Of a DNA stretch of 64,000 nucleotides, positions 1 to 64,000 are shown in pieces. The stretch covers positions 806,001 through 870,000 of the forward strand of contig NZ_CP030041.1 of assembly GCF_003260975.1 (NCBI RefSeq), given 5' to 3'. The notes beneath the pieces were generated by a model. The model saw only the letters and a list, made by a program, of their open reading frames with translations. It was not told where the DNA came from and did no database searches. The DNA is from Echinicola strongylocentroti (GTDB taxonomy: Bacteria > Bacteroidota > Bacteroidia > Cytophagales > Cyclobacteriaceae). Within the stretch, counting starts at the first letter, position 1; the number at the start of each line of letters is the position of its first letter. A program made the position numbers and the translations under genes.

Positions 1-812
1 CTAGGACCAGGTTTATGAACAGACACGTGTACCGCTATTACGCTCCGAACAGAAATGTGGTCAATATATATAACAGGACTACCATTATCAATAATACTGT
101 AGTGCATAATAATAATCGCTATGTGGGCGGTCCAAGAAGAAGGGATATCGAACGCTATAGCAGGAGATCTGTGGATGTTTATCGCATCAATAATTCCCGA
201 AATGCAGGCAGGACCAGTCTTTCGAGATCCCGAAATACCCTTGAGGTCTATCGACCCAATTTAAGGACTGCTAGAAATGACAGAAGGGCTACAGCAAGAC
301 CCTCTCAGGTAACGTCTCCAGAAAGGGCCAGGGCAAGCCGATCCAATGTGACCAGAGGTCGCTCTGGATATAATTCCCGAAATACGTCGGCGTCGCCATC
401 AAGAAGCAACAATAGCCGAACAACCAATAAGGCGGTTTCCCCTTCCCGTAGGTCCACTAGCCCTACTTATGGCACGAGAGGATCATCCGGGACTAATAAT
501 TCCCGCAGCGCTACAAGTACTTCTAGAAGCAATAGTAAGACATATGAGCAACCATCCCGAAAGACCAATTCTCAGGCAAGACCAACAAGGTCTCCATCAA
601 GTAGGGAAGCTGCACGCCCCTCTACATCGAGGAGCAGTACCTCTAGGTCTACCACTTCTCCATCGAGAAGCAAGAGCAGTTCTTCTGTAGGCAGAGGCAG
701 CTCATCAAACGTCAGCAGATCGACTGGATCAACTTCTCGCAGCTCAAGCAGCAGAAGTAGCTCAAGCAGTTCTTCAAGAAGTGGAAGTAGTCGTTCGAGA
801 GGAAATAATTAA
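1..812 (+). CDS. SR-rich basic secreted-type protein, 5' end cut by window edge
   Basis: Hypothetical protein, probably the C-terminal part of a longer gene. The frame is open to the window edge (in-frame codons from base 3), and the first ATG at base 15 is not followed by a signal peptide, so that ATG is likely internal. The first ~60 residues contain a YRYYAPNRNVVNIYN-like segment with asparagine-rich strands. The rest is low-complexity Ser/Arg/Thr/Asn sequence ending in long runs of SRSS and SSS, strongly basic, with no catalytic motif. From memory, such basic tails occur in Bacteroidota secreted or surface proteins whose N-terminal part resembles DUF6600-type proteins; that link is tentative. 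A rho-independent terminator follows 40 bases after the stop. Confidence 0.6.
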   Translation, partial: RTRFMNRHVYRYYAPNRNVVNIYNRTTIINNTVVHNNNRYVGGPRRRDIERYSRRSVDVYRINNSRNAGRTSLSRSRNTLEVYRPNLRTARNDRRATARPSQVTSPERARASRSNVTRGRSGYNSRNTSASPSRSNNSRTTNKAVSPSRRSTSPTYGTRGSSGTNNSRSATSTSRSNSKTYEQPSRKTNSQARPTRSPSSREAARPSTSRSSTSRSTTSPSRSKSSSSVGRGSSSNVSRSTGSTSRSSSSRSSSSSSSRSGSSRSRGNN

Positions 813-851
813 AAAAAGCAATAGATTTTAATGTTAGGTGATAGATTACTG

Positions 852-886
852 AAAAGTACGACCGGAAGTCTGGTCGTACTTTTTTA
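852..886 (+). terminator. Rho-independent terminator
   Basis: A 12-bp perfect stem AAAAGTACGACC / GGTCGTACTTTT with an 8-base loop is followed by a short T run. It lies 40 bases after the stop of the SR-rich protein. The A-rich left arm means it could also act on the other strand. Confidence 0.85.
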
Positions 887-1103
887 AGCTGCTAAAACAA
901 GGACAGAGCGTTCCTCGAGCAGCCTCCACACCAATAACCATCAGACTATGAGTAAGTTAACTACAAAAACCAACAAAGAAGCAAAAAGGCAATTATAAAC
1001 AGCCTTTATCACTAAAGTTAAATTTTAGTAAAAAACACCCCAAAAAGGGCAAATAAGCCGAATAAATCGATTAAATTAAATGCTAAATCTCGTGAAAGGG
1101 CTA

Positions 1104-1132
1104 TTGAAAAATAAATAAACTCCCTATATTCA
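1104..1132 (+). promoter_or_regulatory. Possible Bacteroidota-type promoter of the Hc1-like gene
   Basis: TTG at 1104-1106 and TATATTCA at 1125-1132 are 18 bases apart. This resembles the Bacteroidota -33 TTTG / -7 TAnnTTTG layout with a weak -7 match, 37 bases before the start codon. It is pattern matching only. The rest of the 813-1168 gap holds no gene that I can support. Confidence 0.35.
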
Positions 1133-1168
1133 CGTTTTTAATGACATAAACTTAAATAATTTAACACT

Positions 1169-1348
1169 ATGAGCAGATTCACAGAAGTAAAGGAATTAGT
1201 TGATTCTCTAGAGGATGATTTCGAAAAATTCTACGAAAAAGGTAACAAAGCTGCTGGTACCAGAGTAAGAAATGGTATGCAAGCCATCAAAACACTCGCT
1301 CAGGACATCAGAAAAGAAGTTACTGACATCAAGAACTCCGGTAAATAA
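1169..1348 (+). CDS. Histone H1-like (Hc1-type) small DNA-binding protein
   Basis: A 59-residue protein, MSRFTEVKELVDSLEDDFE... ending ...DIKNSGK. It is one amphipathic, mostly helical chain with alternating acidic and lysine/arginine stretches. It matches the short Hc1-family proteins common in Bacteroidota, which are named after the chlamydial histone H1-like protein. A nucleoid-associated role is assumed from the family; this short version lacks the long Lys-rich tail of chlamydial Hc1, so the function is uncertain. It stands alone between two strong terminators, as expected for an independently expressed, probably abundant small protein. The start is the first ATG after the in-frame TAA at 1148-side leader sequence and gives the conserved N-terminus. 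Confidence 0.8.
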   Translation: MSRFTEVKELVDSLEDDFEKFYEKGNKAAGTRVRNGMQAIKTLAQDIRKEVTDIKNSGK

Positions 1349-1370
1349 TCCTATTTACCAATAGCATTAA

Positions 1371-1413
1371 AAAAACAAAAAGCCGCTGACTATCACGTCA
1401 GCGGCTTTTTTTT
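1371..1413. terminator. Bidirectional rho-independent terminator
   Basis: A perfect 10-bp stem AGCCGCTGAC / GTCAGCGGCT (1381-1390 and 1397-1406) with a 6-base loop has an A run on the left and seven T on the right. It serves the Hc1-like gene on the plus strand and the convergent DUF1080 operon (stop at 1427) on the minus strand. Confidence 0.92.
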
Positions 1414-1426
1414 ATGGGTATCAAGA

Positions 1427-2092
1427 TCAAAGTTCCTTAATACTAATATTACGAAACTTCACCACTGACCCATGTCCAAGGAAACCAATATGACCTTTGG
1501 TACGCCTAAGCCCTGGATGGTCCTTACCGTCCAAGGCACCCTCTTCATTGGCTTTTGCTATATTTCCTTTGAGAATGGTGCGTCCATTTAGGACCACCTT
1601 TACTTTATCTCCTTTAACAATTACCTCCTCACTGTTCCACTCTCCCACAGGCTTCTGAAAACCCCTCTTGGCAGGAATAACACCATAAACGGATCCATGG
1701 TACTGATACGCGTGCAAATCAGCGTATTTCTCGGCAGAATTGTCCAAAATCTGAAGTTCCATGCCCACATAAGCAGCATCACCTTCCAATGGCGCCCTTA
1801 TCCCCAAGCCATTGTTGGCCCCTGGTGTAAGCAAAAACTCAAACTTTAAGTGAAAATCCTGATACTCCTCTTCTGTGTATAGGTTTCCCTTCCCTCCTCT
1901 GTCAGGCCTAATGACCAGCACACCATCTTCCACGATATAATCGGTCTTATTCCCCACCCAACCACTTAGGTCCTTTCCATTGAAAAGGCTTTTAAAAGTG
2001 CTCTTTGGGATAATACCAGCCGTTAAAATTAGTGCGCTGCAAATTAATCCTACGATCAGGTATCCTTTGCTGTGATTTGATTTACTGTTCAT
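1427..2092 (-). CDS. DUF1080 (3-keto-disaccharide hydrolase family) exported protein
   Basis: A 221-residue protein with an N-terminal hydrophobic segment (about residues 10-28, YLIVGLICSALILTAG), so exported or membrane-anchored. The rest is one DUF1080 beta-sandwich domain (PF06439), recognisable from FNGKDLSGWVG near residue 37, the central NNGLGIRAP strand and the final GHIGFLGHG...FRNISIKEL. Members are lectin-like concanavalin folds annotated as 3-keto-disaccharide hydrolases; a few are shown to cleave 3-keto-glycosides, but most have no proven substrate. It follows the SusD gene by 74 bases on the same strand, so it is likely the last gene of the first glycan-uptake operon and acts on the sugar bound or imported there. 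No truncation is seen. Confidence 0.85.
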   Translation of the reverse strand: MNSKSNHSKGYLIVGLICSALILTAGIIPKSTFKSLFNGKDLSGWVGNKTDYIVEDGVLVIRPDRGGKGNLYTEEEYQDFHLKFEFLLTPGANNGLGIRAPLEGDAAYVGMELQILDNSAEKYADLHAYQYHGSVYGVIPAKRGFQKPVGEWNSEEVIVKGDKVKVVLNGRTILKGNIAKANEEGALDGKDHPGLRRTKGHIGFLGHGSVVKFRNISIKEL

Positions 2093-2166
2093 TGTTATTG
2101 GTTTATGTATAAAACATCAGGAACAATATTACCATAAAGTGCAATCATTACTAGCATAGCGAGCAA

Positions 2167-3939
2167 TTATTCCAATGTAGGATCGAATGTACCTCCCCAG
2201 CCTTCATTTTGCTCCAAGCTTGGATTTCGATCCAGTACGGCTTTTTGAATAGGGAAGAAATAATAGGTCTCAGGCAAGACACTTTCTTTCACACCAGATC
2301 TCGGCACCTGTAAGACAGAATATTTAAAGTCCTCCTCTACCAATTCATAGTCATTAGCCAATGCCCTGGCCTCTACCAAAGGCATCTCAGCACCACCTTC
2401 TTCCACCGCAATGGATTCTACCCCATGTTTAGTAGTCCCGTCTAATCTGTCCAACAACCGGAGCCTTCTCAAATCCCAAAACCGGTGGCCTTCAAAACAA
2501 AGCTCAATATTACGCTCTGCCAAGATCACTTCGCGCAGCTCATCCCTATTGGTAGCCTGAATACCGAAATTGCCATCTGTACCCGCCTCGATTCCGGCCC
2601 TCTCGCGGATCTGGCGCAAGATCTCCATCGCAGTGGTCATATCACCCGTCTCATTAGCAGTCTCTGCATAGTTCAGCATCACCTCCGCAAAACGCATCAG
2701 CACATAATCAAGATCGTACTGCTGTACTTCGGCTTGGGTAAGGTCCAACAGGCTGTTTTTAAGGATAAAAAAGCCTGTATACCGGTCCAAATTAGTGGAG
2801 TTCGTTTGAGCTGCAGGGTTGACGCCAAAATCATCCAGCTCATGAGCTATACCCAATGCCGTATATTGGCGCTTATCGACTTTCCCAGACACTCCATACG
2901 GCTTTCCGGCCCATACGATGGACTTATCAAATCTTGGATCCCGGTTTTCCCAGTAATTTTGTAAAAATGCTTCATCGGACATATAGTATGCTCCGCTAGG
3001 ATCATTGTATAATTTTCCATCTTTCATCGGAAACTCCTTGATGAACTCCCAGGTAGGACAGGCAGAAGCCGGCCCCCTGCTTTCGGATCCCGGACGGACA
3101 CCATGATCCCAAGCAGCTGTTTTATTGGGGTAGCTATTGATCACTGAAAATACCACTTCACTGTTTCTTTCCTCCAGTGCCACATTACTATAATCATCCA
3201 CCAACATGTACCCCTGCTCCATCATCGTTTCATACGCCAGCTTATTGGCCTCGTGAGCCTCCTGCCAGTAAGTATTATCAAAGGGATTGGAAGGATTGAA
3301 CTGCGGTGAGGCTTTGTACAGAAGCACTTTTGCCTTAAAGGCCAAGGCAAAGTTTCCGTCTATTTTACCGTAGTCTGAACTGGAAGACGCTATGTGCGCT
3401 GGAAGCAGGTCGATCGCTTGGTCCAGGTCCTCCACCATGAAATCAAAGCACTCCGCAGAACTATTTCTCGCCACGTACAAATCATCCTCATATCGATCCT
3501 GTGGCACTTTGATATACGGGACACCTCCATGGTACATGACCATTTCGAAATAAGCATAGGCACGCATAAAAAGCGCTTGCCCCATCACCTCGTCTTTAAT
3601 TTCCTGTGGCAATGTCCCCGTTTGCACATCTTGGATGGCCTGATTGATCAGCCGAACCTGCTCATAATCCCAGCTCTTGAAGTTTCCATTGGAGATGGTG
3701 ATCTGATCCTCGTACCAAACGATTCCTGCTATTTGCTGACTGGTACGGTCGGCACCGGTATTCCAGTTTCCAAACATCCCGTACAAATTGGCCAAATAAG
3801 CATTGGCCAACCTCTCGTCATTCCACACTTGCTCGGGATCATAATTATTGATGTTCTCTATCTCCAGCACATCAGCGCATCCCGTCATCCATACCAGTAT
3901 TGTCAGTGTATATATGATCTTCTTCATCGTATTGCTCAT
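2167..3939 (-). CDS. SusD/RagB family glycan-binding lipoprotein (locus 1)
   Basis: A 590-residue outer-membrane lipoprotein that captures oligosaccharides or other nutrients and lids its SusC partner. It has a lipoprotein signal with lipobox MTGC (Cys about residue 21). TPR-like helices carry the typical AQALFMRAYAYFEMVMYHGGVPYI stretch (positions near 125-150), and the C-terminal SusD part has ILRQIRERAG, AERNIELCFEGHRFWDLRR and PIQKAVLDRNPSLEQNEGW. Its ATG at 3939 overlaps the SusC stop (TAATG), which points to translational coupling. A second possible start (MKKIIYT) lies four codons in and gives a cleaner signal peptide. Length is ordinary for the family. The ligand cannot be predicted from sequence. 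Confidence 0.95.
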   Translation of the reverse strand: MSNTMKKIIYTLTILVWMTGCADVLEIENINNYDPEQVWNDERLANAYLANLYGMFGNWNTGADRTSQQIAGIVWYEDQITISNGNFKSWDYEQVRLINQAIQDVQTGTLPQEIKDEVMGQALFMRAYAYFEMVMYHGGVPYIKVPQDRYEDDLYVARNSSAECFDFMVEDLDQAIDLLPAHIASSSSDYGKIDGNFALAFKAKVLLYKASPQFNPSNPFDNTYWQEAHEANKLAYETMMEQGYMLVDDYSNVALEERNSEVVFSVINSYPNKTAAWDHGVRPGSESRGPASACPTWEFIKEFPMKDGKLYNDPSGAYYMSDEAFLQNYWENRDPRFDKSIVWAGKPYGVSGKVDKRQYTALGIAHELDDFGVNPAAQTNSTNLDRYTGFFILKNSLLDLTQAEVQQYDLDYVLMRFAEVMLNYAETANETGDMTTAMEILRQIRERAGIEAGTDGNFGIQATNRDELREVILAERNIELCFEGHRFWDLRRLRLLDRLDGTTKHGVESIAVEEGGAEMPLVEARALANDYELVEEDFKYSVLQVPRSGVKESVLPETYYFFPIQKAVLDRNPSLEQNEGWGGTFDPTLE

Positions 3940-6900
3940 TAAAATTTAACATTCAAACCAACTGTAAGCGATTTCATGAGAGGGAAAGAATCATAGTTCT
4001 TCTGCTCGGGATCATGAAACTCCTTCATATCAGAAATAGAAAACAAATTGGTCCCATTAAAGAACACTTGGGCACTGGCCACGTTTACGCTATTCACCCA
4101 AGATTGAGGGAGATTATAGGCCACGTTGAGGTTTTTGAGCCTTAAATAGGCGCCATTTCTGATCCAAAAGGAAGTGGAGCCTGTTCCGGACTCATACCAG
4201 TTGTAGCCAACGGGTCGGGGGTATTGTGCGTCTGGATTATCGGGTGTCCATACGTCATCTGCCCAGATGGGGTAATAAGGACGAATGGTACCACCATGCT
4301 GCCTCATTCCGGCACCTTCTTGGTTACTGATGATCCTATCGTAGACACCTACTCCCTGAAAGTGCGCATTGACAGAAAAGTTGTTCCAATCGACATTAAA
4401 CCCAAACCCATAATTTAACCTTGGCGCAGCATTATTGGAAAGCAACTGGAAATCGTTGCCATCGATTTTGCCGTCAGGCCCTTCCGAAAAACCATCTCCA
4501 CGCACATCCTCAAAATACAATCCTCCCAAATAAGGATCACGACCATATTGCTTAAAGCCCGCTTCCATCAACTCATCCAACTGCTCTTGACTACGGATGA
4601 TCCCCAAGGCCTTCAGGCCAAAAATCCGATCGGCAGGCTGCCCAATCTGGGATTCCGATGCTCGGTTACCGCCATCTTGGAAGATCGGGTTCTGATCGAG
4701 GACATCCCACTGGTCCCTTGAATACCCTAAGTTGCCGTAAAATGAATAATCCAGTTTTCCTTCCGCTGCCACGTCTCTCCACATAAGGGAAAGTTCGCCT
4801 CCCTTCCAGGAGCGGGCAGCATAGTTCTCTGGCGCGAGGGATTGGCCATAATTGTCCGGCAAGGTCACCAATCGGGAGCCAAGAATATTTTCTTCTTTCT
4901 TGTAAAAAACATCTAACGATCCCGAAAGTCTGGTATCGATCAGCTCAAAATCCACCCCAACATTATACGTCGTCGAGGTAGCCCAGGTCAAGTAAGGGTT
5001 CGGCGTATCCCCAGGTGCAATGCCTCGGTACAGGTCATCTCCAAAAATATAGCTGCCGCTATTTCCGTACGTTTGGAGATAAGAGAATGGGGTGATCCTA
5101 TTGCCGTTTACATCCAGGTCATTTCCTGTCGTTCCCACGGAAGCACGTAATTTCAAATCACTTAACCAATCGGCTTTGTTCATAAATGGCTCGTCTATGA
5201 TCCGCCAAGCTGCCGATACGGAAGGGAAAAAACCCCACCTCTTGTCATCGGGAAAGAGCGTATTGCCATCGTACCGAAAACTAAACTCCGCAATGTACTT
5301 CTCCGAAAAGTTATAGTTTACCCTTCCTATAAACGATTGACGGGCCACCGCATTTTCATTGATATAGCCATTGCCATCATTTTCGTAGCCTGATCCATAC
5401 CGCATCTGGGCATCCGTAGAATACACAAAATCCTGGTCATAATCCGTCACAGGGTCCTCTGCTTTAGCATACGCACCATATAGCCCCCGTTCAGCCTGTT
5501 CAAAAACAGCCATCGCATCGATGCTATGCTTTCCAAAGACCTTGGAGTAATTCAAGAACCAATCAAACTGATAGCTCCATGCAGTATTGATGTCATAACT
5601 TAAAAACTCCTGGTTTTGGCTGAAGGTAAACACATTGGTTTTATTGGGATCTGGAGGCGCTGGAAGGAACCTGTTTCCATCTGGATCTGCCTGATTAAAT
5701 ACATAATTGGTCTGGAAGGTGAGGAACTTCTTACGCATGAAATCCTCCGCCAAATAATTCCCCACCACCTTGGTAGTAAGTCCCGGTACCAAATCTTCCA
5801 AATCAATGTCCAAAGTAAGGATATTGTTCAGCTGCCGCTTTCGTGTCTTGATATACCTATTGCCTACGATTTGGTCAATCACACTCCAGGCCAGCCAACT
5901 GCCCATGGGAGTCTGTACGGGATAGTCGGTCACATAATTGGCGGGTGTACCATCCTCTTCCAAATAATAAGGATATACCTTCGGCCAGTTAAAGGTCACC
6001 CGATACAAGTCCGACACATCATAATCATCATCTCCGGAAAATGGCCAGTAAAAGCGATCGTGGTTTTGCTGGTTAGCAGATATATTGACTCCTAATTTTA
6101 TTCGGTCCGAAATCTGTGCCGTGACATTAGTCCTAAGATTAAACTTACCATGCTCAAGGCTTTTATAAGCCCCTTCCTCTCCCCGATAGCTCAAAAGGGA
6201 ATAATAAGTCAGTTTATCACTTCCTCCAGCCACACTCAGGGAGTAGTTTTGGCTCCAAGGGTTTTGCCAGATGAAGTCGTTTACGTTATAGCTCCGGTCA
6301 CTAAAGTAAGCAAACTCTTCTTCGCCGTTGGGCGGGGCTGTTCCCCTATATTCCGCTACCCTGTTTTGATAGATCAGCTCATCCGTGGCCGTAGTCTGGT
6401 CCGAAAGCAGTTCCATGGTAGGCGAAAAGAACGCATAGGAAGTCTGGAAATTGAACATGGGCTTTTGTTTCGTACCACTTTTGGTAGTTACCAGCACCAC
6501 ACCATTGCCCGCGCGGGAACCATAAATAGAAGCCGTAGCGGCATCTTTCAAAAAGCTGATTTGATCCACCTCTTGTGCTTCCAAAGCATCAAAAGCAGTC
6601 TTATCACGTACTATCCCATCGATCACATACAACGGATCACCAAAACTCCCTCTGATCCTGATAGAAGAAGTCGAGCCGGAAAGCCCCGAGGTCCCCGTCA
6701 CATTCACCCCCGGAGCACGCCCTGCCAAGGTATTGGAAAGGTTATTGGTGGGTATCTGGGTGAGGTTATCGGTTTCCACTGCGGTGATGGCACCGGTAAT
6801 ATTTACCTTCTTCTGACGGCCATAGCCCACGACCACAAATTCTTCCAGTGACTTGGTGTCCTCTGCTAGCGTGATATCAATTACGCTTTTGCCTCCTATG

Positions 6901-7481
6901 GAAACGGTCTGTGTAGCGTATCCTATAAATGAAAAGATTAGCGACCCGCCTTCGGGTGCCATGATGGTGTAGTTACCGTCTATGTCCGTCACGGTCCCTG
7001 TGGTCGATCCCTGAACGGTGACGGTCACACCGGGAATGGGCAACCCACTTTCGTCCACGATGGTACCGGTAACTTTTACATCGGCTACATTCACTTCTTC
7101 CAGCGCCACAGTGGTGTCCACCCCCTTCTTTCCTACATAGATTACATTATTGATTCTTTTGAACTTCAGGTCGACGTCCATCGAGATTTGTCTCAGCACA
7201 TTTCCCAGGGACACTTCTTCTTGGACTGAATGGTGGAGCTGACGCTTGCGCACGTCCCCCCGCCTATAGTTAAAACGGAAATCTGTTTCTTTCTCTATGA
7301 GCTTAAAAATCTCTTCTACCGAGACTTCGCTCCCATTGAGGGATACATATACCTCTTCCAGGCTGGTCTGTCCACTGGTCTCGCCAGCCAACAAACTGCT
7401 CAGGAAAAGGCACTGAATGAGCATACCGAAAAAGGCGTACTTTCCCACGGTCACAATTTTTTTTAGTAACTTTGATTTCAT
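3939..7481 (-). CDS. SusC/RagA TonB-dependent outer-membrane transporter with STN domain (locus 1)
   Basis: A 1180-residue TonB-dependent transporter that imports the SusD-bound ligand. Order: signal peptide (about 1-35); STN signalling domain (about 45-125, with FRFNYRRGD); carboxypeptidase-D-like regulatory domain (about 138-215, GTIVDESGLPIPGVTVTVQG); a TonB-box-like segment EEFVVVGYG; plug (from ~220, RAPGVNVTG...SSIRIRG...DPLYVIDG); beta-barrel to the C-terminal FPLMKSLTVGLNVKF. The STN domain is the part that contacts FecR-type anti-sigma factors. The fecR-like gene upstream on the same strand and the divergent ECF sigma gene therefore make a trans-envelope signalling system. The 142-base gap to fecR holds a stable hairpin. 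The start at 7481 gives a good signal peptide. Confidence 0.96.
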   Translation of the reverse strand: MKSKLLKKIVTVGKYAFFGMLIQCLFLSSLLAGETSGQTSLEEVYVSLNGSEVSVEEIFKLIEKETDFRFNYRRGDVRKRQLHHSVQEEVSLGNVLRQISMDVDLKFKRINNVIYVGKKGVDTTVALEEVNVADVKVTGTIVDESGLPIPGVTVTVQGSTTGTVTDIDGNYTIMAPEGGSLIFSFIGYATQTVSIGGKSVIDITLAEDTKSLEEFVVVGYGRQKKVNITGAITAVETDNLTQIPTNNLSNTLAGRAPGVNVTGTSGLSGSTSSIRIRGSFGDPLYVIDGIVRDKTAFDALEAQEVDQISFLKDAATASIYGSRAGNGVVLVTTKSGTKQKPMFNFQTSYAFFSPTMELLSDQTTATDELIYQNRVAEYRGTAPPNGEEEFAYFSDRSYNVNDFIWQNPWSQNYSLSVAGGSDKLTYYSLLSYRGEEGAYKSLEHGKFNLRTNVTAQISDRIKLGVNISANQQNHDRFYWPFSGDDDYDVSDLYRVTFNWPKVYPYYLEEDGTPANYVTDYPVQTPMGSWLAWSVIDQIVGNRYIKTRKRQLNNILTLDIDLEDLVPGLTTKVVGNYLAEDFMRKKFLTFQTNYVFNQADPDGNRFLPAPPDPNKTNVFTFSQNQEFLSYDINTAWSYQFDWFLNYSKVFGKHSIDAMAVFEQAERGLYGAYAKAEDPVTDYDQDFVYSTDAQMRYGSGYENDGNGYINENAVARQSFIGRVNYNFSEKYIAEFSFRYDGNTLFPDDKRWGFFPSVSAAWRIIDEPFMNKADWLSDLKLRASVGTTGNDLDVNGNRITPFSYLQTYGNSGSYIFGDDLYRGIAPGDTPNPYLTWATSTTYNVGVDFELIDTRLSGSLDVFYKKEENILGSRLVTLPDNYGQSLAPENYAARSWKGGELSLMWRDVAAEGKLDYSFYGNLGYSRDQWDVLDQNPIFQDGGNRASESQIGQPADRIFGLKALGIIRSQEQLDELMEAGFKQYGRDPYLGGLYFEDVRGDGFSEGPDGKIDGNDFQLLSNNAAPRLNYGFGFNVDWNNFSVNAHFQGVGVYDRIISNQEGAGMRQHGGTIRPYYPIWADDVWTPDNPDAQYPRPVGYNWYESGTGSTSFWIRNGAYLRLKNLNVAYNLPQSWVNSVNVASAQVFFNGTNLFSISDMKEFHDPEQKNYDSFPLMKSLTVGLNVKF

Positions 7482-7532
7482 ACTTAAGTTGTTTTATGGA
7501 TAAATAATTGTCTGTGAAACAAGCGGATCATT

Positions 7533-7565
7533 GGGCTAGCTGGACGACCAAATACAGCTATGCCC
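7533..7565 (-). promoter_or_regulatory. Stem-loop in the fecR-susC intergenic leader (locus 1)
   Basis: GGGCTAGCTG and CAGCTATGCCC pair as a 10-bp stem with one bulged base and a 12-base loop, between the fecR stop (7624) and the susC start (7481). No T run follows on the minus strand, so it is not a classic terminator. It may be an mRNA processing or stability element, or an attenuator that sets different fecR and susC levels. Confidence 0.5.
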
Positions 7566-7623
7566 GATGGTCTTTTTGTTTGTGGTAAAGGTGATTTTCT
7601 ATTTCATTGGCAGTTATTTTTGC

Positions 7624-8652
7624 TTAATAGATAATTACATTATTGTTTTCTATCCGAAACTTGAACTCGAAAGTAAAGCCCAGTCCCTCTAGGATTTGTT
7701 CTAACGATTGCTGCTCAAATTTTCCTGTGAAATCTTTCCGGCTTGTAAAGCCCTTACGTATCTCAAACTCTACTCCAAACCACTTGGTCAATACTTCCAC
7801 TACCTCCTTAAAACCCGCTGCCTTAAAACTGATGACGTTGTCCTTCCAGGCAAACATTTCGTCATATTGAACCCTGTTTTTTTTCATGCTTCCTTCGATG
7901 GAAGAATAGCTGACAGCTTCCATAGGCAGCAGTAAGTAACTTAGCTCCTCTCCACTATTTTGGGCTGACACTTTTACCTTTCCTGTCAATACCCCTACCT
8001 TGGTTTGGTCCGAATTGGTAAGCTCCTTTATCACAAAGGATGTCCCTAGCACCTTGGTCACTGTACGGGGAGTTTTGACGACAAAGGGCCTATTCTCATC
8101 CCTTTCCACATCAAAAAATGCCTCGCCTTCCAAGTAAACCTCCCGTACAGTATCCCCAAAGTGATTCGGGAAAATCAACTTACTGCCTGCGTTCAGGTGC
8201 ACATGACTTCCATCTGCAAGGGTGAGCTTTAGTTTTTGACCGTATTCGGTGGTTTTGGTCACCATTTTTGGAGTCACCTGCTGTTTCTTCTCTCTCTCTT
8301 TCGGACTACCGTGTTGGAGAATAAAGAAAGAAACTGCGGCCACCATGCTGATCATCGCTGCCACCACATACCACATCTTTTTCTTTTTATCCTTAGCCCT
8401 ACGATCTGTTCTCACCTGGGCAATATTTATATTTTTAAGTGCTTGCTCCTCTTTGCTAATTTGAGCTGCTATTTTTTCAAATAGCTTTTTGCTATCCACC
8501 ATCTCCTCCGCTCCTGCCTCTGGTTCGAAATCATCCAGCTCAGCTTCCAATTGCTGCTTACCTGTTTCTGAATTTATCCAAACCAAGACCATATGCACCT
8601 CTTCTGGAGAACACTTTCCTGCAAAAAATTTCCTTAACAATGATGAATCCAT
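7624..8652 (-). CDS. FecR-family anti-sigma factor (locus 1)
   Basis: A 342-residue inner-membrane anti-sigma regulator. The cytoplasmic N-terminal part (1-90) contains FFAGKCSPEE and ends in a run of lysines (KDKKKK). A single transmembrane helix follows at about 94-112 (WYVVAAMISMVAAVSFFIL). The periplasmic FecR domain (about 130-235) has LADGSHVHLNAGSKL and YLEGEAFFDV, and a C-terminal DUF4974/STN-like domain (about 265-342) ends NNNVIIY. It should hold the ECF sigma factor until the STN domain of the loaded SusC touches its periplasmic part. Unusually, its sigma gene is not upstream in the same operon but divergent, with a shared 207-base control region. Confidence 0.94.
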   Translation of the reverse strand: MDSSLLRKFFAGKCSPEEVHMVLVWINSETGKQQLEAELDDFEPEAGAEEMVDSKKLFEKIAAQISKEEQALKNINIAQVRTDRRAKDKKKKMWYVVAAMISMVAAVSFFILQHGSPKEREKKQQVTPKMVTKTTEYGQKLKLTLADGSHVHLNAGSKLIFPNHFGDTVREVYLEGEAFFDVERDENRPFVVKTPRTVTKVLGTSFVIKELTNSDQTKVGVLTGKVKVSAQNSGEELSYLLLPMEAVSYSSIEGSMKKNRVQYDEMFAWKDNVISFKAAGFKEVVEVLTKWFGVEFEIRKGFTSRKDFTGKFEQQSLEQILEGLGFTFEFKFRIENNNVIIY

Positions 8653-8859
8653 TGACTATTCTTTCTTAGTAATACGCCATGCACTTGACTTCCCCCTAAT
8701 GAAGATGACATTATTTTAAAAATTTCCCTTCACCAATGTTCATTAATAATATAATTTATTTTTCCTTAGTTTACTCAAAAAAATAACTTTCAATACCTAT
8801 ATTACAGTATATTTTAAAACTATAGCCACTTTCATTTACTATAAAATTAGGTAGAATTG

Positions 8860-9441
8860 ATGGACACCCTTATCAATGATATAGCACTTAAAATCAAGGA
8901 CAATGACAAAAATGCTTTTTATGAGCTCTATCAATTATTCCATGAAAGGATCTACCTTTTTTGTATCCATTATGGTCTAAAGGCCGTGGATGCAGAAGAA
9001 ATCACACAGGATGTATTCGTAAAACTATGGACCGCTAGGCAGAAAATTGATCCTACAAAATGCCTTAAAGCCTATTTGTTTACCATTGCAAAAAATACCA
9101 TGCTGGATATGTTCAAAAAACAAATCAGGCAAAAAGCTACCAGAACTTACCAAATGCAACTTATACTCCCGGTAAACACCACCCAAAACACCTTGGAATA
9201 CAATGAATTGATGGGATTGGTAGAAAAAACCCTTACCTGCCTGCCCGAAAGGCGGAGGAGGGTATTCGAAATGTCCCGGTTACAGGGACTTTCCCATAAA
9301 GAAATTGCTGCCCAATTGGGCATCTCCACCAAAACGGTCGAAAATCACCTGACCCTGGCACTACAAAACTTCCGAGAGGTATTTCAAGATGCCCAAATTA
9401 TGTCATTGGCCCTACTGACCCTTTCCCTATCCTATTCTTGA
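8860..9441 (+). CDS. ECF RNA polymerase sigma-70 factor (locus 1)
   Basis: A 193-residue ECF sigma factor of the Bacteroidota SusC-linked type. Sigma region 2 lies at about residues 20-95 (ELYQLFHERIYLFC, EEITQDVFVKLW, KAYLFTIAKNTMLDMFKK). Region 4 lies at about 125-175 (LPERRRRVFEMSRLQGLSHKEIAAQLGIS, then KTVENHL), with the recognition helix at the end. A short hydrophobic tail AQIMSLALLTLSLSYS is odd for the family. A TTG three bases upstream (8857) directly precedes the ATG and could also start the protein; the ATG is preferred. Its likely targets are the divergent fecR/susC/susD/DUF1080 genes. No promoter motif could be identified with confidence in the shared region. Confidence 0.94.
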   Translation: MDTLINDIALKIKDNDKNAFYELYQLFHERIYLFCIHYGLKAVDAEEITQDVFVKLWTARQKIDPTKCLKAYLFTIAKNTMLDMFKKQIRQKATRTYQMQLILPVNTTQNTLEYNELMGLVEKTLTCLPERRRRVFEMSRLQGLSHKEIAAQLGISTKTVENHLTLALQNFREVFQDAQIMSLALLTLSLSYS

Positions 9442-9625
9442 GCTCAAAAAACAACGATAAAATAAACCTTTTCCATTTTCCAAACATGCATTCTGACTGA
9501 TAACCAAAACGGGAAATTGATTGGTAGTTTTTTGTCGTTTTCAAACCATTTGGGGGCAATTCCTCGTATTAAACTGTGGACAGGTGATAACAACCTGCCG
9601 TTTTAATCATTCACCCAAAACTACA

Positions 9626-10243
9626 ATGAAATACTTCCTATTCTCCATAATTGCACTAATGACAGCATTTGGTTCTTTACGGGCGGCGCCTGACATGACT
9701 GCTTCATCCGATACAGCTACCTTTGCTGCGGGATGTTTCTGGTGCGTCGAGGCGCAGTTTTTACAACTTGAAGGCGTATCCAAGGTAGTCTCAGGCTATA
9801 CGGGTGGTCATGTGGCCAACCCAACCTACAAGGCGGTATGCACGGGCAAAACCGGACATGCCGAAGCCATTTCTATCGTTTATGACCCTGAAGTGATCAC
9901 GTACGATGAGCTATTGGAAGCGTTCTTTGTAGCGCATGACCCCACGCAACTAAACCGACAGGGAAATGATGTGGGCACCCAGTATAGAAGTGCGATATTC
10001 TACCATTCTGCCGCACAAAAAGAAAAGGCCGAATACTATATCAATAAACTCGATGAAGAAAACATCTATCCCAAAAAAATTGTTACGGAAGTAGCTCCCA
10101 TGGAAAAATTCTATGTAGCGGAGGATTACCACCAGAATTATTACAACCTCAACAAAGAGCAAGGCTATTGCCGCTATGTCATTACTCCTAAGTTGGAAAA
10201 ATTCCAAAAGGTGTTTAAAGATAAACTGAAGGAAGGAAAATAA
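9626..10243 (+). CDS. msrA: Peptide-methionine (S)-S-oxide reductase MsrA, exported
   Basis: Reduces methionine-S-sulfoxide in damaged proteins. It is a 205-residue protein with an N-terminal signal peptide (KYFLFSIIALMTAFGSLRA), so it acts in the periplasm or is membrane-associated. The MsrA catalytic motif GCFWCVE places the nucleophilic Cys at residue 37. Other family marks are VVSGYTGG, CTGKTGHAEA, YDPEVI, FVAHDPTQLNRQGNDVGTQYRS and AEDYHQNY. The frame is open further upstream to 9521, but the ATG at 9626 gives the signal peptide and normal length. It is followed after one base by msrB, so the pair is co-translated. Reductant supply (a periplasmic thioredoxin-like protein) is not visible here. 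Confidence 0.96.
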   Translation: MKYFLFSIIALMTAFGSLRAAPDMTASSDTATFAAGCFWCVEAQFLQLEGVSKVVSGYTGGHVANPTYKAVCTGKTGHAEAISIVYDPEVITYDELLEAFFVAHDPTQLNRQGNDVGTQYRSAIFYHSAAQKEKAEYYINKLDEENIYPKKIVTEVAPMEKFYVAEDYHQNYYNLNKEQGYCRYVITPKLEKFQKVFKDKLKEGK

Positions 10244-10244
10244 T

Positions 10245-10781
10245 ATGAAACGAATACTGATGATCGGTGTCCTGCTGACAGCCATTATTGGGTGTAGCAA
10301 AGGCCAAAGTAACCAAACCCAAGGCACCCAAAAAGAGAAAGCCGACAACCCCTACTACTCCCGGACAGACACCACTTCACTGGATGTTTCGGACGCGGAA
10401 TGGAAAAAAATCCTGCCGCCGTTCCTTTACGCAGTTGCAAGGGAAGCGGCAACAGAAAGGGCTTTTACGGGCCAATATTGGGACGCTGACACCAAAGGCA
10501 CTTATTACTGCGCAGTATGTGGCAATAAATTGTTTCTCTCAGAGGCCAAATTTGAAAGTGACTGTGGATGGCCAAGCTTCTTTGAGGCTGTACGCAAAAA
10601 CAGCGTGATCTACAAAGAAGACAACTCCCACGGCATGAACAGAATAGAAGTACTCTGTGGCAGGTGCGACTCCCACTTGGGACACATCTTTAACGATGGC
10701 CCACCTCCCACCCATAAGCGATTCTGTATGAATTCTATCTCCCTGGATTTTGAACCATTGGGGACGGTGGGGCTGAACTAG
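10245..10781 (+). CDS. msrB: Peptide-methionine (R)-S-oxide reductase MsrB, lipoprotein
   Basis: Reduces methionine-R-sulfoxide, complementing the S-specific MsrA encoded one base upstream. It is 178 residues long with a lipoprotein signal ending in IIGC (Cys17), so it is anchored in the envelope. The SelR/MsrB domain spans ~48-172. Zinc-binding pairs are CAVC (89/92) and CGRC (138/141), the catalytic Cys is in RFCMNS (161), and an additional Cys in SDCGWPSF (107) may resolve the sulfenate. The other motif GHIFNDGPPPTHKR is intact. The pairing of exported MsrA and lipidated MsrB suggests repair of oxidised envelope proteins. Confidence 0.96.
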   Translation: MKRILMIGVLLTAIIGCSKGQSNQTQGTQKEKADNPYYSRTDTTSLDVSDAEWKKILPPFLYAVAREAATERAFTGQYWDADTKGTYYCAVCGNKLFLSEAKFESDCGWPSFFEAVRKNSVIYKEDNSHGMNRIEVLCGRCDSHLGHIFNDGPPPTHKRFCMNSISLDFEPLGTVGLN

Positions 10782-10805
10782 CGCTATGAATAATTACTTC
10801 TTTAT

Positions 10806-10897
10806 AATCAGGCTGTCGATATCCCTCCTCTCGTTGTAACAGTCTTTTCTGGCCCATTTCGGAGACACCTGATTTCGACTATTGGGACAGCCTGATT
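10806..10897. repeat. 12-bp inverted repeat between convergent msrB and sulfatase genes
   Basis: AATCAGGCTGTC (10806-10817) and GACAGCCTGATT (10886-10897) are perfect complements separated by 68 bases. The right arm touches the sulfatase stop at 10898. It may act as a weak bidirectional end signal or be the ends of a decayed small element; there is no T run. Confidence 0.5.
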
Positions 10898-12352
10898 TTA
10901 TTGTTTTTCAACTGGCATTTTTGCATCTGTTTTTTCCAGCCAAACGGTTAACTTTTGCTTCAATTCATCCGCTAGCTCATTTCGTTCAGCGATAAGATTA
11001 TATTTTTCAGATAAATCAGCAGAAAGATCATATAATTCATCCTCGGTACCATCATAATAGTGGATCAGCTTAAAGTCTCCCGACCGGATAATGGAATAAG
11101 GAACTACGTCCACTCCGCGATAGTGGGGAAAATGCCAGAACAGATCGCGGCTATACGTTTTTCCAGGGTGATTGATCATTTCCAGTAGGTTTACACCATC
11201 CCAGTTATCTTCAGCCACTTCGCCATCCACATAATTTAGAATCGTAGGAATAATATCCATGGTAATCATAGGAGATGCCGTTTCTTTTCCTTGGGGTATT
11301 TTACCAGGCCATCTCATGATGGTGGGCACCCTTATCCCTCCTTCGTAGGGGTATCCTTTTTGGGACCTCAGCGGTGTATTATTAGTGATAAGGTGGGATG
11401 GATTACCCATAAGCCCTCCATTGTCAGAAGTAAAAATCACTAGTGTATTTCCACTGATCCCTAAACTATCCAAGGTCGCCACTACTTTTCCCACATTTTC
11501 GTCGAGGCTTTTGACCATGGCTGCATAAACAGGGTTTTGCTGATCTCCTGGCTCTTTGGATTCATAATCACTGACCAAATCAGCTTTTCCCATTAATGGG
11601 GTATGCACGGTATAGCTGGCCCACTGTACGAAAAATGGCTTGTCTTTATTTTCTTGGATAAAACCCACCAATTCATCTCCTTCTCTATCAGTAAGGTACT
11701 CACCTTCTTTTCTCGGAGCCAAATTAGGAATGATATATTCCTCATTTCCATTGAATGGCTTATAGGGATCAAAGTAACTTGGCGGTTGTCCTAGATCACA
11801 GCCTCCTATATTCACATCGAACCCTTGATGTTCAGGAAAGTATTCATCAGGCCCCAAATGCCACTTACCAATATGAGCGGTCTTATAACCTCTGTCTTTT
11901 AAAAGCTCTGCAATCGTCACTTCTGACAATGGCATATAAAGGTAGTTTTTGGGTGTTTTCAAGGGTTTATCGCCATTTTCATCATAGCCTTGGGGATTTT
12001 GGCCATCCGGTGGTATGATTCCTCCTTGAAACCTAGCCCTAATCCAGTCCGTAATACCTGTCCTCGAAGGGTATTTACCAGTCATCATTGCAGCCCTAGT
12101 AGGCGAACAAATGGCTGCAGCAGCATACGAATTGGTAAATCTCAGTCCCTCACGTGCCAGTGCATCGATATGTGGGGTATCGTAAAAATCACTCCCAAAC
12201 GCTCCCACATCCGTCCAGCCAAGGTCATCGACATGAATCAAAACGATATTGGGAAGGGAATCGCTAGCTCCAGTTTCCTCAGTTGTAGCTGATTGTTTGG
12301 AACATGACGATCCGACCATCAGCAATACGATAACAATAATATAGTTCTTCAT
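10898..12352 (-). CDS. Sulfatase (formylglycine-dependent), lipoprotein, in SusCD locus 2
   Basis: Hydrolyses a sulfate ester, probably on a glycan handled by the SusCD pair upstream. It is 484 residues with lipobox GSSC (Cys17). The alkaline-phosphatase-like sulfatase domain starts PNIVLIHVDDLGWTD (metal-binding Asp pair about 42-43). The maturation motif CSPTR has Cys82, which a sulfatase-maturating enzyme would turn into formylglycine; none is encoded in the window. Further marks are GKWHLG (about 160), the TSDNGG metal site, and a C-terminal DUF4976-like tail. It lies 49 bases after the SusD gene on the same strand, so it is probably the last gene of that operon. Substrate is not predictable. 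Confidence 0.94.
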   Translation of the reverse strand: MKNYIIVIVLLMVGSSCSKQSATTEETGASDSLPNIVLIHVDDLGWTDVGAFGSDFYDTPHIDALAREGLRFTNSYAAAAICSPTRAAMMTGKYPSRTGITDWIRARFQGGIIPPDGQNPQGYDENGDKPLKTPKNYLYMPLSEVTIAELLKDRGYKTAHIGKWHLGPDEYFPEHQGFDVNIGGCDLGQPPSYFDPYKPFNGNEEYIIPNLAPRKEGEYLTDREGDELVGFIQENKDKPFFVQWASYTVHTPLMGKADLVSDYESKEPGDQQNPVYAAMVKSLDENVGKVVATLDSLGISGNTLVIFTSDNGGLMGNPSHLITNNTPLRSQKGYPYEGGIRVPTIMRWPGKIPQGKETASPMITMDIIPTILNYVDGEVAEDNWDGVNLLEMINHPGKTYSRDLFWHFPHYRGVDVVPYSIIRSGDFKLIHYYDGTEDELYDLSADLSEKYNLIAERNELADELKQKLTVWLEKTDAKMPVEKQ

Positions 12353-12401
12353 AGTATTTTATAGTCAAAGGTGGGTGATATGCCCACCTTTGATTGATTA
12401 T

Positions 12402-13889
12402 TTAGTAGCCAGGGTTTTGTTCTAAGTTTGGATTGGTATCTATTTGCTGTAGTGGAATGGGATAGAGAACTTGGTGTGGTTTGGCATCATAACCTCTGCC
12501 TTGGGCACTTAAAATAAATTTGCCATGACGGATCAAATCCTCTCTTCTCAGCCCTTCGCTGTAAAATTCCCTACCTCTTTCTTCAAGAATAAAATCCCTC
12601 AAAGCCTCTTTGGAAGGAAAATCGGACGGGGAAATTTCCCTGGCATTTACACGGTTACGAATTTCATTGATCAGGCCGATGCTTTCCTGGTTTGGCCCAC
12701 TAACCTCATTTAACGCTTCTGCCCTTGACAAAAGCACATCTGCATACCGGATATACACAATATCGTTTCCATGGGATTCTCCTATGGCATCCGGATCCGG
12801 CCAATACTTAAAGCTCCTTACATTGTCCAAAGCTGTCCCGTCCTCTCGCTCTACAAGCTCTACGGGATCACCGGAAATGTTGGTATATTCCGTCACGAAA
12901 AGATCCCTCCTTAGGTCTTCTTCGCCAAAGGTTTTGTAGAAAGCGGTGTAGGTCCTGAACTGCGCACCATAATTGGCCCAAGAGTCCAAAACAGGATATC
13001 CAGGAGGAAATGCATGTGCCATATAGTTGTTTTGGTAGCCCGACTGTGGTAGGCATGGAGCCCTGAAAACGTATTCTTTGTTTTGCTCTCCATCCACAGA
13101 GAACAATTCTTCATAATCATCATACAATGCATAATACCCTAAATCAATCACTTCCTGAGCGGTAGCGGCTGCCATCTCCCAATTTTTGTCGTTCAGGTAC
13201 AGCTTCATCAGGTATCCTAGTGCGGCTCCTTTGGTGGCCCTACCTATCAAGGTTTCTTCCGTAGGCAAGTTAGCTGCTGCAAATTCCAAATCAGCTATTA
13301 CATAATTAAAAAATGCTTCTTTTGTAGCCCTCGGAGTGCTTTGGCCGATTTCCTCAATCTCTTCAGGGCTGGCACCTTCGGGAATTTCGATAATCGGTGT
13401 AGGGCCAAATAGGTTGTAGAGATAATAATATGCCGATGCACGGATAAACCTGGCTTCTCCAATAATGGCATTCAATTCTGCCTCAGGTAAGTCCGTCAGG
13501 TCATTGGCCACGATCAGTACCGTGTTGGCACTGGCTATGGCTGCGTACATTTTGTTCCATTGGCCATTTAGGATGCCATTGTTTACCGGCCAAGAAAACT
13601 GTATAAACGGAGCGGCCACTGCTTCTAGCCCCCCGCCAGTTTCGAATGAGACATCCGTACAAAACTCATTGAGCAAATAGGTATAGTTCCTATGATCATA
13701 GGAGATAATCCTCGACCTAGCATAAGCACCGGTAAGCAGTGCATCCACCCCTGATGGGTCCTGAAGGAAGCTATCAGGATCATACTGGGTATACACTTCT
13801 TCTTCCAAAAATCCCATGCACCCTGTAAAGCCCGCAAGCAATATAAGTGCTATCATTCGATTGATATATTTTCTATTTAGCGTTTTCAT
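12402..13889 (-). CDS. SusD/RagB family glycan-binding lipoprotein (locus 2)
   Basis: A 495-residue outer-membrane ligand-binding lipoprotein. The lipoprotein signal ends in GFTGC (Cys about 24). It shows SusD marks such as IGEARFIRASAYYYLYNLFGPTP (about 145-170), the central YMAHAFPPGYPV, a C-terminal LINEIRNRVNAR, LEERGREFYSEGLRREDLIRHG and the closing YPIPLQQIDTNPNLEQNPGY. It is 13 bases downstream of the SusC gene. Only modest similarity to the locus-1 SusD is visible by eye, so the two loci likely bind different ligands. The adjacent sulfatase hints at a sulfated glycan. Confidence 0.95.
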   Translation of the reverse strand: MKTLNRKYINRMIALILLAGFTGCMGFLEEEVYTQYDPDSFLQDPSGVDALLTGAYARSRIISYDHRNYTYLLNEFCTDVSFETGGGLEAVAAPFIQFSWPVNNGILNGQWNKMYAAIASANTVLIVANDLTDLPEAELNAIIGEARFIRASAYYYLYNLFGPTPIIEIPEGASPEEIEEIGQSTPRATKEAFFNYVIADLEFAAANLPTEETLIGRATKGAALGYLMKLYLNDKNWEMAAATAQEVIDLGYYALYDDYEELFSVDGEQNKEYVFRAPCLPQSGYQNNYMAHAFPPGYPVLDSWANYGAQFRTYTAFYKTFGEEDLRRDLFVTEYTNISGDPVELVEREDGTALDNVRSFKYWPDPDAIGESHGNDIVYIRYADVLLSRAEALNEVSGPNQESIGLINEIRNRVNAREISPSDFPSKEALRDFILEERGREFYSEGLRREDLIRHGKFILSAQGRGYDAKPHQVLYPIPLQQIDTNPNLEQNPGY

Positions 13890-13902
13890 TAGTTGCGTTT
13901 TT

Positions 13903-16900
13903 TTAAAAGGTTACATTCACTCCGAACCGTACTGTTCTGCTGAGCGGGTAGCTATTATAACTCACCTTGGAAACATTACTTGCTCCCGAGGCACTGGCAT
14001 CTGGGTCAAACCCTTCAAAATCGGTTATGGTCAATAAATTGTCCCCAGCCACATAAGCATTAACGTTGCTAAACACCTTGTTTCCTTTGAGTGGAAAATT
14101 ATACCCCAATGTTACCGTCTTCAGTCGGAAAAACGATGCATCTTTTACTGTCATCGAATTGATCACAAAGTCCCCTCCATAGGCAGTAGGGTTTACACCA
14201 CTTGGATACTCATTAGTGGGGTTTTCTGGTGTCCATCTGTTAAGAAGGTATTCGGAGATACGGTTTCTGTATTCGTTAGTGGGATATAATGATTCGGTTA
14301 CATTGGCATCCAGTGTCTGTATCCCATTCACCCATTGCATAAAAACATCCAGTGACCAGTTTTTATAATTCAAGGTATTGCTAAACCCTAACGTAAAGTC
14401 AGGAAAAGGATCCCCCAGCACTACCCTATCCTCTAAATCTATCGCTCCATCATTGTTTTGGTCCTTGAACTTTATATGTCCAGGAGCTGCATTTGGCTGG
14501 GCAGAGTTTTCTATATCATCATCTAACTGGAAAATCCCTTCCGTCTCAAAACCGTAAAATGAGCGCATTGCCACTCCTTCACGAACTAGTAAAAAGTTAT
14601 TAATGAAGGTCCCTATATTACCTGAAATGATTTCAGGAATAAAATCGGGCAACTCGGTCACCTCATTCTTCAACAGTGAAAAATTAAGCGTAGAACTCCA
14701 TTTGAAATCATTGTTTTGGATATTGACTGAATTCAGCATAAAATCAATTCCTGAATTTTTGGCAGATCCGAAGTTCACCAAAATATTGGTAAAGCCTACC
14801 ACCGACGGAATGGGCTTACTGAAAATCTGGTCTTTGGTCGTTCGGATATAATAATCGATGGACCCGTGTACCCGGTCATTGGCGAAACCAAAATCAAGGC
14901 CAAAATTAATCTCTTCGGTAGTTTCCCATTTTAAGTTTGGATTGGGCAACCGTGCCGGAACTACCCCTTGATAAATAGCATCTCCAAAAACGGCACTTCC
15001 ACCAGCTACCAATGTCTGGATCGTACTGAAATTGGGCACTCCCTGATTCCCAAGCTGACCATACCCTAGCCGCAACTTTGCCGTACTCATCGTGTTGGCT
15101 ATTGGCTTAAAGAAGGGTTCGTCAGTAATCCTCCAAGCAAAAGCCCCTGAAGGGAATATTCCGTACTTATTAGTGTCAGAAAACCTGGATGTACCATCTG
15201 CCCTGATGGAAGCTGTAAACAAATATTTACCTTTCAAATCATAATTTACACGCCCCAAAAAGCCATTGAGACGGTTCCTGTTTCGAGACGAGCTCACATC
15301 GTCTCCATTGTCTCCATCTCCACTTTGGAGTAAGTCAGCAAAGGTCACATCGGACAAGAAATCCCTTGAACTGGCATTGACCCCTACCGTTAGAAATTCT
15401 TCAAAAGTGGCCCCTGCCATTAAGTTCAAATGATGGTCTTCATTGAATTGCTTATCGTATTTCACCAAAAACTCGGCTAGCCACTGCACATAATCGGATG
15501 AATTTCTGGACCCGATCCCTCCATTGCTCCGACCGTTTAAGGTGGATCGATCTCTGTAATTGGAAGTCATTCCTGTGGCATTTGTCCCACCCAGTCTTAC
15601 TGAACCAACTAAGCCTTTTATCGGCTCAAATTCCGTAGAAAATGTCCCATAAAACCGACTATCTAGGTTTTCCTGTGTTACACCATTGATCAGTGCCTGT
15701 GGATTGTCCAATGCGATAAAGTCATTGAGGTAATACCGGCCACTTCCATCAAGTCCTGCTGGTAAAGTAGGATCAAATTGAATGGCAGAATTAATGGGAC
15801 CCGCATTTTCGTTTGCAGCATTTGAAAACAGAATGGCATTTTGAGTCGACCTAGTATAGTTGATATTGAACTTGAACCTCAAAAACTCCTTTGGCCTAAA
15901 GTCCAAATTGGTCCGTAAGTTCAGCTTTTTAAAGTTGGAGTTTTTCACTAACCCCTCTTGGTTAAAGTAGTTTAATCCAGCATAATAGGTGCTTTTCTCA
16001 GAACCTCCAGACATGCTGATTTGGTGGTTTTGCACTGGTGCGCGATCATTGAAAATCACATCCTGCCAGTTGGTTCCCTCTCCCATTTGTGAGACTTCGT
16101 CTTGTGTATAGATCGGGTCTCCTCCACCTTCTTCACGAATGGCATTTAATGTCTCCATGTATTGCCGGCCGTTGAGTACATCTATCCTTTTTGCCACCGA
16201 CTGCACACCATAATAGGCATTGTATTTAAGGACAGGATCACCTTTTTTGCCACTCTTGGTGGTGATCAGCACCACTCCATTTGCAGCTCTGGTACCATAG
16301 ATGGCAGCAGAGGATGCATCCTTGAGCACTTCAATAGAAGCGATATCATCTGGTGATAGGTCAGACGGATTGATTCCCGGGAGACCATCCACTACGATCA
16401 GCGCATCGTTATCTCCGTTGATTGATCCTGCCCCTCTTATTTGGATTTTTGTTTGGGCGCCGGGAGCAGAATTTGGTTGACTGATATTGACACCTGCTGC
16501 TCTACCATTGAGCAATTGTAGGGCATTGGAATTGGCCCCTTGGGTAAAATTATCTTCGCTCAAAGACACTACCGCCCCAGTGAGGTCACTCTTTTTTTGC
16601 ACGCCATATCCCACGACCACCACCTCATTCAGTCCACTTAGGATTTCTTGCATGACCACATTGACCTCTGTCCGGTTTCCCACGGTTTCACGCGCTGTTT
16701 CATAGCCTATAAATGAAAACTCCAGCACAGCATCTCCATTTTCTACTTCTATCTGATAGCCTCCGTCAATGTCCGTAACGGTACCTTTTTGGGTGCCGAT
16801 TATGCGTACATTGACCCCTGGAACTCCTGCAGGCTCTGCTGGTGAAGTTACTTTCCCCCTCACCATTATCGCTGCATCATCAGGAGATATGGGCCTCTGT

Positions 16901-17319
16901 TTCTTTGACGCCGTTGTTTTTATTTTTGGGGTAATGACAATACTGTTATCTATCTTCTGGTACTGCAAATCGGTGTTTTCCAATAGAAGATCCAAGGTCT
17001 TCTTGAGTGTCCTTCTTTCTGTAGAAATACTGACCTTATCGTATTCTTTTACATATTCCAATTTGTAAGAAAATCGATAAGGGGTATTGTCTTCTATTTT
17101 TTTAAAAGCCGCTATCAGTGGTTCATCCTCCAGCTCGATGGTTACAAACACATCATTCAGCCCCGGAATTTGATTACTAGCTTTGACAGGTTCGATGAGG
17201 AATACCGAAAGCATCAGCAACATCCAAAATGTCCAAATCTGCTTGTTTGAAACTGGCCAAACACTGTCTCGTTGGTCCATTTCGGGTACATAATTCGTCC
17301 CATGTAAAGTTAATTTCAT
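13903..17319 (-). CDS. SusC/RagA TonB-dependent transporter with STN domain (locus 2)
   Basis: A transporter of about 1138 residues. The frame is open to an ATG at 17412, but the preceding 31 codons are proline/glycine-rich and lie in a GC-rich hairpin leader. The ATG at 17319, after an A-rich tract, is therefore preferred. Order: N-terminal cytoplasmic stretch and hydrophobic signal (IWTFWMLLMLSVFLIEPVKA); STN domain (with YRFSYKLEYV); carboxypeptidase-like regulatory domain (GVPGVNVRIIGTQKGTVTDI); TonB box LNEVVVVGYG; plug (GRAAGVNIS, TKIQIRGAGS, DALIVVDGLPG); barrel ending NSYPLSRTVRFGVNVTF. It should signal through the FecR gene 117 bases upstream. Ligand unknown. Confidence 0.94.
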   Translation of the reverse strand: MKLTLHGTNYVPEMDQRDSVWPVSNKQIWTFWMLLMLSVFLIEPVKASNQIPGLNDVFVTIELEDEPLIAAFKKIEDNTPYRFSYKLEYVKEYDKVSISTERRTLKKTLDLLLENTDLQYQKIDNSIVITPKIKTTASKKQRPISPDDAAIMVRGKVTSPAEPAGVPGVNVRIIGTQKGTVTDIDGGYQIEVENGDAVLEFSFIGYETARETVGNRTEVNVVMQEILSGLNEVVVVGYGVQKKSDLTGAVVSLSEDNFTQGANSNALQLLNGRAAGVNISQPNSAPGAQTKIQIRGAGSINGDNDALIVVDGLPGINPSDLSPDDIASIEVLKDASSAAIYGTRAANGVVLITTKSGKKGDPVLKYNAYYGVQSVAKRIDVLNGRQYMETLNAIREEGGGDPIYTQDEVSQMGEGTNWQDVIFNDRAPVQNHQISMSGGSEKSTYYAGLNYFNQEGLVKNSNFKKLNLRTNLDFRPKEFLRFKFNINYTRSTQNAILFSNAANENAGPINSAIQFDPTLPAGLDGSGRYYLNDFIALDNPQALINGVTQENLDSRFYGTFSTEFEPIKGLVGSVRLGGTNATGMTSNYRDRSTLNGRSNGGIGSRNSSDYVQWLAEFLVKYDKQFNEDHHLNLMAGATFEEFLTVGVNASSRDFLSDVTFADLLQSGDGDNGDDVSSSRNRNRLNGFLGRVNYDLKGKYLFTASIRADGTSRFSDTNKYGIFPSGAFAWRITDEPFFKPIANTMSTAKLRLGYGQLGNQGVPNFSTIQTLVAGGSAVFGDAIYQGVVPARLPNPNLKWETTEEINFGLDFGFANDRVHGSIDYYIRTTKDQIFSKPIPSVVGFTNILVNFGSAKNSGIDFMLNSVNIQNNDFKWSSTLNFSLLKNEVTELPDFIPEIISGNIGTFINNFLLVREGVAMRSFYGFETEGIFQLDDDIENSAQPNAAPGHIKFKDQNNDGAIDLEDRVVLGDPFPDFTLGFSNTLNYKNWSLDVFMQWVNGIQTLDANVTESLYPTNEYRNRISEYLLNRWTPENPTNEYPSGVNPTAYGGDFVINSMTVKDASFFRLKTVTLGYNFPLKGNKVFSNVNAYVAGDNLLTITDFEGFDPDASASGASNVSKVSYNSYPLSRTVRFGVNVTF

Positions 17320-17352
17320 AATTTTAGGTAGGTTTTTGTTAATAATATAATT

Positions 17353-17399
17353 GACAAATTCAACTCCATTTGGAGTCAGCTGTCCCGGCGGCATCCGGG
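17353..17399 (-). promoter_or_regulatory. Two stem-loops in the fecR-susC leader (locus 2)
   Basis: Between the fecR stop (17436) and the chosen susC start (17319) lie CCCGG/CCGGG (17384-17388 with 17395-17399) and ACTCC/GGAGT (17363-17376). The second can be extended by GACA/TGTC closing pairs. As in locus 1, the susC leader is structured without being a clear terminator, which may set expression relative to fecR. Confidence 0.5.
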
Positions 17400-17435
17400 G
17401 CGGCTTTTTCATTTAATTTTCGGTTATTTTTAAAC

Positions 17436-18431
17436 TTAGAGGCACTTTTTTCCATCAAAATACACGGTACCGTCCTCTACTTTATAAGTGACTCCATTCA
17501 GCTTTGAGAGGACTTCAAGTACATGATCCAGGGATTCTTTTCCAGAGAACTTGGATGTAAACCGACAGGTTTTCAGTCGTTCATTCTCAAATTTGAATTG
17601 CTTACCAAAGTGCTTTTCTAAAATGACTACAGCATCCTGAAAGGTGGAGTTTTCGAATATCAAATCTCCATTTCGCCAAGAACATAATGATGAGGCATCC
17701 ACTTCGCTAAATGCAAATGCATCATTTTCCAAACTATATGAAATCTGCTGATTTGGTGTGATTGTCGCCATTCCTTCCTGTCTTTTCCCCACTCCTACTT
17801 TTCCAGTCCTCACTGTTACCTGTATATTTTGATCCTCTTTATAAGCTCGAACGTTGAATGAGGTACCCAAAACACGTGTCGTAACGCTTCCTGTCTTGAC
17901 AGTAAAAGGACGGCCCTTATCTTCTTCTACCTCAAAATAAGCCTCTCCCGTTATCTCCACATTTCTTATGGAAAAAGTTTCTAAATACCTTATCTCGGAA
18001 GCAGCATTAAGCCATACCTTACTTCCATCTGGCAAAACCACCGGCACTACCTCTCCTATTTCAGCACGCCTGTATTGCCATTTCTCCTGTTCTTCTTTGT
18101 TGATTTCATTCCAGAACCAACCACCTCCCAATAATGACAACACCAAAATAGCCGCAATACTGCTCCACACCTTCCATTGCTTATTCCTTTTTCTCTTCGT
18201 TACCCTAAGATGACTCGTTTTGGTTTGATTGATTCTTTCTAAAAGTACAGCTGTATCATAAGGAGGCTTGGATATCCCCTCTTGGCTCCACGTCTCGGAC
18301 ATATCCTTCCCTATCAATTCCGAAATCTCAGGATCTTCCAATGATTCAAACAATTCGTCCATCTCTTCCGAGGAACACTTACCTGCTACGTAACTGCGCC
18401 ACAGGGATAAAAACCGTTCTTTCTTATTCAA
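17436..18431 (-). CDS. FecR-family anti-sigma factor (locus 2)
   Basis: A 331-residue inner-membrane regulator. The cytoplasmic part (1-88) carries SYVAGKCSSEEMDELFES and a basic KRKRNKQWK before the single transmembrane helix (about 89-107, WSSIAAILVLSLLGGGWFW). The periplasmic FecR domain has VLPDGSKVWLNAASEI and ITGEAYFEVEEDKGRPF; the C-terminal DUF4974-like domain ends VTYKVEDGTVYFDGKKCL. It sits between its sigma gene (217 bases upstream) and susC, the usual order. Expected role: sequester the sigma factor until the SusC STN domain signals ligand. Confidence 0.94.
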   Translation of the reverse strand: MNKKERFLSLWRSYVAGKCSSEEMDELFESLEDPEISELIGKDMSETWSQEGISKPPYDTAVLLERINQTKTSHLRVTKRKRNKQWKVWSSIAAILVLSLLGGGWFWNEINKEEQEKWQYRRAEIGEVVPVVLPDGSKVWLNAASEIRYLETFSIRNVEITGEAYFEVEEDKGRPFTVKTGSVTTRVLGTSFNVRAYKEDQNIQVTVRTGKVGVGKRQEGMATITPNQQISYSLENDAFAFSEVDASSLCSWRNGDLIFENSTFQDAVVILEKHFGKQFKFENERLKTCRFTSKFSGKESLDHVLEVLSKLNGVTYKVEDGTVYFDGKKCL

Positions 18432-18648
18432 CTTTTTACTGGTTGCTTTTAGGTAGGACGTCTCTCAACCGACAAGAGGACTAGTGACCTGTCCATTTAT
18501 TTTTAAAAAAATTTAAGTCCCCTCCTTTCTACCAAAATAATATCGCAAAAACCAACAATCCTAAAGCCACATTTCAGGCTAAACAAAAATACAGGGGGAT
18601 GAATTGGTTATACAAAAATCATGTATCCACGATGTTACACTTACCAAA

Positions 18649-19197
18649 TCAGAACAAATACAAATTCCTTTTCAGGGCTTTTTTCAACACTTTAAGCGCT
18701 TCCACCATGTGGTTTCGAACAGTGTTTTTGGATATATTTAACTTGTAAGCTATATCCTCGTAAGTGAGTCCCTGATTTCTGCTCATATCAAATACCAACC
18801 GCTGCTGGGCAGATAGGTTTTCCTTTATTTTGGACAGATACCCTGTATTATCATCTTCCATATGGGGATTGGAAGTAGGTATCAAATTCATTTTAATAGT
18901 CTCAGCCAATTTTTTATCCCTTGCTACCTTTCGAAGTACGTCAATGGATTTTCTCTTGACCATTGTAAAAAGATAACTATCAAAATTATCTATCTCTTTT
19001 AGCTTCCCCTTTTCTTGCCAGATTTTAATGAAAATTTCTTGCACCAGATCTTCCGAAAGTGCCTTGTCTTTTAAATAAGTCTTTGCAAAATGATAGATCC
19101 TTGTATGGTACATTTCAAATAAGATACTGAAGGCTTCTTCATCACCATCGGCAACTGCTAAAAAGAAATCCTCCCTGTTATTCGAAAGACAAAACAT
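18649..19197 (-). CDS. ECF RNA polymerase sigma-70 factor (locus 2)
   Basis: A 182-residue ECF sigma factor. Region 2 lies at about residues 20-95 (ILFEMYHTRIYHFAKTYL, SEDLVQEIFIKIWQEKG, SYLFTMVKRKSIDVLRK). Region 4 lies at about 125-172 (LSAQQRLVFDMSRNQGLTYEDIAYKLNIS, then KNTVRNHM). It begins locus 2 and is followed by FecR, SusC, SusD and sulfatase, all on the minus strand. Expected to activate that operon once released by FecR. The ATG at 19197 is the only start giving a complete region 2. Confidence 0.94.
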   Translation of the reverse strand: MFCLSNNREDFFLAVADGDEEAFSILFEMYHTRIYHFAKTYLKDKALSEDLVQEIFIKIWQEKGKLKEIDNFDSYLFTMVKRKSIDVLRKVARDKKLAETIKMNLIPTSNPHMEDDNTGYLSKIKENLSAQQRLVFDMSRNQGLTYEDIAYKLNISKNTVRNHMVEALKVLKKALKRNLYLF

Positions 19198-19296
19198 ACT
19201 ATTTCATTTACAAACAAACTAAACACGAAACAAAATAACAACTTTTTATTTCAAAACCATATTTTTTTATCCGTAATAATTTACTTCATCATTAAC

Positions 19297-21426
19297 CTAG
19301 TCCAGCACCACCTCATCCACAAATACCCACGCCTTGTCTCCTGCTCCACGGTGCCATGGAGGCAGTTTGTTCAAGGGGATAAGCTGCAGCCTGATCTTCT
19401 GGTACCGTCCATCGGGCAATGCATAGATTTTTTGGTCCATTCTGCTTTTGCCAAGTCCAGTGGGCATCGTTGGCCTATCGGTAAGGAGGGTTTTCCATGA
19501 ACCTCCACCTTCTGTTATTGCCGAAATCTTCACGTTGGCAGGTGGAAAAATATAGGCATCCTCTTGGTACAGTAGGCTGATCGCCAGATTATTCACTTCT
19601 TGACCACCCATCTCCATGATCAAGTCGAGTGGTTCGTCCTTGAAGCCCAACCAGCCTCCAGAAGTGTACGTTTCGCCGCCTTTTTCTTGGTCAAAGAGTG
19701 ACTCCTTTCCTTTTCCTGCATACTTTTTTGCAGGACTGGTCTTTAACGTCACGCCTTCGGGAAGGACACCTACACTATAAAAAGTCCCTAAAGCCGACTC
19801 ACTGCTCTTCCACCCTTCGGCCAGGGCAATTGCCTTGATCTGCCCCGTTTGGTTCATGGTGATGGGGCCTTCATAAAGGGGACTGGAAGCACTGTCCGGC
19901 TCCGAACCATCCAAGGTATACCGCAATTTCACAGAACCAATGGCGTGCTTCAAGGTGATTTGCTGTGGTCCTTCGGCAATGGGCTTATCCAAGAGTACTT
20001 CTGGTGGATTCAACTGATACACTGCTCCATCTCCCACAAATCCCCATTCCAAGATCACACCTGTCCACTCTTCCTTATAAACCGACGCAGCTTCTCTGCC
20101 CAAGCCGGTGTTCCAGAGATTTACCAACTCCAAGGAGGGGAAGCTATCAATTACTTCAAACATTTTCGGATCGAGGGAATTTCCCGCAAGGGACAACCGC
20201 TTTAAACTGGGCAGTGCAAGGCCTTCCAGTTGTTCTGCCGTGACACCGGTAAAATTAAGTTTGAGATCTTCCAAATGCTCAAAATCCTTTAACCATGTCA
20301 AGGGGACATTTTCCAGTGGCATTTGATTTAAATTGATGCTCACCACTTGCTGGCTGATGGTCGCTAGTTCCTTCAGGGATGCAGGGTCGAAGGCTCCCGC
20401 TCCAAAATAAGCCACCTCCAAAGCAGCTGCGCCCGGAAACAAAGGCGCCACCAACCTGTAGTGATTGTTCAGTGCTGCAATGTCCTTCGCATCTGCCTCT
20501 GGGAAATCATAAGGATTCTCCTTTTTTAGCTGTAAGCTGGCCAGCTCATAAAGCGGGTCTTCTTCTCCCTTATCCACCACCTTTTGCTCAAAATCGGCCC
20601 CACCTTTTACCCATAACCGCAAAATTTCCAGTTCTTCTGACGTCAGCTGTGCTTTGCCTTTTGGGGGCATGTGTTTTTTCTCCTCTTTTGGCAACATGAT
20701 GCGGTGGACCAGCAAGGATTTTTCCCAGTTGGTGGTGTCAAACAAGGCCCCTGACTCCCCTCCTTTATTGATGAACGCTATTTCATCCAGCCTTAGCTCT
20801 CCTTTGCTTTTACTGGCCTGGTGGCAATTGAGGCATTTTTGCTCAAGTATGGGCATGACCAAATGCTGGAATACTTCGGCATCTTTCAGGCCCACTTGGG
20901 AGGTTTCTTCTGTACGGAGAGGAGCCATCAGGAAGTCGCTTCCATGGGTAAGGTCAGCCCCCAAATGTCCCGCCCCTATCAGTAGAAACAGCAATATCAA
21001 CCCAATTGGCTTGACAGTTTTTGGCCACTGGTCCATCGTAAAGTACATCAGTATGCCCAAAAAATAAACCGCTACACCCAGCCATTTGTGCAAGGTCAAA
21101 TTGTCCCCTTCATAGCCCTCTTCCTGGCTAAGCACCCAGCCACTGAGCACCGCTATTCCAGCAAAAAACAGCGCAAACAACAGTGCCCACTTGGTGATCT
21201 TTTTTTGATATGCTTCCGGCATGATCCCCGGCACAAGCATAAACGCCAAGGCTACCAACATCAACACGATAGGAAAATGCAGCACCAAGGGGTGGCTCCT
21301 CCCCAGTACTTGCAGCAAGGCCGGCACCATCAACCGGTCACCAGCCAAAAGAAAAATGAGAATAAAGCCAGTGAAAACGATCAACGCATTTTCGATCCAG
21401 CCCCGTAGCTTACTTTTTATGTTCAT
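19297..21426 (-). CDS. DUF2231/cytochrome c/LRR membrane protein
   Basis: A 709-residue multi-domain envelope protein. Five transmembrane helices fall at about 13-31, 47-66, 81-99, 115-132 and 140-156. The second region carries SHPLVLHFPIVL, typical of the DUF2231 membrane module. A planctomycete-type cytochrome c domain (about 180-275) has one haem site CLNCH (198-202) and the later MPPKGKAQLT. A leucine-rich stretch follows (about 365-440: LKELATISQQVVSINLNQM, LEDLKLNFTGV, LKRLSLAGN). A chitobiase-C-like domain has RYTLDGSEPDSASSPLY (about 500-545). The C-terminal discoidin-like domain (about 590-709) ends WVFVDEVVLD. It lies 103 bases after the DUF1501 gene on the same strand. The role is unknown; proposed roles for this gene set are redox-linked glycan catabolism. 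Confidence 0.88.
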   Translation of the reverse strand: MNIKSKLRGWIENALIVFTGFILIFLLAGDRLMVPALLQVLGRSHPLVLHFPIVLMLVALAFMLVPGIMPEAYQKKITKWALLFALFFAGIAVLSGWVLSQEEGYEGDNLTLHKWLGVAVYFLGILMYFTMDQWPKTVKPIGLILLFLLIGAGHLGADLTHGSDFLMAPLRTEETSQVGLKDAEVFQHLVMPILEQKCLNCHQASKSKGELRLDEIAFINKGGESGALFDTTNWEKSLLVHRIMLPKEEKKHMPPKGKAQLTSEELEILRLWVKGGADFEQKVVDKGEEDPLYELASLQLKKENPYDFPEADAKDIAALNNHYRLVAPLFPGAAALEVAYFGAGAFDPASLKELATISQQVVSINLNQMPLENVPLTWLKDFEHLEDLKLNFTGVTAEQLEGLALPSLKRLSLAGNSLDPKMFEVIDSFPSLELVNLWNTGLGREAASVYKEEWTGVILEWGFVGDGAVYQLNPPEVLLDKPIAEGPQQITLKHAIGSVKLRYTLDGSEPDSASSPLYEGPITMNQTGQIKAIALAEGWKSSESALGTFYSVGVLPEGVTLKTSPAKKYAGKGKESLFDQEKGGETYTSGGWLGFKDEPLDLIMEMGGQEVNNLAISLLYQEDAYIFPPANVKISAITEGGGSWKTLLTDRPTMPTGLGKSRMDQKIYALPDGRYQKIRLQLIPLNKLPPWHRGAGDKAWVFVDEVVLD

Positions 21427-21474
21427 GAACGTTTATTTCATCTTTTTTGCAACATCGGATTACAAACCCCGAAC

Positions 21475-21525
21475 ATGTCTCATATCTCACATCTCAAGTC
21501 TCATATCTCCATACTCACATCTCAA
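21475..21525. repeat. Short imperfect tandem repeat (ATCTCAC/TCTCATA type)
   Basis: Between the DUF1501 stop and the DUF2231/cytochrome gene start, a stretch of about 50 bases consists of imperfect 7-10 base units such as CTCATAT and CTCACAT. It codes for nothing in the annotated direction and looks like replication-slippage sequence. Confidence 0.7.
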
Positions 21526-21529
21526 TCGC

Positions 21530-22984
21530 TCATACCAAAATATCCTTCACTACCTTGCCGTGCACATCGGTCAGGCGGTACCTTCTGCCGAGGTGCTTGT
21601 AGGTGAGACGCTCGTGGTCGATGCCCATCAAATGCAGGACAGTGGCCTGAAAATCGTGGACATGGACGGGGTCCTTGGTGATGTTATAGCCAAAATCATC
21701 CGTTTCGCCATAGACCATTCCAGACTTCACGCCACCACCGGCCATCCAAATGGAAAATGCCCTTGGGTGATGGTCACGGCCATAGTTGTCGGCAGACATT
21801 TTGCCTTGGCAGTAGTTGGTGCGGCCAAACTCCCCTCCCCAGATCACCAAGGTTTCGTCCAACAGTCCCCGCTGTTTCAAATCCGTAATCAAAGCAGCCG
21901 AAGCTTGATCGACATCTTTGGCCTGTCCGGCCATTTCATTGGGCAGATTGCCATGCTGGTCCCAGCCCTGATGATAGAGCTGCACGAAGCGGACTCCATT
22001 TTCAGAGAGCTTCCTCGCTAAGAGGCAGTTGGCAGCGTAGGTGCCTGGCACGAGACATTCCGGCCCGTATAGTTTCACCACGCTATCGGGTTCTTTGGAC
22101 ACATCGGTCACTTCCGGCACAGCGGTTTGCATCCGAAAGGCCATTTCATATTGCTGGATCTTCGCTTGGATCTCAGGATCGCCAAACTGCTCAAAATTCA
22201 TCTGGTTAAGGGCAGCGATCTGGTCAAGCATGCGCCTCCTGTCAGTCCTTTTCATGCCATCAGGATCGCCAAGGTACAGCACCGGATCTTCCGAATTGGA
22301 AAACTGCACCCCTTGGTGGACGGCATCGAGGAAGCCATTGGACCAAAGCTTGGAGTAGACGCCTTGCCCGTTGCCTTTTCCTCTGCTGAGCAGCACACAA
22401 AATGCCGGGAGGTTGTTGTTTTCACTGCCCAGGCCATAGCTCATCCACGACCCCATGCTTGGCCTGTTGCCCACCTGCGCTCCTGTTTGGAAAAATGTCA
22501 AGGCCGGATCATGGTTGATGGCTTCGGTATGCATGGATTTGACGATACAGATATCATCCACCACTTTGGCAGTATGGGGAAACAGGTCACTTACCCAGGC
22601 CCTGGCTTCACCGTACTGCTGAAAACCATAATACGAGCCCACTAGCGGAAAAGTACTTTGGCCTGCGGTCATCCCGGTGAGCCGCTGGCCCTTGCGGATG
22701 CTTTCTGGCAGGTCCTCTCCCATTCGCTCCCTCAGCATGGGCTTATAATCAAACGACTCCAGCTGACTCGGGGCACCATTTTGAAATAGGTAAATGACCC
22801 GCTTCGCCTTTGGTGCAAAATGGGGCAAGGCCGCCATGATTTCTTCTTCAGCGGAAGATTTACCAGAAAAAAGGTCGGGGATCAACAGTGACCCCAAAGC
22901 CATACTTCCTACGCCCAAACTCAGCTTGGAAAGGAATTTTCTCCGGTTTTGATTTAGTCCATGCTCTAACAGTTCCTTTTCCAT
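21530..22984 (-). CDS. DUF1501 family protein, Tat-exported
   Basis: A 484-residue protein of the DUF1501 family (PF07394), distant relatives of the alkaline phosphatase/sulfatase superfamily. The N-terminal twin-arginine signal NRRKFLSKLSLGVGSMALG (from about residue 13) predicts folded export. Family marks include RVIYLFQNGAPSQLESFDYKP, MHTEAINHDPALTFFQTG, GRPS-like NRPSMGSWMSYGLGSE, LYHQGWDQHGNLP, WGGEFGRTNY and GRDHHPRAFSIWMAGGGVK. It is preceded by the DUF1553 gene with one base between them, so the two are co-translated. This pair recurs in Planctomycetes, Verrucomicrobia and Bacteroidota; the catalytic activity is not established. Confidence 0.93.
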   Translation of the reverse strand: MEKELLEHGLNQNRRKFLSKLSLGVGSMALGSLLIPDLFSGKSSAEEEIMAALPHFAPKAKRVIYLFQNGAPSQLESFDYKPMLRERMGEDLPESIRKGQRLTGMTAGQSTFPLVGSYYGFQQYGEARAWVSDLFPHTAKVVDDICIVKSMHTEAINHDPALTFFQTGAQVGNRPSMGSWMSYGLGSENNNLPAFCVLLSRGKGNGQGVYSKLWSNGFLDAVHQGVQFSNSEDPVLYLGDPDGMKRTDRRRMLDQIAALNQMNFEQFGDPEIQAKIQQYEMAFRMQTAVPEVTDVSKEPDSVVKLYGPECLVPGTYAANCLLARKLSENGVRFVQLYHQGWDQHGNLPNEMAGQAKDVDQASAALITDLKQRGLLDETLVIWGGEFGRTNYCQGKMSADNYGRDHHPRAFSIWMAGGGVKSGMVYGETDDFGYNITKDPVHVHDFQATVLHLMGIDHERLTYKHLGRRYRLTDVHGKVVKDILV

Positions 22985-22985
22985 C

Positions 22986-25301
22986 TTATATTTTCGTAAT
23001 CGTTTCTTCCAAATTATATAAGGTCACGATGACCTGCATCATGGCGGCTGCTTTGGCCGTCAATGCCGTTTCATTCAGGGGTTTTTCACCCACTTCAAGG
23101 GTAATGTCTATTTGCTCAGGCTGAGCTTCAAACCGGGCTTTTTCCTCCTCAAAATAGGCCATTAACAACGCCGATTCATTCGGTTTGGCATCCCGGCAAA
23201 CCACCTTCTTGAAGGCCCAGTTGATTGCTTCTTCGGCTTCCATCCCTTGGCGCTCGATCGTTGTGGCCATGACACGGGATGCTTCCAGCACGAATGGATC
23301 ATTCAACATCACCAACGCCTGCAAAGGTGTATTGGTGCGGCCACGGGTAACTTCGCAGCGGTCCCGGTTGCTGGCATCAAAAATGATGGACTTAGGCGGC
23401 GGCACAGTCAACTTGATAAAATGGTACAAGCCCCTGCGATAAAGGTCTTTTCCATTGTCCTGTTCATATTTTGCCAATGATCCCCTGCCGGAGGTCGCTG
23501 CTTCCCACAGTCCATCTGGCTGATAAGGTTTGATGCTCGGCCCACCAATCTCCGTATTGAGCAGTCCACTGCTCGCCAGCACCAAATCCTGGATGCTCTC
23601 GGCAGTCAATCTCAATCGCGGCGCACGTGCCAAATAGAGGTTTACGGGGTCTTTGGAGCGCTCTTTTTCTTTTACTTCAGCACTTTGCCGGTAGGTGGCA
23701 GACAGGAAGATTTGCTTCAGCAGCCGCTTGATGTCCCAGTCGTTTTCCATAAAATCCACCGCCAGCCAATCCAACAGTTCCGGATGGGTAGGAAGGTCTC
23801 CCTGCATGCCAAAATCTCCGGCGGACTTCACGATCCCCTGCCCAAAAATCTCCTGCCATAGCAAATTGACAAAAACCCGGGCAGTCAGTGGGTTTTCGGG
23901 ACTTGTCGTCCATTCCGCTAAGCCTAGCCTGTCTTTCGAATAATCCTCTCCAAAGGCCATGACCGACGGGGGCGTATTTGGCTGTACCTCTTTGGTGGGC
24001 GCATCATACACCCCCCTATCCAATATGTAGGTCTTTCGCAAAGTATCCAGTTCATCCATCACCGATACCATCACCGTGCTGGTATCCTGGTGATTGATAT
24101 AGCTCAGCACCCCATCGGCACTTATATCTTCGTGCTCAATCCACAATATGGGCGTTTTGGCAGGGACACTCCTGGCCACATCTCCCTCAAAGCCTTTTTC
24201 GGGGGTATTGTTAAAAAAGGCATATAGCTGAAAGTAATTTTCTTGCGAAAAGGGATCGTACTTATGATCGTGGCACTGGGCACATTCCATGGTGATACCC
24301 AAGATGCCTTTGGAAAAAGTATTGGTCTTGTCGAGGACATACTCCACTCGATATTCTTCATGGATCACCCCTCCCTCTTCGGTATATTTGTGGTTTCTGT
24401 TAAAAGCCGTGGCCAAGATCTGCTCTTTGGTGGCATTGGGCAGCATGTCACCTGCAAGCTGCCAAGTGATGAACTGGTCATAGGGCATATTATCGTTCAA
24501 TACATGGATCACCCAATCCCGATAAGGCCATTGAGAGCGGTATTCATCGTCTTGATAGCCGTAGCTATCGGAATAGCGAGACACATCCATCCAAAGCACG
24601 GCCAACTTCTCACCATAAGTATCTTTTGCCAATAGCTCGTCGATCAGGCGCTCATAGCCCTGCTCGTCCATATCTGCATACCGCTCCATCAAGTCGATAG
24701 ATGGAGGCAAACCGGTAATGTCCAAGCTCAGCCGTTTGATCAATGTCTGGGCATCGGCTGCCGCATTGGGCGAAAGGCCCTTCTCCTCCATTTTGGCCAA
24801 GGTAAACTGATCGATAGCATTGTTCGTCCAGTCAGTAGCAGGGGGTAAATCGGCTTTTTGGGGTGGCACAAAGGCCCAATGCGGTTCGTATTTTGCTCCT
24901 TGCTCAATCCACTGCTTGATAATCGCGATCTCAGAAGGCTCCAATTTCAGGTTGGAAGCCGGAGGAGGCATCAGTTCAGCGGGGTCTTCGGAAGTGATTT
25001 TTTGGAAAACCAAGGATGTTTCGGGCTCACCGGGTACGATCACATGCTGTAAAGGATCATCCTTTAATGCCGCATAAGCACCTTCCTCGGTGTCCAGCCG
25101 CAATCCCGCTTCCCGTTTATTGGCATCGGGGCCATGACAGGCAAAGCACTTGTCCGAAAGGATCGGACGCACATGAAAATTATAGCTGATCTGGTCGGAT
25201 GCCCTGAGCTGTTTTTCTTCGGTGTCGGCAGGTTGACAGGATATCAGTACTCCCATCAGTACCGAAAAGAGGATAGTAAAAGAAGAGTATAGGCGCATCA
25301 A
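22986..25301 (-). CDS. PSCyt1-DUF1549-DUF1553 lipoprotein
   Basis: A 771-residue envelope lipoprotein (lipobox LISC, Cys22). The N-terminal PSCyt1 cytochrome-like domain has haem motif CFACH at 52-56 and PPPASNLKLEPSEI. The DUF1549 (PSCyt2) domain at about 155-350 has LSLDITGLPPS, WMDVSRYSDSYGYQDD and a second MECAQCHDHKYDPFSQ. The DUF1553 (PSD1) domain at about 455-720 has NPLTARVFVNLLWQEIFG and RCEVTRGRTNTPLQALVMLNDP. It is the first gene of a three-gene minus-strand set with DUF1501 and the DUF2231/cytochrome protein. The proteins are co-inherited and thought to form a redox system acting on polysaccharide degradation products, which remains unproven. A second ATG directly follows the first; either may be used. 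Confidence 0.93.
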   Translation of the reverse strand: MMRLYSSFTILFSVLMGVLISCQPADTEEKQLRASDQISYNFHVRPILSDKCFACHGPDANKREAGLRLDTEEGAYAALKDDPLQHVIVPGEPETSLVFQKITSEDPAELMPPPASNLKLEPSEIAIIKQWIEQGAKYEPHWAFVPPQKADLPPATDWTNNAIDQFTLAKMEEKGLSPNAAADAQTLIKRLSLDITGLPPSIDLMERYADMDEQGYERLIDELLAKDTYGEKLAVLWMDVSRYSDSYGYQDDEYRSQWPYRDWVIHVLNDNMPYDQFITWQLAGDMLPNATKEQILATAFNRNHKYTEEGGVIHEEYRVEYVLDKTNTFSKGILGITMECAQCHDHKYDPFSQENYFQLYAFFNNTPEKGFEGDVARSVPAKTPILWIEHEDISADGVLSYINHQDTSTVMVSVMDELDTLRKTYILDRGVYDAPTKEVQPNTPPSVMAFGEDYSKDRLGLAEWTTSPENPLTARVFVNLLWQEIFGQGIVKSAGDFGMQGDLPTHPELLDWLAVDFMENDWDIKRLLKQIFLSATYRQSAEVKEKERSKDPVNLYLARAPRLRLTAESIQDLVLASSGLLNTEIGGPSIKPYQPDGLWEAATSGRGSLAKYEQDNGKDLYRRGLYHFIKLTVPPPKSIIFDASNRDRCEVTRGRTNTPLQALVMLNDPFVLEASRVMATTIERQGMEAEEAINWAFKKVVCRDAKPNESALLMAYFEEEKARFEAQPEQIDITLEVGEKPLNETALTAKAAAMMQVIVTLYNLEETITKI

Positions 25302-25883
25302 CGAATAATTTGGGTTTCTGGCCTAATTTAGCAAAAAAAATAGCGAAACACCAAACTAAATAACAAAGAATTAATACTTACCGATCCTTATTATTATAAA
25401 ATAGGATTACGTGCTTTAGCCTCACGCAATACATTAACAAACTGGAAGTAACCAAAAGGCAGGTAATTCTTTTTCCCGCTCCCTTCGGCTACGCTCAGGG
25501 AACGGGAAAAAAAGATCGGTTACAATTAATCCGTCATCGCGAACGCAGTGACAGCGGAGTGAAGCGATCTCGTATTCCAAATAGGAGATCAATTCGTTAT
25601 CCTTCTTTACCTTGCGGCCGACTAACCAGCTTGGTCCCAGACAAGCCTGCCTGGCTTCAGACAGGCCTGCCGTATGATGGGGCTTTGCTAATTCTTAGTC
25701 ATAGTGAGCCACAGGCTCAACTTTAACCGTCCCTCAGTATAACTGAAGGGACAACCAACGATATGCCATAACGTCATCGCGAACGCAGTGACAGCGGATT
25801 GAAGCGATCTCGTATTCCAAATAGGAGATCGCTTCGTACTCACTTTTACCTAGCAAAAATCAATTAACAGGGGCTTGCTGTCC
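25302..25883. repeat. Intergenic region with dispersed repeat family B
   Basis: No gene is supportable here. The region holds two near-identical copies (25532-25603 and 25771-25842) of a ~70-base unit starting GTCATCGCGAACGCAGTG and running through GAAGCGATCTCGTATTCC and AGGAGATC. It also has a CCCTTCGGCTACGCTCAGGG palindrome-containing unit (25479-25512) and a unit with GAGCCACAGGCTCAAC and CCCTCAG...CTGAAGGGAC (25697-25757). Related copies occur at 26.7-26.8, 32.3-32.4 and 34.2-34.5 kb. Several units are internally palindromic and would form RNA hairpins. Confidence 0.8.
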
Positions 25884-26528
25884 CTATATCTTTCCAAGGG
25901 CATCCGCAATGGAATCATCACCGCTGACAAGGTCAAAGGATTTATTAATGGTATGCCCTGTCTTGAGCACTTCAAGGACGGTTTCTGCGACATCTGCGCG
26001 GGGAATGGTGCTGCGGTCAAGTTTTCCACCAGCACTCACTTTGCCGTTTCCGGGTTCATTCAATAGGCCGCCAGGGCGTATGATGGTATAATCCAGGGAA
26101 CTCATCTCCAACATCCGATCGGCATAGTGCTTGGCCACGTAATAGGGTCGTAGGGAATCATTCCAGTTCTCGCGATTATTTGCCTGAAGGGCACTGATCA
26201 TCACAAAACGCTTGACGCCGGTCTTTTCGGCCGCTTCGATACACTTCACGGCTCCGTCCAAGTCGATCAACAACGTCTTATCATCCCCTGTCTTGCCACC
26301 GGATCCGGCCGTAAACACCACCGCATCAACTCCTTCCATGGCGCTGGCCAAGCCTTCCACAGGGCCTTCCAAGTCTGCCAATACACTGTCAAGGCCTTTT
26401 TCCTTAAAAGCTGCCACTTGCTCTTCCTTACGGACCATCGCTATGGGCGAGAAATCACCGGCCGCTTGAAGGCTGTCTACGATCAACTGACCTATTTGTC
26501 CATTTGCTCCTATCACCAGTACTTTCAT
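25884..26528 (-). CDS. NAD(P)H-binding atypical SDR protein
   Basis: A 214-residue cytosolic protein of the NAD(P)-binding (PF13460, atypical SDR, NmrA/SDR5-like) type. The N-terminal Rossmann motif GANGQIG (7-13) is intact. DAVVFTAGSGGKTGDD (about 89), RFVMISALQANN (about 125) and YTIIRPGGLLNEPG (about 163) follow the family pattern. These proteins reduce, isomerise or merely sense NAD(P)H; the substrate cannot be told. It stands alone between repeat-rich regions. Confidence 0.88.
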   Translation of the reverse strand: MKVLVIGANGQIGQLIVDSLQAAGDFSPIAMVRKEEQVAAFKEKGLDSVLADLEGPVEGLASAMEGVDAVVFTAGSGGKTGDDKTLLIDLDGAVKCIEAAEKTGVKRFVMISALQANNRENWNDSLRPYYVAKHYADRMLEMSSLDYTIIRPGGLLNEPGNGKVSAGGKLDRSTIPRADVAETVLEVLKTGHTINKSFDLVSGDDSIADALGKI

Positions 26529-26582
26529 TATATGCTTATTTTTTGGTTTAGCTTAAAGTTAAAAAGATCAGGGAGACTTCGA

Positions 26583-26620
26583 AAGGTTGGAAGGTTGGAA
26601 AGCTGAAAAGTTGTAAGGTT
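26583..26620. repeat. Short tandem repeat (AAGGTTGG type)
   Basis: An imperfect array of 7-8 base units AAGGTTGG/AAAGCTG/AAGTTGT lies between the SDR5-type gene and a degraded family-B repeat. It carries no coding signal. Confidence 0.6.
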
Positions 26621-26686
26621 GAAGCGTTTTGGAGTGGCATATTAATGATAGGGGTACCCATTTGTTCCAAACTCTCCGTTGTATTC

Positions 26687-26803
26687 GGCTTCTCTTCTCT
26701 TCGAATTTGTTCCTCTTCGGCTTCGCTCAGGGGGCGAGGGGGACGGTGAGGAAAGGAGACCGATTACACTCTATACGTCATCGCGAACGCAGTGGCACCT
26801 GGG
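26687..26803. repeat. Degenerate copies of dispersed repeat family B
   Basis: The segment contains a CTTCGGCTTCGCTCAGGG unit and a truncated GTCATCGCGAACGCAGTG unit, both related to the copies at 25.5 and 34.2 kb. It lies just upstream of the SDR promoter region. Confidence 0.65.
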
Positions 26804-26844
26804 GTGAACCTGGTTTTTCTTTTCTTGGGAGTATTTTTCTTATT

Positions 26845-26860
26845 TGGAACTATTGTTCCA
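26845..26860. promoter_or_regulatory. Palindromic operator 1 (TetR-type) upstream of SDR gene
   Basis: TGGAACTATTGTTCCA is a perfect inverted repeat TGGAAC-N4-GTTCCA. The same architecture recurs 34 bases downstream and again before the TetR gene, so it is a likely binding site of that regulator. Confidence 0.7.
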
Positions 26861-26878
26861 GTATTATTTGTTTCATTT

Positions 26879-26894
26879 TGGAACGATCGTTCTA
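26879..26894. promoter_or_regulatory. Palindromic operator 2 (TetR-type) upstream of SDR gene
   Basis: TGGAACGATCGTTCTA is TGGAAC-N4-GTTCYA with one mismatch to the perfect palindrome. It lies 30 bases before the SDR start and 34 bases (start to start) after operator 1, so both sites are near one face-related spacing of about three helical turns. Confidence 0.7.
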
Positions 26895-26923
26895 GTATAT
26901 TTTTAACCCAAAAAAATTATTTT

Positions 26924-27682
26924 ATGAGTTATTTAAATGGAAAAGTAGCTGTGGTCACTGGAGGCAACAGCGGTATTGGTTATTCAACTGCCCGGAAGTT
27001 GAAAGAAGATGGTGCGACAGTCATCATTACGGGACGCTCTGCCGAGAAGGTTGGTGCGGCAGCGCTCGAGCTTGGTGTAGAGGGAATCGTGGCGGATGTA
27101 TTGGACCTGTCTGCCATTGATGCAGCTGTCAGCCAAATAAAAAATGGTTTTGGACAGATTGATATCTTGTTTGTCAATGCGGGTGTCTTTCTGCCTGCGC
27201 CGATAGGCCAGACCAGTGAAGCGATGTTTGACCAACAAATGGGCATCAACCTCAAGGGCGCGGTGTTTACCATTGAGAAGTTTTTACCGATTCTGAAGGA
27301 TGGAGGTAGTATTATCAACCTGTCCTCCATCAATGCCTACACGGGAATGCCCAATACAGGAATCTATGGTGCATCTAAAGCAGCCCTGAATTCCTATACC
27401 CGAACAGCGGCCACCGAACTGGCACCGAGGAAGATAAGGGTAAATGCCGTAAATCCCGGCCCGATCTATACGCCGATTTTTAGCAAAACCGGTATGCCTG
27501 AAGACCAACTCACTGGAATGGCCGAGGCCATGCAAAACAGGATTCCCCTCAAACGATATGGACAACCGGAGGATATTGCCGAACTGGTAGCTTTCTTGGC
27601 TTCTGATAGGGCTTCCTTTATTACCGGAGCCGAATACAATATCGATGGCGGCACCAATGTCAATCCGCTATTGGCGGGGTAA
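26924..27682 (+). CDS. Classical SDR oxidoreductase, likely TetR-controlled
   Basis: A 252-residue short-chain dehydrogenase/reductase. The cofactor motif TGGNSGIG is at 12-19, NAG at 85-87, the catalytic Ser about 135 (NLSS), and the Tyr-Lys pair YGASK at 148-152. The C-terminal NPGPIYTPIF and ASFITGAEYNIDGG are typical. The frame continues upstream to 26792 with a hydrophobic but non-conserved stretch running over the operators. The ATG at 26924 gives the standard SDR N-terminus. The adjacent TetR gene and shared palindromes suggest substrate-inducible expression, as in many SDR/TetR pairs that handle reactive carbonyls or quinones. The substrate is not known. Confidence 0.94.
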   Translation: MSYLNGKVAVVTGGNSGIGYSTARKLKEDGATVIITGRSAEKVGAAALELGVEGIVADVLDLSAIDAAVSQIKNGFGQIDILFVNAGVFLPAPIGQTSEAMFDQQMGINLKGAVFTIEKFLPILKDGGSIINLSSINAYTGMPNTGIYGASKAALNSYTRTAATELAPRKIRVNAVNPGPIYTPIFSKTGMPEDQLTGMAEAMQNRIPLKRYGQPEDIAELVAFLASDRASFITGAEYNIDGGTNVNPLLAG

Positions 27683-27699
27683 TATTTTTTTGCATTCAT

Positions 27700-27717
27700 T
27701 TGGAATGACAATTCCAA
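27700..27717. promoter_or_regulatory. Palindromic operator 3 (TetR-type) upstream of tetR gene
   Basis: TTGGAATGACAATTCCAA is a perfect 7+7 palindrome with a 4-base centre. It matches the TGGAAY-N4-RTTCCA pattern of operators 1 and 2. Its position 61 bases before the TetR start suggests autoregulation. Confidence 0.65.
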
Positions 27718-27718
27718 T

Positions 27719-27767
27719 ATCGGAACTTTATGGGTGCTGGCTTCGCTTGTACCTGTAAAGTTCCGAT
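27719..27767. promoter_or_regulatory. 12-bp inverted repeat in the tetR leader
   Basis: ATCGGAACTTTA (27719-27730) and TAAAGTTCCGAT (27756-27767) are perfect complements around a 25-base loop, ending 10 bases before the tetR ATG. It could be an mRNA hairpin that hides the start region, a transcription end for the SDR gene, or two further half-sites (both contain GGAAC/GTTCC). No T run is present. Confidence 0.55.
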
Positions 27768-27777
27768 CTAATTTACC

Positions 27778-28359
27778 ATGCCAAGAGTTAAACTATTTGA
27801 TGAAAAAGAAGTGCTGGAGAAAGCCATGAACTTGTTCTGGAAAAATGGCTACTATGCCACTTCCATCCAAGACTTGGTCGCCTTTCTGGGCATCAACAGG
27901 GCAAGCCTGTACGCTACTTTTGGCGGCAAAAAGGAGTTGTTCGAAAAGGCATTTGCCCACTATACCACCACCACTGCCAACGCCCAAAAGGAATTCCTGA
28001 ATGCCCAAACTGACATTCGGGTCGGATTCAAGAAACTATTTGAGAACGCCATCCAACAGTCCACGTTGGATACGGACAAAAAAGGTTGCTTTACCGTCAA
28101 CTGCACCATTGAGTTTATCCCCAACGAATCGGAGCTTGCTGACTTGGTCTGCCAAAACAAACTACAATGCGAAAAAATGCTCCTCCACTATTTGAAACTG
28201 GGTGTCGAGCGCAACCAAATCTCCAAAGACAAGGACCTGCAAGCCATTGCCACGCTGCTTTTTACTTTTTATAGCGGCCTAAAAGTCATCACCAAAGTGG
28301 ATTTTGACCCCGCCGAATTTTCACGATCCGTGGACGCACTGCTTAAGGTGCTGGATTAG
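27778..28359 (+). CDS. TetR/AcrR family transcriptional regulator
   Basis: A 193-residue one-component repressor. The N-terminal TetR helix-turn-helix (about 8-55) reads KEVLEKAMNLFWKNGYYATS, then IQDLVAFLGINRASLYATFG and KKELFEKAF. The rest is an all-helical ligand/dimer domain with GCFTVNCTIEF (about 102), typical of the TetR subgroup that sits beside oxidoreductases. It lies 95 bases after the SDR gene on the same strand. Three matching 16-bp palindromes in front of the SDR and tetR genes are its probable operators. The inducer is unknown. Confidence 0.93.
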   Translation: MPRVKLFDEKEVLEKAMNLFWKNGYYATSIQDLVAFLGINRASLYATFGGKKELFEKAFAHYTTTTANAQKEFLNAQTDIRVGFKKLFENAIQQSTLDTDKKGCFTVNCTIEFIPNESELADLVCQNKLQCEKMLLHYLKLGVERNQISKDKDLQAIATLLFTFYSGLKVITKVDFDPAEFSRSVDALLKVLD

Positions 28360-28554
28360 TATTTTCTACAGTCGATAGTCAGCACATTTTGAAAATCAGA
28401 GGTACTTCGAGATAATCTAAACGATAAGCCTACTACGATAAAGAAGGTCACTGCGAAGCATAATGAATAAATTATCGGATGTAATGCCACGCATCTTTCC
28501 ATTTAAATATTATTTTAGCACTTCATTATAATCATATTTATACTCCTCTACTCA

Positions 28555-29097
28555 ATGAAAAAGATCTTTTTCTTAACCCTCCTATGCCTTGGCCTACACC
28601 TTTTTGCATTCGGCCAGCAATCCCTCGATGAAGCCAATGGCCTGAACGGTATCAAACTCAACCATACGCTACAGCATTATCAAGAAAGCCTCCAACTGAT
28701 CACCGGAGACGAGACCATCTATCGGCGGAATGAATGGCTCCAAAAAAGCGTCAAGCGCAACATCAAAAACGGCATCCAAGAAGGGGTCTACAAAGAACAC
28801 AGCCACCTTTTCGTGGCCGGCAAACAAGCCTCCAAACTGAACCTGATCTTTTACAAAGAGGAGCTCTACAAAATCCGGTGGACATACAGAAAGGAAGATT
28901 TCAAAGACTTGGAATCCCTGGCAAAATTCTTCAACCAGTATTTCACCGAGCAGTTTGGCAGACCCGATGAGGTCATCCTAGGCGATACCTTTATTTGGGA
29001 GGAAGACAAAAACTACCTCCAAGCCTTCCTCGACCAAAACGTCTATCAGATCGAATTAAGAGATAAAGAGATCGAGAAAATTGTCAATAACCTTTAG
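28555..29097 (+). CDS. Secreted hypothetical protein
   Basis: A 180-residue protein with a clear signal peptide (KKIFFLTLLCLGLHLFAFG, cleavage about residue 20). The mature part is mixed alpha/beta with aromatic-rich strands (LIFYKEELYKIRWTYRKEDF, FNQYFTEQFGRPDEVILGDTFIWEEDKNYLQAF). The GRPDEV...W pattern recalls small periplasmic proteins that act like lipocalin/SmpA-type scaffolds, but I cannot name a family. It stands alone, followed by a hairpin beginning at its stop codon. Confidence 0.8.
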   Translation: MKKIFFLTLLCLGLHLFAFGQQSLDEANGLNGIKLNHTLQHYQESLQLITGDETIYRRNEWLQKSVKRNIKNGIQEGVYKEHSHLFVAGKQASKLNLIFYKEELYKIRWTYRKEDFKDLESLAKFFNQYFTEQFGRPDEVILGDTFIWEEDKNYLQAFLDQNVYQIELRDKEIEKIVNNL

Positions 29098-29191
29098 GGT
29101 TAAATGAAGAGGATTTAACCCCATTTAAAGCCTCAATTCGTTCTACATTGCCTTTACGCTTGGCCGGAACAGCCAAACATAAAGGCAATGT
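29097..29191 (+). terminator. Two strong stem-loops after the secreted protein gene
   Basis: Hairpin 1 is GGGTTAAAT / ATTTAACCC (29097-29105 and 29113-29121), starting at the stop codon. Hairpin 2 has outer arms ACATTGCCTTTA (29145-29156) and TAAAGGCAATGT (29180-29191), and inner arms TTGGC / GCCAA (29160-29164, 29172-29176) separated by symmetrical 3-base internal loops. Neither has a long T run, so the termination role is uncertain; hairpin 2 could be a stable RNA end or a repeat-derived structure. Confidence 0.55.
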
Positions 29192-30320
29192 TATTGTGGT
29201 TCGTTATTCTAGTTTTGGAGAATTCTCAATTGCATCTTTTACAACTTGAGCCACTGAATCTCCCGTATTTTTTTTCTTTTACAATAGTCACTTTTGAGCC
29301 AATCATATAAAAGTTTCTGATTATACGTTTTATTGCCAGTAGGTTTTATTTCTCACGGAACACACAGAACTCCCAGAATGAAGTAAGGCTTTTCTGAGAT
29401 TTCTATGTTTTCTTGACTTAGGATTATCTAGGATCAAGCCATATTTCTGGGGGAATAAATTTCGCCACACTTCCTTGAAATCGTTCCCTATCGATTATTG
29501 GAATATTTGATTATACGCTTTCTTGCCAGTAGTTTTTATTTCTCGCGGAACGCACAGAAAACCCAGAATAAAACAACGCTTTTCTGAGATTTCCGTGGTT
29601 TCTGTGAGCACCTATTTCATATCGCTGTGATTACTGGTATCATTGCGGATATACGTTTTGGAATAAATCGCTATTGGTGTGTAATGGGTTTTAGCGTGAA
29701 TTTATAAGCGCTAGGAAGATAATTGCCGCTAAAACAATAAGGTTATTTTTGATGTTTACCACGGGCGTTGCCCATGGCTAAGAATGTTACGCCCTTTCAG
29801 GGCTTTTTGATGCTACTTGGCTTTTCCAATTTAACCCGGATTATGCGTTAGGAATCGTAGTGAGAGCTGAAATTGCAAGAAAATCAGTTAGTTTGGAGGC
29901 ATTAGCGTATTACCGCTACTGTTATGCCGAAAACTAAAGTGAAACGGCTGATTTTGAAGCAGTTTCAGGTCGCAACAGATAGGCTAATGCATATTCCGGG
30001 TTTAAGAAAAAAAATCAGCGCAAATCAGAATCATCTGCGTCATCAGCGTTCCATCAGCCCCCATCTTTTCCGCTTGATTCAATAATTGCTAAAATTTGAT
30101 TGTTATCGAAATATCAAATGGCATTTGGTTATTCCCATCTCATCAATCGGTGGTAATTTTTCGGTAATTAGTGGTCGGTGAATCAGTAGTCCTTTGTGTC
30201 CTTCTGCCGTAGGCAGTAAAACTTGGTAAGGGTAAGCGACCCCGGCTCTCTGCTGGCCAAAAAAATAGGAAGACCGTATACAGTCGGCTGCATACGGTCT
30301 TCCCCAATATTTTGTTCCGG
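29192..30320. repeat. Gene-free repeat region (families C, D and an inserted element A)
   Basis: No credible gene. It contains family C copies C1 (29316-29412) and C2 (29507-29655), sharing GATTATACG..., TTTTATTTCTC and GCTTTTCTGAGATTTC; a third copy, inverted, is at 36689-36846. Family D (29753-29830 plus 30004-30058) is split by element A (29831-30005). The last ~250 bases before the lyase stop hold nothing I recognise. Confidence 0.75.
29831..30005 (+). mobile_element. Element A copy 1 (MITE-like, ~170 bp, inverted ends)
   Basis: Starts AACCCGGATTATGCGTTAG and ends CTAATGCATATTCCGGGTTT, imperfect inverted repeats. The interior has a GCATTAGCGTATTACCGC palindromic stretch and no open frame. 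Flanks match a continuous, uninterrupted segment at 41.45-41.59 kb, so this copy appears inserted at a TTTAA site. Other copies: 51501-51675 (same orientation), 53689-53853 and 61032-61224 (inverted), and a decayed one at 47507-47612. Confidence 0.75.
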
Positions 30321-32000
30321 TTATTCGGCGATATATGCTTCCAGGGCTTCTACACTCGGGAAGGTTTTTATCCATTCCACTTCATAGGAAGGATCTCCGG
30401 TGGTCATATCGGCTATTTTTAACTGCATATAGTCGAAGGTGGTCAATTGCGTAAATTTTGTCGTCAGGTCCCAGTAATAAACGTCCATGTCACCTGTTCC
30501 CTCCAGCACTGTTCCCCTGCTGGCATATGATCCTCGGTTGGTGTCCAAGGTCAGCCGACTGTTACCGGGCTTACTGAACTGGATCGCCCAAATGGGGTAT
30601 TTGGTGGGGTCGAGGATAACACTATTTACCCTGATATCAGCACGATAGACCGGTTCTTCAGCCGCCCCTACATTGGTCATATCTACTTTCAGGCGTCCAT
30701 CGACCACGGTGAAGGAGCTGCCATTTTGGACGGTAGTCCATCCTTCACTGTCCCCATCTGTTGCAAACTGATAATCCCACGCTCCCAAAGCTGGTGCATC
30801 TTGATTGGTTTCGCCAAGGTAAAACAACAGTGTTCCGAAGCCTGGATTGTCATTGTGAAATGGAGCCAGCTCGGGACGGGTTTCTTCGAGCACCTGCTGG
30901 GTCCAGGGCATTTCCATTCCTTTTCTATTGACATAATGGTTATAGGCAATTTCAAATACTGCCCTGAACTGTCCTCTGCCATCTGGTGATATCTCTGACC
31001 AATTGGAATACTTGCCTGTCACATCACTCCACTGCACATAGGGAACCTCATGTCCCAAATTATATTTGGCCGTATATTCATATCCTTTCAGCAGGCGGTT
31101 GTCCAAGGCCCCGTACATATCCAGCCCCTGGTGGTATCCCACTTCACAGGCCTCTGCCAAGCTCCCGATGCCAAACATCACATGCGGTTGGTCTCGTCCA
31201 CTTTCTTGGCTCTGGCCGGTTTCATTGATGATGTAGTTTGCTAGACTTCCATTGTCTTCGCCCTCGGAATAAAAGAAATCCACTGCTTGTTGAAACATCT
31301 CCGTATCTTCCAGAAAAATACCAAAAGCCATTAGTGCCTTTGTGGCCGCCGTACCCCAGTTGCCATTGGTATAGGCTGGACGGTTAAAGAAGCTATCCAT
31401 TAAATCCCTGTAAAAAATATCTCGAAACATGCTTTCGGCCCTTTCGATATCCGTACGCTTCCAGGCAGGATAGGTATACCGCAAAATCTCTGCAGCATTG
31501 ACAAAGGTGAACCCTTGCAGTGAAGCAATGAGGGCATTGTCATTCGTTCCTGTAATGCCCTTCAAGGTTTCGGAATAGGCATTAATGATTTCGACGGCCT
31601 TTTCAGCATGGGTAGAATCCCCAGTAATGGCCCACAAGAGGGCATTCTGGTAAGCGGCATTGGAGTCTTCCATGCTCGGGATTTTGGTATGGCTGTTTTC
31701 CCCGTCCCTAGCGATGTACTCAAATGGCCCTTGCATCTGATACATCGACGAGGCCGTTTTTTGGGATCTCAACGCGACATATGATCCCATAGGGGGATAG
31801 TCATTGCCATTTACATAGCCCTTGATGCGCTCTAAATCATCTGCAGTATGCAAAATTCCGGGGTGAGCAAACTCCCCTCCTAGCTCTCCATCAATATCGC
31901 CTGCCTTAAAATACTCGCATCCTTGTACCATGATACCAGTAAAAGCACAAAGCAATAAAATGATCGATCGGGACAGATTTCTGGTCTGTATTTTTCTCAT
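30321..32000 (-). CDS. Alginate-lyase-like (PF05426-type) polysaccharide lyase lipoprotein
   Basis: A 559-residue lipoprotein (lipobox VQGC, Cys28). The alpha/alpha-toroid alginate-lyase-like domain covers about 45-400, with NAAYQNALLWAITGDSTHAE, NGNWGTAATKALMAFGIFLE (about 215) and the conserved NETGQSQESGRDQPHVMFG (about 258), which holds likely catalytic Asn/His/Arg/Tyr residues of the family. The C-terminal 150 residues form a beta-sandwich, DUF4979/DUF5010-like carbohydrate-binding region (DYQFATDGDSEGWTTVQNGS). Such enzymes cleave uronic-acid polysaccharides by beta-elimination; relatives in PL38 act on glucuronan or alginate. The exact family and substrate are inferred. It is not in a SusCD operon here. 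Confidence 0.85.
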   Translation of the reverse strand: MRKIQTRNLSRSIILLLCAFTGIMVQGCEYFKAGDIDGELGGEFAHPGILHTADDLERIKGYVNGNDYPPMGSYVALRSQKTASSMYQMQGPFEYIARDGENSHTKIPSMEDSNAAYQNALLWAITGDSTHAEKAVEIINAYSETLKGITGTNDNALIASLQGFTFVNAAEILRYTYPAWKRTDIERAESMFRDIFYRDLMDSFFNRPAYTNGNWGTAATKALMAFGIFLEDTEMFQQAVDFFYSEGEDNGSLANYIINETGQSQESGRDQPHVMFGIGSLAEACEVGYHQGLDMYGALDNRLLKGYEYTAKYNLGHEVPYVQWSDVTGKYSNWSEISPDGRGQFRAVFEIAYNHYVNRKGMEMPWTQQVLEETRPELAPFHNDNPGFGTLLFYLGETNQDAPALGAWDYQFATDGDSEGWTTVQNGSSFTVVDGRLKVDMTNVGAAEEPVYRADIRVNSVILDPTKYPIWAIQFSKPGNSRLTLDTNRGSYASRGTVLEGTGDMDVYYWDLTTKFTQLTTFDYMQLKIADMTTGDPSYEVEWIKTFPSVEALEAYIAE

Positions 32001-32602
32001 AATAAATGGTTATTTGGTTTGTTTAGTGTTAATCTTCAATAGCTCAAATTACTTCATCACCATAAAAGGATCGGATCCCCCGTTAATCACTTGGCAAATC
32101 AAAGCAATTGTATTCACAAAATGTCACAATTAAATTACACTATAGTTCTAATTTAAAAACATATACATGGCAAAAAACCCTTACTACCAAAATCAGCCAA
32201 AAAAGTACGTGGATCCGCAAAAATAATCCTATTTCTCCCTATCATTATGTCGGCTATACTACTTCCTTCGACTACGCTCCCTTCATCCATCCCCTTCGGC
32301 TACGCTCAGGGGACGGATGAAGGGAGCGGGTGAAGGGAGATGGCGAGGAATACAGACCGACTACACACCATCACGTCTTCGCAAACGGAATGGCTACGGA
32401 GTGAAGCGATCTCATATCCCAAAACAGGAGATTTTAGCTGTTCGGGATTTGTAATTCCTAACTGGAATAATGGGGATTTGTAATCCCCCTAGACCATTTG
32501 TGAGGAGCACAAACATCAATAGGGATCTAGACTTTCAGCAACAACATGGGTTAGCCTGACGGCTATGAGCGGCAGACAAGCTTGCATGGCGGACTTACCA
32601 CC
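32001..32602. repeat. Gene-free region with dispersed repeat families B and E
   Basis: Contains CCCTTCGGCTACGCTCAGGG-type units (32262-32340), a family-B unit with GAAGCGATCTCATATCCC (32371-32432), and family E copy E1 (32434-32570). E1 recurs inverted at 54010-54146, with shared TAGCTGTTCGGGATTTG and GGGGATT.TAATCCCC palindromes and TTAGCCTGACGGCTATG. No gene is supportable. Confidence 0.75.
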
Positions 32603-34072
32603 TTACTCCACATTGGTCATGCGAAAACTCCAGGCGTGGGCGCAAGGCATTTGATTGGAGGCCAGGTGGGGCATTTTTACCAAAAGGTCATTTCCCCGTT
32701 GCTCAAAATCAAGCGGGCCACCGTATCCAAGCAAGGTTACTTCGGTCTCTTCGGAAGCTTGGATGCCTTTGATCAGCAGGTCCTCGGCAGGGTAAATGGG
32801 ACTGATAGCATATACATTCCCTTCTTTTTGGGTGAAGAAAAGCTCTTTGACGGCCTTGCCGGGCGCAGGGTCTACCGTTTGCTTGAGGATATAGTCACCG
32901 CCAAGATAGCCCTTTTCGTGGTCGATCTTGCGGTCGCCATCTGACCACTGGGCAGCTTGCGACCACTTTCTGGTGCCATAAATCGCCTCACCGTTTACCT
33001 GTAGCCATTCCCCGATTTCCAATAACCGTTGCTGCATGATCGGCGGGATATTTCCCCTTGCATCGGGACCGATGTCCAGCAGCAGGTTACCGCCGTTGCT
33101 GACGATGTCCACGAGCATCAGGATCAGCGCTTGGGTGCTGTTATAGTCCTGTGCATCCTCATTTTGGTTATAGCCAAAGGAAAAGCCCATGCCGCGGCAT
33201 TCTTCCCAAGGCTTGTCAAAGGTCTTTCCTACTTCATATTCGGTGGTGTAATAACCGCCGTGTTGTTGGCGCAGCCCTTTGCCCCAGCGGTCGTTGACGA
33301 GGATATCTTCCTTGGCAGCGGATTCGTTGTAGAGCCAGGCCAGAAATTCCTCGCTTTTCCATTGCTCACCCTCCATTTCCCACTCGCCATCTGTCCAGAG
33401 GATGTCTGGCTGGTAGCGTTGGACCAAGTCTTTGATCTGGGGCAAATAATGTTCGTCGACAAATCGTGCTTTATCATTTTGCCACCAAGGGTGGTACCAT
33501 TCATACAGGGAATAATACACGCCCATCTTCACCGGTGTCTTCTTGACCGCAGCGGTCAACTCCCCTACTAGGTCACGCTTTGCCCCTACTTCCATGCTGT
33601 TCCAGGCAAACCCTCGGTCATTGGCCTGCTCATTGGGCCAAAGGGTAAATCCATCGTGGTGCTTGGAGGTCAGGACAATGTACTTGGCACCGGCTTCCTC
33701 GAAAAGCTCCGCCCATTCCTCGGGGTCAAAAAGGTCCGCGGTAAACATTTCCCCAAAGTTGTAATAAGGAAAATCCTCCCCATAGGTCTTTTTATGGTAC
33801 TGATACACCTCATCTCCCTCAAAATCCCCATTGCCAAACAGCTTTTTGCTCTGTAGCCAATACTGGTACCATTCAGTATAGGTGCCTTTTGGCGACCAAG
33901 CGGGCACCGAATACGGTCCCCAATGGATAAAAATCCCGAATTTGGCATCTTCAAACCAAGCAGGTACCGGCCGCTGGTCCAGCGAGGCCCAATTGGCTTC
34001 GTATTCCTGCGCCCGAAGCGAAACGGTCGCCACCATCAGGCATATGAGGGTCAATATTCTTTTCATTTTCAT
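32603..34072 (-). CDS. GH29 alpha-L-fucosidase, secreted
   Basis: A retaining exo-glycosidase that releases alpha-L-fucose. It has 489 residues with a signal peptide (RILTLICLMVATVSLRA). The GH29 barrel shows WFEDAKFGIFIHWGPYSVPAW (about 39-59), YIVLTSKHHDGFTLWPN (about 131-147) and QPDILWTDGEWEM (221-233), where Asp228 is the expected nucleophile. A small C-terminal beta-sandwich (about 385-489) follows. The general acid is not obvious by eye, as usual for this family. A second ATG two codons in is possible. Its neighbours, the uronate-lyase-like and GH20-like enzymes on the same strand but separated by repeat-rich gaps, suggest a shared complex glycan rather than one operon. Confidence 0.93.
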   Translation of the reverse strand: MKMKRILTLICLMVATVSLRAQEYEANWASLDQRPVPAWFEDAKFGIFIHWGPYSVPAWSPKGTYTEWYQYWLQSKKLFGNGDFEGDEVYQYHKKTYGEDFPYYNFGEMFTADLFDPEEWAELFEEAGAKYIVLTSKHHDGFTLWPNEQANDRGFAWNSMEVGAKRDLVGELTAAVKKTPVKMGVYYSLYEWYHPWWQNDKARFVDEHYLPQIKDLVQRYQPDILWTDGEWEMEGEQWKSEEFLAWLYNESAAKEDILVNDRWGKGLRQQHGGYYTTEYEVGKTFDKPWEECRGMGFSFGYNQNEDAQDYNSTQALILMLVDIVSNGGNLLLDIGPDARGNIPPIMQQRLLEIGEWLQVNGEAIYGTRKWSQAAQWSDGDRKIDHEKGYLGGDYILKQTVDPAPGKAVKELFFTQKEGNVYAISPIYPAEDLLIKGIQASEETEVTLLGYGGPLDFEQRGNDLLVKMPHLASNQMPCAHAWSFRMTNVE

Positions 34073-34515
34073 AGGTTTAGGGTGTTACTATTTTTGTTCT
34101 AATTGATTTACCTTGAGTAATTATTAGTAGTATTCGTATCATCTCAGCATTGTCTCCTACTCTTCCTTAGTTACTTTTTGCCCATCTGCCGTAGGACAAC
34201 CGACGACATCTCATGCGTCATCGCGAACGCAGTGGCAGCGAAGTGAAGCGATCTCGTCTTCCAATCATGGGGTCAATTCGTTATTCTTCCTAATAATGAC
34301 CCGTTTTCATTAGTTCTTTTTCATAGTGAGCCACAGGCTCAACTTTAATCGTCCCTCAGTAAAACTGAAGGGACAACCAGCTACATCTCGTCTTCCAAAA
34401 TAGGAGAACGCTATATGAGCTCGCCCGCTCCCTTCGGCTACGCTCAGGGAACGGGTGAAGGGAACTGTAGACTGTGGACTGTCATCTTTCAACTTTCGCT
34501 CCTCCCTTTTAGGGA
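34073..34515. repeat. Gene-free region with dispersed repeat family B
   Basis: Contains a full family-B unit (34205-34276), the GAGCCACAGGCTCAAC/CTGAAGGGAC unit (34320-34379) and the CCCTTCGGCTACGCTCAGGG unit (34428-34460). These are the same three units as in 25.48-25.84 kb but in a different order. A short GTAGACTGTGGACTGTC simple repeat (34466-34482) precedes the GH20-like stop. Confidence 0.75.
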
Positions 34516-35634
34516 TTAGTATTGTCCTTCCAACTCATTCACCTTGTCAAACATCATGCGGAAGGTATGCCAAGCGGTTTCGTTACCGCCTTCCCTGTCT
34601 GGTCTGTCCGCATAAAAACCCTCTATAAAACCACCTGCACTGGACCAAACCGTCTGCATCATGCCATAGAAGCGTGGCTTTAGTTCCTCGGTAGCCGAGG
34701 CCCGGAAGCGGTACATGTCCTCCACTTGCTTCTCGGACACCTCTGGTTTCCGCCAATTGCAAGTGAGTACGCGGAGTCCTTTCATGGCGAAGTAAACGGC
34801 CGTCTGGTCCGCTCTTTCATAGTGCCAGTCTCCGATGACCACATCCTTGGGGATCATGTCGATGGCACGATAGGTATTGTTCATGCTGGCTTCCCACATG
34901 CCCAGGCCAGTGGTCTTGCCGTCCAGTAGGCGGTCTCCCCAGATCCACAGCTCCCGGTTACTCTCGGCCAGGTGATTGCGGATCCTCCATACTTCATCAG
35001 CAAAAAGTTTGGCCTTATCCCTGCCACCACACCTAGGACATTTGTCGTCTCCGATGTAAAACACTTCGTCCATCCCTGCATGGAAGGCGTCTGCCTCGAA
35101 CACCTCACAGATCTCACCCACCAGATCAAAGACCACATCATGCACCCCTGGATGCAAGGGACAGTAACTCTTGCAATAAAGCCCGTCTTCATTGGGCCAT
35201 TCGTATTTTTCGGGCAGCTGAACGTGTGGTGTCTCATCAAATTCCGGATATACCTCAAGCAATTTTCCCAGTTCACTATGCCAAGATTGGTGCCCCAGCA
35301 AATTGACCTGTGGAATGATGCGGATGTCATTTTCTTTGCACACAGCGACCAATTGCTTCACCTGGGCTTGTGTAAGTGGATTAGCTGAGCGCAGCTCCGG
35401 ATGGCTGAGGTATTCATAATTGTATTCCACTCTAAGGATTAGCACATTGATCCGCCTAGGCCCCAACTCCTCATCGATAAATTTCACGAACTGTTCCACT
35501 TTTTCGGGAGCAGGAGCAGCTATCGCAAAAGCCCTTACGGGCAAAACATCGGGAGCAGTTTCCTGTGCCTGCAACGGAAATATGCTGGTCAATACAAATA
35601 CGAAAATGCCACACCATTTTATCAAATGCTTCAT
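34516..35634 (-). CDS. GH20-like beta-N-acetylhexosaminidase-type enzyme, secreted
   Basis: A 372-residue secreted protein (signal KWCGIFVFVLTSIFPLQA). It is a single GH20-type (beta/alpha)8 barrel: RINVLILRVEYNYEY (61-75), IIPQVNLLGHQSWHS (106-120) and the catalytic HAGMDE (185-190), where Asp189-Glu190 match the assisting Asp and acid Glu of GH20. ELWIWGDRLLDG and TCNWRKPEVS are further barrel strands. A CPRCGG cysteine pair (199-202) right after the active-site strand is unusual and may bind metal. There is no N-terminal GH20b domain, so it is shorter than classic hexosaminidases, and substrate may differ from GlcNAc/GalNAc. The frame is open to 35667, but the ATG at 35634 gives the signal peptide. 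Confidence 0.86.
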   Translation of the reverse strand: MKHLIKWCGIFVFVLTSIFPLQAQETAPDVLPVRAFAIAAPAPEKVEQFVKFIDEELGPRRINVLILRVEYNYEYLSHPELRSANPLTQAQVKQLVAVCKENDIRIIPQVNLLGHQSWHSELGKLLEVYPEFDETPHVQLPEKYEWPNEDGLYCKSYCPLHPGVHDVVFDLVGEICEVFEADAFHAGMDEVFYIGDDKCPRCGGRDKAKLFADEVWRIRNHLAESNRELWIWGDRLLDGKTTGLGMWEASMNNTYRAIDMIPKDVVIGDWHYERADQTAVYFAMKGLRVLTCNWRKPEVSEKQVEDMYRFRASATEELKPRFYGMMQTVWSSAGGFIEGFYADRPDREGGNETAWHTFRMMFDKVNELEGQY

Positions 35635-36847
35635 TGTTATAGTTTTTTGAATATGTTTTTCCACCATATCGGAAATAGGCTAGCGATGAACGGTGGTACT
35701 TGATGAATTTAATACATTATTTTATCAAAAACTAAGCAATAAATAGTAAAAATTATAAACCAACCCATATATACTTATTTATTTTTTTAAGAAAACAAAA
35801 ACAAGTTGGTCATTGAAGGAAAACCTACTTCGGTGAATCCAATCTGCTAAAATTATGCCCTTCCCTCTTTTCAATAATCACTAGGGCAAACATATTTAGT
35901 GTTTTGAAGGAAAACAATTTTTCGTATAGGCATAGCTATCATCCGTGCCGCTGGCACTCCTTCGGGAGGTTGAGGAGACCTTAAGCTCCTGCGGATGAAT
36001 CCGCAGGTTACAAAATTTATCGTGCCGCTGGCACTTTGCCCCGATTTGTACATTGGAAACCGCAGTAGCCTAGGGTCAAGTCAACGCTTAAATGACGGGT
36101 AAGGCGGTAGTGGGTTTTGGACGAGATCAAGGCGCAAAAAATGCCCCTAGCCGTAGCTAAGGAAGTCTTTTTGCAACGTAGAGATAGGCCAAAAGACACA
36201 CCGGATTACACGTAGGTTTAGGTTTGGCTTGACACTTGATTGCCGAATGGAGGGATAGGCTGAAAGAATGATTAGTTGATTTGGATCGTACAAGCCATCG
36301 CAGCTATCTGCTCATGTATAGTGGTTGGCTTTGTTAAGGTTAAACCCCGAATATGCGTTAGCAACTGAGCATCCTGCCTAATCCGCCTTTGGCGGAGGGT
36401 CATATAGAAGGTGCAGGTGACAACAAAAAATGATTACACACAAAAGGGTAAGTTCCATAGGAACGGCAGATATAAATGCAAATAGGAATATTTTTTTTAA
36501 CTGCGTTTACCATGCAATAATCACTTGAAATTTTCAATAACCACCATTAATAATTAAATTATCACTTATCTTTTGGGAGGGCCAAAAATAATTTTTGGCC
36601 CAGCTAGAGGAAAGATTTTGGTGGTTGGTCAGAGAAATGATCCCAGCAACTACTGCCTTGCGCTGACAGCTTACTTTACATTATATATATACCCGCAGCA
36701 ATGACACCAGTAATCACAGCAATAGTAAATAGGTCCTCGCAGAAACCACTGAAATCTCAGAAAAGCCTTATTTCATTCTGGGTATTCTGTTCGGTCTGTG
36801 AGCAATAAAATCTACGGGCACGAAAGCGTATAATCAAATTGCATTAA
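35635..36847. repeat. Gene-free region with palindromes and inverted family C copy
   Basis: No supportable gene in about 1.2 kb. It contains a twice-occurring CGTGCCGCTGGCACT unit (35945 and 36021), a CTCCTGCGGATGAATCCGCAG hairpin region near 35985, and a remnant of element A end (about 36341-36364, CCCGAATATGCGTTAGC). A perfect 23-base palindrome GGGCCAAAAAT/ATTTTTGGCCC lies at 36579-36601, and family C copy C3 at 36689-36846 is inverted and ends one base before the next start codon. Confidence 0.7.
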
Positions 36848-38161
36848 ATGGAACAAGAACATAAGAAGACAGCTTTCAAAAAATGGCTGGACAACCTCCA
36901 ACAAGAGAGCTGGCAGTTAGAATTGATCATTTCGGGGTTTTTGATCTACGCCCTGTTCAGTGCTTTTGGGACCTTATTGGAAAACTCCACCTTGGCTGTA
37001 GCCCAAGAAAACCTGTATCGCAGCATCGTAGCTCTTTTCAGTGTATTCTCGGTCTTTATCCTGATGCTCAATCTTTGTATCCACTTAATACTAAGAGGAA
37101 TATGGATTGCTGCCATTGGCTTACGATCTGTTTCGGGAGAGATCGATTATGAGAAATTGAAGCTGAAAGGGAAATTTCACGCTTTTCTGACGGAGAAAGT
37201 GGGGCCATTTGATAAATACATCGCTTTTTTAGAAAAATATAGTAGTATCATCTTTGCCAACACCTTCTTGATGATCTTCTTTTTATTTTCTGTTTTTGTG
37301 ATTTTGGGTGTTTTGCTGATCATAAAAACTCTTTTTATTCTTTTACCTACCAATACCTTCACCTCCATCCTGGAATATTCGGTCACCTTCCTTTATTTGT
37401 TGGGCGTCTTACTGACCTTCATTGACTTTATGACCATTAGCGGACTAAAAAGAAGTAGGATAATTGCTAAGGTATATTACCCATTCTATCGGTTTTTCAG
37501 CATTATTACCTTGTCCATATTTTATCGCCCCATGATCTATAACCTGATCGACAATAAGTTTGGGAGGAGAATGATTCGGGTGATTATTCCCGCATACCTG
37601 TTGATCCTTTTTGTGGCGAGCCTGGATTATCATTACTCTGCTTATTTGCCCTTTGAATCCCTTGAATCTCCCAAAAAAAACCAAATTGGTGCTTCCCTGG
37701 CGAGTCCTGACCATTACCTTGATGAACTTAATTCGGAGATTTATGTCCTCAATGCGGCCATTCAGTCAAAAACCATCTCCGAAAACCACTTACAGGTCTT
37801 TGTTTCCTTTCACCAAGAAATCGAAGACATCATCTTGGCAAACTGTAACGGACTGGCTGAAAGCAAAATACGAAAGGGGTTGTTTTCCAAAATTCTGCCG
37901 CACAGCACACAAGATGATACTACTGTCAAGCAGAACTTAATGACTTATCTCAATTGCTTCCAACAGCAATTCAAGGTGTACATCGATGGCCAGCGCATCA
38001 ATTCGGACTTTGTCATCAGCAGTATTCATAATGGTCAGGTAGGGTTTGAGAGCAACTTACCTTTGCAGCAATGTACTCCAGGAAAACATGTCTTCCGCAT
38101 AGAACACCCTTCCGAGTCGGTGGATAGTTTTGCAAGCATCGTTTTCTGGTATTATCCCTGA
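36848..38161 (+). CDS. Polytopic membrane protein of unknown function
   Basis: A 437-residue protein with about six transmembrane segments (about 24-42, 57-82, 133-160, 176-197, 212-228, 244-258) and a C-terminal soluble domain (about 262-437) with cysteines (QCTPGKHVFRIEH) and beta-rich sequence. The N-terminus WLDNLQQESWQLELIISGF resembles other Bacteroidota inner-membrane proteins of unknown role. I recognise no catalytic motif. It is convergent with the downstream sulfatase (18-base gap), and its leader is entirely a dispersed repeat copy. Confidence 0.82.
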   Translation: MEQEHKKTAFKKWLDNLQQESWQLELIISGFLIYALFSAFGTLLENSTLAVAQENLYRSIVALFSVFSVFILMLNLCIHLILRGIWIAAIGLRSVSGEIDYEKLKLKGKFHAFLTEKVGPFDKYIAFLEKYSSIIFANTFLMIFFLFSVFVILGVLLIIKTLFILLPTNTFTSILEYSVTFLYLLGVLLTFIDFMTISGLKRSRIIAKVYYPFYRFFSIITLSIFYRPMIYNLIDNKFGRRMIRVIIPAYLLILFVASLDYHYSAYLPFESLESPKKNQIGASLASPDHYLDELNSEIYVLNAAIQSKTISENHLQVFVSFHQEIEDIILANCNGLAESKIRKGLFSKILPHSTQDDTTVKQNLMTYLNCFQQQFKVYIDGQRINSDFVISSIHNGQVGFESNLPLQQCTPGKHVFRIEHPSESVDSFASIVFWYYP

Positions 38162-38179
38162 CAAAACCATCTTTATTCA

Positions 38180-39697
38180 CTATAATTTCGCATAAATAGC
38201 ACTGATATCCAGTGGATCTCCCATCTGTTGCTGCAGTTGCATCAACTCCTCAAAGAGGCTTTTCACCCGTTCCTGTTGTTCGGGTGCATCCGCCAGGTCA
38301 TGCATTTCCTGCGGATCATTCTCCATGTCAAACAGCAGCACTTTATCCATCTTTGGGTACACCAGTAGCTTGTACCCGTCTTTTCGGATCATCCGCTGGT
38401 ACCCCACATAAGCACCATAGATCCCCTCCTGATAATAGCCTTCATGTTCTCCTTTTGCCAATCCAAAAAGACTGTTAAAATCCACATAGGGAGGTTTTTG
38501 GATCTCCGCCAGCTCCAGTGCCGTGGCCATGATATCCTGTAGATAAACATCAGCATTCACCTGCTTGCCCTTGGGGACTCCCGGCCCTGCCATCATAAGC
38601 GGCACACGAACACTGTGGTCAAACATACTCTGCTTTCCCAGCAATCCATGATGTCCCACGGCCAAGCCATGGTCACCGGTAAAAAAGATATAGGTATTCT
38701 CCAATTCCCCCGATGTTTCCAAGGCAGCAAGGATTTCGCCAATCTGCGCATCCATATGGCTAATGATCGCATAATATTCTTGCAAATGGGTCTTTATGGC
38801 CAAGGGCGTCCGTGGAAATGGCGCCAAAGCCTCATCACGAAGTCCAACCGAATTGCCGATGGCATCTTTAAAGGGATATTCCGGAAGAAAATTGGCAGGT
38901 ATCGCTAAATCTTCCAGCGGGTATTTGTCCAAATATTCCTGCGGGGATTGTCTCGGGTCATGGGAGGCATTGAAAGCCAAGTACATAAAAAACGGCTTAT
39001 CAACGTCCTTGGAGGTATCCAAAAAGCCTTTAGCGTCATCTTTGACTACCTCGCTCCAGTGCTTACCCCCTTCCCAAAAACCACCGTTTGACTTATCAGT
39101 AGGATCCCAGAGGGTATCATTTTTGTCAAGGGGTCTATAATAACCTTTTGGACGCATGTTCCGGATATCCTCTCCCCGCTCTACTGCCGCAAAGAGGGAC
39201 TTTTTATCTTTTACTGTAGACCAATAATCATTGGGCATTCCTGGCCGAACGTTTTTAGCTTCTTGAAAAACCACATCAGCTGGTGCCTCTACGTGCCATT
39301 TTCCAGTCATATACGTTTGGTATCCGGCATCTTCCATCAGCTGCCCCCAAGTGTTTCCCAACGCCAGCGAGTCTCCCTCGCTCCAATCCTTGGAGATACG
39401 CTTCGCATGCCAAATACTCCTTCCCGATATCATCATCGCCCTGGAGGCCGCACAGATGGCGCCATTCCATCCGCCCATATTATAAGCATGGGTAAAAGAG
39501 GTGCCCCTACTGACCAACCTGTCCAAATTGGGCGTTTCGATTGCTTCATTGCCCAGTGCATGAATGGCCTCATAGGTCAAGTCATCGGCAAACAGAAACA
39601 GTATATTCGGCTTTTTGGCGACTTCTTTTTCAGCTCGCTGACAAGAAGATAGTCCCAGCCCGAACAATAAGACCATTAAGAAAAGTAGTTTTTTCAT
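38180..39697 (-). CDS. Sulfatase, lipoprotein (CAASR type)
   Basis: A 505-residue S1-type sulfatase, lipoprotein (LSSC, Cys19). The metal-binding start is PNILFLFADDLTYEAIHALG (Asp38-39). The formylglycine motif is CAASR at 82-86, a C-x-A-x-R variant that sulfatase maturases accept. GKWHVE (about 150), FMYLAFNASHDPRQSP (about 240) and FTGDHGLAVGHHGLLGKQSM (about 350) are typical of iduronate-/choline-sulfatase-like enzymes, which use endo- or exo-linked glycan sulfate. It lies 50 bases downstream of another sulfatase on the same strand, so the two may be co-transcribed and remove sulfate at different positions. Confidence 0.94.
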   Translation of the reverse strand: MKKLLFLMVLLFGLGLSSCQRAEKEVAKKPNILFLFADDLTYEAIHALGNEAIETPNLDRLVSRGTSFTHAYNMGGWNGAICAASRAMMISGRSIWHAKRISKDWSEGDSLALGNTWGQLMEDAGYQTYMTGKWHVEAPADVVFQEAKNVRPGMPNDYWSTVKDKKSLFAAVERGEDIRNMRPKGYYRPLDKNDTLWDPTDKSNGGFWEGGKHWSEVVKDDAKGFLDTSKDVDKPFFMYLAFNASHDPRQSPQEYLDKYPLEDLAIPANFLPEYPFKDAIGNSVGLRDEALAPFPRTPLAIKTHLQEYYAIISHMDAQIGEILAALETSGELENTYIFFTGDHGLAVGHHGLLGKQSMFDHSVRVPLMMAGPGVPKGKQVNADVYLQDIMATALELAEIQKPPYVDFNSLFGLAKGEHEGYYQEGIYGAYVGYQRMIRKDGYKLLVYPKMDKVLLFDMENDPQEMHDLADAPEQQERVKSLFEELMQLQQQMGDPLDISAIYAKL

Positions 39698-39747
39698 TTA
39701 TTTTAAGTTAAATGCAATTGTTTTTACACTTCTTCCTAATCCAATAA

Positions 39748-41343
39748 TCAATCCTTCGTCACCTTACTTCCCCACCAATCGGCATTGGGTTGCCAGCCTG
39801 GTGTAAGCATGTCTTCCCTCTCTGTTTCTAACCTTCTCAACCGCTCCGTCCGGGACCGTTTCAGTACTTCGGCTTCTTTAGTCGCGGTATAATCAGGATC
39901 CGGATAGGGGTAATTGGCCTGATGGCTTTCCAAATAACCCAAGAGTTTTTGGGTAAGTTTTTTTACCAATTTCCTTTGAGATGGGGCCATATCCTGCTGC
40001 TCATAAGGGTCTGTGGATAAATTGTACAGTTCGGCCTGTTTATTTTCCCAATAATAAATCAGCTTCCACTCACCACTTCTGATGATGGCGCTGGGGTCTC
40101 CCCCCTGATTTCCATAATGGGGATAATGCCAGTAAAAATCCCGTGATTTCACCCGCTTTCCTTCCATTGCAGGAACCAAGCTCACTCCTTCCACCCCTTG
40201 CAAACTGTCCATATCACCACCTGTCAGCTCCACCAAGGTAGGCAAAAAGTCGATATTGGAGGCCGGGTCTTCGATCGTTCCACCTGCGGTGCCCGGCACT
40301 TTGATAAAGAACGGCACACGAAGCCCTCCTTCCCATTGGTAGCCTTTGCCTCCTCTTAGGGGCAAATTGGAAGTGGAGAAGTTATCACCGGAAGCTACTC
40401 CCCCATGATCAGAGGTAAAGATCACAATCGTATTTTCATCGAGGCCCTGTGCCTCTAAGGCCTTCGTCACGATCCCAACCGCCTCGTCCATGGTTTCCAC
40501 TAAGCCGCCATACACTGGATTATCCTGGACCTGTCTAATGGGCAACCTGCGCTCCATGGCATAGCCATGATCGGCGATCCCTGCTGATTCGGCTTTGTTG
40601 CGGTATTTGGCCCACTTCTCTGAAGTAGTCTGTATCGGGCCATGGACAGCATAGAAAGAAAGCATGGCAAAAAACGGCCGTTCATGTGCTTGTTCAATAA
40701 ACGTAGCCGTTTCTTCTGCCAGTCGAATGCTGAGGTTTTCACCATTGGGGCCTTGGCTGAGCTTGGGATTGTCATAAGGCGCATAGTAACCGCCCTTTGG
40801 GCTTCCCGATTCATAGCCGCCGACATTGGTATCAAAGCCATGATCCTCTGGATACGAACCCGCTCCTCCTAAATGCCACTTCCCTGCAAAAAACGTTTCA
40901 TATCCATTGGCTTTCATCGCTTCTGGAAGCGTCACCATATCTGCGGGCAGTGAATGGACATAGCTGGGTGGAAGCAACTGGGTGTGCCTGCCATATTTTC
41001 TCCATGACGCTCCTTCCGGCGCACCTATCCAGTCGGTAATGCCGTGTACCGCCGGTGTCACACCGGTCATCAGGCCAGCCCTAGAAGGACTACAAACACG
41101 TGAAGAGGCATATCCTTGCTCAAAACGGAATGATTGCTCGCCAAGCTTGTCAATATTGGGCGTCTCATAAAAATCACTTCCTGTAATGCTTAGATCATGG
41201 TATCCCAGATCATCCACCAATATCAATAATACGTTGGGCTTGGAGTTTTCTTGCCCATGAGCCGGGGCAACTCTGCCCACCCAAAAAAAAGAAATAACCA
41301 ACACATAAAAGAGTAACCGTTTTTTAAAATCCAAATCGATCAT
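39748..41343 (-). CDS. Sulfatase, secreted (CSPSR type)
   Basis: A 531-residue arylsulfatase-like enzyme with a signal peptide (LLFYVLVISFFWVGRVAPAHG). PNVLLILVDDLGYHDLSITG gives the metal-binding Asp pair (44-45), and the formylglycine motif is CSPSR at 84-88. GKWHLGGAGSYPEDHGFD, FTSDHGGVASGDNFSTSNLP and the C-terminal DUF4976-like SGEWKLIYYWENKQAELYNL complete the domain. It resembles the sulfatase at 10.9 kb more than the adjacent CAASR-type one. First of a two-gene minus-strand sulfatase set. Confidence 0.94.
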   Translation of the reverse strand: MIDLDFKKRLLFYVLVISFFWVGRVAPAHGQENSKPNVLLILVDDLGYHDLSITGSDFYETPNIDKLGEQSFRFEQGYASSRVCSPSRAGLMTGVTPAVHGITDWIGAPEGASWRKYGRHTQLLPPSYVHSLPADMVTLPEAMKANGYETFFAGKWHLGGAGSYPEDHGFDTNVGGYESGSPKGGYYAPYDNPKLSQGPNGENLSIRLAEETATFIEQAHERPFFAMLSFYAVHGPIQTTSEKWAKYRNKAESAGIADHGYAMERRLPIRQVQDNPVYGGLVETMDEAVGIVTKALEAQGLDENTIVIFTSDHGGVASGDNFSTSNLPLRGGKGYQWEGGLRVPFFIKVPGTAGGTIEDPASNIDFLPTLVELTGGDMDSLQGVEGVSLVPAMEGKRVKSRDFYWHYPHYGNQGGDPSAIIRSGEWKLIYYWENKQAELYNLSTDPYEQQDMAPSQRKLVKKLTQKLLGYLESHQANYPYPDPDYTATKEAEVLKRSRTERLRRLETEREDMLTPGWQPNADWWGSKVTKD

Positions 41344-41748
41344 AACATCAAAATTATCTACTTTTTATATAAGCCGACAACATACAAACTTTACACTTTC
41401 GAAACACAAGAAAACATAAGATTTTAAAGAAATCGAAAAAAATAGGATTAAGGTGTTTACCATGGGCGTTGTCCATGACTAAGGATGTTACACTCTTTCA
41501 GAGCTTTTGTTATACAAATTGGCTTTTCCATTTAAAGAAAAAAAAATCAGCGCAGATCTTAATCATCTGCGTCATCAGCGTTCTATTAAAACGAACCACT
41601 ATCCCCCAATTTTCCTGCTTTATCCCCAACTTTCCCTTTTTCATCCAAGAAATGTACAAGATGCGGCAATAAAAAAGTCCCCGATTTGCAAATCGGGGAC
41701 CTTAAACTGAATGTTAACCTTCAGTAATTGGGTATGTCGTTACTTAAA
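41344..41748. repeat. Gene-free region; family D empty site and YtxH terminator
   Basis: Bases 41450-41590 match family D at 29753-29830 + 30004-30058 (GTTTACCATGGGCGTTG, TTGGCTTTTCC, AATCATCTGCGTCATCAGCG) without the intervening element A. The remainder holds no gene and ends in the YtxH terminator. Confidence 0.75.
41671..41700 (-). terminator. Rho-independent terminator after the YtxH gene
   Basis: A perfect 24-base palindrome GTCCCCGATTTG/CAAATCGGGGAC (41677-41700) is followed, in the minus direction, by six T. It lies 48 bases after the YtxH stop. Confidence 0.88.
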
Positions 41749-41994
41749 TTAAGACTCTTTAGGAAGTACGGCATCTTTTTGTGCCTTTACCTTTTTGCTC
41801 AGATCAGAAATCGAACCTTTCAGTTCATCGAATTTCTTGTCCATTTTTCCGTTAAGGGAATGTGCCATGTCTTCGCCTTGTTTTTGCATTTTCTTTCTTG
41901 TCTTTCCTCCTTCATCAGGAGCAAACATAATACCCAATGCAACTCCGGCTGCAAGTCCGGCTACGACTCCTAATAAAACTTTTCCTTCACCCAT
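41749..41994 (-). CDS. YtxH domain small membrane protein
   Basis: An 81-residue protein with a glycine-rich transmembrane segment (about 6-24, VLLGVVAGLAAGVALGIMFAP) followed by a charged, coiled-coil tail (DEGGKTRKKMQKQGED...LKGSISDLSKKVKAQK). This is the usual YtxH layout, with the APDEG-KTRKK boundary. YtxH proteins are general-stress-linked in Bacillus; the molecular role is unknown. It has its own strong terminator. Confidence 0.9.
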   Translation of the reverse strand: MGEGKVLLGVVAGLAAGVALGIMFAPDEGGKTRKKMQKQGEDMAHSLNGKMDKKFDELKGSISDLSKKVKAQKDAVLPKES

Positions 41995-42138
41995 AATTTT
42001 ACAATTTTTAGTAATTAAAACTAGTTTTTATTAAAATATACAAGATCACGTACCAAGGTTAAAAACTTATGTACCAAATGGATACGCATCACTAAAATTC
42101 AAACAACAACCATGCTAGAAACACCCTTGAACAAGAAA

Positions 42139-42591
42139 TTATTCATTATCCGTTCCTTTTTGGAATTCTCTCAGCCCCTCTTCTGTCAATGAAAAAACCT
42201 GTTTTTTGAGTTTTCTAAAATCCTTTGCAAAAAGCGCTACCAAGTCTTCCAGCTCTCCTTGACGGACCATCACCTCTCTCCATTCTTGGTCCCCGTTATA
42301 GAGATGTTGGCTGATCTCATGGAGTTGACGATTGATTTTATCAGCTATTGCCTCCCCCCTTCGGTCCAACATCGCCAACCTGTTCTCTATTCTTCTGGAA
42401 AAACTCAAATCCAAACTGTCCAGAAAATGATGAAAATAATTGGCCATCAAGTCAGTTAAAAAACGAATTTCATCCTGATAAAATGCCAAATCAGACCTCC
42501 AATGTTCACCAAGAGCATAAAACTCCATGAACACATCACCATTTTGGTGATCCGTTTGTTTTGCGCTATGTACTTTGTATCCGGCGTCCAT
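42139..42591 (-). CDS. Hypothetical helical cytosolic protein
   Basis: A 150-residue protein without signal peptide or transmembrane helix, predicted almost entirely helical with coiled-coil character (DEIRFLTDLMANYFHHFLDS, RRGEAIADKINRQLHEISQH, LEDLVALFAKDFRKLKKQVF). It contains two His-rich spots (YFHHF). I recognise no family. It lies 144 bases upstream of ytxH on the same strand and might belong to a stress-response pair with it. Confidence 0.75.
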   Translation of the reverse strand: MDAGYKVHSAKQTDHQNGDVFMEFYALGEHWRSDLAFYQDEIRFLTDLMANYFHHFLDSLDLSFSRRIENRLAMLDRRGEAIADKINRQLHEISQHLYNGDQEWREVMVRQGELEDLVALFAKDFRKLKKQVFSLTEEGLREFQKGTDNE

Positions 42592-42909
42592 GATTTATTC
42601 TGCTCATGATCTACACAACATGTCCACTTGTCAAAAACGGGTCAGTTTTCATCAAAACTGCCCGGTATTCACTAAGCATTCTAAACCTAAAATAGGCATT
42701 GGCCTATCTGCTGGCGATAAGGAAGCTATACTATTAGGTCAAACTTGAAAAAACGGCAATAATCCGTCTACTTATTTTGCTCCTTTTTTCTTGTAATGGC
42801 TAGCATGGTATAATTTAACCAAATCAACGCCCATTGGCAACAAAAAGCCCAAAAATAATCCATCCGCTCAGCAGGCAATAGGTGCAGGTATCCTCCTTCA
42901 GCTCCTCAA
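42592..42909. other. Intergenic region, no feature recognised
   Basis: About 320 bases without a supportable gene. A stretch near 42700 (GGCATTGGCCTATCTGCTGGCG) faintly resembles the element A terminus, but too weakly to call. Confidence 0.6.
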
Positions 42910-43902
42910 TCAACCTGGCTTTAGTTCATTGGGACTGGACTGTTTTTTTTCCCAGCAGTTGATATTATAGGCAGTGACTGTAGCAATTTTGGTGAGTGCC
43001 TCATTGGTCAAAAAAGCTTGGTGGCTGGTGATCATGACATTTTGGAAAGTCAATAAACGAGCGATCACGTCGTCCTGCAAAATATCCTCAGAATGGTCCT
43101 CAAAAAACAACGCTTCCTCTTCTTCATAAACATCCATCCCAAAGCTTCCTATCTGTCCGCTCTTCAAGGCTTCGTTAACCTCCCTGGTATTGACGAGTGC
43201 CCCCCTGCTGGTATTGACCAACATGGTACCATGTTTCATTTCCTGAAGGCTGTCCTTATTGATCATGTACTGGGAGTCTTTGGACAGGGGAAGGTGCAGC
43301 GTGATGATGTCTGATTGAGCACAGAGGGTCTTGAAATCCACATAGGTGATATCGACGGCTTTTTTTAAGTCCTCATTTTCATAAGGATCATAGGCCAAAA
43401 GCCGACACCCAAAACCAGAAAGGATCTTGGCCACCTTACTTCCTATTTTGCCAGTCCCGGCCACACCGACGGTCTTTCCGTCCATATCAAATCCGACCAG
43501 GCCATCCAGGGAAAAATTCAAATCCCTGACCCTATTATGGGCTTTGACCAGTTTTCTATTGAGGGCAAGCATCAGGGCCACCGTATGTTCGGCAATGGCT
43601 GCTGGAGAATACTCCGGTACACGGGCCACTTTGATGCCTAGCTCTTGGGCTGCTTGTAAGTCCACATGGTTAAAACCAGCCGATCTAAGCGCCAGTAACT
43701 GAATCCCCATTTTTTTCAGCCTTTCCAAAACAGGGCGGGACCCATCATCGGTCACAAAAATGGCTACGACGTCACTGCCAGATGCCAAATCTACCGAATC
43801 GACAGTCAACCTCATCTCAAAAAGCTTTAGCTCATGCTCAGGAATGGCTTCTTCCAAATATTTATGTTCGTATTTGTGGGCACTAAAGGCTGTGATTTTC
43901 AT
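42910..43902 (-). CDS. ldhA: D-lactate dehydrogenase (2-hydroxyacid dehydrogenase)
   Basis: Reduces pyruvate to D-lactate with NADH in the cytosol. It has 330 residues from the ATG at 43902 (an upstream in-frame ATG at 43920 adds six residues). The sequence closely follows fermentative LdhA: LRSAGFNHVDLQAA (substrate-binding Arg-proximal region), VPEYSPAAIAEHTVALMLALNR, NFSLDGLVGFDMDGKTVGV, the cofactor motif GTGKIG, VNTSRGALVNT (catalytic Arg), GMDVYEEEEALFFEDHS (catalytic Glu) and SHQAFLTNEALT (catalytic His). Stands alone; divergent from the receiver-like gene with a 400-base spacer. Confidence 0.94.
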   Translation of the reverse strand: MKITAFSAHKYEHKYLEEAIPEHELKLFEMRLTVDSVDLASGSDVVAIFVTDDGSRPVLERLKKMGIQLLALRSAGFNHVDLQAAQELGIKVARVPEYSPAAIAEHTVALMLALNRKLVKAHNRVRDLNFSLDGLVGFDMDGKTVGVAGTGKIGSKVAKILSGFGCRLLAYDPYENEDLKKAVDITYVDFKTLCAQSDIITLHLPLSKDSQYMINKDSLQEMKHGTMLVNTSRGALVNTREVNEALKSGQIGSFGMDVYEEEEALFFEDHSEDILQDDVIARLLTFQNVMITSHQAFLTNEALTKIATVTAYNINCWEKKQSSPNELKPG

Positions 43903-44303
43903 AGTAAATGCAGGTATCAATGGTTGAAAGTAATGGTGAGGAGCACGTTTTGTCTAAAGCTGACCGTTAGCCACGTCCAAAAGTTACCTAATAAAAATAA
44001 CTTAACTTTGGTATACTTCAAAAAGCTTAGGCCAAACACATAGCAATAAAAAACACAACAATCGGCCTCTTAATTTTTCGATTTTTCCACCAAAATATTT
44101 TAAAAACGTCTACAATATTCGTTCATTTACAAAAAAATTAAGTACAATTACTTAAATTTGAAAATCACCCCTAATACTTTAATCAACATGAAAAGGTGGT
44201 CGGCTGCTTAAAAGGAAGCTTTCCTGTTCACACCAACCAACAGGGAAGAACAAATCAGGCATTGAAATTGCAGTTTTGCATCCAATCACCTTCTGCTTTA
44301 TTT
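43903..44303. other. Divergent intergenic region between ldhA and receiver-like gene
   Basis: About 400 AT-rich bases that should hold the promoters of both divergent genes. The receiver frame remains open from 44196, but that stretch is not receiver-like. I see no confident promoter or operator. Confidence 0.5.
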
Positions 44304-44693
44304 ATGGCAAAAATTATAATTGTAGAAAAAGACATCGACTTGGCCGACAATATATGTGAGATGCTGAAATACGGCAACTTTCACCCTGTCGCCATTTCAT
44401 CGATATCGGATGGATTTGATTTGCCCAATACCAAGCCTTCCCTGTTTATTATCGGGATCGACGATGAAGTTGACAAAGCTTATGTGGACAGGATAAACAA
44501 CCTGTGCCAAAAGTTCAACTGCCCCATCATATTCCTGTCGCCAGGGATCCAGCATGGCTGCACAAAGGAAAGCTGTCAATGTATTTCCAAAACAGCAATC
44601 ATCGATAAACCCTTTACTTTTAGGTCACTGCACACAGCAGTCCATAAGCTCCTCAATGAACAACGTACCAAAACGAACATGTGTATTAACTGA
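44304..44693 (+). CDS. Degenerate response-regulator receiver protein, Cys-rich
   Basis: A 129-residue stand-alone receiver-like domain. The start AKIIIVEKDIDLADNICEML and the conserved Lys of IIDKPFTF (102) fit the CheY fold. The phosphoacceptor Asp is replaced by Gly51 (in SLFIIGIDDE), and one acidic-pocket residue is Lys9, so it should not be phosphorylated normally. It has an unusual cysteine cluster CTKESCQC (86-93) plus C18, C68 and C73, which suggests redox or metal sensing; that is an inference. No output domain follows. The ATG at 44304 is preferred over the open frame from 44196 because it gives the receiver N-terminus exactly. Confidence 0.85.
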   Translation: MAKIIIVEKDIDLADNICEMLKYGNFHPVAISSISDGFDLPNTKPSLFIIGIDDEVDKAYVDRINNLCQKFNCPIIFLSPGIQHGCTKESCQCISKTAIIDKPFTFRSLHTAVHKLLNEQRTKTNMCIN

Positions 44694-44726
44694 TGGGTAA
44701 ACCGATTACTTTTTATCAAAAGTGAA

Positions 44727-44762
44727 AGAAGGCTGAAGCGTAACCACTCCAACCTTCTTTTC
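44727..44762. terminator. Possible bidirectional terminator
   Basis: AAAGAAGG and CCTTCTTT pair as an 8-bp stem with a ~19-base loop, and T runs lie on the right. It lies between the convergent receiver-like gene and the lyase gene. Confidence 0.5.
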
Positions 44763-44822
44763 ATGCAATCCTTGCCCACAGGGAAAGAACTGGCATCAAT
44801 TAACAAAAACCCAAATAACGAA

Positions 44823-47309
44823 TTAATGATCTTTAACGAAGACGTTTACCCATCTTGTCATGGTGTGGTCTTCCATATCTTCTACCTTGACTTTTACGGC
44901 AGCCAGTCCAGCTTCCTCAGCAGTAAATGTCAAGTGATCCTTCTGAACGGAGAAAGATTTGCCGGTGGATTGGCCTTCCAGTGAAAAGCGGAGCCCATCC
45001 TCAAATCCCTTGAACAATGGTTTGAGGTCCAGGTTCAGCGCATCGCCTTTCTCTATAAAATAATGCGGTCTGGACATCCAGTCCAAATACTCATCTAGCT
45101 GTGTGAACCCATCACGATCTTCATCCTTGTTGGCGTCGGAAAAGTCATCAGGCTTACTGTTCGGGTTCAGTCCCTTGGCTTCCTCCCACCAATCAGGCAA
45201 GCCATCTTGATCAGTATCCCAGTTTTCGGGACGCTTTACCTCGGGATAATCTTCCCAGCCCCCTACATCCTGCTCTGTATCCGGCATGCCGGGGATGCCA
45301 CTTAAGCTGCCTTTATAAGTATAGGTACTGTCCAAGGTTTCTTGGATGATCCTTTGGTCATGATCATCCAGTACGGGCTGGTTGGCTCCGACATCTGATA
45401 GTACTATTTTGTAAGCTTCCCGGGCAGGCTGTGTAGTGATATGGGCAGGAAAAAACGGCTCGTCCACGAACCCTTCGTACTTTTTATAATCTCCATTATG
45501 GTAGCGCTCCCTTCTCCCTTCTTCCTGATTGTCTTCGTCAAAATAGCCCGGCATCACATTCCCGGAGAAATAGCCCCGCTGTGTCCCCAGTCCTACGCCT
45601 TCATGGTCGATGGTCAAGGCGATAAAATGTTCTGTACCCGGTCCTGGTTTATAATAATTATTGACAAAATTCACCTCGTGGGATCCTCCATCAGTGGTTC
45701 TCCCACCCCAATTGTAGACCACGTTGTTCCTGATGTCCAGTTTGCCTTTATAATAAGCATTGCCATCCAGTCCACTGCCCATGCTCCAGTTTCTACCGTA
45801 GTTATGGGCCAACAAATTGTGGTGGAAGCTTCCGATATCACCACCGATCGTGGCGGCATATCCGTGCATTTTTCCTTGTTCGTACTTGCTGTGATCTGCC
45901 ACGTTGAGCGCCTCGGCGATCAAGGTTTTCTGTAAGGTAATGTGATGCGCACCCCTTGAGCTAAAGGATTCATCAATCGTCCACCGGATAGAGCAATGAT
46001 CAATAATGCTGTAGTTGGCACCTGTAAGTCCCATTCCGTCAAAGGTACGGCCAGCACCGATGCCTACCCGAAGAAAACGGGCCACCCCATCATCCCCGGT
46101 TATGCCCACAGGAGCCCTTTCGATCATGATGCCTTTCCCGGGGGCGGTCTGCCCCGCTATGGTCACATACCGCTGGTTAGAAACCAATCTGGACTTTAGC
46201 TCAATGGTCCCTCCCACTGCAAAAACAATGGTCCTTGGCCCTATATCATTGGTCACCGCTTCTCTCAAACTCCCCGGACCACTGTCGTTGAGATTGGTCA
46301 CGGTGACTACTTTGCCACCTCTGCCGCCCCGTGCGTAACGACCATAGCCCTCCGCTCCTCGAAAAGCCAGCTGGGCAGGACGGAAATACCACACATTTCC
46401 TTTGGTAATCTCCCCATTTTGATCTACTTCGTCCACCCTCCAGTAGTAGGTGTCCATACTGTAGAGGTCATTGACCTGATAGTGGTTGGCCGTAAGTTCT
46501 CCTCGGTAGGCGTCATCTTGGGAAGTGGCCTCCGCTACGGCTGCTTTTGAAGTACCAAAATACACTTGGTGTTTTACGCCTGTTTTGGCAGGCTCCCATT
46601 TCAGGGTCACGCCGCTGTCCGCTTCCACGTGCTCATCACCGTCCTCGGGCAAAGGGCTTTTTGCTTGTTTTTTAATATCAGGCCTATTCAGCTCAAATCC
46701 ATTCCAGACCAATGCCGCTGCATTGGATTCATTTTTGGGATCGTTCACCATCCTGATGGTCACCGCTTCGCCTGCTGCTACCTCAAATATCAAATACCCT
46801 GTCTCAGTCACCGCTCTGCTTTCGGCCCTATTACTGGGCATCAAGTCATCAATCTGCAATTCATCATTGACATAAATATCAATAGGGGAAAATGTATTGT
46901 TTTCTGGGTTGTCAAAGGTATTGTAAAAATTCATCAAGGAATGCTTACCGGCCGGAAGCCCCTCAATGGTCAAGGTTATTTCCTCATTGGCCACCACGCC
47001 GTCATTGCTCAAACGAGCATAAAACGGGGCTTGGATTCCTGCCTTGTACCAACTGGAATGTAGCCCATCACCGCTGACGGTAAAGGCCACATTGGAAAAG
47101 GTAGCTTCCGCTTTACTTCCTTCTTCTACGACCCAAGAGGTATAGCCTGGCTCGTTTACCTCCCCTAGCTTCCTTCCTCCAAAATCAAAATCAACTTTTA
47201 ATGTTGGAGACTGGGCATGGCCAAGAGTAGCGGTAAGCCCTAAAACGGCCAAGCAGATCAATTTATAAAAGTACCGTGGTAAAGATGTAATCGTAAGCTT
47301 CATCATCAT
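44823..47309 (-). CDS. Multidomain pectate lyase (PL1-type), secreted
   Basis: An 828-residue secreted lyase acting on pectin-like polygalacturonate by beta-elimination (substrate inferred). Signal peptide (about 1-32); malectin/galactose-binding-like domain (about 36-215, KVDFDFGGRKLGEVNEPGY); fibronectin-III-like domain (about 230-318, ALKWEPAKTGVKHQVYFGTS style); PL1-type right-handed beta-helix (about 318-560): GAEGYGRYARGGRGGKVVTV, GSLREAV, YVTIAGQTAPGKG, SIIDHCSIRWTIDESFSSRG and the NYYKPGPGTEHF strand. A calcium-binding thrombospondin-3-like segment (about 690-735) has DTDQDGLPDWWEEAKGLNP. Up to three ATGs start the frame; the first two add residues to the signal only. Confidence 0.9.
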   Translation of the reverse strand: MMMKLTITSLPRYFYKLICLAVLGLTATLGHAQSPTLKVDFDFGGRKLGEVNEPGYTSWVVEEGSKAEATFSNVAFTVSGDGLHSSWYKAGIQAPFYARLSNDGVVANEEITLTIEGLPAGKHSLMNFYNTFDNPENNTFSPIDIYVNDELQIDDLMPSNRAESRAVTETGYLIFEVAAGEAVTIRMVNDPKNESNAAALVWNGFELNRPDIKKQAKSPLPEDGDEHVEADSGVTLKWEPAKTGVKHQVYFGTSKAAVAEATSQDDAYRGELTANHYQVNDLYSMDTYYWRVDEVDQNGEITKGNVWYFRPAQLAFRGAEGYGRYARGGRGGKVVTVTNLNDSGPGSLREAVTNDIGPRTIVFAVGGTIELKSRLVSNQRYVTIAGQTAPGKGIMIERAPVGITGDDGVARFLRVGIGAGRTFDGMGLTGANYSIIDHCSIRWTIDESFSSRGAHHITLQKTLIAEALNVADHSKYEQGKMHGYAATIGGDIGSFHHNLLAHNYGRNWSMGSGLDGNAYYKGKLDIRNNVVYNWGGRTTDGGSHEVNFVNNYYKPGPGTEHFIALTIDHEGVGLGTQRGYFSGNVMPGYFDEDNQEEGRRERYHNGDYKKYEGFVDEPFFPAHITTQPAREAYKIVLSDVGANQPVLDDHDQRIIQETLDSTYTYKGSLSGIPGMPDTEQDVGGWEDYPEVKRPENWDTDQDGLPDWWEEAKGLNPNSKPDDFSDANKDEDRDGFTQLDEYLDWMSRPHYFIEKGDALNLDLKPLFKGFEDGLRFSLEGQSTGKSFSVQKDHLTFTAEEAGLAAVKVKVEDMEDHTMTRWVNVFVKDH

Positions 47310-47734
47310 GCTATTGGTTATTTGTGGTGTTGGACACCGCCTGATTCAGGCAATAATGGGCGTCCACTAGCTTTTTGGATAGCATGAAAGTACTCTCCTT
47401 TTTTCCCTTAAATGGATGAATTTCTACCAAGATGGATATTTATCTACTGAATCGGGAAATAAAGTGCCCGAATGATTCTCCAGAAGGCAACATTATTCAT
47501 CCTTCAATCCGATTTATGCCTTAGGAATCGCTATAGCCTGTCCTAACGAGTATCCCGAATGACTGAAAGCTCTAAACAAGCAGCTTCAGGTCGCAACGGA
47601 TAGGCTAATGTTTATTTGATGGTTTATTTCAACCTACCGACATCCCGGTTCAGCAAGCCCTTGTCCCTTTTAGCAGATTCCGAATTGGCCGTAGTGATAT
47701 TTTTTTCCTTATTTCATACATTCGTTAATCCAAA
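47310..47734. repeat. Divergent intergenic region with decayed element A copy
   Basis: Between divergent pectate-lyase and unknown genes. Bases 47507-47612 are a shortened, diverged element A (CCGATTTATGCCTTAGGAATCG at the left; CAGGTCGCAACGGATAGGCTAATG at the right), missing much of the centre and both CCCGG ends. Nothing else recognised. Confidence 0.6.
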
Positions 47735-48997
47735 ATGTACATCCACTTGATCCATATTCGGTCTTTTTTACTATGTATCGCTTCTTTATTCCTCAGTGCC
47801 CAGCTTTCGGCGCAACAGGAAGCTTTTATCTATGGGGAAGTAGAACTCCGGGATGAAACGAAACTGGAAGGAAAAATCACTTGGAGTGCTGGCCAAAGTC
47901 TATGGGTAGATCTCTTGGTAGCAGAAAAAAAGGACAATAACATCCTCGACCATCTTGCCAAAGACGACATCATACACCTTAGTGAAGGCAAGAAAAAGAC
48001 AGAATGGGGCTTTATGGCTTTATGGAAAAACCAGTACCCCTCTCGTAAACTTACTTTCCGAACTCAGTTTGGCAACTTGCTGGAAATTATGGTCACTGGT
48101 GACAGTGACGCCACCATAGTACTCAAAAACCATGAAAACATCCGTATTTTTATAAATGGAGACAAAGAATATGCCCGGCAATTGGGTGAAACCATTACCG
48201 TGCAACTCAGCGACGGAGAGAAAAAAAAGCTCCCATGGAAGGCCATAGAACGCATTCGTTTCAGCAATACGCCCACTGACCTGGCCAATTTCAAAAGTCT
48301 GCCTCTCTATGGGCACATTACTACTCGAATGGGCTATGCCTATCAAGGTCTGATCAAGTGGGACTTGGAGGAGCACCTGTCTGACCAGTATTTGGACGGT
48401 ACGACCATCGATGACCGTAGGGCGCGCTACCACTTTTATGAAGTGAAATCCATTCGCCCCAAAAACAAGGGTTCCCTCATCCAGCTTCAATCCAACAAGG
48501 AAATATACCTCCACGAATTGACCAATGTGACCAATGAGAATGCAGGCATTCAAGTACGCAACCCCCATTGGGGACAGATAGCCCTGCAATGGGGGGACTT
48601 TAAAACGGCTGAGTTTACGCCCTATTCCGAGATAGCAGGGTTCGGCTACAACGACTTTGGGGCTCCCTCTGCCCTTCAGGGCACCGTCGTTCTCAAAGAT
48701 GATCGGCACATTTCCGGTTCTATTTACTATGATCTCGACGAACACTGGAATATCGAAACACTGGACGGATGGGCCCAAGGTGGTGGTTTACGCCAAATCC
48801 CTTTCAGCCTCATTAAGACCCTATACCCTGTCAGTGAAACCCACACAGCCGTCATCTTAATGGATGGAGAAAAAATCATCCTCGGAGAAAGGAGTGACGT
48901 GGATCAAACCAACTGGGGGACGATGATAAAGGCTCCAAATGGTCAATTCACCTATATCCCTTGGCAAAAACTGCAAAGTATAACCTTTGAACACTAA
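47735..48997 (+). CDS. Secreted beta-repeat protein of unknown function, next to a LytS/LytR pair
   Basis: A 420-residue protein with a signal peptide (FLLCIASLFLSAQLSA). The mature part consists of 4-5 similar ~60-80 residue beta units of the kind G.V.L.D....L.G.I.W (YGEVELRDETKLEGKITW, QLSDGEKKKLPWKAIERIRF, YQGLIKWDLEEHL, GTVVLKDDRHISGSIYYDLD, GEKIILGERSDVDQTNWGT). This looks like tandem Sm- or PRC-barrel-like small barrels. No known family is recognised. It is 73 bases upstream of the histidine kinase on the same strand, so it may be a periplasmic sensor or co-regulated product of that system. Confidence 0.8.
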   Translation: MYIHLIHIRSFLLCIASLFLSAQLSAQQEAFIYGEVELRDETKLEGKITWSAGQSLWVDLLVAEKKDNNILDHLAKDDIIHLSEGKKKTEWGFMALWKNQYPSRKLTFRTQFGNLLEIMVTGDSDATIVLKNHENIRIFINGDKEYARQLGETITVQLSDGEKKKLPWKAIERIRFSNTPTDLANFKSLPLYGHITTRMGYAYQGLIKWDLEEHLSDQYLDGTTIDDRRARYHFYEVKSIRPKNKGSLIQLQSNKEIYLHELTNVTNENAGIQVRNPHWGQIALQWGDFKTAEFTPYSEIAGFGYNDFGAPSALQGTVVLKDDRHISGSIYYDLDEHWNIETLDGWAQGGGLRQIPFSLIKTLYPVSETHTAVILMDGEKIILGERSDVDQTNWGTMIKAPNGQFTYIPWQKLQSITFEH

Positions 48998-49070
48998 ATG
49001 AACATTTGGTACTTTTCCGATGCAAAGACTTAAATTGCACCATATAGCGCTAAAACCTTCTTCAACCTGA

Positions 49071-50117
49071 ATGGATATCAAGGAGTATTTCAACCAAAAA
49101 AAATGGCTAATTTTGATCGCCGCCGCCACTACCATACCCGTATTGGTACTCTTTACTGTTGGTGAGAATAATTATGCCGCTGCCCTGTTATGGATCATTG
49201 CTGTACTGGGACTCTTGGTTTGGGGAAATATCCAAGTCCATCAATTGTTGGAAAAATGGCATCCTTGGGGGCGACTACCGCTACGTCGCTTTTTGATCCA
49301 GTTTTTGATCAGCGGCCTCTATTCCTTGGCCTGTATCAACCTTTGCTATTATCTCCTCAAAACACTTTTTATCGGATTACCTCCTGATGCGGAGCAAATG
49401 CTCCTTTTGAACATCTATGGTTTGTTGTTTTACATCCCAGTAATGTCCATCAATTTTGGCGTTTATTTTATGCAGCGTTGGAAAAAGGCTGCACTCCGAT
49501 CCGAACAGCTACAGGCCGAAAACCTCAAAAGCCGCTTAGAATCCTTAAAAGTACACGTGGATCCGCACTTCCTCTTCAACAACCTAAATGTGCTGTCTTC
49601 TTTGATCGACATCGACACAGAAGATGCGCACCGTTTTTTGAACAAATTTGCTGAAGTGTATCGCTATGTCCTCCAACATCGGGATGAAGAACTGGTAGAA
49701 CTGGATACGGAGATCGAATTTATCCACTCCTACATCTATCTTTTTCAAAAACGGCTCAACAGGCAGTTGAAAATCACCATCGATTACCCCCCTTCCAGCA
49801 CCATTTTCCACATCCCCACCTTGGCGGTGCAAATGCTGTTGGAAAACGCCATCAAACACAATATCGCCACGGTATCAAAGCCCTTGACCATTTTGATATT
49901 TATGGAAGATGCACGGTACATCGTGGTCCAAAACACCTACCAACCCAAAAACCAGCAATACTCCTCATTGCCCAAAACCGGCTTGGACAACATCATGAAA
50001 AGACTCGCCTATTTCTCCGATGAAGAAATGGTCATCGAGCAGACCACAGATAAGTTTACCGTTAAACTGCCACTATTGGTGGTCGATTCTAAAAGGAAAG
50101 ACATACAGCACAACTGA
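49071..50117 (+). CDS. LytS/YehU-type sensor histidine kinase
   Basis: A 348-residue membrane histidine kinase. Four transmembrane helices fall at about 12-30, 35-53, 73-97 and 111-133. A short coiled coil follows, then the His_kinase (PF06580) box VHVDPHFLFNNLNVLSSLID, with phospho-acceptor His166. The ATP-binding N-box VQMLLENAIKHNI lies at about 255, and the glycine region TGLDNIMKRL near 310. No extracytoplasmic domain, so the stimulus is likely sensed in the membrane. It is 19 bases upstream of the LytTR response regulator, a cognate pair. Confidence 0.94.
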   Translation: MDIKEYFNQKKWLILIAAATTIPVLVLFTVGENNYAAALLWIIAVLGLLVWGNIQVHQLLEKWHPWGRLPLRRFLIQFLISGLYSLACINLCYYLLKTLFIGLPPDAEQMLLLNIYGLLFYIPVMSINFGVYFMQRWKKAALRSEQLQAENLKSRLESLKVHVDPHFLFNNLNVLSSLIDIDTEDAHRFLNKFAEVYRYVLQHRDEELVELDTEIEFIHSYIYLFQKRLNRQLKITIDYPPSSTIFHIPTLAVQMLLENAIKHNIATVSKPLTILIFMEDARYIVVQNTYQPKNQQYSSLPKTGLDNIMKRLAYFSDEEMVIEQTTDKFTVKLPLLVVDSKRKDIQHN

Positions 50118-50136
50118 CAAGGAAAAAAAGACCATT

Positions 50137-50907
50137 ATGAAGGTACTGATCGTAGAAGACGAAATCTTGGCTGCCGAAAAGCTGAGCAACATGCTCAAAA
50201 AATACGACAGCTCTATCCAAATCCTGGACAACCTCACTGCAGTGGAAGAAACCGTCAAATGGCTTCAGCAGCACCCTGCTCCTGACTTGATCATGATGGA
50301 CATCCAGATAGATGATGGTGTCTGCTTCGAGATTTTCCAACAAGTGGAAGTCAGCAGCCCAGTGATCTTTACCACTGCTTATGATCAGTACGCCATCAAG
50401 GCCTTTCAGGTCCACAGTATCGATTACCTCCTAAAACCATTTTCTTTTGAAAAACTGGAAAAAAGCTTGGAGAAACTAAAAAAGATCACCTCACCAACAG
50501 CCCCACCTTCTTCTTCGATAATCAATGTAGACGAACTTCTTCAGGCCCTCCAGCAGAAGGACCTCTCCTACAAGTCACGCTTTTTGGTAAAAGCAGGGAC
50601 CAAAATCCGATCCATCAAAACCGAGGACATCGCCTACATCTACACTGACAGAAAGCTTAACCTCCTCGTGACCAACGAAGGTGACCGTTACCCGCTTGAC
50701 CAATCCCTGGACGAGCTCACCCAAGTACTCGATCCCGAAACGTTCTTCAGGGCCAACAGACAGCTTATCCTTCAAATCGATTCCGTTTCGGCCATCCACC
50801 CCTATTTCAAAGGCCGCGTAAAGCTAGACCTCACCCCTCCGCTGGACGCCGAAATCATCATCAGCAGCGAAAAGACCCCTGACTTCAAAGCCTGGCTGGA
50901 CAGGTAG
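50137..50907 (+). CDS. LytTR-family response regulator
   Basis: A 256-residue response regulator. The receiver (1-120) has the acidic residues E7-D8 in VEDE, phospho-acceptor Asp55 (LIMMDIQ), TT at 79-80 and Lys100 (DYLLKPF). The LytTR DNA-binding domain (about 148-250) has KAGTKIRSIKTEDIAYIYTD, YPLDQSLDELTQVL, FFRANRQLILQIDSV and YFKGRVKLDL. The frame is open further upstream (50020, inside the kinase gene), but the ATG at 50137 gives the exact receiver start. Its last codons GCTGGACAGG reappear in the tandem repeat immediately downstream. Confidence 0.95.
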   Translation: MKVLIVEDEILAAEKLSNMLKKYDSSIQILDNLTAVEETVKWLQQHPAPDLIMMDIQIDDGVCFEIFQQVEVSSPVIFTTAYDQYAIKAFQVHSIDYLLKPFSFEKLEKSLEKLKKITSPTAPPSSSIINVDELLQALQQKDLSYKSRFLVKAGTKIRSIKTEDIAYIYTDRKLNLLVTNEGDRYPLDQSLDELTQVLDPETFFRANRQLILQIDSVSAIHPYFKGRVKLDLTPPLDAEIIISSEKTPDFKAWLDR

Positions 50908-51492
50908 TCGTTTTGTGAGTCTTGAGTCCTGAGTCCTGAGACTTGAGACTTGAGACAAATGGCGATTGTATTGGGTATTGGGCAACACGGTTGTGCCGGG
51001 TCTCTGCCCCTGCACTCGCAAACATTGAGTCGCTGACTCAATTAGGCTGTTTCTAGTTCCCGTCCTCATTGTTTCGAAGGCCTAGTCAAAACTCGTGAGA
51101 GGAAGGACCTGTAACCTTGCTGGACAGGCAGTGTTTTTTGAGTCTTGAGTCTTGAGTCTTGAGTCTTGAGTCCTGAGACTTGAGACAAATGGCGATTGTA
51201 TTGGGTATTGGGCAATACGGTTGTGCTGGGTCTCTGCCCCTGCACTCGCAAACATTGAGTCTCTGACTCAATTAGGCTGTTTCTAGTTCCCGTCCTCACT
51301 GTTTCGAAGGCCTAGTCAAAACTCGTGAGAGGAAGGACCTGTAACCTTGCTGGACAGGCAGTGTTTTTTGAGTCTTGGGTCTTGAGACTTGAGACTTGAG
51401 ACAAATGGCGATTGTATTTGGTATTGGGCAATACGGTTGTGCCGGGTCTCTGCCCCTGCACTCGCAAACATTGAGTCTCTGACTCAATTAGG
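50890..51492. repeat. 216-230 bp tandem repeat array overlapping the regulator gene's 3' end
   Basis: Three copies of a unit, at spacing 230 then 216 bases (ACAAATGGCGATTGTATT at 50955, 51185 and 51401). Each unit carries a microsatellite-like AGTCTTG/ACTTGAG heptamer run of variable length, GGTCTCTGCCCCTGCACTCG, TGAGTC...GACTCAATTAGG and AAGGACCTGTAACCTTGCTGG. The unit boundary duplicates the gene end: GCTGGACAGGTAG (gene stop) versus GCTGGACAGGCAG in later copies. Minus-strand reading frames through the array are repeat artefacts. A further ~360 bases to the lyase start hold element A copy 2. Confidence 0.88.
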
Positions 51493-51500
51493 CAACTTAT

Positions 51501-51675
51501 TTAACCCGGTTTATGCATTAGGAATCGTGATGAGGTTTGAAACTGCAAGAAAATCAGGCTGTTTGGAGATTGAGGCATAGCACCGCTATGGTGAAATCGA
51601 AAACAGCAGCGAAGCGACTGATTTTGAAGTAGGTTCATACCGCAATAGATAGGCTAATGCATATTCCGGGTTTAA
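51501..51675 (+). mobile_element. Element A copy 2 (MITE-like)
   Basis: Same orientation as copy 1: starts AACCCGGTTTATGCATTAGG, ends GGCTAATGCATATTCCGGGT. The interior is diverged (GAGGCATAGCACCGCTATGG stem). It sits directly after the third tandem-repeat unit. No coding capacity. Confidence 0.75.
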
Positions 51676-51853
51676 GCATAAAACGATCAATGGCTCCAAC
51701 GCAGAAATATCCCAATTCGAGGCGAGATTTTCCCTTTTGAAAGACGATTGGTTATTGGCTTCTTTTAATTAAAGTAAGTTAGCATTACTAAAACAGGCAA
51801 AAAGATCATCTTCCTATTGCCAAATTATAAAGAAAACAATAAACCAAATTGCA

Positions 51854-53569
51854 ATGCTAAAGAACCGAATCAGCTTTTTATGCTTGGTGATCACCCTTGT
51901 ATCTTTTTCGAGAGTGCTTGCCCAGTATCCGGACGTTTCTTCAAAGGACAGGGCAAAAGCGGACTCCATCAAGTCTGCCGCATTAGCGCACTCTGATGAG
52001 GCCTGGGAAAAAGCGCGAATAGCCGTTTATCGTGAAGAAATGCAAGGTAAGCCTTATATTCCATGGGCAGCACGCCCCACAGACCTACCACAAGCAACCA
52101 TCCCAGCATTCCCTGGGGCTGAAGGAGGTGGAATGTACAGTTTTGGTGGCCGAGGAGGCCAAGTCATCACCGTCACTAGCTTGGAAGACCATGGCCCCGG
52201 CACCCTCCGGGAGGCTTGTGAAACCGGTGGTGCCAGGATCATCGTGTTTAATGTGGCGGGTATCATCAAACTGGAAACACCCTTGATCATCAGGGCACCC
52301 TATGTGACCATCGCCGGCCAAACTGCACCCGGCGACGGGGTTTGTGTGGCGGGTGAAACGGTCTGGGTGGACACCCATGATGTGGTGATCAGGCACATGA
52401 GGTTTCGCAGAGGTGAAACCTTCGTGGGCAGAAGGGACGATGCCATCGGCGGCAATCCCGTCGGAAACATCATGATCGACCACGTTTCTGCCAGCTGGGG
52501 ACTGGATGAAAACATGTCCATCTATCGTCACATGTACGATCCCGGAGGAGGCTACAAAACAGAAAAACTTCCCACTGTCAACATCACGATCCAAAACAGC
52601 ATCTTCTCCGAAGACCTCGACACCTATAACCACTCCCTTGGCAGCACCTTGGGTGGCGAAAACTGCTCTTTTATGAGAAACCTATGGGCCAGCAATGCCG
52701 GCAGGAATCCTTCCATTGGCTGGAATGGCATCTTCAATTTCGTCAATAACATAGTCTTCAACTGGTCCCATAGAACCACTGACGGTGGAGACTACAAGGC
52801 CAAATACAACATCATCAACAACTATTACAAACCAGGGCCTGTGACAGACCTCAGCAAAACAATAAGCTACCGAATTCTCAAGCCAGAAGCTGGCAGGAGT
52901 GACTTGGACTCCGTGGTTTTCGGAAGGGCTTATGTGGAAGGTAATATTGTGGAAGGCAATGAAAAAGTCACTGCCGACAACTGGAATGGTGGCGTACAGA
53001 TGGAAGGAAAAGATGGCCAACTAATGACCTATCAGGAAGCAACGCATTACTTCTCTAGAATGAAATCAGACAAGCCTTTTCCTATGCCTCACCTGACTAT
53101 TATGCCTACAGAAAAGGCCGTGGAATATGTCATGGAAAATGTCGGCGCTACATTTCCTAAGCGAGACCCAGTAGACCAACGAATCATCAGAACCGTCAAA
53201 ACCGGTAAGCCTGAATATGTGGAAGGCCTTGATCCTGAATCCTTTTATCAGTTTGAGCACAGAAGGCTTCCGAACGATGCCTATAAGAAGGGAATTATCA
53301 CCGATATCAGTCAAGTAGGTGGCTATCCTGAGTACAATGGCAGCCCCTACCAGGACACGGACAAAGACGGTATGCCCGACGAGTGGGAAAATAAATATGG
53401 CTTAGACCCTAATGACCCCTCCGATGCCCATGACGATCTCAATGGGGATGGCTATACCAATATCGAAAAATACATCAACGGAATTGACCCTAAACTAACC
53501 GTTGATTGGACCAATCTGTCAAACAACGAAGATACCTTGGCCAAAAATGGACTTTCAGTGGATAAATAA
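51854..53569 (+). CDS. Pectate lyase (PL1-type), secreted
   Basis: A 571-residue secreted pectate-lyase-like enzyme: signal peptide (about 1-23), an N-terminal helical segment, then the PL1-type parallel beta-helix from about 80 to 430 (PGAEGGGMYSFGGRGGQVIT, GTLREACETGG, YVTIAGQTAPGDGVC, VIRHMRFRRGE, MIDHVSASWGLDENMSIY, RTTDGGDYKAKYNIINNYYK). A C-terminal thrombospondin-3-like calcium segment has DTDKDGMPDEWENKYGLDPN and DLNGDGYTNIEKYING. It shares the same core with the 828-residue lyase at 44.8 kb but lacks its malectin and FN3 modules. Followed by its own terminator. Confidence 0.93.
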   Translation: MLKNRISFLCLVITLVSFSRVLAQYPDVSSKDRAKADSIKSAALAHSDEAWEKARIAVYREEMQGKPYIPWAARPTDLPQATIPAFPGAEGGGMYSFGGRGGQVITVTSLEDHGPGTLREACETGGARIIVFNVAGIIKLETPLIIRAPYVTIAGQTAPGDGVCVAGETVWVDTHDVVIRHMRFRRGETFVGRRDDAIGGNPVGNIMIDHVSASWGLDENMSIYRHMYDPGGGYKTEKLPTVNITIQNSIFSEDLDTYNHSLGSTLGGENCSFMRNLWASNAGRNPSIGWNGIFNFVNNIVFNWSHRTTDGGDYKAKYNIINNYYKPGPVTDLSKTISYRILKPEAGRSDLDSVVFGRAYVEGNIVEGNEKVTADNWNGGVQMEGKDGQLMTYQEATHYFSRMKSDKPFPMPHLTIMPTEKAVEYVMENVGATFPKRDPVDQRIIRTVKTGKPEYVEGLDPESFYQFEHRRLPNDAYKKGIITDISQVGGYPEYNGSPYQDTDKDGMPDEWENKYGLDPNDPSDAHDDLNGDGYTNIEKYINGIDPKLTVDWTNLSNNEDTLAKNGLSVDK

Positions 53570-53596
53570 AGGTTAATAAATTCGACAAGTCCAAAG

Positions 53597-53620
53597 GAGC
53601 CCGGCAATGCCGGGTTCTTT
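53597..53620 (+). terminator. Rho-independent terminator after pectate lyase
   Basis: GAGCCCGGC / GCCGGGTTC form a 9-bp stem with an AAT loop followed by TTT. 28 bases after the stop. Confidence 0.85.
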
Positions 53621-54546
53621 GCATTTCAGCCCGTCTTATCCGCTAGTTTAGTAGCTCCTCTTGCTCACTACAAACCATCACGGCTATTTTATGCATTAGC
53701 CTATCTGTTGCGACCTTAAACTGCTTCAAAATCAGCCGTTTCACTTTAGTTTTCGGCATAACCGTAGCGGTGCTACGCTAATGCCTCCAAACTAACTGAT
53801 TTTCTTGCAATTTCAGCTCTCACTACGATTCCTAATGCATAATCCGGGTTTAACCAGCATCCAATGCCGTAGGTATTGGGCACGGGCAAAGAATGCTAAT
53901 ATGCATTACCTAATCCAGGGAAATCGCTTTTAAACTATTAGTAAAGAGATGTCAGCCTGAGCGGAGTCGAAGGCTAGACGTTGGACCTCGACTCTATCTG
54001 GAGGATAGACCATAGCCGTCAGGCTAACGCACGTAAGCTGCTGAAAATCTATATCCTTATTGATGTTTGTGCTCTTCACAAATGGCCTAGGGGGATTATA
54101 AATCCCTATTATTCCGGTTCGGGATTCCAAATCCCGAACAGCTAAATGGCTGTTACCAAGCTTTCAGGCCTACGGCATGAGGCCCTTGAGCTATGGTAAA
54201 AGTTTGGTGATACTCCGTGCCAAACTCCCCATCAAATCACCGAACAGGTGCTTTTGAGTTAAAAACTCAATACTAATGGTTCCGCAGCATAGCTGTCGGA
54301 GCATCGGTCACTTCCACTGTAGTGATTTTTTCTATCCGCCTATACGGAAAAATACACAACTACTTAAGAAACAGTCATTTATAAACCTATTTCAATTTCA
54401 ATGGTTAACATTCACTAATTACTTATTACCGAAAGATTATCACCAAATACTGATTATCAAACACCTGCTACCAACCACTTATCACTGAATTAAAACAATT
54501 ACCAAACTCTTTTTCATTTTAAGAAGCGAATTATCTAATTTGCCAT
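53621..54546. repeat. Gene-free region with element A copy 3 and family E copy
   Basis: Holds inverted element A (53689-53853), a GCCTGAGCGGAGTCGAAGGC unit (53955), and family E copy E2 (54010-54146), which is the inverted counterpart of 32434-32570. The last 400 bases before the next gene are AT-rich and hold no gene I recognise. Confidence 0.7.
53689..53853 (-). mobile_element. Element A copy 3 (MITE-like, inverted, one end lost)
   Basis: The reverse complement starts AACCCGGATTATGCATTAGG (ending at 53853). The far end retains ATGCATTAGCCTATCTG but has lost the CCCGG tip. The interior, TTTTCGGCATAACCGTAGCG and ACCGTAGCGGTGCTACGC, is nearly identical to copy 4. Confidence 0.75.
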
Positions 54547-55281
54547 ATGATCAACTATTTTTACCTAGGAACTACGGCATTGTTTTTTCTTTTTATTTGT
54601 TTTTCAGGCCATGCTCAAGATGTGCCTACTGAAAATCCATTGCTGCTCCAAGCCTACAAAAGTAAAATCCCCCATCCACAGGAAACATCCACCGGAGGAC
54701 AGTATGAAGTGGGAAGTTTATTTTATGTCGATGGAACACCCTTTTTGGTTTCTTCGGAATTTGGGGCGGGGCAAGTCACCATCAATGGCGAGCGATTTGA
54801 CCAAGTCCTGCTTAATTTTGACGTGGTCAGGGATCAGCTGATCACCTATCATCCACGGCACTACCAGCAGCTTATTTTGGATCACCGGAAGGTACAGGCC
54901 TTTCAGCTCAAAGGTGACAGGAAATTTATCCAGGTCAAGGAAAACCCAGGGTACCCTTGGCACTACAACGGATACTATGAAGTGCTTTGGGATGACGGGA
55001 TCACCATCTTATCAAAACATTATAAAGAAGAAGAGATCAAAAAAGACCCTATCTCATCAAACAAGTCTTTTGAATTTGAAATCCATGAAGATTTCTTCGT
55101 AAAGACACCCCAAGGCTATCATCGCATCAAACGTAAAAAGGACATCGAGGAAGCCATGGGGATTCCAAAAAAACAGGTAAAAAAACTCATGCGTAGTGAG
55201 GGATTACGCTTCAAAAAACAACTGAGAGAAGTCCTGATAGCGCTCGGCGCCTTTTATTCCTCTCAAACTTCCAATAACTAG
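54547..55281 (+). CDS. Secreted protein of unknown function, first gene of TonB-receptor operon
   Basis: A 244-residue protein with a signal peptide (FYLGTTALFFLFICFSGHA). The mature part is beta-rich (YEVGSLFYVDGTPFLVSSEF, GERFDQVLLNFDVVRDQLIT, GYYEVLWDDGITILSKHYKE) with a basic helical tail (KKQVKKLMRSEGLRFKKQL). The pattern of a conserved FDVVRDQL...H is common in Bacteroidota proteins encoded beside FecR/TonB systems, but I cannot name a family. The stop is three bases before the TonB receptor start, so co-translation is likely. Confidence 0.82.
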   Translation: MINYFYLGTTALFFLFICFSGHAQDVPTENPLLLQAYKSKIPHPQETSTGGQYEVGSLFYVDGTPFLVSSEFGAGQVTINGERFDQVLLNFDVVRDQLITYHPRHYQQLILDHRKVQAFQLKGDRKFIQVKENPGYPWHYNGYYEVLWDDGITILSKHYKEEEIKKDPISSNKSFEFEIHEDFFVKTPQGYHRIKRKKDIEEAMGIPKKQVKKLMRSEGLRFKKQLREVLIALGAFYSSQTSNN

Positions 55282-55284
55282 CCT

Positions 55285-58050
55285 ATGCGAAACCATCTAC
55301 TACGGTTAATTTTGTGCGGTATGTTGGCCTTGGTGACCCAACATACCTTTGGCCAAGATCAAGGTAAAGAGACCATTTCCGGGCTATTCCCTGGTGTCCG
55401 TTTCTCTCAGTTTGTTAGTGCTGTAGAAAGCAAGACCAGTTACCGCTTCTTTTACAAAGACGAAGATGTGGACAGTCTATCCATAAATGTAAGTGCCAAA
55501 GACAATGAACTGGAAGATGTCTTGGACCTGATTTTTGAGCAGACGGCTCTCCGTTACACCATTGACGGCCAACAGCGTGTATTTATACACACAGAAGAAA
55601 AATTCCCTACTTCTTTGGCAAGTGGTTATTTTGAGAGGGACATACCTGGGGACAGCATGCAGGACATGCAAGATGAGCGGTACCTCGACAGGGCCTATAC
55701 GTCAAATAAGCTCTGGACCATTGGCCATGAAGATGAAGCAAGCCGTCAGGGGACTGCCACGCTGAGAGGCAAGGTCATCAGCCTTAAAAACGGCGAACCC
55801 ATCATTGGAGCGGTTTTGTTTGAAAAACAGAACTATACCCGGGCGGTAACGGATGAAAAGGGGCAATTTAGCATCACCTTGCCAAAGGGACGACACACCA
55901 TCCACATCCAGCACTTGGGCCAATTTCAAGAACAACGGCAGGTAGAACTTCTGGGAGATGGCAGCTTGCTTATGCAAATCGACGAGAGCATCGTTTCCTT
56001 GGACGAAATCATTGTAAGCTCTGATCGCCTGTCCAATATCAACCGCACTGAAATGGGCGTAGAGACCATGTCCATAGCGTCCATGAAAAGACTCCCTTCT
56101 GTCATGGGGGAAGTGGATGTCATCAAGAGCATCCTTACACTTCCTGGTGTCAAGACCGTCGGTGAATCCAGTGTAGGCTTTAATGTCCGAGGGGGTGCGG
56201 CGGACCAAAACCTGATTTTGCTCAACGATGCCACCATATATAACCCATCCCATCTCTTTGGGTTCTTTTCTTCGTTTAATGGGGACATGGTCGATGAAGT
56301 AGCTCTTCATAAAGCCGGCATGCCTGCCCAATATGGCGATAGGTTATCATCAGTGCTGGACGTAAAGGGCAAATATGGTAATCGTGAAAAATTTCACGGA
56401 CAAGGAGGCATCGGCCTATTGACCAGCAGGTTGACATTTGATGGACCCATCGGTGATAAAACGACCTTCTTGGTAAGTGGCCGGGCTACCTACAGCGATT
56501 GGCTTCTGGACTTGGTCAACGAAAAATCCGACCTCAATGCTGCAGGCGCTTCCTTCTATGACCTTAATCTCAATCTCAAGCATTATTTTGACGATCAAAA
56601 TGAGCTGAGCTTTTCCTCTTACTGGAGCCAAGACGACTTCAATTTTGTGGAAGACACTGTATTCAATTATAGTAATCGAAATGCTAACCTCAAGTGGAAG
56701 CATTATTTCAACGACCGGTTGGAAAGTGAGTTCATTGTGGGAGTAGATCAGTATAAATTTGGCATTGAAGGATATGAGAATGAGCTGAATGCCTATAGAT
56801 TTGATTTTGATATCGAGCAGTATAATCTCAAAGCACGCTTTACGTATGATTATAATGACCAACACTCCCTGTATTTTGGCATGGAAAACATCTATTACAA
56901 GATGAATCCCGGCAACAAACAACCGCTCACCGGTCAGTCCATTATACTCCCCGAAACGGTGAATGAGGAACGTGCCATGGAAACCGCCTTTTATCTTGGA
57001 GACCGATTTGAAATCAACGATAAGCTGACTACAGACATTGGTGTCAGGTACGTATTTTACCATTTCTTAGGACCCAACCAACTGTACACCTATGCGGATG
57101 GTCTGGCCAAAAGTGAATCGACGATCACCGGGGAAGAAACCTATGATAACAACGAAGTTATTTCTTCTTATTCCGCCCCTGAAATCCGGATTTCGGGCAG
57201 GTACATCATTGATAATTTCACCTCTATCAAGGCAGGATACCACACCACCCGCCAGTATATCCACCTTCTTTCCAACACGTCCTCTGCCACTCCTACTGAT
57301 ACCTGGAAGCTCAGCGACCCCTATATCAGGCCTCAGCAGGGAAACCAGTTTTCACTCGGGTTCTACAAGGACTTGATTTGGAAAGAGGACAAAATCGAGG
57401 CTTCAGTGGAGGTTTACTACCGGGGGCTCAAAAACCTCATTGATTATAGAAGTGGTGCAGAACTACTGCTCAACAACGACATCGAGCAAGATGTCCTCAA
57501 CACAGATGGAAGAGCTTATGGGGTAGAATTCCAAGTAAAAAAATCCATGGGCAAGCTGAATGGTTGGCTGAGCTATACCTATTCGAAGTCGGAATTACAG
57601 ACTTCGTCTGATGAACTTGCCGAAAAAATCAATGGCGGCAGTTGGTATCCCAGCAATTTTGACCAACCACATGCGGTTATGTTGGCGGTGAATTATGAGC
57701 TTTCCAAACGTGCCAATGTATCATTAAACACGAATTACAGCACGGGCCGGCCCATCACGCTGCCTGTGGCCAAATTCTATTATAATGGTGCCGAACAAGT
57801 GTATTTCTCAGACAGGAATGCCTATAGGATTCCTGATTACTTCAGGATAGACCTGGCCATGAACTTAGAAGGCAGCCACAAAGTCAATAAGCCTGCCCAT
57901 GCTTCTTGGTCTTTGGGAGTGTATAATCTACTGGGGAGAAGCAACCCCTATTCGGTGTACTTCACACCTGTCAACGGCACCCTCAGAGGCTATCAGCTGT
58001 CCATTTATGCCCAGCCTATTCCTTACATTACTTACAACTTCAAATTCTGA
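55285..58050 (+). CDS. TonB-dependent receptor with STN-like and carboxypeptidase-regulatory domains
   Basis: A 921-residue outer-membrane receptor. Signal peptide (about 1-23); STN-like domain (about 30-105, YRFFYKDEDVDSLSIN); carboxypeptidase-D-like domain (about 160-240, LRGKVISLKNGEPIIGAVLF); a TonB-box-like SLDEIIVSSDR; plug (about 270-370, PGVKTVGESSVGFNVRGG, YNPSHLFGFFSSFNGDMVDE); barrel to the C-terminal YITYNFKF. Compared with the SusC proteins it is shorter and has no SusD partner; instead it is followed by DUF4249 and an MG2-like protein. This combination is a recurring Bacteroidota operon of unknown substrate. No sigma/FecR pair is adjacent. Confidence 0.94.
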   Translation: MRNHLLRLILCGMLALVTQHTFGQDQGKETISGLFPGVRFSQFVSAVESKTSYRFFYKDEDVDSLSINVSAKDNELEDVLDLIFEQTALRYTIDGQQRVFIHTEEKFPTSLASGYFERDIPGDSMQDMQDERYLDRAYTSNKLWTIGHEDEASRQGTATLRGKVISLKNGEPIIGAVLFEKQNYTRAVTDEKGQFSITLPKGRHTIHIQHLGQFQEQRQVELLGDGSLLMQIDESIVSLDEIIVSSDRLSNINRTEMGVETMSIASMKRLPSVMGEVDVIKSILTLPGVKTVGESSVGFNVRGGAADQNLILLNDATIYNPSHLFGFFSSFNGDMVDEVALHKAGMPAQYGDRLSSVLDVKGKYGNREKFHGQGGIGLLTSRLTFDGPIGDKTTFLVSGRATYSDWLLDLVNEKSDLNAAGASFYDLNLNLKHYFDDQNELSFSSYWSQDDFNFVEDTVFNYSNRNANLKWKHYFNDRLESEFIVGVDQYKFGIEGYENELNAYRFDFDIEQYNLKARFTYDYNDQHSLYFGMENIYYKMNPGNKQPLTGQSIILPETVNEERAMETAFYLGDRFEINDKLTTDIGVRYVFYHFLGPNQLYTYADGLAKSESTITGEETYDNNEVISSYSAPEIRISGRYIIDNFTSIKAGYHTTRQYIHLLSNTSSATPTDTWKLSDPYIRPQQGNQFSLGFYKDLIWKEDKIEASVEVYYRGLKNLIDYRSGAELLLNNDIEQDVLNTDGRAYGVEFQVKKSMGKLNGWLSYTYSKSELQTSSDELAEKINGGSWYPSNFDQPHAVMLAVNYELSKRANVSLNTNYSTGRPITLPVAKFYYNGAEQVYFSDRNAYRIPDYFRIDLAMNLEGSHKVNKPAHASWSLGVYNLLGRSNPYSVYFTPVNGTLRGYQLSIYAQPIPYITYNFKF

Positions 58051-58056
58051 CCGGAC

Positions 58057-59226
58057 ATGAAGCCAAAGCCTATCTTATATTCATTGATCATTAACTGCCT
58101 TTTCTTCCTAGGCTGCAGGGAGCCGTACGATCCCGAGATCAACACCGAAGACATTGGTATTTTGGTCGTGGAAGGCCATATCGAAACCAATGGCATCCCT
58201 ACCAAGGTCAACCTCAGCACCACAGGATCACTTAACGATTACCTGAGTCCATTCCTCGCCGTCTCCCATGCGCAGGTATCCATCGAAAGCCAGTCGGGAG
58301 ATACTTACCCTCTTCCGCACATTGAAGCGGGCACCTATTCGGCTACCTACTCCCTCTCCAACGACGACCAATACCGCCTGAACATCGAAGTGCCCGGACA
58401 AGGGGTTTACCAAAGTGAATGGCTGACGCCTCTTATTAGCCCCGCCATCGAGGATGTAGGCATCAAAAGGAAAGGAGAAGATCGGTCAGATGCGGAGGTT
58501 TACATCTCCACCCACGGCAATGAGGAAGTAAGGTTTTTTACTTGGGAATATGAAGAGACATGGATTTTCAATCCCGAATTGATCACTTACCTTAAATTTG
58601 ATCAAGCACTAGATTCTGTGGTTTACCGCGACCTTAGCACGGAGCGGATTGATCGGTGCTGGCGGACAGAACTTTCCAATACCATAAATGTAGCTTCTTC
58701 GGCAGAGTTTCAGGATGAGTATATCTATGAAAAAGTCATTCAGACGGTGCCTTTTGGCTCCGAAAAGTTCACCCAACAATACTCTATTATCGTGCATCAA
58801 AGGGCAATTACCCAAGAAGCTTTTACCTTTTACGAAACATTGGATAAAAACACCAATGACATGGGAGATATTTTCAGCCCGCTTCCGTCTAACCTCAACA
58901 CCAATATTCACTACCAAGGAACTGGTAACCAAAAAGCCATTGGGATGGTCACCGCAGGTGCATCTACCTCCAAAAGGATCTTCCTCGACAGGCTGGATAT
59001 TGGGTATTGGGTCGTGTCCAATCCCTTTTATGCCGGCTGTGCCCTGACCAATGACACCATTAGTGTAGCCGAAGCTCCTGCGAGATTCTCCAGTGCTGGC
59101 CTTGTCCCTGTCCAAGTCGTCGAAAACCCTTTGGGAGGGATACTTGGCTACCGTGCAGGAAGCCGAAGATGTACGGACTGTACCTTAAGAGGCACTAATC
59201 TTCAACCTGACTATTGGGAAAAATAA
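58057..59226 (+). CDS. DUF4249 family lipoprotein
   Basis: A 389-residue lipoprotein (lipobox FLGC, Cys20) of the DUF4249 family. It follows the TonB receptor by six bases. The sequence is beta-rich with GILVVEGHIETNGIPTKVNL (about 32-52), the LTPLISPAIEDV region, and a cysteine-containing C-terminus CRRCTDCTLRGTNLQPDYW-like (GSRRCTDCTL). DUF4249 genes almost always travel with TonB receptors; a role as an outer-membrane accessory lipoprotein is presumed. Ligand unknown. Confidence 0.92.
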   Translation: MKPKPILYSLIINCLFFLGCREPYDPEINTEDIGILVVEGHIETNGIPTKVNLSTTGSLNDYLSPFLAVSHAQVSIESQSGDTYPLPHIEAGTYSATYSLSNDDQYRLNIEVPGQGVYQSEWLTPLISPAIEDVGIKRKGEDRSDAEVYISTHGNEEVRFFTWEYEETWIFNPELITYLKFDQALDSVVYRDLSTERIDRCWRTELSNTINVASSAEFQDEYIYEKVIQTVPFGSEKFTQQYSIIVHQRAITQEAFTFYETLDKNTNDMGDIFSPLPSNLNTNIHYQGTGNQKAIGMVTAGASTSKRIFLDRLDIGYWVVSNPFYAGCALTNDTISVAEAPARFSSAGLVPVQVVENPLGGILGYRAGSRRCTDCTLRGTNLQPDYWEK

Positions 59227-59233
59227 TTTGATC

Positions 59234-60877
59234 ATGAGAGCAATTCCATTGATTTTCTTCTGGATGATTACATTTGGGAGCTTTGCACAAGCGGACCTCA
59301 ACACCAGCGGACTTCCAAAAGAAAACGTCTACCTACATAGTGCCAAGAACTTTGCCGTGGTGGGTGAAGCTATTCCTCTGTCCATCACCATCACGATGGA
59401 TCAGCAGGCCACCGTATCCCAGTTTGCTTATGCTGACCTCATCAGCCGTCATGGCAAACGCTATGGAGGTGCGGTGATCCCCTTGGAAGAGGGAAAGGCT
59501 TCTGCCTACCTGACCATTCCCCAAAACACTCCCTCCGATCACTACCTCCTTAGGATCTATTCGCGCTATGCTGCCTCTCTCAAAGATGAAGCACAGTACC
59601 ATCAGGAATTGATCACCGTAGTCAACCCCAACATCCCTCCTTCCCAACCTTCCCCGCAAACCAAAAATGACACCCAATGGGAGACCCCTAGTGCTGCCAA
59701 TGAAATGATGACCATTGCCCCCAACGATCCGCAGATAGGCCCAGGAGACCCATCAAGCATCAACCTAAAAGCAAGTCCCCATAGTAAGCTAACGCTATCC
59801 ATCAGTCGAAAAAACCCTTTCCTCGACAAAGCTAAGTGGATCAAACCTGCACCTTCCCAAAAGGAACCAAGCCTCGCCCATCTACTGCCGGAACTTCGAG
59901 GACATCTCATCAAAGGCACATTGACAGAGGCCTCACCAGACACGACAAAGCTTTACTTCCTCTCTGCCCACGGCAAACAGTCTGCCTTGTATTTAGGCAC
60001 TGCCAATCCAAAGGGAGAGATCTATTTTGACCTTGGAGCGCTAAAGAACTATGATTTTTTATTGCTACAGTCTGACACCGATTCTGTCCCATTCAGTCTC
60101 AACTTGGACTTGCCCTTTGCGCCACCTTCCAGCGCAGCATACTTGGATCTTCCTCCCTTGGACATTTCTGTCGCTCAAAAGGGCATGTTAGATGATATGG
60201 TATTGGGAGCCAGTACTACGGGCTATTTTCGTAAACCCACACAAAAAAACCTGCAGCCGATCGTGACAGGATACGCACCTGATCGAGGGTATAATCTGGA
60301 TGACTACAATCGTTTTGAAGACCTGGCCACGACCTTAAAAGAATACATACCTACAGTGCTGGTACGTAAAAAAGCGGGCAAATATCACTTTAAACTGACC
60401 AATGTTCCCGAAAACTCCGTATTTGAAGGCAATCCCTTGATGCTGGTAGATGGAATGCCGGTTTTTGAAAGCGACCAATTGGCCCATTTTAGCCCTGATA
60501 AATTCAAAAGAGCAGAAATCATCAACCGGCAATTTTACATTTTAAGCCATGCCTTTGACGGGATCCTAAGTCTCATCTCATACGATAACGATTTCGGAGG
60601 ATATCCTATTCCAGACAGGGCTTTGTACTTGGAGTATCCCCCCATCCAACAACCTGTAAACTGGAAATTTGATGCTGGCAAGCAAAATGATCATTCCCCC
60701 GATTTTAGAAGTATCCTGCTCTGGCAAGAGGAAGTGCAGCTGGATGAAAACGGTAAGGCTACCATTCCCTTTACCGCTTCCCAGCTACCGGGAACCTATG
60801 AAATAAAAGTCAGCCAAATCACTCCTGATGGTCGACAGATTTGGGCAACGAAGGAATTGGAAGTGTCTGATCAGTGA
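59234..60877 (+). CDS. Secreted MG2-like beta-sandwich protein (last gene of TonB operon)
   Basis: A 547-residue secreted protein (signal IPLIFFWMITFGSFAQA). Its N-terminal ~120 residues resemble an MG2/alpha-2-macroglobulin-like domain (LPKENVYLHSAKNFAVVGEA, TPSDHYLLRIYSRYA). The middle part (about 160-330) has no recognised domain. The C-terminal region has a plug-like VEGNPLMLVDGMPVFESDQL segment and a beta ending TIPFTASQLPGTYEIKVSQI. A TTG two codons upstream (59228) extends the frame; the ATG at 59234, eight bases after the DUF4249 stop, is preferred. Function unknown; likely a surface accessory of the TonB receptor. Confidence 0.85.
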   Translation: MRAIPLIFFWMITFGSFAQADLNTSGLPKENVYLHSAKNFAVVGEAIPLSITITMDQQATVSQFAYADLISRHGKRYGGAVIPLEEGKASAYLTIPQNTPSDHYLLRIYSRYAASLKDEAQYHQELITVVNPNIPPSQPSPQTKNDTQWETPSAANEMMTIAPNDPQIGPGDPSSINLKASPHSKLTLSISRKNPFLDKAKWIKPAPSQKEPSLAHLLPELRGHLIKGTLTEASPDTTKLYFLSAHGKQSALYLGTANPKGEIYFDLGALKNYDFLLLQSDTDSVPFSLNLDLPFAPPSSAAYLDLPPLDISVAQKGMLDDMVLGASTTGYFRKPTQKNLQPIVTGYAPDRGYNLDDYNRFEDLATTLKEYIPTVLVRKKAGKYHFKLTNVPENSVFEGNPLMLVDGMPVFESDQLAHFSPDKFKRAEIINRQFYILSHAFDGILSLISYDNDFGGYPIPDRALYLEYPPIQQPVNWKFDAGKQNDHSPDFRSILLWQEEVQLDENGKATIPFTASQLPGTYEIKVSQITPDGRQIWATKELEVSDQ

Positions 60878-61237
60878 ACAAGGGGGGATTTAGTATCTGG
60901 TATGTAGTATTTAGTATTTGGTATTTGGTATATGGTATATGGTATTTCTTGTAGTGGGGTTTTACGGTAACCTCAGTGACTGCCTCCAGCTACCTGCATC
61001 TTCTACCTTCAAACATTAAAACCTCCAACCTTAAACCCGGAATATGCATTAGCCTATCTACGCCACGGCGCACAGGTGTTGCGACCTTAAACTGCTTCAA
61101 AATCAGCCGTTTCACTTTAGTTTTCGGCATAACCGTAGCGGTGCTACGCTAATGCCTCCAAACTAACTGATTTTCTTGCAATTTCAGCTCTCACTACGAT
61201 TCCTAACGTATAATCCGGGTTAAACCCTTTCCAACGA
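60878..61237. repeat. Gene-free region with simple repeat and element A copy 4
   Basis: A GGTATTT/AGTATTT heptamer array (60889-60948) is followed by inverted element A (61032-61224), which ends 13 bases before the ggt stop. No terminator is obvious. Confidence 0.8.
61032..61224 (-). mobile_element. Element A copy 4 (MITE-like, inverted, both ends intact)
   Basis: Begins TTAAACCCGGAATATGCATT and ends ATAATCCGGGTTAAAC, so both CCCGG-containing ends are present. Compared with copy 3 it has an extra ~18 bases (ACGCCACGGCGCACAGGT) near the left end, itself partly palindromic. Confidence 0.8.
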
Positions 61238-62986
61238 TCAAAAACCTGCTGCCCAGTCATCGCCTCGTGGGTCACTGGCTCCTTCCAGCTTGCCATCTTG
61301 GCCTACCAATATGGCGTCCACTCGGCCTATACTTCCTCTTTCCTTGATTTGGTGGCCCATGGCTTCCAGTGCCTTTTGTGTAGAAGGATCAAGGGCGTCT
61401 CTTTCGGGAAAAATAAAATTGGGCTTCCACTGGTGGTGAACCCGGCCAGATGATACTGCATCGGTCATGTTCATCTCGTGATCCAATACGTTCAGGACTA
61501 CCTGGTATACGGAAGTGATGATCGTACTTCCCCCCGGTGTGCCCACTACCATTTTCAGTTGACCGTCCTTTTCCACGATGGTCGGTGTCATGGCACTGAG
61601 CATGCGTTTTTCGGGTTGGATGGCATTGGCTTTGCCGCCCAATAGCCCGTACACATTGGGAACGCCAGGCTTGCTGCTGAAATCATCCATTTCATTGTTC
61701 ATCAAAAATCCCGCCCCGGATACGAACACCTTGGAGCCATAGCCTGAGTTGATGGTGGTCGTAACAGACACGGCATGACCGCTAGCATCTACGATAGAGT
61801 AATGGGTCGTTTCCTCACTTTCTTGATGGTCTAGCTCCATGGCAAGGACCTTCTCACTGTCCGTAGCCATAGCTGGGTCGATCTGGGCTACACGTTCGGC
61901 AATGTATGCTTCATCCAGCAGTTCCTCTTTTGGCACATCCCAAAAATCAGCATCCCCCAAGTGTTTTGCCCGATCGGCATAGACCCGTCGCTCCATCTCT
62001 ATCATCAGGTGAATCGTCTCTGGCGTATGGAAACCCAACTCACCGATGGGAAAGTGCTCCGACATTTTCAACAATTGCATCAACGCAATGCCTCCACTGC
62101 TCGGTGGCCCCATGCTGTAAATGGTCGCTTCCCTGTATTTACCAGTGACAGGCTCCCGCCACTTCGCTTCGTATTTGGCCATATCTTCCAGTTGGATAAT
62201 GCCATTGCCCGCTTGCATCTCCGCAACCAATAGCTCTGCCGTCTTGCCTTTATAAAACCCGTCCCGTCCTTCTTTCTGGATACGTTTGATCGTAGCAGCC
62301 AGGTCTTTTTGGACCAAAAGCTCACCTTCCTGCCATTCCCCGTCGAGTTTTACCAAAGGAATCGTCGTACTGTCACGATTGTGTTCGATAAACCTTTTTC
62401 GATTTCTGTTGTAATTATTGGCCTGCTTTGCCGTAATGGGAAACCCGCTACGGGCAAGTTTATAGGCTGGCTGCAACAATGCTTTCAGCGGTAAGGAGCC
62501 GTATCTCGCATGCGCAGTGAGCATACCGTCCACTGATCCGGGTACACCCGAAGCCATAGGGCCTGCCAAGCTCAACCCATCGATGATATCACCATTTTCG
62601 TCTTGGTACATTTCCTCGTAAGCGGCCATCGGTGCCTTCTCGCGAAAGTCAAGTGACACCACTTCGCCGCCCGGCTGGCGGTACATCATAAATCCGCCGC
62701 CGCCCAAGTTACCCGCAGCAGGATAGACCACGGCCAGTGCAAAATGAACGGCCACCATCGCATCAATGGCATTTCCACCTTTCTCCAACACCTCCACTCC
62801 CACTCTTGTGGCCTCCGGATGGGCAGACACCACCATGGCCTTGTCTCCATGGACGGTTTTGCCTTCCAGGTATTCCTTTTGGCTTATTTTGGCACAACCA
62901 GAAATGTATGCCAAGGCAATAAATAGGGCGATGAATCGAATGGAAATTTGCTTGCCAGAAAGCCGCTGTATCAATGTGAATTTCAT
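61238..62986 (-). CDS. ggt: Gamma-glutamyltransferase (glutathione hydrolase), lipoprotein
   Basis: Cleaves or transfers the gamma-glutamyl group of glutathione and related peptides outside the cytoplasm. It has 582 residues with lipobox ISGC (Cys31). It is self-processed: the autocatalytic site reads EETTHYSIVDASG, and by comparison with the E. coli enzyme Thr393 becomes the N-terminal nucleophile of the small subunit. GNAIDAMVAVHFALAVVYP, GNLGGGGFM (about 93-100), SLDFREKAPM (about 111) and PPSSGGIALMQLL (about 294) are typical. The frame extends to 63043, but the ATG at 62986 gives the lipoprotein signal. Confidence 0.95.
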   Translation of the reverse strand: MKFTLIQRLSGKQISIRFIALFIALAYISGCAKISQKEYLEGKTVHGDKAMVVSAHPEATRVGVEVLEKGGNAIDAMVAVHFALAVVYPAAGNLGGGGFMMYRQPGGEVVSLDFREKAPMAAYEEMYQDENGDIIDGLSLAGPMASGVPGSVDGMLTAHARYGSLPLKALLQPAYKLARSGFPITAKQANNYNRNRKRFIEHNRDSTTIPLVKLDGEWQEGELLVQKDLAATIKRIQKEGRDGFYKGKTAELLVAEMQAGNGIIQLEDMAKYEAKWREPVTGKYREATIYSMGPPSSGGIALMQLLKMSEHFPIGELGFHTPETIHLMIEMERRVYADRAKHLGDADFWDVPKEELLDEAYIAERVAQIDPAMATDSEKVLAMELDHQESEETTHYSIVDASGHAVSVTTTINSGYGSKVFVSGAGFLMNNEMDDFSSKPGVPNVYGLLGGKANAIQPEKRMLSAMTPTIVEKDGQLKMVVGTPGGSTIITSVYQVVLNVLDHEMNMTDAVSSGRVHHQWKPNFIFPERDALDPSTQKALEAMGHQIKERGSIGRVDAILVGQDGKLEGASDPRGDDWAAGF

Positions 62987-63125
62987 AATGGGATATGCAA
63001 TAATATTATTAAATGAATGCAACTTACTAATTAAGTCAATCAATGGGTATCCTACCTCCGCACAAAGTACAAAATATCTGATTTTTTAGGAATTATGTAT
63101 TACCACTGGTCAAAGAATAGATAAA

Positions 63126-63145
63126 AATAGGGATCAACCCCTATT
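63126..63145 (-). terminator. Hairpin with T run toward minus strand, upstream of ggt
   Basis: AATAGGG / CCCTATT with a 6-base loop; on the minus strand it is followed by TTTT. It would stop transcription coming leftward from the tracrRNA side before ggt. Confidence 0.55.
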
Positions 63146-63152
63146 ATTAGTC

Positions 63153-63180
63153 AAAAAATACTCCGTTTTGGGTATTTTTT
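63153..63180. terminator. AT-rich bidirectional hairpin upstream of ggt
   Basis: AAAAAATAC / GTATTTTTT pair perfectly with a 10-base loop that can add CC/GG pairs. The A and T runs make it a plausible terminator on both strands. It lies between ggt and the CRISPR locus. Confidence 0.55.
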
Positions 63181-63326
63181 AATAAAACCAAAACCATTAT
63201 TTTGAGGGTGAATAAAAAGAAAAGACTATAACTTCACAAAAAATGCAAATCAAACATACATTATCCAGCCGTTCCCTTCATTCTATTTTTCGTCAATTTT
63301 CTTATCAGATACTATCAAAACTCAAT

Positions 63327-63400
63327 AAAAAAATCCCACGGAGTACGCAGGATTGAGAATTTCTTCGGCTTATAGCCTTGTTGTGAATTGTCTTTCAGTC
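63327..63400 (-). ncRNA. Predicted tracrRNA of the type II CRISPR-Cas system, divergent from cas9
   Basis: Reading the minus strand: the anti-repeat CTGAAAGACAATTCACAAC (63380-63398) is complementary, with one bulged base, to a repeat beginning GTTGTGAATTGCTTTCAG. From memory, GTTGTGnnTTGCTTTC is how many Bacteroidota type II-C repeats begin. Then AAGGCTATAAGCCGAAG contains the nexus stem GGCT/AGCC (63367-63377). Then comes the terminator stem AATCCTGCG / CGTGGGATT (63346-63354 with 63332-63340), 9 bp with two G-U pairs, followed by a run of seven T (63327-63333). This is the canonical order anti-repeat, nexus, terminator. The 5' end is not known and may reach 63410; TATATTTA at 63403-63410 (minus strand) is a possible -7 box. 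It should pair with crRNA and bind Cas9. Confidence 0.82.
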
Positions 63401-63426
63401 GGTAAATATAGAAAAAATTAAAGGAA

Positions 63427-64000
63427 ATGAATAAAATTTTAGGAATTGATTTAGGAACAAACTCTATTGGGCTTACCTTAAGAGAAGATGATATTTTCTC
63501 TTGGTATGGAGTATATACTTTTAAAAAAGGGGTTGGTGAAGGAAAATCTGGAGAATTTTCATTTGCTGCCGAGCGAACCAAACATCGTTCTTCTCGAAGA
63601 TTGTACAATGCCCGTAGGTATCGAAAATGGGAAACCTTAAAAGTTTTGATTGAAAATGGATATTGTCCGCTAGATATTGAAAACCTCAATAAATGGATAA
63701 ATTACGAAAAAGGAATTGGCCGTATTTTCCCAATAGATGATATAACTTTTCAGCAATGGATTAAATTGGATTTTGACCGAGACGGTAAACCTGACTTTAC
63801 CAGCCCTTATCAATTGAGAAGATTCCTGATTCGAGAAAAATTGGACTTGTCAGTTTCCGAAAATCGACACAAAATAGGCAGGGCACTTTATCACATTGCC
63901 CAAAGACGCGGTTTTAAAAGCAGTAGAAAGCAAGGTGCAAACGAAAAAACAGCTGTTTATAAAGGAAGCAATGAAACTAAAACAATTGGGAGAAATGAAT
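63427..64000 (+). CDS. cas9: CRISPR-associated endonuclease Cas9 (type II-C-like), N-terminal part; runs off the window
   Basis: RNA-guided DNA endonuclease; only the first 191 residues are inside the window, with the frame open to the edge. The RuvC-I motif GIDLGTNSIG (6-15) holds the catalytic Asp8. The arginine-rich bridge helix spans about 49-72 (RTKHRSSRRLYNARRYRKW). The start of the REC lobe, GRALYHIAQRRGFKSSRK (151-168), matches the conserved segment of type II-C Cas9. The start ATG is preceded by AAAGGA. The HNH and PAM-interacting regions lie outside. A predicted tracrRNA is divergent in its leader. The gene is visibly more AT-rich than its neighbours, as expected of a horizontally gained locus. 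cas1, cas2 and the array should lie to the right. Confidence 0.95.
   Translation, partial: MNKILGIDLGTNSIGLTLREDDIFSWYGVYTFKKGVGEGKSGEFSFAAERTKHRSSRRLYNARRYRKWETLKVLIENGYCPLDIENLNKWINYEKGIGRIFPIDDITFQQWIKLDFDRDGKPDFTSPYQLRRFLIREKLDLSVSENRHKIGRALYHIAQRRGFKSSRKQGANEKTAVYKGSNETKTIGRNE

Follow-up and report, generated by a model that had tools for sequence, protein, structure and literature searches.

The window analyzed here, a 64,000-nt stretch of the Echinicola strongylocentroti genome, very probably encodes near its right end the tracrRNA of a Bacteroidota type II-C CRISPR-Cas system: a leftward RNA of ~70 nt that seems to have arrived together with cas9 as a 4.45-kb cassette replacing a resident tracrRNA-cas9 pair, and whose cas9 now carries a stop at codon 479. 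As the window ends 574 bases into cas9 (63427..64000, plus strand), which runs on to L002:5630, we examined 12 kb of the same genome around the gene (locus L002; window position = L002 position + 61999), alongside loci L037, L166 and L167 of genomes G003, G005 and G006 and a relic, L170, in G010. The predicted tracrRNA (63327..63398, minus strand, ~72 nt) is made up of an anti-repeat, a nexus hairpin and a terminator, which sequence and folds place on the strand, in the order and at the positions given in the original prediction. The anti-repeat CTGAAAGACAATTCACAAC (63380..63398, minus strand), 28 nt from the start of cas9, pairs with repeat positions 1-18 and leaves one bulged A (the complement of T63391). 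It is followed by the nexus hairpin GGCT-ATA-AGCC (63367..63377, minus strand; 4-bp stem GGCT/AGCC), which folds within the conserved AAGGCTATAAGCCGAAG, and by a Rho-independent terminator (63327..63354, minus strand) with a 9-bp stem, a 5-nt loop and a T7 run (stem 63354-63332 and T7 63333-63327, with 2 of the 7 T counted in the stem too), a plan repeated in an alignment of 28 other loci. The shortness of the RNA and its single hairpin ahead of the terminator, to which attention had been drawn at the outset, are real but normal, because 86 loci with non-identical upstream regions (E. strongylocentroti included) have the same plan; in these, the median distance from nexus start to the end of the T-run is 56 nt, and the nexus reads AAGGCTATAAGCCG in 40/86 and AAGGCTATATGCCG in 36/86 (E. 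strongylocentroti included). In the mechanism we propose, transcription would proceed leftward from a promoter overlapping the start of cas9, and the RNA would begin at its anti-repeat, base-pair with each 46-nt repeat over its first 18 nt, presumably be processed and loaded into Cas9, to which it would present its single nexus hairpin, and end at the terminator.

The anti-repeat proved legible enough in the raw sequence to foretell the repeat of an array lying 5.7 kb to the right of the cas9 start. A search to the right of base 64000, as had been suggested, finds the predicted repeats at L002:7143-8707 (minus strand), and the proposed opening, GTTGTGAATTGCTTTCAG, is exact in all 21 perfect repeats right of the window (18/18 letters); T63391, whose counterpart in the repeat had been doubted, is indeed missing there and supplies the bulged base of the duplex. 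The repeat reads GTTGTGAATTGCTTTCAGAATTATACCTTGCAATGGTAATCACAGC in crRNA sense (46 nt), and the anti-repeat pairs 18/18 repeat positions around that one bulged base. Co-folding repeat and anti-repeat, also advised beforehand, gives -43.6 kcal/mol, with 11 bp, the bulged A and 7 bp.

Across the whole 6.25-Mb genome, an exact pattern with 0-2 free bases finds the 21 repeats and a single anti-repeat site, leaving no better anti-repeat elsewhere, whereas a better one in the locus is what the original prediction had named as counting against itself; the reversed control gives 0 matches. Within 3 edits of the 18 nt there is no second site on either strand of the 64 kb, the next sites appearing from 4 edits. 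We additionally trained a covariance model on the tracrRNAs of 28 other loci, with the E. strongylocentroti sequence left out; these training loci were picked by eye from 73, all having nexus AAGGCTATAAGCCG or one close to it, and L073 and L093, which have the same nexus, were left out. On the window this model gives a sole match up to E 10 (63399-63322; 93.6 bits, E 9.7e-24), third in score among 35 sources after two training-set loci, and in a run on 11 genomes of the genus, with 150 of 2314 first-look candidates scored, it gives one match in the E. strongylocentroti genome at E <= 0.1. Rfam at gathering score has 0 matches in the window; up to E 5, six sub-threshold matches fall within 62900-64000, none of them usable, and the phenylalanine leader that Rfam lays over the tracrRNA reaches 22.6 bits vs. 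55 required.

Using the first 478 residues of Cas9 as query, we retrieved loci from 17/295 family genomes (E <= 1e-40, E. strongylocentroti included), of which 15 hold an array; in 13 of these 15 the divergent strand bears an anti-repeat and then a nexus no more than 60 nt to the left of cas9, found among the four best local alignments in 12 cases and by eye in L041. A wider contig scan added 80 of at least 506 confirmed relatives, mostly, with a few exceptions, Bacteroidota by title, for a total of 97 loci. The duplicates among them (2/97; L053, which is the Marivirga arenosa locus G212, of L036, and L116 of L050) were left out, as were L048 (short upstream contig) and L045 (variant nexus), and L084, identical to L083, was left out of the promoter counts. 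By pattern search, a divergent-strand nexus motif lies <=600 nt from cas9 in 87/97 loci and is absent from L050, L051, L117, L120, L121 and L127 (six distinct loci) as well as the duplicate L116; the covariance model, run on 35 sources that exclude L120 and L121, still gives tracrRNA-like matches of 42.9-54.5 bits in L050, L051, L117 and L127.

Anti-repeats also track repeats: across 53 loci with both array and tracrRNA, repeat and own anti-repeat pair at a mean duplex energy of -23.0 kcal/mol vs. a mean of -13.5 kcal/mol (sd 0.71) for permuted partners, with 0/10,000 permutations as low, these permutations keeping the relatedness of the loci. In just 16/53 loci does no other anti-repeat pair better than the own one, and the E. 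strongylocentroti repeat pairs at lower energy with the anti-repeats of L081, L037, L076, L055 and L052 than with its own. Of the 87 duplexes, 47 are marked by an internal UU/UU loop, and 10, including that of the window, by a bulged A over a lower stem of 11 bp. A further 10 consist of a 12-bp anti-repeat alone, 9 combine loop and bulge, 2 lack a bulge and 9 take some other form; duplexes without a bulge are on record for Mollicutes in the portion of PMC6882279 available to us. The window tracrRNA is of a known and ordinary kind, since the motif occurs in 87/97 loci, anti-repeats track repeats, and similar tracrRNAs have been published for Riemerella and Flavobacterium. As far as the accessible text of PMC5006608 goes, type II-C CRISPR1 of Riemerella anatipestifer likewise has an anti-repeat upstream of cas9 and cas9, cas1 and cas2 by the array, but its own anti-repeat is a 16-nt TGAAAGCAATTCACAA and its repeats are 47 bp, whereas here the anti-repeat has an extra base (the bulged A), the whole tracrRNA is described, and cas9 is interrupted. 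In the type II-C systems of Neisseria, Campylobacter and F. columnare, going by the available passages of PMC8092290 and PMC12080349, the tracrRNA base-pairs with the beginning of the repeat, as here, and the array is read toward the leader from repeat promoters; here, in contrast, the repeats are 46 nt long and the promoter boxes are of the Bacteroidota type. PMC8092290, in those passages, calls the F. columnare tracrRNA putative.

The evidence for a cassette comes from comparison with other genomes. By blastn, E. strongylocentroti and its congener G005 are 81.6% identical over 61225-63228, have no match at E <= 1e-5 from 63229 through tracrRNA and cas9, and match again at 92.1% over 67684-68917 (cas1-cas2). 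The putative swapped-in tracrRNA-cas9 cassette would thus occupy 63229..64000 of the window, with its left edge at 63228/63229 and its right edge beyond the window at ~67683, just before cas1. Protein identities are mismatched between E. strongylocentroti and G005 (Cas1 97%, Cas9 29%) and between G003 and G006 (Cas1 99%, Cas9 31%); the corresponding values are 87% and 85% for G005 vs. G006, 71% and 78% for E. strongylocentroti vs. G212 (Marivirga), and 86% and 59% for E. strongylocentroti vs. the congener G003, so that E. strongylocentroti Cas9 is closer to that of Marivirga. Left of its new tracrRNA, G003 still carries the earlier tracrRNA and a short stub of the earlier cas9, and it matches G006 at 90.8% up to the stub and at 96.2% again from cas1. 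Together, the breakpoints and the mismatch of Cas1 and Cas9 identities point to the tracrRNA-cas9 pair having been replaced twice, with different edges. In E. strongylocentroti, tracrRNA and cas9 seem to form a 4.45-kb cassette that replaced an older pair while cas1, cas2 and the array stayed; G003 is, to judge by its alignments, a separate swap with different edges, its direction shown by the retained stub. For E. strongylocentroti we infer both the direction of the swap and its mechanism, recombination.

The new anti-repeat fits the resident repeat. The 46-nt repeat is identical in G005 and E. strongylocentroti, and along it the G005 tracrRNA reaches positions 2-20 and the E. strongylocentroti tracrRNA positions 1-18; spacers common to E. 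strongylocentroti, G003, G005 and G006 were not found in any of the six comparisons. We lean toward the view that a divergent tracrRNA and cas9 form an exchangeable effector cassette of Bacteroidota II-C systems, one exchanged at least twice in this genus (in E. strongylocentroti and G003) while cas1, cas2 and the array stayed in place, since the opening 17-18 nt of the repeat fit either tracrRNA; resident spacer memory would so pass to a Cas9 that shares only ~30% identity with its predecessor and may have a different PAM, and the three 95-nt hairpin-insert repeats of G003, with different 30-nt spacers between them, suggest that Cas1-Cas2 can copy double-length repeats. That Cas9 and its dual RNA coevolve, and that the loci are transferred horizontally, is known (PMC3936727, in the part available). 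The Fp1/Fp2Cas9 loci of F. psychrophilum resemble the present one in having the tracrRNA beside cas9 and in the exchange of cas9 within a standing II-C locus; the accessible text of PMC10309648 has no mention of a tracrRNA moving with the exchanged cas9 and states that tracrRNA transcription was not revealed. Our literature search of open-licence PMC text, mostly by listing, returned no paper on joint tracrRNA-cas9 swaps. The double swap, with the stub kept in G003, allows one to test whether a new Cas9 uses spacers gathered with the old, and it is the cassette swap and the long repeats (below) that a specialist might follow.

The two tracrRNAs of G003, one per cas9 type, lie ~750 nt apart (L037:14816-14896 and 14069-14146, both plus strand). 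To the left of the window tracrRNA lies a gamma-glutamyltransferase gene (61238..63043, minus strand; Pfam PF01019), copies of whose 5' part flank the CRISPR-cas locus (L002:720-1095 and 8873-9243), the duplicated segments being 278 nt at 87% and 65 nt at 74% (repeats D3 and D4); G005 has a matched copy left of cas9 only.

The locus consists of cas9, cas1 (type II, TIGR03639), cas2 (TIGR01573) and the array, with no further open reading frame of >=90 aa between cas9 and the array except reverse-strand overlaps, and hence no csn2 or cas4 in this interval; this gene set and repeats with ~30-nt spacers are those of subtype II-C. Its cas1 is the sole one of the genome, and its cas9 is the only one above the curated cut-off, the other match (19.7 bits) falling far below. 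Of the type II hallmarks, RuvC and HNH domains are present, whereas the cas9 frame is not uninterrupted: its 1400 codons contain a single in-frame TAA at codon 479 (L002:2862-2864; window coordinate 64861-64863). We take GIDLGTNS at Cas9 residue 6 to be the RuvC-I motif. Both parts of cas9 match TIGR01865, with HNH_4 and RuvC_III matched in the second, and cas9 is intact in relatives.

Given this in-frame stop, the tracrRNA may serve a broken enzyme: the system may be newly broken, or rescued in some unseen way, or one base may have been misread. It is accordingly a substantial possibility, though one we rate somewhat short of probable, that the tracrRNA is a relic, with cas9 a fresh pseudogene and the RNA perhaps still made but serving no working nuclease, a reading to which both the TAA and the lack of a second cas9 above the curated cut-off in this genome lend weight. 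On the other side, the 921 codons past the stop form an open frame conserved to nearly the same degree as the part before it (77.5% vs. 79.2% identity to G212), the tracrRNA, cas1, cas2 and the 21 perfect repeats are free of decay, and, with one strain only to go by, the stop could stem from a sequencing error at one base or from a mixed population.

On the tracrRNA strand, a promoter -7-like box, TATATTTA (63403..63410, minus strand), has 5/6 of the fixed letters of TAnnTTTG, with ATT rather than TTG 19 nt upstream. From its position we place the 5' end of the tracrRNA near 63398 and its probable length at ~70 nt, which narrows the 75-110 nt suggested earlier. A perfect TAnnTTTG occurs on the tracrRNA strand 12-60 nt before the nexus in 60/86 loci (the window not among them), vs. 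5.4 expected from mononucleotide shuffles and 2/86 on the other strand, and in 27/62 occurrences the box is preceded by TTG, at 19 nt in 17 and at 20 nt in 10. The available text of PMC10309648 gives TTG, 19-20 nt and TAnnTTTG as the Bacteroidota promoter form. The common box and nexus suggest how Bacteroidota tracrRNAs start, and should ease finding them where Rfam gave no match.

For cas9 itself, there is no TAnnTTTG box on the plus strand within 300 nt in the window, and such a box lies within 300 nt in 22/86 loci vs. 12 expected, so we make no firm claim of a common cas9 promoter. These counts bear on whether the tracrRNA also regulates cas9 in cis, with cas9 transcripts that start left of the anti-repeat carrying a repeat-like stretch in perfect pairing with it: the missing box would accord with this, as would the mere 28 nt between anti-repeat and cas9, room that the tracrRNA promoter is expected to fill. 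Against it, no conserved cas9 promoter was found that places a start left of the tracrRNA, and we rate such regulation unlikely. That the hairpins are instead a plus-strand cis element of the cas9 leader, with no minus-strand RNA, has their position upstream of cas9 in its favor and is scarcely credible, as the T-run, anti-repeat polarity, promoter boxes and conserved nexus all belong to the minus strand, and repeat and anti-repeat agree.

Boxes of the TAnnTTTG kind are also found within repeats themselves. Among 54 distinct repeats (L056, L058 and L072 were left out, their repeats not being CRISPR repeats of this kind), 23 have a box with 5-6/6 letters at repeat positions 16-38, vs. 7.5 expected, and 13 of these 23 boxes are at position 24, 19 nt past a TTG at positions 2-4. 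As the reverse strand has such a box in 7/54 and the E. strongylocentroti repeat itself reaches 4/6 letters at best, we treat the repeat box as a lead only. Promoters within repeats are proposed for F. psychrophilum in PMC10309648, and none was found in repeats in the Riemerella paper (PMC5006608), so far as the available parts of both go. Box and TTG occur mainly in 46/47-nt repeats, as though each repeat carried a Bacteroidota promoter.

The E. strongylocentroti array consists of one altered terminal repeat and the 21 perfect 46-nt repeats, with spacers of 29-30 nt that match none of 50,697 phage records. The altered repeat (L002:8738-8832), at the end far from cas2, bears a 49-nt insert directly after the tracrRNA-pairing part that lengthens it to 95 nt. 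G003 has, besides its three 95-nt repeats, a decayed fourth; G005 and G006 each have one long repeat at the same array end, and the G010 relic has no array. Inserts were detected in 5/57 arrays scanned (L002, L037, L047, L060 and L070): long repeats alternate with short ones in L060 (101, 101 and 104 nt) and in L047 (two of 55 nt, the normal repeat being 36 nt), and the inserts of L047, L060 and L070 differ in sequence from that of the Echinicola loci. All are hairpin-bearing, mid-repeat and located toward the array 5' end in crRNA sense; the II-C rule makes this the old end, farthest from the leader, and for L060 and L070 presumably so. According to the accessible part of Feussner et al. (PMC12080349), in which the word 'insertion' occurs once, about cloning, II-C arrays often have mutations in their oldest repeat, and for about a quarter of the systems an explanation for the suppression of extraneous crRNA is lacking. 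The long-repeat inserts may act in such suppression, or may have been copied by Cas1-Cas2. Our search of open-licence PMC text, again mostly by listing, found no report of hairpin inserts within the repeats of II-C systems.

Several other accounts of the inserts were considered and set aside. The inserts do not behave as dispersed mobile elements: the Echinicola pattern occurs in 4/390 family genomes, all of this genus and all at array ends (the G010 relic being too decayed for the pattern), and the L060/L070 motif occurs in the arrays of those loci only (3 and 1 copies). A kinship, in opposite orientation, between the E. strongylocentroti insert and the L060 and L070 inserts was matched by shuffles as good in 12/1000 (L060 third), 36/1000 (L070) and 360/1000 (L060 first) cases, which is too weak for us to call them one family. 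The odd repeat units of L050 and L079 are truncations rather than inserts.

Across the four long repeats of G003 (L037), one insert base alternates G/A/G/A, and AAGT reads AATT in the long repeat nearest the leader. At the leader end, by the first E. strongylocentroti repeat (L002:7105-7145), AGCATACC...GGTAT and the adjoining GCT of the repeat form a hairpin reaching into the repeat, as they do in G005.
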